A DNA stretch of 35,306 nt from contig JASEHT010000005.1 of assembly GCA_030018675.1 (NCBI GenBank), forward strand, positions 1-35,306, given 5' to 3'. Made by a program: the position numbers and the translations under genes. Under the pieces are notes generated by a model. The model was not told the DNA's origin. It was given only the letters and a program-made list of their open reading frames with translations, and did not search any database. The stretch's first letter is position 1, and every line of letters starts with the position of its first letter. The DNA comes from Smithella sp. (lineage in GTDB: Bacteria; Desulfobacterota; Syntrophia; Syntrophales; Smithellaceae). This document shows, piece after piece, positions 1 to 35,306 of the stretch.

Positions 1-392
1 TACCTTGGTACAATAGAATAAAATTTATACGTTTGAAAAAACAGCATTTTGCCACATTTCTTTTTCCCCGTCGGAATATACAACTTACTGATAAAACTAA
101 AAGTTTCTTCATACACCGCTAAAAATAATAATGGTTGTTTTTAAGCAAAAAACGACCCATACCAAATAGAGTCTTGGCATTGAATATGGATCTTGATGTG
201 ACAGTAAACGTACAGGCGAGCAGGAGACAACGTACAATTTGATTTATGAAAGCTATATATTCTTTTATTTTTTTGTCAAGTAAAAATTATGGAATTAGAA
301 AAAATAAAAAGAATCCAGAATCGCCGTCTTCGCGGGACTCACAGACAAATATTTTACCCTATCGGGTGATCCTAAATAGGTGGGTAAAAGAC

Positions 393-836
393 TTACTCTT
401 GCCAGAGTTCGCGCGTGATCTCCACAATGCGGCTGCGCTGGGTATCGTTAAGCAGCATCCTCGGTGAATTCTGAACGGTCGTGTCGCTGTTTTCCACCAC
501 CAGCACGGAGGCGTCACGGCTCAGCGTGTGGTTGTGCCACACCCCGCGCCTGACGTTGTAGAGTTTGCGCGGCACCATGTCCACGGCGGTTATCGAGGGG
601 ATGGTGTCCTTTCGATCACCGAGAAAAAGGATACAGCGGCCTTCCAGCAGTACGAAAACTTCATCCGTTTCATTGTGCCGCTGCATGGCGAAAAGGCGTT
701 CGGGCAGCAGTTCTTCAGAGGAACGCAGCATGGCGACCCGCCATTTATCGTAATCAATCAGCGGCTGAAAACCCGTTCCCTCAAAGCTGCGAATTTCCAG
801 CAGGCGTTCATCAATCATCGAATACAAATCCTCCAT
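393..836 (-). CDS. cupin-fold protein
   Basis: 147-aa ORF with cupin-like motifs (FAMQRHNETDEVFVLLEGRCILFLGD... VWHNHTLSRDASVLVVENSDT); co-directional with upstream genes. Confidence 0.75.
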   Translation of the reverse strand: MEDLYSMIDERLLEIRSFEGTGFQPLIDYDKWRVAMLRSSEELLPERLFAMQRHNETDEVFVLLEGRCILFLGDRKDTIPSITAVDMVPRKLYNVRRGVWHNHTLSRDASVLVVENSDTTVQNSPRMLLNDTQRSRIVEITRELWQE

Positions 837-848
837 GAAACATTTCGA

Positions 849-1568
849 TTACTTGCTTTTCAGCACGGGAAAAACAAGTTTGCCGCCGTGTTCTCCGATG
901 AGCGACACAATCGGCAGAGACAAGAATATCAGCGCCGGTACAATCATTTCCCAACCCGAAGGATTTTGCAGAATTCCGGGTTTGACGAAAAGAGCCGCTA
1001 TGATGACGATATCGGCATTCAAGAGCAAAATGGAAAAGATCGTTTTCCGCACGATAAGCGGATTCGGCTTGCCGGAATAATTAACGAGCCAGGCGAGAAT
1101 CCCCGTGATGATGGCCGCGGGCAAAGAAAGCGTTCCCAGGATATAGAGGTAGAAGACGGCGTCAAGCAGTCCCTGTGCCGGACTGATCAGATAATACCAG
1201 GCCAGAAACAGCGGCGCGATGATGAAGATGGCCATGGGAAAATGGACGACCATGGGGTGGGGGTGCCGTTTGAAAAAGGGGTAGGCGTCCATAAAGCGGA
1301 TCAGCCATTCCGGAAGAAACGGAGGCTTGTCTTCGTTTTCCGCGGCCAGCGCTCCTGTTTCCTGAATTTTGGCCAGGACGTCTCTGCCGTGCGGCGAGGC
1401 GGCAATGGCTTCGGTCAGATCGACGCCCGCCGGATGACGGTTCATATGCACGCCGTTTTTCCATAACCGATTGCCCGTCACGTCATAGACTTTTCCGTCA
1501 ACGGCAACAAATGCCTTGCGGCCTTCCTTGCCGTCGTTTTTCGATAAGCTTTCCCGGTCGAACTCCAT
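849..1568 (-). CDS. cytochrome b5-like heme-binding domain fused to DUF2231-type membrane domain
   Basis: 239 aa; N-terminal VAVDGKVYDVTGNRLWKNGVHMNRHPAGVDLTEAI (HPAG cyt b5-like signature) followed by HPHPMVVHFPMAIFIIAPLFLAWYYL (DUF2231-like) and several TM segments. Confidence 0.8.
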   Translation of the reverse strand: MEFDRESLSKNDGKEGRKAFVAVDGKVYDVTGNRLWKNGVHMNRHPAGVDLTEAIAASPHGRDVLAKIQETGALAAENEDKPPFLPEWLIRFMDAYPFFKRHPHPMVVHFPMAIFIIAPLFLAWYYLISPAQGLLDAVFYLYILGTLSLPAAIITGILAWLVNYSGKPNPLIVRKTIFSILLLNADIVIIAALFVKPGILQNPSGWEMIVPALIFLSLPIVSLIGEHGGKLVFPVLKSK

Positions 1569-1636
1569 ACTCTTGTCCTCCTCGCGTCAGGTTCGCGCAT
1601 TGTACAACATTCAAACGCCGGTGTCGCCCTTTTTCG

Positions 1637-2758
1637 TCAGGGTCGCCGCCGTTTTTTTTCATGATTTCTGAAAAACACGGTGAAGGCGGCCGGAATATAA
1701 AACGCCGCCAGAATAAACGCCGAAAATAAAGCCGGTTGAATGTCCCGATGATTTTGCAGCCCCTGAATCAGATAGGCGGCAATCAACAAAATTCCCGTCA
1801 GATTATGGATGCGGATGGTCAGCAGATGAGCCGGTATCAAACGGGACGGCTCATGGAAATATTTTCTCAGAATGACGGATGATCGGATTGCCCAGGGCAG
1901 GGTCAGAAGGGCCGGATAAATCCAGTAACTGGCGAACTCCAGCAGGGGCGCAAACGCCATCAGGGAATAGGCGACGGTCATGGCCAGCACATAAAGCCAT
2001 ACCGCATTTTTTGCCCCGTATTTCACGACCAGCGTGTTTTTGCCCGCCGCCGCGTCGTTTTGCCTGTCCGGTATTTCATTGATGATGATCATGGCAAACA
2101 TCATCAACCCCAGCGGCAACAACACCACCAACGCTTCCCGCGAAAAAGAAACCGCCTGCAGCACGTAGGCGCCCATGCCGATGGTGAAACTGAAATTGAT
2201 CAGTTGCGAAATCTCCCCGAAACCGAGGTAGCCGTAACGTACTGGCGGCGCCGTGTAAAAATAGGAACTTGCCATGCCGAAAACGCCGAAAGCAAGCACC
2301 CACCAGGTTTGAACGATGCACAAATACAGGCCGATAAGAATGGTCAGCGCATAAAATGTTGTAAAAACGAACCGCATATGGCGGTGCTGAATTTTGCCGG
2401 AAGTCAGAGTGCCGCTGCCGCCCGCGTAGGGATTTTTTGCTTGTTCATCTCTCCGGTCGACGGCGGCGTGATAGTCGAAATAGTCGTCGGTCATGTTCAG
2501 GGCGATGTGGTTGAGCATGACCCCCGTTACGGCGAGAAAGAAAAACCAGGGATTCAGAATGCCGGTATGCGCCCAGGCCGCAACGCCACCCAGAATGGCC
2601 GGGAGAAAACTGGCCGGGACGAAATGATAGCGAAACGCCGTCCACCAAACCCGCAGACGTTCAGGCAGCGGCCTTGCTGTTTCCGGCGCGCTATGACGTT
2701 TTGCTTGTAAAGGTTCCGATGGATTAATTTTTGCGGAGGCAAGTTCGTCGCTATTCAC
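1637..2758 (-). CDS. UbiA-family prenyltransferase (MenA-like)
   Basis: 373 aa, multi-TM, Asp-rich motifs NMTDDYFDYHAAVD and NEIPDRQNDAAAGKNTLVVKYG; GTG start. Confidence 0.85.
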   Translation of the reverse strand: MNSDELASAKINPSEPLQAKRHSAPETARPLPERLRVWWTAFRYHFVPASFLPAILGGVAAWAHTGILNPWFFFLAVTGVMLNHIALNMTDDYFDYHAAVDRRDEQAKNPYAGGSGTLTSGKIQHRHMRFVFTTFYALTILIGLYLCIVQTWWVLAFGVFGMASSYFYTAPPVRYGYLGFGEISQLINFSFTIGMGAYVLQAVSFSREALVVLLPLGLMMFAMIIINEIPDRQNDAAAGKNTLVVKYGAKNAVWLYVLAMTVAYSLMAFAPLLEFASYWIYPALLTLPWAIRSSVILRKYFHEPSRLIPAHLLTIRIHNLTGILLIAAYLIQGLQNHRDIQPALFSAFILAAFYIPAAFTVFFRNHEKKRRRP

Positions 2759-2857
2759 GAGTTATTTGTAACACGGGGCAAATTCTTCTGTCAAAAAATA
2801 TTTATGACGGTGAAAGGGGATAAAATGTGATTGGTTTTAAGGATGTGTTGCCGAAAT

Positions 2858-2901
2858 AAAAAAGCCGGCGCTTGATTCAATCATCAGACACCGACTTTTT
2901 T
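2858..2901. terminator. probable terminator hairpin (bidirectional-looking)
   Basis: AAAAAAGCCGGCGCTTGATT...AATCATCAGACACCGACTTTTTT: imperfect inverted repeat flanked by A6 and T6, just downstream of the 2911-3480 minus-strand gene. Confidence 0.65.
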
Positions 2902-2910
2902 ATCTTCAGA

Positions 2911-3480
2911 TTACATGCCGAGCATGCCGGTGCGCAGCTTTTCGTTTTTGTGGGCGGGCTTGTCGATAATCCAGATGCCGAACAGGGCGGCTTTGAAATC
3001 CAGGCCTTCCACGGTGGTGATCAACTTGCCGTTTTTATAGAAATTGGTGCCCGTGCCTTTGATATAAACCAGATCATAAATATCGCCGACGCTGAATTTC
3101 TGCGCGAAAGCCGTGTAAGCGAGGTTTATTTTCGGCCTTAACGGAGCGGTGTTCGCGTTTGTTGTTCGTTCAAATCCTTCCTCGCAGGCTTCTTTGAATC
3201 TATCCGCCGTAATGAGCCTCGACGTGATCTTGATTCTGATCGCCATGGATTCGTCTTCGTTCATGATTTTTTTGTAATCGCTGCTTTTTCCCGTAAGGTA
3301 AAGACCCGCAACGTAAATGTTGGTGAAGAATTTCTCCCGGATGCCGGCGCCGTTGAGTATCAGGTCGGTGTTTCCCATCTTAAAGGTCTCCTCCATTTCC
3401 ACGCCGCCGATCGTTTTCGCCTGTGCCAAAGAAACTAAAATAAAAACACATACCCATGCTAAGACAAATCTTTTGAACAT
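2911..3480 (-). CDS. chalcone isomerase-like domain protein, exported
   Basis: 189 aa, signal peptide MFKRFVLAWVCVFILVSLAQA; LNGAGIREKFFTNIYVAGLYLTGKSSD typical of the bacterial chalcone-isomerase-like family. Confidence 0.85.
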   Translation of the reverse strand: MFKRFVLAWVCVFILVSLAQAKTIGGVEMEETFKMGNTDLILNGAGIREKFFTNIYVAGLYLTGKSSDYKKIMNEDESMAIRIKITSRLITADRFKEACEEGFERTTNANTAPLRPKINLAYTAFAQKFSVGDIYDLVYIKGTGTNFYKNGKLITTVEGLDFKAALFGIWIIDKPAHKNEKLRTGMLGM

Positions 3481-3592
3481 TCGAAGCCTCCTTAAATATT
3501 TTTTATTCGCCCGAAATATTTCCCCCGACTCGCGGAAAATATCCTGATCGACACCACTAAAATGCTTTACGTTTTATTCCAAGGGTTGTTGA

Positions 3593-3620
3593 AGTATATT
3601 GAAAGCTTTTTTCAAGTCAA
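3593..3620 (-). promoter_or_regulatory. sigma-70-like promoter for the chalcone isomerase-like gene
   Basis: Minus strand TTGACT-N16-TATACT (revcomp of AGTATA 3593-3598 and AGTCAA 3615-3620), about 110 bp upstream of the start. Confidence 0.5.
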
Positions 3621-3713
3621 TGGAATTTAATGATGAAAAACTAGGGTGTGGCCCAAAGGATATTTCTCGAAACCGGGACAGGGGAGGGCCGCAACGGTTT
3701 GCCGCTTTTGAAA

Positions 3714-4550
3714 TCAGGGACAGTCTTTCTTTTGTCTGGCTTTTTCCAGTAATTTACAGTTTCCCAGTTCACACGCCTTTTGGGCGTCACTGCAGCCGAA
3801 TTCTTTGTTGCCGTTGGCAAAATAAGAGACACCACGGTTGTGGTAAGCGTTGACGGCTTCAGGTGTCAAACGGATGATTTCATTAAAATCTTCAATCGCC
3901 TGAAGATGATTTCCCATCTCGTAGTAAGTAAGGCCGCGGTTGTAGTAAGAATGTGCATAATCGGGCTTCAGACGAATGGCTTCGTCATAATCCTCAAGGG
4001 CCCGCTGATAGTCTTTCATGTCGCCGTAAGCATTTCCCCTGTTGTTGTAGGCTTCAGCCAGATCGGGTTTCAGCCGGATGGCTTCGTCCAAATATTCGAT
4101 GACCTGCTCCGTGTCCGAACACCTTCCCTTATCGCAGAGATCAAAAGCCTTTTGGAGCAAGTTAACGGCCTCTTTCGTTGCCGCGACAGGGCTGAGCGTT
4201 TTTTCCGTCACCCGTTCAATTTCCTTCGCGGAGGTATCCAGATACTCCGGAGCCTCGGGCGTGTGCATTGCCGGTGCTTGTATTTCTACTATTTTTTTTT
4301 CGCGTTGGTCGGATTTTCTGATTTGTGAAATTACCAATAAAGATAAGGCGACTAAGATAACAACGGCTACAACCGGTATCCGGTAGCTTTTCTTTTTTCC
4401 CGATGGTGGAAGATCGCTCCGGTCACTTTGATTGGTATCATCGGGAATTTCCTGCCCGCGCTTCGGTACTGATTCGACAGATCCGCCGCAGTAAGGGCAT
4501 TTGTTTATTCTATCGGTAAACTCTTCCCGGCACTTACGACATATTTTCAT
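3714..4550 (-). CDS. zinc-ribbon / TM / TPR-repeat protein
   Basis: Likely start MKICRKCREEFTDRINKCPYCGG (ORF extends to 4601); one TM segment (YRIPVVAVVILVALSLLVI) and TPRs (AYNNRGNAYGDMKDYQRALEDYDEAIRLKPDYAHSYYNRGLTYYEMG...). Confidence 0.85.
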   Translation of the reverse strand: MKICRKCREEFTDRINKCPYCGGSVESVPKRGQEIPDDTNQSDRSDLPPSGKKKSYRIPVVAVVILVALSLLVISQIRKSDQREKKIVEIQAPAMHTPEAPEYLDTSAKEIERVTEKTLSPVAATKEAVNLLQKAFDLCDKGRCSDTEQVIEYLDEAIRLKPDLAEAYNNRGNAYGDMKDYQRALEDYDEAIRLKPDYAHSYYNRGLTYYEMGNHLQAIEDFNEIIRLTPEAVNAYHNRGVSYFANGNKEFGCSDAQKACELGNCKLLEKARQKKDCP

Positions 4551-4830
4551 AAACAATATTTCTCCACGCAGGTGCTTATCATAATCTTCACTTTCCGCCA
4601 AGGCATACTTGAAAAGCTGGATAAAAAGTTTTTAAAGGAAGAGCGGGAAACGCCTGGTCATGGCCATCAAGCCGGTTGCTCGTCGGAGAGTTATTCGATG
4701 TATTGTATTAAATACGTGAAAATGTTATGATCAATCAAAATATTATCGAACGTGCATGGGAATTCCGGATGTTTTAAGTTAAGTTAAGTATGACCCTAAA
4801 GCGAACCGCATTTTTATCGGGAGTTCATTA

Positions 4831-6531
4831 ATGGCAGACACACCTCAACAGTTGAAAGCGATTAACATCCTTGTTCATCTGCATAAAGCTGCAAAACTTG
4901 TTCGGCCCGTCAACCACACCATTATATATTCCATCGAAATGATCTGTCTTCACCTTCTGGAAACATTGCGTCAAAACTCTCCTGCCGCGTTTGCTCAACT
5001 GGAAAAAGAACTTCTTTCAGGGGAAAATTTTGCCGTTTCTAATGAAGATGGCGCAATTTCATTTTCAGATCTACTGGATGTGATTCTTGCCCTCGATATG
5101 ACGACCATCTCCTTCGATAAAAACTTGCAACGAGAAGAATGGAGCATTTTGATAAATCTCCCCGCAAAAAATCCACAGCCGGCATACGAAGAACCGGCAA
5201 TTCATGAACTCGTTGAGGAATTGAAAACAGATCAACCTCCGGAAATTGTCGATGAGGATAAGCCACCGTCCTACGAGAAATTACCTTTAGTCAATGAGCA
5301 AACTCCTGAGCCGCTGGCGTCAGAAAGAAAAGTCGATGCGCGCATTGATGAACCGCTACAGTTGAAAAGTGAGATTGATGAACCCGTTCAGCCACTTCCT
5401 CAGGATCCCGAACGGGAACAGATTCAGCAAGAGATTCACGAAGAGATTCAGGAGCAGGTGCCTGTTTCTGAATCTCAAGACGGGAAAAATCAGCTTTATG
5501 AAGATCTTGCGATGATGGAAAAAGTATTCACCCGTCTGAATGCGTTGGATGGAGCCATCGAAGCTATTCCTTCACCCGAGCAGGTGGATATGATGAACAG
5601 ATTGTCAGCCAAAACGGCGGAGTGGTTGGAGACGCAGACCGCCTTGACGCCCGAATACAAAGAAATTTGTCTGCGCTTGCAAGCGCTTATTAAGCATTTT
5701 ATCAGCAACAGATATTTTGCCGAGGCGGTTCCGCTGGTCGGTGTTTTTGGAAAAATCAGCAGTGGTGTGCTGAAAAAAGGTGATAAAATACGGGAGTTTT
5801 CTTTGGAGGTACTCCGCAATCTGGCAACGGATAACAACATCAACATCCTATTCAAAGAAATCAACGGCAATGATAAGAATAAAAAATTTCAGGCCGGTCA
5901 GGTATTTTCCGGATTCGGAAATGTAATCATCAATAAATTGCTCACGGTTCTTCAGAACGCCAATGACAGCAAAGTGCGAATAGGTATTCTTCATATCATT
6001 CAAGAGATGGGACAGGCAGCCATGCCGGCCATCAAGTCAAGCATTAATAATTACGCTCCCTGGTATTATTTACGCAACATGGCCTATTTGCTCGGTCGTA
6101 TCGGTGACGAAAACACCGCCGATGTTCTCGTGCCACTGCTGTTGCATAAGGAAAGACGGGTGCGCATGGAAGCATTCAAGAGCATAAGCCAGACCGGAGG
6201 GAGCAGGCGGGGGCCTTTGCTTCTATCGGCGCTCCCGGATGCGGATACGGAACTGCGGATGAATATCATTGAAATACTCGGTAAAATTCGATACGCAGAT
6301 GCGGTGCCGGATTTACAGGATATGCTCAAGGCAAAGACTTCGTTATCGAAGGATGATCAAATATCTTTACAGGAAAAAATTTGCAAGGCGCTCGGAGCGA
6401 TCGGTTCCGCCGAGGCGATAAAAACCCTTTCGGAAGTTGCCGAATCGAAATCTTTTCTGGGAATTGCCTCTTATCCCAAGGAAGTTAAGTATGCTGCCCA
6501 ACGGGCGCTGGAATTCATTAAGAGAAAATAA
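4831..6531 (+). CDS. HEAT-repeat protein with uncharacterised N-terminal domain
   Basis: 566 aa; C-terminal HEAT-like repeats (LRNMAYLLGRIGDENTADVLVPLLLHKERRVRMEAFKSI...); central Glu/Pro/Gln-rich linker. Confidence 0.8.
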   Translation: MADTPQQLKAINILVHLHKAAKLVRPVNHTIIYSIEMICLHLLETLRQNSPAAFAQLEKELLSGENFAVSNEDGAISFSDLLDVILALDMTTISFDKNLQREEWSILINLPAKNPQPAYEEPAIHELVEELKTDQPPEIVDEDKPPSYEKLPLVNEQTPEPLASERKVDARIDEPLQLKSEIDEPVQPLPQDPEREQIQQEIHEEIQEQVPVSESQDGKNQLYEDLAMMEKVFTRLNALDGAIEAIPSPEQVDMMNRLSAKTAEWLETQTALTPEYKEICLRLQALIKHFISNRYFAEAVPLVGVFGKISSGVLKKGDKIREFSLEVLRNLATDNNINILFKEINGNDKNKKFQAGQVFSGFGNVIINKLLTVLQNANDSKVRIGILHIIQEMGQAAMPAIKSSINNYAPWYYLRNMAYLLGRIGDENTADVLVPLLLHKERRVRMEAFKSISQTGGSRRGPLLLSALPDADTELRMNIIEILGKIRYADAVPDLQDMLKAKTSLSKDDQISLQEKICKALGAIGSAEAIKTLSEVAESKSFLGIASYPKEVKYAAQRALEFIKRK

Positions 6532-6818
6532 AATTAAGCAGATTTAGGCATTAAGCCCCAAAGTCATTCCCCACATTATTTCAAATACAAATTTATCCAA
6601 TAAGAGAGTGTTGGTGTGGAAAATATTTTTGAGGTGTCGCAGATAAAAATAATTTAAGCGGTTATGCGGAAGAATTTCAGCCGGGTTATTCGGCGTCGCG
6701 GTTCAATGTGAGCAAGCGCATGGATGATCGTTTAACGGTTTGTTGTGTGTTCAAATCGTCTTGTACAAACGGCATGTGTGCCGATAAAAAGAGACCCGCG
6801 GGTTTTATCAAAACAATT

Positions 6819-7448
6819 TCAGATCCACTTTAAAATTCCGGCAAAAACAATCAGGCCGACGGCGTTCACGGCGAAAAGCGCACCGATGAAAAGCATTTGC
6901 GCTTTGGGTTTCCAGTCGTGTACATAGCATGCAGCGGCAAAGAAGGGGATATAGACCGTCACGAACACCGGAAAGGATCCCCACCAATGGTAAACCCAAA
7001 CGAAAGTGGGCGTCCTCACCAGAAAGATTTCCAGAATAGAAGCTAATGCCGCATTGGCGATAGAAAAGACAAGGCGGTTATTCATGCCGAAGATTTTTGC
7101 CGAAGGATCTTTGGGCATTATTTTGCAGACGACCAGGCCGGCAATGGAGAACATCAGGCTGATTTCGATACCGACCCCCACCATGATTGCAAAGGCTGTT
7201 CCGGAAGGAACCGTCCATAAGGCGTGTCCGGAGCAGTACTGAATCAGAGCGTTGACGATTTCGACGAACCAGTGAACCATGTAGAGCGCCAGTCCGCCGA
7301 CGATGACGCGGTAGTTGCCTTTCTCATATTCATTGGCGTAAATATATAAGACAATCACGAGAAGAGGAATGACATACCATTGGAATGTGTCGCCGCTTCT
7401 TAAAATGCTCAACGCCTGCTGGGTTGCTTCGGGATTGTTTAAATTCAT
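6819..7448 (-). CDS. multi-pass membrane protein of unknown function
   Basis: 209 aa, several hydrophobic helices (FQWYVIPLLVIVLYIYA, IVGGLALYMVHWFVEIV, MLFIGALFAVNAVGLIVFAGI). Confidence 0.7.
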   Translation of the reverse strand: MNLNNPEATQQALSILRSGDTFQWYVIPLLVIVLYIYANEYEKGNYRVIVGGLALYMVHWFVEIVNALIQYCSGHALWTVPSGTAFAIMVGVGIEISLMFSIAGLVVCKIMPKDPSAKIFGMNNRLVFSIANAALASILEIFLVRTPTFVWVYHWWGSFPVFVTVYIPFFAAACYVHDWKPKAQMLFIGALFAVNAVGLIVFAGILKWI

Positions 7449-7570
7449 CTCAGCACCTCTGTTGTTTTGGTGGGGTGTGCAGTAATCCGTGCAAGGATTA
7501 TCTGTAAGTATTTATCATTCACACAGCCGTTCGGAAAAACCGGTGATATTATCGCCGGGATGCCAATTTA

Positions 7571-8557
7571 TTATTTGTCCAAAGGAGCGAAGATATTGCC
7601 GATCGTAATAGCCGCAGAACTTTTTTTGACGATGGCGGTTGAAGTAAAATCTCTGCAACTGATCACCTGGATGATACCGTTCGGTATCGCGCGATCCGTG
7701 ACCGCCAGCGTTTTGAATACATCGCCGGCTTCAATTCCGTCCTGGCAGCCTTTATCGAGGAAAATGACATCCAGCATCGATAGCATCGTCGCTTGATCGC
7801 TGGCGGCTATAATCATCCCGTTGATATTCGGGCTGCGAAACCGTCCCGTCGTCATCGGGGTTTCTATGTCGTAATAGGAATCGAGGCCGTCGCCTTTGGC
7901 AATTTCCCTGAAACATTGAACGATTTTTGCCATCGTGTTGCCGTTTCTGACTTCCACGATTTCCAGGATTCCGCTGATGGTGATGACATAACCGATTCTT
8001 TCTCTTGTGATCGGGTGTCTTAAACGATCCGATACGTTGATGACGTAAAATTTGTCACCCGCTTTAACAGGATAGTCCATGTCCACGTAAACAAGATCAT
8101 CGTTGCCGAAGAGTGTTTTGCCGAAGGGATCCTTGCTGATTTTCCCGACGCCGGGGATGATATCGGATATGTATCCGCTTGCCGTCAGGAGGCTTTTATC
8201 GATGAGCGGACGTTTTTTTGTTACGGCTTCCTGATGAAGATCGTCTTCCAACGGCTCCTGAAATCCGGGAACGGGCATCGGTTTCGCTTCTTCCCGGGGC
8301 CGCTCTTTCTGAATGAGATAGACAGGAATCCTGATGACCTGACCCGGATAAATCCAGTGAGGATTTCTTATCCATTTATTTTCTTCCCAAATCTTAGGCC
8401 ACAGGTAAGGATCCTTCAGTTCTCTTTCGGATAAATCCCAGAGCGTATCCCCTTTGATGACGGTATGCTCTTTGATTCTCTCAGATTCCGCGAACGCATT
8501 CAGTGAAAAAAACAGAATAGCGATGGCAGCCAGGATGATTGATTTGCATGTCGGCAT
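7571..8557 (-). CDS. exported LysM-domain protein
   Basis: 328 aa; signal peptide, then HTVIKGDTLWDLSERELKDPYLWPKIWEENKWIRNPHWIYPGQVIRIP (LysM). Confidence 0.85.
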   Translation of the reverse strand: MPTCKSIILAAIAILFFSLNAFAESERIKEHTVIKGDTLWDLSERELKDPYLWPKIWEENKWIRNPHWIYPGQVIRIPVYLIQKERPREEAKPMPVPGFQEPLEDDLHQEAVTKKRPLIDKSLLTASGYISDIIPGVGKISKDPFGKTLFGNDDLVYVDMDYPVKAGDKFYVINVSDRLRHPITRERIGYVITISGILEIVEVRNGNTMAKIVQCFREIAKGDGLDSYYDIETPMTTGRFRSPNINGMIIAASDQATMLSMLDVIFLDKGCQDGIEAGDVFKTLAVTDRAIPNGIIQVISCRDFTSTAIVKKSSAAITIGNIFAPLDK

Positions 8558-8867
8558 GTTAATTCTCCTCCGTTAAATAGGTCAAGCCTCGAAATAACCG
8601 GCATGACCGAAACTGTCAAGAATATGGGCGATGGATAAACACTTCCTCTTTCGTGAATATTCAATTTCGAAAGCGGCGCGTGTAACATGAAGGTCGCAAT
8701 TCGGAATTGCTGAATAAAACAATCACGCAAAGCGGAAAGCATCAACAATATCCATTGTTGCGCTGATAATATATGAGGAAAGATTTTGTATGTCAAGAAA
8801 ATATAAGCCGCTTTTCGTGGCGCAGCCGGTATAAAATGGCTTTGCTGAAAGCGGCTGTCGCACGCCG

Positions 8868-9038
8868 TCAACCTTTCAGACTGATGAAGAGACCGAGGAC
8901 AGCCAGAAAAGACAGAATCAAGGGATTTTGCGCCGCTCGGAGACCTTCGATTTGTTCCGGACCCATGCATTGCGATAGCTGAACCCCGAGATAGATGACG
9001 ATGCCCAAATTCAGTACCACGCCCAGTAAGGTTAGCAT
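8868..9038 (-). CDS. small membrane protein (56 aa), not in the supplied ORF track
   Basis: MLTLLGVVLNLGIVIYLGVQLSQCMGPEQIEGLRAAQNPLILSFLAVLGLFISLKG, preceded on the minus strand by a strong SD (AAAGGAGG) with suitable spacing; two hydrophobic segments. Confidence 0.65.
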   Translation of the reverse strand: MLTLLGVVLNLGIVIYLGVQLSQCMGPEQIEGLRAAQNPLILSFLAVLGLFISLKG

Positions 9039-9112
9039 GTGAATCCTCCTTTAACCGATGTATGAAGTGTATGCTTAAGCGTACCGCATCAAAAAAAGAA
9101 TTTACGTTTAGG

Positions 9113-11470
9113 CTATTCCCGGCGTTTGGTTTCCATCTCTTTCAGCTTTTTCCGAGCCTTGACGTTGCCCTGTTCGGCGGCCTTGCGAAACCATTTAATC
9201 GCTTCGGTGGAGTTCTGTTCGACAAAGATGCCGTCCAGATATAAATCCCCGAGCCAGTTCTGGGAGTCTTCATGCCCCTGTTCGGCGGCCTTGGAAAACC
9301 ATTTGACGGCCTCGACAACATTTTTTTCGACACCTTCGCCATAGAAATATTTCACGCCAAGATTATACTGAGCCTCCACGTCCTCCTGTTCGGCGGCTTT
9401 GGAAAACCATTTAATGGCTTCCTGAAAATTCTGTTCGACACCCGTGCCTTCCTGATACAGGATGGCGATATTCATTTGAGCCCTGGTATCTTCCTGCTCG
9501 GCGGCTTTGAGGAACCATTGAGCCGCTTCGACATAATCCTGCGGGACACCCAGGCCGTCCTGATACAGCACGCCCAGATTGAATTGCGCGGTCGGATTTC
9601 CCTGTTGGGCCGCTTTAAGATACCACTTGGCCGCCTCGGCGTCATTCTGCTCAACGCCTTCTCCCTGCTGATACATCCAGGCCAGATTAAACTGCGATTT
9701 CATGTCTTCCTGTTGCGCGGCCTCAAGGAACCATTTCAGCGCTTCGGCATCATTCTGTTCGACCCCATCACCCCTTTGATACATAACGCCCAGATTGTAT
9801 TGGGCGCTGGATATCCCCTGTGCGGCCGCTTTGAGAAACCATTGAGCCGCTTCGGCATAATCCTGTGGGACGCCCAGACCGTCCTGATACATTATGCCCA
9901 GATTAAACTGTGCTCCCGCCTGTCCGAGTGAGGCTGCCTTGTGAAACCACTTGACCGCTTCGGCATCGTTTTGTTCCACGCCTTTCCCTTTATTATACAT
10001 GCTGCCGATCCAGTGCTGGGCATCCGCATTTCCCTGCCGGCCAGCCTTGAGGAACCATTTGACCGCTTCGGCATCGTCTTTTTCGGCGCCTTGGCCGTTG
10101 TAATATGTCAGTCCCATATTAAATTGGGCGTTCGCATCTCCTTGCTCGGCCGCCCGAAGATACCATTTGAATGATTCGGCATCATTCTGATCGACACCGA
10201 TGCCCGCCTTATAGAACATGCCCATGATATTCTGGGCGTTGACATCTCCCTGTTCGGCGGCCTTGAGAAACCATTGCGCCGCTTCGGCATAATCCTGCGG
10301 GACGCCCAGACCGTCCTGATACATCACGCCCAGGTTGAATTGCGCGGCCGGATTTCCCTGTGCCGCCGCTTTCAAAAACCAATGCGCCGCCTCGGCATCG
10401 TTTCTGGAAACACATTCTCCTTCCTGATACATGATTCCCAAATTGAAGTGAGCCGTCGCGTCTTCCTGCTCCGCCGCTTTCAGCAACCATTTTACCGCCT
10501 CGGCATCGTTCTGTTCAACGCCGTTACCTTCCTTATACATCATGCCCAGAAAAGCTTGCGCGTAAGCCTGTCCCTGTTCCGCAGCGTTGAGATACCACTC
10601 GGCCGCCGACATATCTTTCTGATCAGGGTGATCTTCTTCAATGTTTCCATTGGCTTGTTGAACGTCGGCGTGTTGGAGTGAGACGGGTTGGGAAGGCGGC
10701 AATTCGCTTTCGTCATCTTCTTCTTCCGGAACTTCCAGTATATCCAGCACGCTCTGGGCATCGGTGTTGCCCTGTTCGGCTGCCTTGCGATACCATTTTG
10801 CGGCCTCTTTTTCATCCTGAGGAACGCCTTTACCTTCTATATACAGCATGCCCATGATATTCTGGGCTTCCGAGTCTCCTTGTTCGGCCGCCCTGCGATA
10901 CCATTTTGCGGCTTCGGCATCATCCTTCGGAATGAATGTGCCGTCGCGATAGATGCCTGCGAGCCAGACCTGAGCTTCCATATTGCCGTTTTCAGCCGCC
11001 TTGCGATACCACTTCACGGCTTCGGCAAAGTCCTGTGTGACACCTTCACCGTTATGGTACATCCATCCCAGATATAATTGAGCGTCGGGATTTCCCTGCT
11101 GTGCCGATTCGCGATACCATCTGGCCGCTTCGGTATCGATCTGTGGCACGCCTTTCCCTTCCTGATACATCCAGGCCAGGTTTAACTGAGCGTCCGCCTG
11201 GCCCTTTTCCGCCGCTTTGAGAAACCATTTCGCGGCTTTATAGTAGTCCTGCGGCACGCCTTTTCCGTCTTTGTAAATGATTCCCATCATGGTCAGCGCA
11301 TAAGCATTCTTTTGCTGCGCCGCCTTGCGATACCACTTTATCGCTTCAGCATCATCCTGCGGCACGCCTTTCCCTTCCTGATACATCCAGGCCAGGTCCA
11401 ACTGGGCATCGGTGTCTCCCCGTTCGGCCGCTTCCAGCATGTCCGTTAAAGATTCTTCATTTTTATTCAT
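9113..11470 (-). CDS. Sel1-like repeat protein (785 aa)
   Basis: 15-aa N-cap + 6 repeats + one repeat carrying a 30-aa acidic insertion + 13 repeats + 20-aa C-cap = 785 aa; consensus AEQGNAxAQxNLGxMYxxGxGVxQDxAEAxKWxxKA; no evident signal peptide. Confidence 0.93.
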   Translation of the reverse strand: MNKNEESLTDMLEAAERGDTDAQLDLAWMYQEGKGVPQDDAEAIKWYRKAAQQKNAYALTMMGIIYKDGKGVPQDYYKAAKWFLKAAEKGQADAQLNLAWMYQEGKGVPQIDTEAARWYRESAQQGNPDAQLYLGWMYHNGEGVTQDFAEAVKWYRKAAENGNMEAQVWLAGIYRDGTFIPKDDAEAAKWYRRAAEQGDSEAQNIMGMLYIEGKGVPQDEKEAAKWYRKAAEQGNTDAQSVLDILEVPEEEDDESELPPSQPVSLQHADVQQANGNIEEDHPDQKDMSAAEWYLNAAEQGQAYAQAFLGMMYKEGNGVEQNDAEAVKWLLKAAEQEDATAHFNLGIMYQEGECVSRNDAEAAHWFLKAAAQGNPAAQFNLGVMYQDGLGVPQDYAEAAQWFLKAAEQGDVNAQNIMGMFYKAGIGVDQNDAESFKWYLRAAEQGDANAQFNMGLTYYNGQGAEKDDAEAVKWFLKAGRQGNADAQHWIGSMYNKGKGVEQNDAEAVKWFHKAASLGQAGAQFNLGIMYQDGLGVPQDYAEAAQWFLKAAAQGISSAQYNLGVMYQRGDGVEQNDAEALKWFLEAAQQEDMKSQFNLAWMYQQGEGVEQNDAEAAKWYLKAAQQGNPTAQFNLGVLYQDGLGVPQDYVEAAQWFLKAAEQEDTRAQMNIAILYQEGTGVEQNFQEAIKWFSKAAEQEDVEAQYNLGVKYFYGEGVEKNVVEAVKWFSKAAEQGHEDSQNWLGDLYLDGIFVEQNSTEAIKWFRKAAEQGNVKARKKLKEMETKRRE

Positions 11471-14400
11471 AGCTCATATTCCGTGTGTAAAACATTAACC
11501 ATTGAAATTAATATGCTCCGAGTAATCATTATATTATCACATTATTGGGAGGAGAATATATCTATTTGTTCATTCCCGGTTTTATGTCTTTGTGGAAGTC
11601 AGGACTTTTTATCTTTCATTTTGTTAAGCCTGAGTTGCGCGGTGGCGTGTCCCAGTCCGGCCGCCTTGCCGTACCATTTTCGGGCTTCCTCATTGTTCTG
11701 CTCTACTCCCAGACCGTCCTGAAACATCCCTCCCAGATAAAACTGGGCAACAACAATTCCTCGATGACACATGGCGGTCAGATTATTCAGGGCGGTTTCG
11801 TGGCCTTGTTCCGCGGCTTTTCTGTACCACTTTGCCGCCTCTTCATTATCCGGAGGCATTCCTTCGCCTTCTTCATAAATCAAACCCAGCGTAAATTGCG
11901 CAACGGAATTTCCTCTGTTGCCCATTTCAATCAGATTGTTCAGCGCGTCTTCATCTCCATGGCGGATCGCTTTGCGGTACCATTGGACCGCCTCGCTGGT
12001 GTCCTGTTTGACGCCCTGGCCTTTTTCATAAATCAAGCCGAGCGTGAACTGGGCATTGATATCTTCTTTTCCCGCGGCCTTCAAAAACCATTTCACGGCC
12101 TCTTGATCGTCCTGCGCAACGCCTTCGCCGTTTTTGTACATCAACCCCAGGTTATACTGAGCTTGTTCGTTTTCCTGTTCGGCCGCCAATCGATACCATT
12201 TTACGGCTTCGTCGTAATTCCGCGGAACGCCTGTGCCATTGTAGCAGAGAACGCCGAGATTGTTTTGGGCGTCGGCGTTTCCCTGCTCGGCGGCCAGTCG
12301 AAACCACTTGGCTGTTTCGGTGTCATTTCTGGACACGCCTTTTTCATTCAGGAACATAATGCCGAGATTGTTTTGGGCGCCGGCGTCTCCCTGTTCGGCG
12401 GCTTTGAGCAACCATTTCACGGCTTCATCATCACTTTGCTCCACCCCCTCACCGTTTTTATACATCAGGGCGAGATTGTTCCGGGCACGGGTGTTGCCCG
12501 ACTCCGCCGCTTTGAGGAACCATTTCGCCGCTTCGGCGTAATCCTGCTCAACGCCTTCTCCGTTCCGATAGACGATACCGAGATTGTTCATCGCCGTGGT
12601 ATTCCCCTGTCCGGCGGCCTTGAGGAACCATTGTAAGGCTTCGGTGTCGTCCTGAGCAACGCCTTTGCCCGTTTTGTACTTCACCCCAAGATTGCATTGG
12701 GCGTTGGCGTTTCCTTGTTCGGCGGCTTTGATGTACCAGCTTGCGGCTTCAGTATCATTCTGCGGAACACCTTGAGCGGCATCATATTTTAATCCCAGGT
12801 TGAATTGTGCGTTGACATTTCCCTGCTCGGCAGCCTTGAGAAACCATGATACGGATTCGTCATCGCTTTGCAAGACGCCCAATCCGTTTTGATACATTTC
12901 ACCCAGATTAAGCTGAGCGATATCGTTGCCTCTTGCGGCCATATCAATCAGATGAGTGAGCGCATCGGCATTTCCCTGCACGACGGCCTGACGATGCCAT
13001 TGGATTGCCTCATCCTCATCCTGTTGGAGTCCCTGGCCCTTTTCATACTTAACGGCCAGATTAAATTGCGCTTCGGCATTCCCCTGTTCGGCGGCAAGAC
13101 GATACCATTTGACTGCTTCTGAGTGATCCTGCGGAACGCCTTCGCCCTGCTCATACTGCATGGCCAGATTGAACTGGGCGAATGCGTGACCATCTTCCGC
13201 CGCCAGGCGATACCATTTTGCGGCTTCGGCGTCATCCTGTGCCACCACTTTCCCCTTCTGATGCATCAATCCCAAATGGTACCGGGCGTTGGCGTCTTCC
13301 GCCTCGGCGGCTTTGAGAAACCATTTCGCGGCTTCGGCGTCATCCTGCGCCACCCCTTTTCCGTTTTTGTACATCAGTCCCAGATGATAGCAGGCGCCGG
13401 TATCTCCCTGTTCGGCGGCGCCGCGATACCATTGTGCCGCTTCGGCATAATCCTGCGGGAACCCCCGGCCTTCCTGATGCATTTCCGCAAAAAGGATTTG
13501 GGCATAGGTATTGCCGTGCCGGGCGGCCTTGTGCAGCCATTTTGCCGCTTCGGCGTCCTCCTGTGATACGCCTTCTCCTCTGCGGTACATCAAACCGAGA
13601 TGGATATACGCGCGCGCATCTCCCTGTTCGGCGGCCTTGCGAAACCAGTGCGCCGCCTTTTCATCATCCGCGCCGGCGCCTTCACCGTGATAATACTGCC
13701 ATGCCAGTTTATACTGCGCCTCGGCGCTGCCTTGTCCGGCGGCACATTGCAGCCACTTGACTGCTTCGGCATCGTCCTGTAAAACCCCCGTTCCTTCCTG
13801 ATAGATTTCAGCCAGAGTGGTTTGGGCGGTTACATTTCCCTTGTGGCTCATGACCATCAGATTATTCAGCGCCGCCGAATCTCCCCGCTGTGCCGATTGG
13901 ACAAAACAGGCGAGCGCTTCCGCATCATTCTGCTGAACGCCTTCGCCCTTATAATATTTTACGCCCAGATTACATAAAGCGCTCACTTTTCCTTGTCCGG
14001 CGGCACATTGCAGCCACTTGACCGCTTCGACATCATCCCGCTCGACGCCTTCGCCTTTTTCATACAGCACGGCCAGCTGAAGCTGCGCGTCTGAAATATC
14101 CTGATCGGCCGCCAGGCGAAACCAGGTCGCGGCTTCAGCGTCATCCCGCGCAACGCCTGTGCCTTCATGGTACATCAGCCCCAGCAAATACTGTGCTTGC
14201 GCGATTCCCCGCTCGGCGGCCATGCGAAACCATTTCAGTGCTTCCTCTTCGTCATGAGGAACGCCTTCTCCGTTACGGCACATCCATCCGAGCTGATACT
14301 GGGCGTCGGGGTTTCCTTTTCCGGCGGCTTTCCGGTACCATTTTGCCGCTTCGAAATAATCCCGGGGAAGGCCACTTCCTTCCCGGTACATTTCCGCCAA

Positions 14401-16095
14401 AATGCTTTGAGCGTACGTATTATCCAGCTGCGCCGCCTTCTGATACCATTGGACAGCCTGAGCGAGATCCCGGGGGACGCCCTTGCCTTCCTGGTACATC
14501 AATGCGAGATTCATCTGGGCGAAAACATTTTCCTGCTCGGCCGCCAGGCGAAACCATTTCGCGGCTTCGGCATCATCCTGAACAACACCTTTCCCGTTGC
14601 GATACAGCCATCCCAGATGATACTGGGCGTCGGCGCTTCCTTTTCCCGACGCCTTGCGGTACCATTTTTCAGCTTCCGCGAAATCCTGCGGGACGCCTTC
14701 TCCGGCATGATACATCGCTCCCAGATAGAACTGCGCTTCGGCAAAGTCCTGCACCGCGGATTTCCGGAACCATTTTGCGGCTTCAGCATCGTCAAGAGGA
14801 AATCCGTCACCCTTGATGTACATCAAGCCCAGATAAAATTGCGCATCGGCCAGATCCTGTTTTGCCGCTTTGCTGTACCATTTCACCGCTTCGGCATAAT
14901 CCTGCGGGAAAATTTTGCCTTCTTCATGCATCCGTCCGATATTGAACTGAGCGACGGCGCTGCCTTTTTCGCTCATGGACTTCAGACTCTTTAACGCCTT
15001 AGTGTCTCCCTGTTCCGCCGCCTTGCGGTACCACTTTGCCGCTTCAGCGTCGTCTTGAGCAACATAGTTCCCTTTGTGATACATTTCTCCGAGACTTCGC
15101 TGCGCCTTGGTGTCGCCCTGTTTTGCCGCCTTGTGGTACCATTTCACCGCTTCCGTAAAATTCTGCGGCACACCGTTGCCGAAGGAATACATCGATCCCA
15201 GATTGAATTGCGCCTTCGCATCCCCTTGTTTGGCGGCCTTTCGGTACCATTTTGAAGCTTCCGCATAATCCTGCGGGACGCCCTTGCCGTTCTCATATTT
15301 CACGCCGAGACTGTTTTGAGCGTTCGCGTCTCCCTGTTCGGCGGCTTTGCGAAACCAATTGACGGCCTCCGTGTCATTCTTTGGCACGCCGTCTCCCTGT
15401 TCAAAGATCAGCCCCAGCGCAAATTGTGCCTCCGCATCTCCCTGTTCGGCGGCCTTGCGAAACCAGTTGGCGGCTTCCCTGTCATCTTTGGCCACGCCCC
15501 GGCCTTCTTTGTATAGCAAGCCGAGTTTATACTGCGCTGAAGCAAGCCCCTGTTCCGCCGCTTTGCTGTACCATTTCACCGCTTCGGCATAATCCTGCGG
15601 GAGATCCTCGCCGCTGTGGTATCTCGAACCAAAGTTGTACTGGGCCAGTGCGTCCCCGTTTTCAGCTTCTTTTCCGTACCATTTCATGGCTTCGGCATGA
15701 TCCTGCTCGACGCCTTTGCCGTTATCGTACATCCATCCCAGTGTGTTCTGCGCGATCGTGTTTCCCTGTTCGGCGGCCTTGCGGTACCATGTTGCGGCTT
15801 CAACATCATCCTGTCCGACGCCGTTTCCATGGTGATACATGGCTCCCAGATGTACCTGGGCGGCGACATTTCCCTGCTCGGCGGCCTTGCAAAGCCACTT
15901 GATCGCTTCATCATGATCAGGCGCAACGCCTTCTCCGGCATGGTACATTAATCCCAGATTGAATTGCGCCTCCGCGACATCCTGTTCGGCCGCTTTACGA
16001 AACCATTGGAGCGCCTCGTCATCATCCTGCGGAATTTCTTCACCGTGCCGGTGCATCAAACCGAGATGGCACTGTGCCTCCGCGTTTCCCTGGTC
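9140..16095 (-). repeat. 108-bp coding tandem repeat array (Sel1 units) across two genes, interrupted by the 11471-11598 intergenic gap
   Basis: 36-codon periodicity visible in both proteins; recurring DNA motif such as 'gcggccttgcgataccatttygcsgcttcggcatcatcctgcggracgcc'. Confidence 0.9.
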
Positions 16096-16140
16096 GGCCG
16101 CTTCATGGATTTCTGCTAAAGAGAGTTTTTTGATGTCCAT
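11599..16140 (-). CDS. giant Sel1-like repeat protein (1513 aa)
   Basis: 15-aa N-cap + 39 full 36-aa Sel1 repeats + five 15-aa half-repeat insertions + 19-aa C-cap = 1513 aa exactly; no evident signal peptide or TM. Confidence 0.93.
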   Translation of the reverse strand: MDIKKLSLAEIHEAADQGNAEAQCHLGLMHRHGEEIPQDDDEALQWFRKAAEQDVAEAQFNLGLMYHAGEGVAPDHDEAIKWLCKAAEQGNVAAQVHLGAMYHHGNGVGQDDVEAATWYRKAAEQGNTIAQNTLGWMYDNGKGVEQDHAEAMKWYGKEAENGDALAQYNFGSRYHSGEDLPQDYAEAVKWYSKAAEQGLASAQYKLGLLYKEGRGVAKDDREAANWFRKAAEQGDAEAQFALGLIFEQGDGVPKNDTEAVNWFRKAAEQGDANAQNSLGVKYENGKGVPQDYAEASKWYRKAAKQGDAKAQFNLGSMYSFGNGVPQNFTEAVKWYHKAAKQGDTKAQRSLGEMYHKGNYVAQDDAEAAKWYRKAAEQGDTKALKSLKSMSEKGSAVAQFNIGRMHEEGKIFPQDYAEAVKWYSKAAKQDLADAQFYLGLMYIKGDGFPLDDAEAAKWFRKSAVQDFAEAQFYLGAMYHAGEGVPQDFAEAEKWYRKASGKGSADAQYHLGWLYRNGKGVVQDDAEAAKWFRLAAEQENVFAQMNLALMYQEGKGVPRDLAQAVQWYQKAAQLDNTYAQSILAEMYREGSGLPRDYFEAAKWYRKAAGKGNPDAQYQLGWMCRNGEGVPHDEEEALKWFRMAAERGIAQAQYLLGLMYHEGTGVARDDAEAATWFRLAADQDISDAQLQLAVLYEKGEGVERDDVEAVKWLQCAAGQGKVSALCNLGVKYYKGEGVQQNDAEALACFVQSAQRGDSAALNNLMVMSHKGNVTAQTTLAEIYQEGTGVLQDDAEAVKWLQCAAGQGSAEAQYKLAWQYYHGEGAGADDEKAAHWFRKAAEQGDARAYIHLGLMYRRGEGVSQEDAEAAKWLHKAARHGNTYAQILFAEMHQEGRGFPQDYAEAAQWYRGAAEQGDTGACYHLGLMYKNGKGVAQDDAEAAKWFLKAAEAEDANARYHLGLMHQKGKVVAQDDAEAAKWYRLAAEDGHAFAQFNLAMQYEQGEGVPQDHSEAVKWYRLAAEQGNAEAQFNLAVKYEKGQGLQQDEDEAIQWHRQAVVQGNADALTHLIDMAARGNDIAQLNLGEMYQNGLGVLQSDDESVSWFLKAAEQGNVNAQFNLGLKYDAAQGVPQNDTEAASWYIKAAEQGNANAQCNLGVKYKTGKGVAQDDTEALQWFLKAAGQGNTTAMNNLGIVYRNGEGVEQDYAEAAKWFLKAAESGNTRARNNLALMYKNGEGVEQSDDEAVKWLLKAAEQGDAGAQNNLGIMFLNEKGVSRNDTETAKWFRLAAEQGNADAQNNLGVLCYNGTGVPRNYDEAVKWYRLAAEQENEQAQYNLGLMYKNGEGVAQDDQEAVKWFLKAAGKEDINAQFTLGLIYEKGQGVKQDTSEAVQWYRKAIRHGDEDALNNLIEMGNRGNSVAQFTLGLIYEEGEGMPPDNEEAAKWYRKAAEQGHETALNNLTAMCHRGIVVAQFYLGGMFQDGLGVEQNNEEARKWYGKAAGLGHATAQLRLNKMKDKKS

Positions 16141-16164
16141 ACAAAATATTATTCAGAAAAAATT

Positions 16165-16485
16165 TTACTTCCGATCAGTATTCCCTAGGTGTGTTTTGAC
16201 GGTCTTGAAAGCGATGTCTGCGTCTCTGGTAAAAAGCCACCATTGGGGTTTTGTCGTGTGAGGACCCTTCTCTTGATCGCGCCCGCGGCAATAAAACCAG
16301 TGACCGAAGCGCTCGATAGTAACAAATGGATGGTTGCCGGTGCAAAGAATCGAACACGGACGGATTTCTTTGAAAAAAATTGTTTCGTCCGGCACTTCTT
16401 CATTGGCCATGTCTTCCGGTAATTCAATGTGAGAAACATCAATTCCTTCGGCCTCTTTCTTATCCAGCCACTTTGAAATCTTCAT
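16165..16485 (-). CDS. hypothetical protein (106 aa)
   Basis: Complete ORF directly upstream of and co-directional with the giant Sel1 gene (24-nt gap); MKISKWLDKKEAEGIDVSHIELPEDMANEEVPDETIFFKEIRPCSIL... Confidence 0.6.
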   Translation of the reverse strand: MKISKWLDKKEAEGIDVSHIELPEDMANEEVPDETIFFKEIRPCSILCTGNHPFVTIERFGHWFYCRGRDQEKGPHTTKPQWWLFTRDADIAFKTVKTHLGNTDRK

Positions 16486-16499
16486 TTTTCCTCATGTCG

Positions 16500-16748
16500 T
16501 TAAAAAATAGGCTGATGGGATTTTTTGCCGTAAACCCGTTCATACGCTTTACAAAAAGGACAAAGGTTCCCTTCGATTTTTTTCACAAACCAGAATGCCG
16601 CGCCTTTTTGCTGCTTGCGGGCGTGTTTACACACGGGACAGGTCAGACAGAACTTTGCCATTTTGCGATCTCTTTCAGAAACTTTAGGTTTTTGCGATGG
16701 AGCTTTTGCTTTCACTTTTGACTTCGCTTTGGATTTCACTTTTGCCAT
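16500..16748 (-). CDS. small basic zinc-ribbon-like protein (82 aa)
   Basis: MAKVKSKAKSKVKAKAPSQKPK... CLTCPVCKHARKQ... NLCPFCKAYERVYGKK: Lys-rich N-terminus plus paired Cys motifs; AAAGGA SD upstream of this ATG (ORF track extends to 16808). Confidence 0.65.
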   Translation of the reverse strand: MAKVKSKAKSKVKAKAPSQKPKVSERDRKMAKFCLTCPVCKHARKQQKGAAFWFVKKIEGNLCPFCKAYERVYGKKSHQPIF

Positions 16749-16904
16749 TGATTGATTTCCTTTGCGGGCGCCGGTTGCGCCATGAAAATTTTGAAACGAG
16801 TATATCAATATGAATTTTATGTGTCAAAGTACTTTATCGATGATTTCATATGGCGGAAATTCACAATAATGTAGTATAAGGAAGACGGGGAGATTTGTAT
16901 ATGT

Positions 16905-18230
16905 ATGGATTCCTATAATGTGGTCATCATCGGTTCCGGTCCCGCCGGTCTGTTCGCGGCCATCGAGCTTGAACGTCTGGGTGTGGACGGTATTGCCGTC
17001 GTGGATCGCAATCCTTATACCGCCGGAGGGTTGTTGAACGACGGGAAACTGAATTTTGATTACCGGATCGGCATTGATCTGGCTGAGCTCCGGATTGACA
17101 TTGAGACCGCGAGGCGGATGATGGAGGAAATCAGGGAGGTCTTTATCCGTTTCCCGAAATGCAGGCAGGTGACCTTCGTTGACCGGAATAAAAAAATCGA
17201 GGCGTTGGGGAATATTGCGAAGGAGAACGGCGCTCAATTCATTGCGCCGGAGCAGTGGCACTGGGGAACGGACAACGGGAAAGCGGTTGTCGATTATCTG
17301 AGAAGCCATCTCCAAAAGACAAAATTCCTGCTGGGAACAACGGTCGATTCCATCGTCTGCCAAAGCAACGGCACGTATCAAGTTTTATGCAGCCAGGGGC
17401 GAAAAAAGAGTCGCTGCGCAGCGAAAATTATCATGGCCGCTCCGGGACGCAGCGGAGCCTATTGGTTCCGTGATCTAGCCACGAAGCTGAAGATTCTTCA
17501 TAATTTCGGTCCGATTGACGTGGGAATCCGAGTCGAACTGAACAGAAAATTCTATGACGATGTGACCGATGTCGTTTACGATCCGAAATTTATTTTCCGT
17601 ACGGCGCGGCACGGCGATAAGGTCAGGACGTTCTGTACCAATCCCGGCGGCCGTGTCCGGCCGGAAGACTATTGCCAATTCAAGCTGGTGAACGGAGATG
17701 CGCTTTCCCGGCGCAAAACGCTCAACACGAATTTCGCCCTGATCAACACCGTTTCCTTGACCGCGCCTTTTTCCGATACCACCGAGTTCGGTCAGATGAT
17801 CGCCAAACAATTTTTCCTGCTGGGGGGAGGCAGGCCGATTGTTCAAAGGGTGGGGGACTTCCGGGAGGGGAGAAGAAGTTCCGCATCGACATTCAACAGC
17901 GCCAGCCGTCATTTCGAGGTGTGCAGGGCAACGTATAACGCGACGCCCGGTGATATCACGCTGGGCTTGCCCGCCCGCATCATCGATAATCTCTGGGAGT
18001 CCCTGAAAAAAATCGACAAGATTGTTCCGGGCATTCTTCACCCGTCCACGCTTCTGTACGCGCCGGAGATAAAATTTTTCGACACGCATTTTATAACGGA
18101 TGAAAATCTGGAAACCAATGTGAAGGGCATCTTTGTGGGCGGCGACGGCGCGGGGAAAAGCCGCGGCATTGTGGGGGCGGGCATTTCAGGAATCATCGCC
18201 GCCCGCGGGATTGCCGGAAAATATTTTTGA
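16905..18230 (+). CDS. FAD-dependent dehydrogenase (COG2509-like)
   Basis: 441 aa; N-terminal VVIIGSGPAGLFAAIELERLG (Rossmann GxGxxG), C-terminal GIFVGGDGAGKSRGIVGAGISGIIAARGIA. Confidence 0.88.
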   Translation: MDSYNVVIIGSGPAGLFAAIELERLGVDGIAVVDRNPYTAGGLLNDGKLNFDYRIGIDLAELRIDIETARRMMEEIREVFIRFPKCRQVTFVDRNKKIEALGNIAKENGAQFIAPEQWHWGTDNGKAVVDYLRSHLQKTKFLLGTTVDSIVCQSNGTYQVLCSQGRKKSRCAAKIIMAAPGRSGAYWFRDLATKLKILHNFGPIDVGIRVELNRKFYDDVTDVVYDPKFIFRTARHGDKVRTFCTNPGGRVRPEDYCQFKLVNGDALSRRKTLNTNFALINTVSLTAPFSDTTEFGQMIAKQFFLLGGGRPIVQRVGDFREGRRSSASTFNSASRHFEVCRATYNATPGDITLGLPARIIDNLWESLKKIDKIVPGILHPSTLLYAPEIKFFDTHFITDENLETNVKGIFVGGDGAGKSRGIVGAGISGIIAARGIAGKYF

Positions 18231-18324
18231 GTGTTGAAGCCAGTCCGGATTCCTGTCAAGAAGGCGAAGAACCGGACGGCGTCATATCTTTCGCCGAATA
18301 TACGAAACAATTACAAGATGCATT

Positions 18325-18759
18325 TTATTTCGGGCAGTTTCCGATATATTTCCCTTTAATTTTATTGATCATCTGCATTTCCGGCTGACCTTGCATTTTG
18401 AAGGCTGTTTTCGATTCGCCGTTCATCGATTTATCGGTGTAGGTTGTTTTTCCCGTGGTCTTCATCACGCCTTCCTTGCCCCTGCATTCCACGGTATAGG
18501 TTACCGTATTGCCGGTGACTTTCTGGTCTAGGGTTTTGCATTCGTAGTTTTTATCCTTGGTTTGCGGAACAGGATCGTTTCGGGTAATGCATTGACGAAG
18601 TGTCGTGGGAGGCATGGCATAAGGCATCCCCTTAATTTCTGTCTGTGTTGTAATCTCCCATAATCCTTCTTTAAGGTCCGCAAAAGCACCCACCGCCCAT
18701 AACAAGCATAAGGACAGCACAACCGTTGAAACGATTAAATTTTTTTTCATCATAGCCAT
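18325..18759 (-). CDS. DUF3617-like exported protein
   Basis: 144 aa; signal peptide; ADLKEGLWEITTQTEIKGMPYAMPPTTLRQCIT...; AAAGGAG SD. Confidence 0.75.
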   Translation of the reverse strand: MAMMKKNLIVSTVVLSLCLLWAVGAFADLKEGLWEITTQTEIKGMPYAMPPTTLRQCITRNDPVPQTKDKNYECKTLDQKVTGNTVTYTVECRGKEGVMKTTGKTTYTDKSMNGESKTAFKMQGQPEMQMINKIKGKYIGNCPK

Positions 18760-18790
18760 CTCCTTTTGTCTTTGCCGGATTACTTTTCCG

Positions 18791-18810
18791 AAAGTTCAAG
18801 GTTGAACTTT
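18791..18810. promoter_or_regulatory. perfect 20-bp palindrome, candidate operator
   Basis: AAAGTTCAA-GG-TTGAACTTT, between the divergent DUF3617-like gene and the tRNA-Gln promoter. Confidence 0.5.
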
Positions 18811-18823
18811 TCAAGAAAAATTG

Positions 18824-18852
18824 TTGACATAAAAAATCAATCGCATTATATT
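18824..18852 (+). promoter_or_regulatory. near-consensus sigma-70 promoter for tRNA-Gln
   Basis: TTGACA (18824-18829) - N17 - TATATT (18847-18852), about 67 nt upstream of the tRNA. Confidence 0.7.
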
Positions 18853-18919
18853 CACGCCGCCCGAAGGTTGGCGCATCACTGAAGAGATCGAATTGACGGT
18901 GATTTTAAAAATGTCTTAC

Positions 18920-18993
18920 TGGGGAATCGTTCAATGGTAGGACAACGGACTCTGACTCCGTTTATTAAGGTTCGAATCCTTATTCCCCAGCCA
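18920..18993 (+). tRNA. tRNA-Gln (anticodon CTG), CCA encoded
   Basis: Cloverleaf by eye: acceptor TGGGGAA/TTCCCCA, anticodon stem-loop ACGGA-CTCTGAC-TCCGT, T-arm TAAGG-TTCGAAT-CCTTA, G73 + CCA. Confidence 0.93.
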
Positions 18994-18998
18994 ATAAA

Positions 18999-19036
18999 TA
19001 AAAAAAGGATTCTCTGCCCTGAGAGTCCTTTTTTTA
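18999..19036. terminator. bidirectional terminator between tRNA-Gln and glnS
   Basis: AAAAAAAGGATTCTCT-GCCC-TGAGAGTCCTTTTTTT: ~8-bp stem flanked by A-run and T-run between convergent genes. Confidence 0.75.
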
Positions 19037-19045
19037 TCCGATCTT

Positions 19046-20806
19046 TTATCCCTTGTCTCCCCCGGCGATTTTTGCCCATGAATCACGCAGGGCGACAACA
19101 CGGTTGAAGACAAGTTTTTCCGTTTTCGAATCCTTGGTGTCCACGCAAAAATATCCCAATCGTTCAAACTGATGTTGGCTTCCCGGCTTCGCTTGTTGCA
19201 GGCTTTGCTCGACAAAGCAGCCGGTCAGGGTTTCCAACGAATCCGGGTTTAGATAGCCGAGAAAATCTTCCTCGCTTCCGGGATTTTCGATCTTAAACAG
19301 CCTGTCGTACAGCCGCACCTCGGCTGGTGCGCAATGTTCGGCCGATAACCAGTGAATCACGCCCGGCACCTTGCGTCCGTCCGCGGGCGGCGCGTTGCGT
19401 GTCTGCGGGTCATAGGTGCAATGCAATTCCACGACGTCGCCGGTGCGTTCGTCTTTTACCATGCTTTCAAATTTTATAATGTAAGCGTTTCGGAGACGGA
19501 CTTCACGCCCCGGACCCAAACGATGATATTTTTTCGGCGGGTCTTCCATAAAATCTTCGCGCTCGATATATAATTCTCTGGAGAAAGACACTTTTCTCGT
19601 GCCCATATCGGGATTTTGCGGATGATTGGCGCATTCGAACTGTTCCGTCTTATCTTCGGGATAATTGTCGATCACAACGCGCAGGGGGCGCAAAACACAC
19701 ATGGTTCTGGGTGCGTGTTCGTTGAGATCCTCGCGTACGCAATGTTCCAGCAGCGCCACATCAATCAGATTATCGTTTTTAGCAACGCCGATTTGGACGC
19801 AGAAATTCCGGATGGCCTCCGGCGTATAACCCCGACGGCGCATTCCCGTCACGGTCGGCATGCGCGGATCGTCCCATCCCTGCACATATTCTTTGTTAAC
19901 CAATTCGATGAGGCGACGCTTGCTTAGGACCGTGTAGCTCAAATTCAGACGCGCGAATTCAATCTGCCGGGGACGCGGGCCGGTGATCAGCCGCTCCACG
20001 ATCCAGTCATACAGGGGCCGGTTGTTTTCGAACTCCAGTGTGCAGATCGAATGCGTGATGCCTTCCAGCGCGTCGGAGAGGCAGTGGGCGAAATCATACA
20101 TCGGATAAATGACCCAATTTGTTCCTGTGCGGTAATGCGGTTCCCGTTTGATTCGGTAGATAACAGGGTCGCGCATGACAATGTTGGCCGAGGCCATGTC
20201 AATCTTCGCGCGCAGAGTATGAGCGCCGTCGGCGAATTCGCCTAACCGCATGCGTTGGAACATGTCCAAATTTTCTTCCACGGAGCGGTTACGGTAAGGA
20301 CTGTCTTTCCCCGGTTCGGTAAACGTGCCGCGCTGTTCCCTGACTTCATCCGGCGTCAGGCTGCAAATATAGGCGTTGCCGGATTTGATAAGTTCAACAG
20401 CAAACTGATATAGTCTTTCAAAATAGTCCGAAGCGTAAAAAAGACGATCATCCCAGTCGAGACCCAGCCAGCGGATATCGTTGATGATGGATTGCACGAA
20501 TTCCATGGATTCGCCTGCCGGGTCGGTATCGTCCAGCCTCAAATTGCAGGTTCCTTTATACTGGGCGGCAATGCCGAAATTGAGGCATACGGATTTGGCG
20601 TGTCCGATATGGATATAACCGTTCGGTTCCGGCGGAAAACGGGTGGCGACTTTTCCATCATTCTTGCCGGTTTGCAGGTCATGATCAATCATGTCGCGGA
20701 TAAAATCGGTCGGATGTGATGCTGTATCAGGTGACATTTTTTTATAAACTCCTTGAATCGCATGAAATGCAGGCTGAAACCTATAATATTCATTAAAATA
20801 TATCAA
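19046..20806 (-). CDS. glnS: glutaminyl-tRNA synthetase
   Basis: 586-aa ORF; true start probably [43 protein letters not shown] (HIGH), [11 protein letters not shown] (KMSKS-like), GlnRS-type C-terminal domains. Confidence 0.96.
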
Positions 20807-20920
20807 GGGCTGAACTGCGGCATGATTTGCGGGCCGGGTCGATAGGGCCTATAAAAAACTTGAGTGCGGTTTGGGGTCGTGGTATTAGGGGTGGCTAAAT
20901 GAAAGAAGGCGGCGCTTGAT

Positions 20921-21688
20921 TTGAAGATTGCAACCTACAATGTAAATTCCATCCGTTCCCGGATGCATATCGTCTTGCCGTGGTTGCAAGCCAACCGTCC
21001 AGATTTTTTATGCATGCAGGAGACCAAAGTTGCCGATGATATCTTTCCAGCGGCGGAGTTTGAAAAGCTGGGCTACCACGCGGTTTTCAGAGGCGAGAAG
21101 CAATATAAGGGCGTGGCCATAGTCTCGAAAATCAAACCGCAGGACGTTGTCCACGGTTTCGACAGCGAGCCGGCCGATGCCGACCGCATGATTATCGCGC
21201 GCTACAGTGATCTGACCATCATCAACACGTATGTACCGCAGGGCCAGGAGATGGACAGCCCGCAGTTTGCTTACAAACTGGAATGGTTCGCCCGCTTCCG
21301 AAGATATCTGAAAAAAAATTTTCAGCCCGGACAAAATATCATCTGGTGCGGCGATTTCAATGTCGCTCCGGAAGACATGGATGTGCACGACCCGAAAAGA
21401 CTGTTGGGCCACGTTTGTTTTAATCCTGAAATCTGGAAAGCTTACGAAGAAGCCAGGGCATTCGGTTTCACCGATGTGTTGCGTCTGCATCACCCCGGTG
21501 TCGCGGGCCTCTACACGTTTTATGATTATCGCGTAAAAGATTCGGTGAAACGCAAACTAGGCTGGCGCGTTGACCATATTCTGGCGACAAAATCTCTGGC
21601 GGCGAAATCGAAGAGTTGCACGATCGATCTGGAGTCGAGGCTCGCGGAAAAACCCTCCGATCATGTTATTGTTTCCGCGCAGTGGTAG
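20921..21688 (+). CDS. xthA: exodeoxyribonuclease III family AP endonuclease
   Basis: 255 aa; KIATYNVNSIRSRMHIVLPWLQANRPDFLCMQETK... IWCGDFNVAPEDMDVHDP... WRVDHILAT... KPSDHVIVSAQW; TTG start. Confidence 0.93.
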   Translation: MKIATYNVNSIRSRMHIVLPWLQANRPDFLCMQETKVADDIFPAAEFEKLGYHAVFRGEKQYKGVAIVSKIKPQDVVHGFDSEPADADRMIIARYSDLTIINTYVPQGQEMDSPQFAYKLEWFARFRRYLKKNFQPGQNIIWCGDFNVAPEDMDVHDPKRLLGHVCFNPEIWKAYEEARAFGFTDVLRLHHPGVAGLYTFYDYRVKDSVKRKLGWRVDHILATKSLAAKSKSCTIDLESRLAEKPSDHVIVSAQW

Positions 21689-21699
21689 GGGAGAGAATA

Positions 21700-22212
21700 A
21701 TGAAAAAGAAAGAAAATCTTGAACATATCAACAGCAAGATATCGTCCGGTTTTGAAAAAATTGAAAGAAAGCTGCTCGAGGCAAAAAATGTTGCCGGGCT
21801 TTTTGAGATTCTCTTCGAAGAAATAGAAAAGGAATTCCAGGTTCCTTTTGTGTGGCTGACGCTATCGGATAACGCCAAAGCATTGCCCGTGGCCGAGGCG
21901 CTGAAGTCTTCAGAAGCATTAAAGGAAAGATTGAATCTGATAAAACAGGAAAAATTTCAGGAAATATTTTATTCCGGCCTGAAACCGATTCTGGTCAATA
22001 AAAATTTGAAACCGTATTATAAATTGTTTCCGGCCAATCAGAAATATTTTGTCAAGTCCATGGCGATGGTTCCTTTTAAAATTAAAGGAGAAGTCGCCGC
22101 GTGCTGGAATAACGGCGATTCGGATCAAAGCCGTTACGCTCCGGACATGGAAACAAGCCTTCTGCAAAAACTTTCCCACGCAGTGTCCAAGCGGCTGGAC
22201 GATCTTATTTAG
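21700..22212 (+). CDS. GAF/DUF484-like domain protein
   Basis: Start MKKKENLEHINSKISSG with GGGAGAG SD (ORF track start 21616 overlaps xthA); coiled N-terminus and GAF-like C-terminal region. Confidence 0.65.
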   Translation: MKKKENLEHINSKISSGFEKIERKLLEAKNVAGLFEILFEEIEKEFQVPFVWLTLSDNAKALPVAEALKSSEALKERLNLIKQEKFQEIFYSGLKPILVNKNLKPYYKLFPANQKYFVKSMAMVPFKIKGEVAACWNNGDSDQSRYAPDMETSLLQKLSHAVSKRLDDLI

Positions 22213-22230
22213 AAATTAAAAGCGAACCCC

Positions 22231-22264
22231 AAAAGGCCCCCGTAAACTTTTACAGGGGCCTTCA
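22231..22264. terminator. hairpin between convergent genes
   Basis: AAGGCCCCcGTA-aacttt-TACaGGGGCCTT, 8+3 bp imperfect stem. Confidence 0.6.
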
Positions 22265-22291
22265 AAGGTATATCTTTAGAAGGGAGAAGAA

Positions 22292-22567
22292 TTAGAGAAT
22301 AAAATTTTTCAGCGCGTCAGCAACCGGTACCGTAAAGATGGATACCAGAAGCGCGTAAAGCGCGAACGAGCCGATGGCTTCGCTCAAATACAATTTGTTA
22401 TATTTTCTTTTCAACGAAATGATAATCAAGCCCCCGATAATTAAACAACCGAGATGAAAGAACGGGAAATTGGTGTTTCCGGTAACACTGAGTTCGGCAT
22501 AGCTGAAGGAAGCTGTTACCAAAACCACAAAAGCGGTCAAAAGAGTTATCTGTATCATTTTCTTCAT
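22292..22567 (-). CDS. small exported/membrane protein
   Basis: 91 aa; signal peptide then two hydrophobic segments. Confidence 0.6.
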   Translation of the reverse strand: MKKMIQITLLTAFVVLVTASFSYAELSVTGNTNFPFFHLGCLIIGGLIIISLKRKYNKLYLSEAIGSFALYALLVSIFTVPVADALKNFIL

Positions 22568-22846
22568 GAATTTCTTAATCTCCCATTCCCAAAATTTACA
22601 ACTATTTATAATATTTAATGAAATAATTATGCCATAATATTATAAGGGCGAATAATATTTTATAAGTATCTAATAATATGAAATTAATTATGAAAGATAC
22701 CCTGATTATTTGCGGACAGACAGCCATTGAAAATGACCGGGAGTTTAAAGAAATGTTAAATGAATCGAATAAATAGAAAAAAACATCAAATGAAAATATA
22801 TGATTAAAGAATCGAATTTCTGAATATTTTTGCTTGACAAGCAACG

Positions 22847-22867
22847 ATTATTCTATGAATGAATAAT
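22847..22867. promoter_or_regulatory. candidate TetR operator
   Basis: ATTATTC-tatgaat-GAATAAT inverted repeat, 41 bp before the TetR start codon and downstream of a TTGACA at 22834-22839. Confidence 0.35.
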
Positions 22868-22908
22868 GATTCAAATAATAAACAATAATTCAAAAGTCCA
22901 ATTTTTTT

Positions 22909-23532
22909 ATGATGGAAAGACTGGAAAGAAAAGAACGCGAATTTAACAGACGACGGGCGGAAATTCTGGACAAGGCTGAAAAGATTTTTTCCCTGAAAGG
23001 TTTTCATAATGTTAAAATGGCGGACATTGCAAATGCGTCCGGTTTTTCGGTAGGTTCTCTCTATCAGTTTTTTAAGGGCAAGGAGAATCTTTATGCGACC
23101 ATGATCACGGAAAAACTGGATTTAATGTATTCCCGGGTCCGAAACGCAACTGATTCAGCCGGAAGCGTGATTGAAAAAATAGATGCGTTGATCTATTCTA
23201 CATTAATGTTTGCGCAAGAGAATCCCGAGTTCTGCCGGTTGTTTGTCAGGGGCGAAAGCGCTGCCTTATCCGAAGCGATGACACGACTTCGCCAACAGCT
23301 GATTGATGGTTATTTCGAACATATAACTTTTATCGAAAACTTACTGAAAGAGGGGATCGAAATAGGTCTTTTGAAAAAATTGCCCTCGCGGGATATGGCG
23401 CAGGCGTTGTTCAATTTGATCAGGACGTCCTTGATTGAATGGATGCTGGATTCAACCAAGGAATCCCCGTGTTCCAAGAAAGATTTCATCATGGAAATAT
23501 TTCTCAACGGAGCCCGAAACCATGAAAAATAA
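22909..23532 (+). CDS. TetR/AcrR-family transcriptional regulator
   Basis: 207 aa; N-terminal HTH ILDKAEKIFSLKGFHNVKMADIANASGFSVGSLYQFFKGKENLYATM. Confidence 0.92.
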   Translation: MMERLERKEREFNRRRAEILDKAEKIFSLKGFHNVKMADIANASGFSVGSLYQFFKGKENLYATMITEKLDLMYSRVRNATDSAGSVIEKIDALIYSTLMFAQENPEFCRLFVRGESAALSEAMTRLRQQLIDGYFEHITFIENLLKEGIEIGLLKKLPSRDMAQALFNLIRTSLIEWMLDSTKESPCSKKDFIMEIFLNGARNHEK

Positions 23533-24838
23533 AATAAGCATTATTGTTTTAGTCTTGCTGATCTTTCTCGTTTCTACCGGTAACATTTGTGCACAGTCCG
23601 CGCTGACCCTTGATGAGAGTATTGACATTGCCCTCAAAAACAGTTCGCTCATTACTATTGCCAAGGAAGGTTCGAAGAGCGCTACGGCGCAGAAAAAAGA
23701 GGCCTTTACCGGCTTTCTGCCGAAATTAAGCACCTCTTACAGTTATACGCGTCTGAATGAGGAGCCTTTCGTTTTGCTTCCTTTCCCGCCAGGCGAAATT
23801 TTGACCGGAACAAAGGATAATTATAACTGGAACATTGAAGCAAAACAGCCGCTTTTTACCGGGGGCGGAATTCTGGCCAATTATCAGGCCAGCAGCATCG
23901 GCGAAAGCATCGCTCATTTGGAGGAAACAGCACGCTATCAAGACGTGGTCCAGGATGTTAAAATCGCTTATTTCAATATTCTAAAAGCGCAGAGAATAAG
24001 CGATGTCGCACAGCAGTCTGTTGAAATGCTCAAGGCACACCGTGATGTTGCCGATAATTATTTCAATGTAGGAATGATTCCTAAAAATGATCTTTTGCGC
24101 GCTGAAGTCGAACTGGCCAATGGGAAACAGGCGCTTATCCGGACTAAAAACGCCGTTCAACTGGCCGAGTCGCGCTTCAATACCATTCTTAAAAGAGAAA
24201 TTTTGACACCCGTGGAAATTGTTGATGTGCTGAATTACGAACCATTCGATAAATCCTTTGAAGAGTGTCTGAACATCGCCAGACAGACCCGACCGGAATT
24301 GAAAATATCATCGCTCCAGTCTCAACAGGCCGGAAAAATGGTTCGGGCCGCGCAAAGTGAGTTTTTCCCCTACGTCAGCCTCGTCGGCAATTATACACGC
24401 TTCGGAGATGACCCTTCCGTTTCCGGCAGTGATTACAAGGATATGGAAAGCTGGCAGGTCATGGCGGTGGCCAGCTGGAATTTCTGGGAATGGGGGAAAA
24501 CCAAATTTCGAGTTGATGCCAGCAGAGCCAGGGAAAATATGGCCATGGAGGCCTCGCGTGAATTGAACGACCGGGTTGCTCTGGAAATCAAAAACGCTTT
24601 TCTGATGCTTCAGGAGGCTGAAAGCCAAATAGCCGTTTCGCAGAAACTGATTGAGCAGGCTGAAGAAAATTTCCGCATTTCCGAAGAACGGTACAAGGAA
24701 AGTGTAGCCACGTCCACGGAAGTTCTGGAAGCGCAAACCCTGCTGACAAAGGCCAAGTCGGAATACGCCAACGCCCTCGGTGATTTCAATATCAATTATG
24801 CTCGTTTGCAGAGGGCTATGGGAAATATATGGCCGTAA
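23522..24838 (+). CDS. TolC-family outer membrane efflux protein (first copy)
   Basis: Start MKNKISIIVLVLLIFLVSTGNICAQSALTLDESIDIALKNSS; two OEP-like halves; overlaps the TetR stop by 11 bp. Confidence 0.9.
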   Translation: MKNKISIIVLVLLIFLVSTGNICAQSALTLDESIDIALKNSSLITIAKEGSKSATAQKKEAFTGFLPKLSTSYSYTRLNEEPFVLLPFPPGEILTGTKDNYNWNIEAKQPLFTGGGILANYQASSIGESIAHLEETARYQDVVQDVKIAYFNILKAQRISDVAQQSVEMLKAHRDVADNYFNVGMIPKNDLLRAEVELANGKQALIRTKNAVQLAESRFNTILKREILTPVEIVDVLNYEPFDKSFEECLNIARQTRPELKISSLQSQQAGKMVRAAQSEFFPYVSLVGNYTRFGDDPSVSGSDYKDMESWQVMAVASWNFWEWGKTKFRVDASRARENMAMEASRELNDRVALEIKNAFLMLQEAESQIAVSQKLIEQAEENFRISEERYKESVATSTEVLEAQTLLTKAKSEYANALGDFNINYARLQRAMGNIWP

Positions 24839-24878
24839 ATTTGTTGTTGGATACAAGTCCGGATGAAAGGATAAAAGA

Positions 24879-26195
24879 GTGAAAAAATCGTTTTTCTGTC
24901 TCATTTCTGTTTTGATGACCGCGCTGGTCTTGCTTGCCTTTGCTTTACCGGCATCGGCGCGGGAATACACGCTGGAAGAAATTTATCAGGAAGCACTGAG
25001 AAATTCAGATATCATCAAGGTGGCACGGGAAAATCTTTATGTCTCGCAACTCGGAAAAGACAAGGCCCGGTCGCTCCTGATTCCAAGGGTTACCGCTTTT
25101 GGCACGTACAACCGTTTTTCGGAACGAAAGTCCACCGACACCGGCATCATGATTCAACCGGATGAGGCAGGAACCTGGGGCGTGCGTGCTGACCAATCTT
25201 TTTCGATGAGCGCTCGTGAACTAGACGCTTATAAAATAGCCGGCCAGTCCATCACAAAAAGTGAATATGAACTGGAAACGATTAAAGAGGACTTTGTCTT
25301 GGCGGTCGCTTCGTCTTATTTCGATGTGTTGAGAGCCAGAAAAGCTCTGGATATCGCCGCGGCGAATTTTTTCCGTTTAATCCAGTATCGCGAATCGGTG
25401 GAAAAAAGAGTGAAGGTGGGAGAACTGACCAGAACGTCGCTGTTGCGCGCTGAAGGAGAGCTTTCCGGCGCGCGTTCCGATTATGTCAAGGCGGAAAACG
25501 CCGTGAAACTTTCCCGCGCGGCTCTTATCCGCCTGACGGCCGTTGAAGAGGATTTCACGCTCAGTGAATCGTTATCCGGCCTGGACGAGGATGCTTCCAT
25601 CGAGGAAATGATGAACGTTGCCCTTCAGTCAAGGCCTGATCTGAAAAGTTACGATATGCAGGTTCAGATCTCTGAAAAGCAGATAAAATATGCACGGGGT
25701 GCTTTCTGGCCCAACGTGAATCTTTTTGCCCTGTATCAGGGAATGGATCAGAGCCCCGCCTCGCTGACGCTCAACAGAGAAAGCACGCTGGCCGGCGTTG
25801 CGTTGAATTTTCCTTTTTTTGAAGGTGGTTTGAGGGTTGCCGAACTCAAAGAGGCCGAGGCCCGAAAAAGGCAGAGCCAATTACTTTATGACGATTTGAT
25901 AAAAAATGTTGATATTGAACTGAAAAGCGCCTATCTGGATTTACAGACCCAGAAGAGTGTTGTCAGTTTTCTGGAAGCCCAACTCGACTTCGCCCGCGAT
26001 AATTACAAAGCCGTTTTAAGGCAGTTCGAAAACGGACTGGTTACCAGCCTCGATGTGATGGACGCCAATACCCTGCTTGTCACAGCGGAAAGAAATCTCT
26101 CGGAAGCTTCATATAGTTATCAGCTTGCCTGCCTGAAGGTTAAAAATTCCAAAGGCACGTTGCTGCAATTTATCACCGCCGGTCATTCAAAATGA
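24879..26195 (+). CDS. TolC-family outer membrane efflux protein (second copy)
   Basis: 438 aa, GTG start, signal peptide; YTLEEIYQEALRNSDIIKVARENLYVSQLGKDKARSLLIPRV... OEP repeats. Confidence 0.9.
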   Translation: MKKSFFCLISVLMTALVLLAFALPASAREYTLEEIYQEALRNSDIIKVARENLYVSQLGKDKARSLLIPRVTAFGTYNRFSERKSTDTGIMIQPDEAGTWGVRADQSFSMSARELDAYKIAGQSITKSEYELETIKEDFVLAVASSYFDVLRARKALDIAAANFFRLIQYRESVEKRVKVGELTRTSLLRAEGELSGARSDYVKAENAVKLSRAALIRLTAVEEDFTLSESLSGLDEDASIEEMMNVALQSRPDLKSYDMQVQISEKQIKYARGAFWPNVNLFALYQGMDQSPASLTLNRESTLAGVALNFPFFEGGLRVAELKEAEARKRQSQLLYDDLIKNVDIELKSAYLDLQTQKSVVSFLEAQLDFARDNYKAVLRQFENGLVTSLDVMDANTLLVTAERNLSEASYSYQLACLKVKNSKGTLLQFITAGHSK

Positions 26196-26230
26196 ATACT
26201 GATCGGTTTCATTTCAGGAGGATGTAGAGA

Positions 26231-27352
26231 ATGAATTCAAACCACTGCTTCAAGACGCCCCCAACAGTTGTTTACGGGAAATCAAAATGGATGTTCTTGA
26301 TTTTGATCTCGGCTATTTCCCTGTCCTTTTTCTTAGTATCCTGCGGGAAAGAAAAGAAGGTCGAGGCGGAGAATCTGATCAATGTGGCGGTTGTCCCGGC
26401 TGAAACAAAGACCATTCAAAATTATATCGCGACAACGGGAACGCTGAATGCAGATGAGGAGGTCACGGTAAGTTCCGAGGTTGATGGAATCGTCAAAATC
26501 ATAAGGGCGCGGGAGGGATTTCCCGTCGCTGCGGGTGCCGTGATGGCTGAAATTAACGCCGTGGATTATCTGCTGGATACGAAACGCTCGGAAGCGGCGC
26601 TCAAGCAGGCGGAAGCGAATATGGCCAATGTGAAAGCCGAGTATCAGAGAAAAGAATCTCTTTTTAAAGAGGAATTGATTACCAAGCAGCAGTTTGACGA
26701 TCTGTCCATGCGAGTGGCCTTGGCCGAGGCGGATGTATCGAGAGCGAAGGCGGCGCTGGAAACATCCCGGGAGAGACTTGCCCGCACCAGAATCTACGCG
26801 CCCATGAGCGGTCTGGTGAAGGAAAGAAGAATTTCCGTCGGCGACTATGTGCGCAACAGCTCTCCGCTGTTTCAACTCATCAAGGTGGACTCGCTGAAAC
26901 TGAATTTCACCGTTGGGGAAAAGGACACGGCCGCCCTGAAAACAGGGCAAAAGGTAATCTTTACCGTCGATTCTTTCCCGGAGAGAACGTTTGAAGGCAG
27001 TGTCAGTATGCTTTATCCGCACGTGGAAGAGAGAACCAGAACCCTGCAGGCGGAAGCCTTGGTTCCTAACCCGGGACATTTGCTCAAGCCGGGATTGTTC
27101 GCCCGTGTCACCATTCAAACGGACGCGCCGAGAGATGCCCTGGTCGCGCCCTCGAATGCACTGCTTTATGACGGAAACATCATTCGCGTTTTTATTGCCG
27201 AGGGAGATATTGCCCGTGAAAGAGTCGTCAAGGTTGGGATTCCTTACGGCGAGTCCGTGGAAATTGTCGAAGGATTGAAGCAAGGTGAGCAGATTGTCGT
27301 TGTGGGACAAAGCAATCTCACGGAAGGTGTAAAACTTAATGTGGCTCGCTGA
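26231..27352 (+). CDS. RND efflux periplasmic adaptor (MFP/HlyD family), lipoprotein
   Basis: 373 aa; lipobox LVSCGK; TGTLNADEEVTVSSEVDGIVKIIRAREGFPVAAGAVMAEI; RTRIYAPMSGLVKERRISVGDYV. Confidence 0.93.
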   Translation: MNSNHCFKTPPTVVYGKSKWMFLILISAISLSFFLVSCGKEKKVEAENLINVAVVPAETKTIQNYIATTGTLNADEEVTVSSEVDGIVKIIRAREGFPVAAGAVMAEINAVDYLLDTKRSEAALKQAEANMANVKAEYQRKESLFKEELITKQQFDDLSMRVALAEADVSRAKAALETSRERLARTRIYAPMSGLVKERRISVGDYVRNSSPLFQLIKVDSLKLNFTVGEKDTAALKTGQKVIFTVDSFPERTFEGSVSMLYPHVEERTRTLQAEALVPNPGHLLKPGLFARVTIQTDAPRDALVAPSNALLYDGNIIRVFIAEGDIARERVVKVGIPYGESVEIVEGLKQGEQIVVVGQSNLTEGVKLNVAR

Positions 27353-30300
27353 TACATCCGTCAAAAGACCCGTTTTTGCCACGATGGTCATTCTGGCCCT
27401 TGTGGTGCTGGGCATTGTCAGTTACCCGTCCATCGGCGTGGATCTTTTTCCCAAGATCGATTTTCCGATTGTTACGGTTACCACCACATTGAAGGGCGCC
27501 AGTCCTGAAGTCATGGATGTGGATGTCACCGACCGTATCGAAGGCGCTCTCAACACCATCAACGGCGTCAAAAGCATCATGTCCATCAGCACGGAAAGCG
27601 CTTCGCGCACGGTGGTGGAATTTGTTCTGGAGCGCGACATCGACCAGGCTGTTCAGGATGTGCGCGAGAAAATTTCACTCATCCGGCAGCAACTGCCGGC
27701 CGACATTGACGAGCCGCGCATTGCCAAGGTCGATCCCGATGCGTCGCCGATTATGACCATGAATCTTTCCGGCGAACGTTCCGTGCGCGATCTATCCACC
27801 TACGCCGACGAAGTATTGAAGGAGCAGCTCCAGCGTATCAGCGGCGTCGGCGACGTTATCTTTTACGGAATGCGTCTCCGGCAGGTGCGCATAGGACTCG
27901 ATGCCGCCAGAATGCGCGCCTATCAGGTTGCCCCCAACGATGTTGTCATCGCCCTGCAACGGAAAAACATCGAACTGCCGGGCGGACGCATCGAAACGAA
28001 AACCCGGGAATACACCGTGCGCATCAAGGGAGAGATCCCGTCCATTCCCGACTTCAACGATTTGATTATCAGTTATTACAATGGCGCGCCGGTGCGCATC
28101 AAGGACATCGGCCAGGCCGAAGACAGCATCGAAGAAAAACGAACCATCGCGCGGTTCAACGGCGTTCCGGCGGTTGGAATGGCCATACAGAAACAGTCGG
28201 GCACCAACACGGTGGAAGTGGCCAACCGGGTCAAGCAGGAAGTGGAACAGATCAACAAAACGCTGCCTCCGGGAATGAAGATCAGCTTCGCCATGGATCA
28301 ATCGGTTTTCATTGTCCGCTCGATCAACGAAGTGCAGTTCCATCTGATTGTCGGCGGCCTTTTCGCGATTTTCGCGGTTTTTCTTTTCCTGAAAAATGTG
28401 CGCACGACTTTAATCAGCGCGGTGGCTTTACCCGTGTCGGTCATTTCGACATTTGCGCTGATCAATTTTTTTGATTTCACGTTTAACAATATGACGATGC
28501 TGGCCCTGACGCTCTCTGTCGGTTTGCTCATAGACGACGCCATCATTGTCATTGAAAACATCTACCGCCACGTGGAAGAAGGGATGGCGCCTATGGAGGC
28601 GGCGAAGTTTGCCACGTCCGAAATCGGTCTTGCCGTTATGGCGACGACATTCGCGATCGTGGCCATTTTCCTGCCCGTCGCTTTCATGAAGGGCATCATC
28701 GGCAGATTCTTCCTCCAGTTCGCGCTGACGATCATCTTCGCCATTCTGGTTTCCCTGCTGGTGTCGTTCACGCTGACGCCGATGATGGCGTCCATTTTCC
28801 TGAAACCGAAAACCATGATGCGCCGTCCATCCGCATCCGGCGAGATTTCCGATGTTGTTGTCCGCCGATCGTTCTGGCAAAAGGCGGGAGATGTTCTGGA
28901 AAACTACTATAAAAGGCTGGAGATGTTTTATCGCCGCGTCCTTGAATTTTCGCTTCGATACAGAAAAACAATGCTTGTGGGAACCATCGGCGTTTTCGGC
29001 CTCAGTCTGCTGATCATGGTGTACGGGCTGGACAAGGAATTCATACCGCCGGAAGACCAGGGCATTTTTCTGGTCCGGATGGAGGCTCCGATAGATTATT
29101 CCGTGGACAAGGTAGCCGAATATTTCAGCGGCACCGAGGACATGATGCGGTCCGTCCCCGAAATCAAGTCCGTTTTCTTCGTGCAGGGATACGGCGGGTA
29201 TCACAATCGGGTTTTGATGGTCATCAATCTTACCCCCAAAAAGGAACGCAAAAGGACGCAGGAAGACATTAAAAAACTGGCGCGTCAGAAATTAAGACAG
29301 ATTCCGGGGATGAAGGTATCCGCCGAGGATATTTCGGTTATCGGTGGCGGCCAGAGGCAGGTGCCGATTCAATACAGCATCCGGGGGCAGGATCTCGACA
29401 CCCTGCAGACCTACGCGAAAAAAATATCGGATGAGTTTTCCAAACTGCCGGGAATCGTGGATGTGGATACGTCCCTGGAGGTCGGCAAACCGGAATTCGA
29501 AGTTTATATCGACCGGGACCGGGCGGCCGATCTGGGCGTGGACGTGGCGACCGTTGCCGAAGCCATCAATCTGCTCATCAGCGGCGAACTGGATATCGGT
29601 CGCTATAAAGACGAGCAGAAAGGCAAGCGCTATGACATACGGATGCGTCTGAATCCCGAAGACCGCGATAGCGCCGCGGCGCTGGAAAGGATTTACGTGC
29701 GCGCCGGAGACGGCAAGCTGGTGGAACTTTCCAATGTCGTGAATGTCAGAGAAGGCGTCGGTCCCAGCGTCATTAACCGGGTTGACCGGCAGCGGGCGAT
29801 CACGATTTTTGCTTCTCTGGAAGGCAAGGCTCTTGGAACGGCGCAAAACGAACTCGATACGATAACCGCGAAAATTCTGCCCCCGGGCTACCTGACCAAG
29901 TCCATGGGCATGGCCGATGTCATGACAGAATCTTTTACCTATCTGCTTTTTGCGCTGCTTCTGGGCATCGTCATGGCCTACATGATTCTGGCCTCGCAGT
30001 TTGAAAGCTTCGTTCATCCGTTCACGGTCCTGCTGTCTATGCCGCTTTCCTTTATCGGTGCCTTCGGGGCCCTGTTTATCACCGGCAAGACGTTCAACGT
30101 TTTCAGCATGATCGGGTTGATTCTGCTGATGGGTCTGGTCAAGAAAAACGCCATCTTGCTTGTGGATTACACCAATGTTCTGCGTGAACGCGGAATGTCC
30201 CGGCGCGAGGCGATTCTGCAGGCCGGTCCCGTTCGGATGAGGCCGATTCTAATGACCACATTCGCGATGATTTTCGGTATGATGCCGATTGCGCTGGCCG

Positions 30301-30461
30301 TCGGGGAGGGCGCGGAAACCCGTTCTCCTATGGGCATCGCGGTGATCGGCGGATTGCTCACGTCGCTGATTCTCACGCTGGTTGTCGTGCCGGCGGCTTA
30401 TGACATATTCGACGACTGGCAGGAACATTTCAAAAAATGGCGCGCGAAAAAAGCGGCTTGA
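27339..30461 (+). CDS. RND efflux transporter permease (AcrB/HAE1 family)
   Basis: 1040 aa; FVLERDIDQAVQDVREKISLIRQQLP, LLIDDAIIVIENIYRHVEEGM, AIFLPVAFMKGIIGRFFLQFALTI; start overlaps the MFP gene by 14 bp. Confidence 0.97.
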   Translation: MWLADTSVKRPVFATMVILALVVLGIVSYPSIGVDLFPKIDFPIVTVTTTLKGASPEVMDVDVTDRIEGALNTINGVKSIMSISTESASRTVVEFVLERDIDQAVQDVREKISLIRQQLPADIDEPRIAKVDPDASPIMTMNLSGERSVRDLSTYADEVLKEQLQRISGVGDVIFYGMRLRQVRIGLDAARMRAYQVAPNDVVIALQRKNIELPGGRIETKTREYTVRIKGEIPSIPDFNDLIISYYNGAPVRIKDIGQAEDSIEEKRTIARFNGVPAVGMAIQKQSGTNTVEVANRVKQEVEQINKTLPPGMKISFAMDQSVFIVRSINEVQFHLIVGGLFAIFAVFLFLKNVRTTLISAVALPVSVISTFALINFFDFTFNNMTMLALTLSVGLLIDDAIIVIENIYRHVEEGMAPMEAAKFATSEIGLAVMATTFAIVAIFLPVAFMKGIIGRFFLQFALTIIFAILVSLLVSFTLTPMMASIFLKPKTMMRRPSASGEISDVVVRRSFWQKAGDVLENYYKRLEMFYRRVLEFSLRYRKTMLVGTIGVFGLSLLIMVYGLDKEFIPPEDQGIFLVRMEAPIDYSVDKVAEYFSGTEDMMRSVPEIKSVFFVQGYGGYHNRVLMVINLTPKKERKRTQEDIKKLARQKLRQIPGMKVSAEDISVIGGGQRQVPIQYSIRGQDLDTLQTYAKKISDEFSKLPGIVDVDTSLEVGKPEFEVYIDRDRAADLGVDVATVAEAINLLISGELDIGRYKDEQKGKRYDIRMRLNPEDRDSAAALERIYVRAGDGKLVELSNVVNVREGVGPSVINRVDRQRAITIFASLEGKALGTAQNELDTITAKILPPGYLTKSMGMADVMTESFTYLLFALLLGIVMAYMILASQFESFVHPFTVLLSMPLSFIGAFGALFITGKTFNVFSMIGLILLMGLVKKNAILLVDYTNVLRERGMSRREAILQAGPVRMRPILMTTFAMIFGMMPIALAVGEGAETRSPMGIAVIGGLLTSLILTLVVVPAAYDIFDDWQEHFKKWRAKKAA

Positions 30462-30515
30462 TGGTGTTCCTGAAACGCGAAAAACATTAAATACGTTGCA
30501 TGATGAGGTGCGAAT

Positions 30516-30809
30516 ATGAAAATGTTCATGGTTTTGTATTCCGAAGCATCCGATGAGATGATTCTTGACGCTTTCAAAAAGTCGGGATTCAAGGCGTACA
30601 CCAAAATGTGCGGCTTGATGGGCGAAGGCGAGGAAACCGAACCGAAATTGGGCACGCACTGCTGGCCGGGCAATAACAATGCTCTGCTGCTGGCGGTGAG
30701 CGATGAGAAAATTCAGACAATGTGCGACCTGGTGAAGAAATTAAAGGAGGAAAATCCCCGCGCGGGTTTGAGGGCGTTTACGTTTCCGCTCGAAGAGGAA
30801 TGCGTTTGA
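30516..30809 (+). CDS. PII-like transporter-associated protein (PG0541-like)
   Basis: 97 aa; MKMFMVLYSEASDEMILDAFKKSGFKAYTKMCGLMGEGEETEPKLGTHCWPGNNNALLLAVSD; follows the RND gene. Confidence 0.75.
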   Translation: MKMFMVLYSEASDEMILDAFKKSGFKAYTKMCGLMGEGEETEPKLGTHCWPGNNNALLLAVSDEKIQTMCDLVKKLKEENPRAGLRAFTFPLEEECV

Positions 30810-30904
30810 TATCATCCGCATATAGCGGGATTATTTAAGCAGTGTGAAATAAAACGACGTCCAATTTTTCGCCGTTGCCATAAATCAAAAGATTTAAAAT
30901 CCTT

Positions 30905-32215
30905 TCAATCCATGTGCTCGAACGATGAAGCGGCGGGCTGCTTACCCAGAAGAACCATTCCGAAATGTTCGTATTTTTCGCCGGTCTTCGGGTGAATGTC
31001 ATGCCAGCGCGCGAGAAATTCCCGTTCACGCAGCCAGGTGCGCCGCACGGAGGAAGGATCTTCAAAAAGCAGCATACCCTTGTTCAGCCCGATGATAATC
31101 GCGTAATGACCATTTTCCCAGTTGCGCCGCCAGTCGTCCAGCGTCATGATGCGGTCGGCCCACGCCTGCAAAAGAACAATCACCGGTGTTCCTTCGTCCA
31201 CGTGCTGTTTGACCTGCTTGAGCGACCAGTTGGTGCCGGAGTTCACGGCGAAACCGTACTGTTTGGCCACCCTGATCACATCTTCAGGCGGCGTGCCTTC
31301 TTCGGTGGTTCCCAGCGCCGCAATCAGTTCGTCGTGGCCGACATCTTCCCCGTAATAATGCATGACGGTTTGCAGCGCTCTCGGGCCGCAGTCATAATTG
31401 TAGAGTTGCGTGCCGGTATGCAGGTTGATCATTTTTATTTTACGTGATTCATCGAGAAATTGAACGGTTTGAACCAGCGACTCGGCAAAAGCGCGGCGCA
31501 GCCGGTTGATCTGGGTGATGTCCGGCGTTCCGTCCTCATTTCTGAATAAACGTTCGTTGGTTTCCTGAATGAAAGCGGGAGTCCGCGCGCCGATGCGTTT
31601 GATATCGTTTACGCAGTGCGCGGCGCACACGTGGCCATGGACTTTAAAGTATTCGGATTCGTTGACGGTGACCAGAACGTCGGGCAGGCGGCTGCGGAGT
31701 TCCTCGGCGTATGTTTCCACAATAATATCGGGGCAATAATAAAGAGGTTTTTCATCACGGTCCGTCTGTTGAAAATTCATCAGTTCGATTTGATTTTCCC
31801 CCACGCCACGGGCGGTGACGGTGGAATGTCCGTCCAGCAGAAGTCCCGCCCCGGCGGCAATGGCTTCTTCTATCCGGCGATGGAACGGTTTGAGATATTT
31901 GTCGGACAAGCCTTTGCGCATGGCTTTCGTGGGTTCGAAGCCCGGCCGGTATACATTGCGGCCGTGAATGTCCACGAGGGGCACACATTGTTCGATGTCG
32001 TCGGGATCGCGATTGGCCTCGAGCAAAATGCTGCAATAAGGGAATGTAATCTGACGGTTGCCCAGAATATCGCGGAAGTCGTAAAGCCAGTGGGTGTACC
32101 AGTCGATATTTTTCAGCAGCGCAGGAAAATCCCCTGAAAGATCATCCAGAAAAATTTCAGCCGGAACAGTGATTCCGCTGTGCGGAACAACAACCAGAAT
32201 ATCGGATCCGTTCAT
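30905..32215 (-). CDS. N-formylglutamate amidohydrolase-like domain fused to C39-like cysteine peptidase domain
   Basis: Likely start MNGSDILVVVPHSG with AAGGA SD (ORF track extends to 32266); FGase-like PHSG, EANRDPDD, LLLDGHS, PAFIQETNERLF; C-terminal GTQLYNYDCGPRALQTVMHYYG ... GHYAIIIGLNKGMLLFEDPS. Confidence 0.85.
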   Translation of the reverse strand: MNGSDILVVVPHSGITVPAEIFLDDLSGDFPALLKNIDWYTHWLYDFRDILGNRQITFPYCSILLEANRDPDDIEQCVPLVDIHGRNVYRPGFEPTKAMRKGLSDKYLKPFHRRIEEAIAAGAGLLLDGHSTVTARGVGENQIELMNFQQTDRDEKPLYYCPDIIVETYAEELRSRLPDVLVTVNESEYFKVHGHVCAAHCVNDIKRIGARTPAFIQETNERLFRNEDGTPDITQINRLRRAFAESLVQTVQFLDESRKIKMINLHTGTQLYNYDCGPRALQTVMHYYGEDVGHDELIAALGTTEEGTPPEDVIRVAKQYGFAVNSGTNWSLKQVKQHVDEGTPVIVLLQAWADRIMTLDDWRRNWENGHYAIIIGLNKGMLLFEDPSSVRRTWLREREFLARWHDIHPKTGEKYEHFGMVLLGKQPAASSFEHMD

Positions 32216-32370
32216 AATAGGATGTCCTTGTTTGTTCAAACGTGAAACAAGCGTCTTCAATGACATTTTCCAGATAATGCATTTTACACCTTTTCTTATG
32301 GTTTGAGAAATAAAAAGATAACCGGTAGGCCGGCTGGTAAAACAATAAGAATATTAGTGTATTGCGAGTT

Positions 32371-32400
32371 CGAGGCGGAAGAATTTCCTCTTCCGCCTCG
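32371..32400. terminator. perfect 12-bp stem hairpin downstream of the 32421-33206 gene
   Basis: CGAGGCGGAAGA-atttcc-TCTTCCGCCTCG; no clear U-tract, so terminator function is uncertain. Confidence 0.5.
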
Positions 32401-32420
32401 CACCGAGATTGGCTGAATAA

Positions 32421-33206
32421 TTAGCGCCGACGGGGCGGAGGCGGCGCGTAACCGTCGTTTTCCCAAAGCCGGTTGTAGGAATAATCGCAGGTTCCGCAGC
32501 AAGGGATGATGTTCATTTTGCAGAGGGTTTTCCGCCATTCATACTTGATCAGAATGGATTCCACGGCTTTCTTTTCGGGATCGAATTGGACGCTGTAGGA
32601 AGGCGAATATTCTTCCCGGCCGTAGCCGGTGCCGGCGCTTTCCGAAGCCCTGGATTTATCCTGAAGGGAAGGCGCCGGTTTATCCCGTAGTAATTCGTTT
32701 GGAGACCTGAAGACGGAGTCATTCCGAATAGGCTGGGGACGCTGAATTTCCGGGAAAACGGCGAGGGCAATCACGCCCATGGCGGATTCATCGCCGAAAG
32801 CGGCGGCGTAAGAATCGGGGACATCGGTAAAATAAAAGCGGTTGACCTTGTCCTGAGCGCTGCGCCATCCGGAAAATTCGTTCGTGGAATAGGGATCGAT
32901 GACGTACATTCTTTCCGTATTTTTCAGCCAGGATTTCTTGCCGGAGATGATGTTTCTTCCATCAACCGCAATCACCACGCCGACCCGGCGGTTGAGCTTG
33001 TTGCGCACCACAATCCGGTAATGGTCGCCTTTGACGGCTTCGGCATACACTTTTTTGAGATCGTGTCGGACCTTGGCCGTATAAAAAGGGATCGACCTGC
33101 CGTTATCAGTCACAACGCTTACGTCTAGGGCATCGCCGATGGTGGCCGCCGCGCTGAGCCCTGCCCACATCAATACAATCAAACACACGGATAATAATTT
33201 TTTCAT
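32421..33206 (-). CDS. exported protein of unknown function
   Basis: Likely start MKKLLSVCLIVLMWAGLSAAA (signal peptide) with GGAGGAAAC SD; ORF track extends to 33293; Cys-rich and Pro/Arg-rich C-terminus (PCCGTCDY...PPPPRRR). Confidence 0.75.
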   Translation of the reverse strand: MKKLLSVCLIVLMWAGLSAAATIGDALDVSVVTDNGRSIPFYTAKVRHDLKKVYAEAVKGDHYRIVVRNKLNRRVGVVIAVDGRNIISGKKSWLKNTERMYVIDPYSTNEFSGWRSAQDKVNRFYFTDVPDSYAAAFGDESAMGVIALAVFPEIQRPQPIRNDSVFRSPNELLRDKPAPSLQDKSRASESAGTGYGREEYSPSYSVQFDPEKKAVESILIKYEWRKTLCKMNIIPCCGTCDYSYNRLWENDGYAPPPPRRR

Positions 33207-33405
33207 AGTTTCCTCCTTGGGATTTTGTCGGCTTTTGATTGCCGTTTGCCTTTTAGACAAAATCAACGGCAAAAAAGTTCCCGATTTTTTCATAGACTTT
33301 ATTGTGGCATAGGGCCGGAGGACTTAACTGCTTAAAAACAATGAATATAAAACAATATTATGGTAAATTGCGGACCCGGAAGCGATTTAAAGGGGAACAA
33401 AAGTA

Positions 33406-34032
33406 TTGTTGTGGATGTCTAATACGATGGATATAAAAAAAGCGGCCACCGATGAAGATTGGGAATTCGTGGCGCTTTGTCAGCAGGGCGACACGGAAGC
33501 TTTTGAAGTCCTGGTTGAAAGGCATCAGAAAAAAATGTTGAACATCGCTTACAGGATGACCGGAAATTACGACGAAGCCTGCGATGTAACGCAGGAGGCT
33601 TTTGTCGCGGCATATAAATCCATCCGGAAATTTAAAGCCGAGTCGAAATTCTCCACATGGCTTTACAGAATCGTTATTAATTATTCCAAAAACCGTTTAA
33701 AACAGTTGCGCGGACGGGAAAGGCGTGAAAGTTTTTCCCTTGACGATTCCACAAAGATAAAAGGGACGGAAATATCCGGGCAATCGTCCGCGCAGGAATC
33801 CGACCCCGGAATGCGGATGGAAAGACGTGAGAGGGAAGCTCAGGTGCAACAATGCATTAATAAGCTTGATGAAGAATACAGGGATGTGCTGGTGCTGAGG
33901 GATATTCAGGGATTTTCTTATGAAGAAATCAAAGCAATTCTGAACATACCCGACGGAACGGTAAAATCGCGGCTTTCCCGGGCAAGAAACGCTCTGAAAA
34001 ATTGCCTGCTCAAGGTTATGGGTGATTTATGA
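33406..34032 (+). CDS. ECF-type RNA polymerase sigma factor (RpoE-like)
   Basis: 208 aa; FEVLVERHQKKMLNIAYRMTGNYDEACDVTQEAFVAAYKSIRKF ... LDEEYRDVLVLRDIQGFSYEEIKAILNIPDGTVKSRLSRARNALK. Confidence 0.94.
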   Translation: MLWMSNTMDIKKAATDEDWEFVALCQQGDTEAFEVLVERHQKKMLNIAYRMTGNYDEACDVTQEAFVAAYKSIRKFKAESKFSTWLYRIVINYSKNRLKQLRGRERRESFSLDDSTKIKGTEISGQSSAQESDPGMRMERREREAQVQQCINKLDEEYRDVLVLRDIQGFSYEEIKAILNIPDGTVKSRLSRARNALKNCLLKVMGDL

Positions 34033-34967
34033 AAAAATGCAAAGACATAGAAAACAAACTGCCGTTGTATCTGGATGATTTGCTTACCGCCGGGGACAAA
34101 AAAGCCGTCGAGGAGCATCTGAAATCCTGCTCACGATGCACGCAGGAACTCGTCCGGCTGAGCGAGACCAGAACAGTTGTCAGCACACTTTCCGAGGTTG
34201 ATCCTCCTCCCTGGTTTAAGCAGAAAATAATGGCCAGGGTTAGGGAGGAATCGGAGAAGAAGGGTTTTGCCGCGAAATGGTTTTCTCCTTTAAAAATTAA
34301 AATTCCCGTCCAGATATTTGCCACAGTCTGCATTGCTGTGCTGGCGGTTTATATTTACCGGGCGGGGGATGACCGGATGAAAGAAGTTATGCCGTCGCAG
34401 GTTCCGCCTCCGGTTGTGGCGATACAGGAAGACCGGTCAGCCGCGCCAACAACAGAATTATCCCCCGATGCGGATAAACAGAAAGCGGCTGTAGCCCCCG
34501 GATATGTCGGGGAAACAACCGTCAATGAAACGAAGGATGCGGCAGAACGGGTTGTTGCCGATGTTAAAGCAGAGGGAGTCGCCGTTGCTCCGGCCGCGAA
34601 ATCTTTTGAACGAACGGACGCCGGGCGGGAAAAGGGAAGGGACACCGATGTTTTGGACGCCACTGTGCAGAAGCAGAGCGCTTCGCAGGCACGCGGCACC
34701 GCAGTGTCGCCGGATATTGTGGTGCGCTCGGCGGATTTGGATAAAACCGCGGAAGCCATCGAAAAGCTTCTGCGGGAATATGACGCCCGGAAAATCAGCA
34801 GACAAACAACGCAAAATAAAATTTTTCTGCAAGCCGACCTCCAGGCGCGGACGCTTAAGGATTTCAAGGCGCGCCTGGAAAAGCAGTTTGTCTTCGAAGA
34901 GAGAGGTTTCCTTACGGCTGATGCCGAAGGCCGCGTTTCTTTGTCCATAGAAATTTTGGAAAAATAG
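34029..34967 (+). CDS. anti-sigma factor, zf-HC2 plus DUF2275-like region and TM segment
   Basis: 312 aa; KCKDIENKLPLYLDDLLTAGDKKAVEEHLKSCSRCTQEL; ATGA overlap with sigma gene; TM IPVQIFATVCIAVLAVYIY. Confidence 0.88.
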   Translation: MKKCKDIENKLPLYLDDLLTAGDKKAVEEHLKSCSRCTQELVRLSETRTVVSTLSEVDPPPWFKQKIMARVREESEKKGFAAKWFSPLKIKIPVQIFATVCIAVLAVYIYRAGDDRMKEVMPSQVPPPVVAIQEDRSAAPTTELSPDADKQKAAVAPGYVGETTVNETKDAAERVVADVKAEGVAVAPAAKSFERTDAGREKGRDTDVLDATVQKQSASQARGTAVSPDIVVRSADLDKTAEAIEKLLREYDARKISRQTTQNKIFLQADLQARTLKDFKARLEKQFVFEERGFLTADAEGRVSLSIEILEK

Positions 34968-35021
34968 TTACATCGGAGCGCCTGAAAGTCGGACTTTCTA
35001 AAAAAGATTTAAGGATTGAAT

Positions 35022-35075
35022 ATGTGCGGAAGATTCGCCCTGGTAACGGATCTGAATAATATCGGCAACGGATAA
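35022..35075 (+). pseudogene. truncated SRAP (YedK/HMCES-like) remnant
   Basis: ATG TGC GGA AGA TTC ... = MCGRFALVTDLNNIGNG*; MCGRF is the hallmark N-terminus (catalytic Cys2) of SRAP proteins; stops after 17 codons. Confidence 0.5.
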
Positions 35076-35101
35076 CAGCAGTTGAAAGACTGATTATATG
35101 A

Positions 35102-35119
35102 GTCAAGAGTAGACTTGAC
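35102..35119. repeat. short palindrome, possible REP-type element
   Basis: GTCAAG-AGTAGA-CTTGAC (within gagtcaagagtagacttgaccccttg). Confidence 0.3.
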
Positions 35120-35287
35120 CCCTTGCTCTAGAAAGAGGCAAAATGATTGCGCAAGAAAACGGTTATCAGTTACTGGAATCAATAGAAACTTAGTATTTTA
35201 GGGGCGTCCCCTTGAGGCCGAGGGCGATGCTCATCTGCGGATTTGTGCCGCTTAAAAGAATTTAAAAAACATAAAGGCAGGTGTTTT

Positions 35288-35306
35288 ATGAAGTCAATGA
35301 TGATGA
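35288..35306 (+). CDS. start of a CDS running off the window edge
   Basis: ATGAAGTCAATGATGATGA preceded by AAAGGCAGG SD-like sequence; too short to identify. Confidence 0.3.

Follow-up and report, generated by a model that had tools for sequence, protein, structure and literature searches.

The usual picture of a solenoid repeat protein is a regular array capped at its ends. In the 35,306-nucleotide stretch of DNA from Smithella (Desulfobacterota) analyzed here (the window), one gene encodes a giant Sel1-repeat protein whose array is interrupted at five places, which raises the question of what these interruptions are and how they might shape the protein. The open reading frame, at 11599..16140 on the minus strand, translates to 1,513 amino acids (aa). 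Two independent parses, one by anchor spacing and the other by a position-specific scoring matrix (PSSM) with dynamic programming, gave 39 gap-free Sel1 units of exactly 36 aa each in the order 10-S-10-S-8-S-9-S-1-S-1, where S is a 15-aa insertion. Both parses bore out an earlier note on this DNA, in which 39 full repeats, five 15-aa insertions, and two caps summed to 1,513 residues. In the register used here, the N- and C-terminal caps are 13 and 21 aa, two residues off the 15 and 19 of that note, with the sum unchanged.

The repeats themselves are ordinary Sel1-like repeats (SLRs; PF08238). Units of 36 aa that match the Sel1 profile follow one another in tandem, and nearly all units, among the matches listed, passed the Pfam Sel1 cutoff singly. 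DSSP analysis of two AlphaFold2 models (see below) showed two 13-residue helices per unit, with a 7-residue intrarepeat loop and a 3-residue interrepeat loop, as in the published values. A trait that is usual for SLR proteins without defining them, the uninterrupted alternation of helix 1 and helix 2 with caps at the ends only, is absent because five orphan helix-1 elements sit inside the array; membership in PF08238 is unaffected. More specific identities were rejected. The matches to the NCBIfam equivalogs MerG, AlgK, MotX, and ExoR were driven by the repeats and consisted of many partial-profile stretches; the protein scored below the cutoffs for AlgK, MotX, and ExoR and exceeded that for MerG only when 23 partial stretches were summed. 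PtuA, the defense ATPase of Septu and retron Ec78, was rejected because the protein has no AAA ATPase domain. The PtuA match covered about 57 residues at the N terminus of the profile, no single stretch was significant, and the Sel1 units together with the insertions account for the whole protein.

The five insertions are all read on the minus strand. S1 lies at 14977..15021 (residues 374 to 388, 15 aa; helix text AAEQGDTKALKSLKSMSEKG, with a predicted 12-residue helix), S2 at 13852..13896 (residues 749 to 763; SAQRGDSAALNNLMVMSHKG), S3 at 12943..12987 (residues 1052 to 1066; AVVQGNADALTHLIDMAARG), S4 at 11926..11970 (residues 1391 to 1405; AIRHGDEDALNNLIEMGNRG), and S5 at 11773..11817 (residues 1442 to 1456; AAEQGHETALNNLTAMCHRG). 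The five coordinate ranges given for them in the earlier note matched the helix text exactly. A lone helix at the C terminus (11602..11664, minus strand; AAGLGHATAQLRLNKMKDKKS) is cap-like, with a pattern related to that of the insertions.

To which half of a repeat do the insertions correspond? When they were scored against the halves of the regular repeats, their A-scores were 11 to 21 (real A halves, 37; shuffled inserts, -27) and their B-scores were -1 to 7.5 (real B halves, 43). The A-score was higher than the B-score in all five, which ruled out helix B. They were also not copies of the C-terminal cap, to which the likeness was weak (C-cap minus A log-odds of 3.6, versus 20 for C-caps). 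All 20 insertions from four species (see below) shared the signature G-[ND]-x2-A-L-N-N-L-x2-M-[CSAG]-x-[RK]-G, with an A, an L, a small residue, and an R or K at fixed positions in every one. L was found at position +5 in 85% of the insertions and in 2% of 904 regular A halves, and R or K was found at +14 in 100% of the insertions. Relative to these 904 halves, L stands in place of the Q that follows the A, the G that follows the second L is missing, and a small residue takes the place of the Y. In the EsiB structure, the Q, G, and Y positions mediate contacts between helix 1 and its own helix 2, and the conserved A packs on the neighboring repeat (PMC3851747). The insertions thus keep the interrepeat A and lose Q, G, and Y, which fits a helix 1 that has a neighbor before it and no helix 2 of its own. 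Judged from its sequence, each insertion is an orphan helix 1. The proposal that each insertion duplicates helix A was essentially right, since all are A-like by score, but they are not plain copies, as they have a conserved signature of their own; that one half-repeat type is conserved at all five sites held in every insertion. The level of conservation was not higher than that of ordinary half-repeats (0.53, versus 0.61 to 0.64).

We then looked for orthologs by searching 60 relatives and by using an insertion-specific DNA pattern. Full-length orthologs were found in three other Smithella genomes (G015, G002, and G013), with 55 to 66% identity over the aligned parts and with all five insertions in the same order. 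The architecture was 10-S-11-S-8-S-9-S-1-S-1 in G015 and in G002, where one unit was degenerate, and 9-S-11-S-8-S-9-S-1-S-1 in G013, where one unit had 7 extra residues. The second block of the window copy is one unit shorter than in the orthologs, and only two whole-repeat length changes were found among the four proteins. Chance or an assembly artifact is excluded, because the five insertions recur, with their order unchanged, in three independent assemblies of Smithella. The insertions are therefore neither randomly placed nor absent in these homologs, with block lengths nearly unchanged, and they predate the split of these species. To call the breaks "designed," as had been suggested, is too strong, since descent alone would hold their positions where gain or loss of whole repeats is so rare. 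Of 17 Smithella genomes, several of them incomplete, 4 were found to carry the giant gene, which is therefore an accessory gene and not a core function. A stricter pattern for internal insertions gave no match in a phylum-wide sample of 394 other genomes, which did not include the three ortholog genomes. Single internal examples were seen in two other proteins. A 1,310-aa, otherwise different Sel1 protein of Smithella sp. SCADC (L056, 6233-10165, plus strand) has one internal orphan helix, and its Sel1 array is fused to a C-terminal region of about 720 aa in which a membrane segment is apparent. The second, an unrelated proteobacterial Sel1 protein (L111, 1649-2767, minus strand), has one internal 15-aa half-repeat and an N-terminal cap half-repeat. 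Our literature search turned up no paper on the Sel1 proteins of Smithella and no description of Sel1 half-repeats within arrays.

The structure was predicted with AlphaFold2 in two overlapping parts. The model of residues 980 to 1513 had a mean pLDDT of 95.1 and a pTM of 0.75; that of residues 266 to 1138 had a mean pLDDT of 91.9 and a pTM of 0.48, so that the relative placement of the blocks in this longer model is uncertain. All five insertions were modeled as one 12-residue helix each, flanked on either side by turns of 3 residues (4 residues at one edge of S2 and S4). The pLDDT at the insertions was as high as in their neighbors in both models, with no local drop. Confident helices and short turns make loose hinges unlikely, and the insertions look rigid, contrary to the flexible hinges that had been proposed at these sites. 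One added helix, an odd number, in an antiparallel stack means that the helix direction reverses after each insertion, and a kink or a swap of the concave face would be a natural result of this helix parity. We compared the models with the solved SLR structure of LceB by using Foldseek. LceB aligned at 4.2 Å over 359 columns to the model with a 324-aa uninterrupted block and at 9.4 to 10.2 Å over 385 to 398 columns to the other model, in which no block exceeds 360 aa, so that an insertion was crossed; two other LceB chains aligned to the first model at only about 7 Å. The better fit to one block than to a stretch across a break weakly supports a change of direction in the predicted structures.

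The genes around the giant gene name no pathway. Directly downstream lies a second Sel1 gene (9113..11470, minus strand), which is probably in the same operon and encodes a 785-aa protein of 6 units, a 66-aa acidic linker, and 13 units, with no orphan helix. It has an adjoining counterpart in G013, and the 6-linker-13 type recurs in G003. Two other Sel1 proteins of this genome, on contigs C77 (L009) and C188 (L010) of G000, also have arrays split by long acidic linkers; the linkers in the 785-aa protein, L009, and L010 are 66, 215, and 122 aa long. Directly upstream, after a 24-bp gap, is a gene for a conserved 106-aa protein without a Pfam or NCBIfam match (16165..16485, minus strand), in the same order in G013 and G015. 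This family is present in 29 of the 60 relatives and stands directly before a Sel1 gene in four Smithella genomes. In G003, a different Sel1 gene occupies the slot of the giant gene, and in most relatives the slot has no Sel1 gene, a pattern indicative of Sel1 gene gain and loss. Possibly the first gene of the operon is that for a small basic CxxC/CPFC (zinc-ribbon-like) protein (16500..16748, minus strand), which had no family match and has a counterpart in G015. Upstream of it, a putative sigma-70-like promoter (TTGACA-17-TATACT with TG; 16799..16827, minus strand) was recognized by consensus match, with 11 of 12 positions matching. Two small open reading frames on the minus strand (16824-17381 and 17475-18089) were discarded because they are antisense to a gene for an FAD-dependent oxidoreductase. 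Elsewhere in the window, a tRNA-Gln(ctg) gene (18920-18993, plus strand) lies near a glutamyl/glutaminyl-tRNA synthetase gene (19046-20806). Sel1 proteins are expanded genus-wide in Smithella (G000 to G016), with many open frames per genome, up to 1,378 to 1,572 aa, and the number of Sel1 genes is far above that in most other members of the order.

What could such a protein do? On reading the sequences, we saw no N-terminal hydrophobic stretch in any of the four orthologs, in line with the lack of a signal peptide reported in the earlier note, and the protein is probably cytoplasmic. The repeat-by-repeat conservation between species gave a kappa of 0.29 at the concave helix-1 positions 7, 10, 14, and 17, columns that were picked after inspection of the table, versus 0.10 at outward helix-2 positions (95% confidence interval of the difference, 0.10 to 0.25); a helical-moment test of concave conservation was not significant (shuffles reaching the value, 0.35). 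The concave conservation favors a partner-binding groove and hence a scaffold. We infer a cytoplasmic location, a scaffold role, and a reversal of the binding face. Specifically, the protein may be a cytoplasmic alpha-solenoid scaffold of six SLR blocks in one chain, joined by five orphan helix-1 elements, a reading to which we give about an even chance. Toward the preceding block, the orphan helix would act as a helix 1, packing on the last helix 2; toward the following block, it would act as an N-terminal cap, packing on the first helix 1. One block would thus end and the next begin without a flexible linker. With one helix added, all helix directions would be reversed after every insertion, and the concave partner-binding face would point to a different side in each successive block. 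The superhelix would then be stiff and segmented, and its several grooves would each have an orientation of their own. More tentatively, and at clearly less than an even chance, the orphan helices could act as parity switches, with the concave face swapped at each and the binding grooves alternating on opposite sides. If true, this would build a multisided rigid scaffold from one repeat type, a device that our literature search did not find described for Sel1 proteins.

In other Syntrophales, this half-repeat motif occurred solely where a Sel1 array begins (0 units before it and 1 to 6 after it), usually just after a signal peptide, and in a broader scan the N-terminal kind made up most of the Sel1 matches of the half-repeat among the matches listed. 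The insertions are most aptly described as cap-like half-repeats within an array. Since the half-repeat is elsewhere in Syntrophales an N-terminal cap only, the giant protein resembles a chain of several arrays with cap-like helices at the joints. This could be taken literally, with shorter Sel1 genes fused and the insertions being their old N-terminal caps; the many Sel1 genes per Smithella genome are in favor of it. However, the blocks show no block-level similarity, and the caps found elsewhere come after signal peptides and show no close sequence similarity. We consider such fusion unlikely, and it would be compatible with the orphan-helix scaffold, which concerns structure. Duplication of whole blocks was rejected as the origin, because the best lags among the repeats are not at block lengths and no lag at those lengths stands out.

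Two further explanations leave the insertions with a different role or with none. A strict 36-residue period that is broken at conserved places might suggest bending points between stiff blocks, but the insertions are predicted to be well-formed helices flanked by short turns without any fall in pLDDT, and the paralogs with split arrays use long acidic linkers instead; flexible hinges are very improbable. Alternatively, the insertions may be neutral scars, that is, repeats that lost the 21-residue loop and helix 2, or partial duplications, tolerated since a lone helix packs and kept by descent. The length of 15 residues is 36 minus 21, the sequence is A-like, conservation does not exceed that of ordinary half-repeats, and descent could fix the positions when only two whole-repeat changes separate four orthologs. 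The single internal examples in the SCADC paralog and in the unrelated proteobacterial protein also speak for this explanation. Nevertheless, a signature common to all five copies is absent from the 904 regular A halves; random scars from different repeats should not converge on it, and it was kept in four species while the remainder diverged to about 56%. We regard neutral scars as possible, with a probability well short of one-half. The five-break architecture is real, conserved, and unusual, and the mechanism proposed for the orphan-helix scaffold is plausible. Cap-like half-repeats at five conserved places inside an array show how a chain might be divided into segments and redirected with no need for linkers, which is relevant to understanding large bacterial scaffolds and to repeat-protein design, and they draw attention to the unstudied expansion of Sel1 proteins across the syntrophic genus Smithella.

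Known Sel1 proteins share the fold of the giant protein and differ from it in how the array is built. The best sequence match in the PDB was EsiB (c5321) of E. coli (PDB 4bwr), with 11 Sel1-like repeats. It has the same 13-7-13-3 helix/loop pattern, a concave helix 1, and capping helices at the ends; it is about one-third the size, and no orphan helix stands inside the array in the part of the published repeat table consulted (PMC3851747). LceB of Legionella pneumophila (PDB 8sxq), with 8 Sel1-like repeats, has the same fold, with a TM score of 0.88 to one block, and it is described as having noncanonical helices at the N terminus and, at the C terminus, a capping helix that is unpaired. Unlike the giant protein, it has caps at the ends only and a secretion signal, and conserved concave residues are not reported. 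The longest bacterial Sel1 chain matched, a 523-residue protein of Oxalobacter formigenes (PDB 6ok3), is one-third the size and aligned only at 13 to 14 Å over its length. Also comparable are the other Smithella Sel1 proteins, such as the 785-aa neighbor, which share the repeat type, the genus, and the lack of an evident signal peptide. In these proteins, however, the blocks are parted by long acidic linkers, whereas in the giant protein they are joined by single helices.
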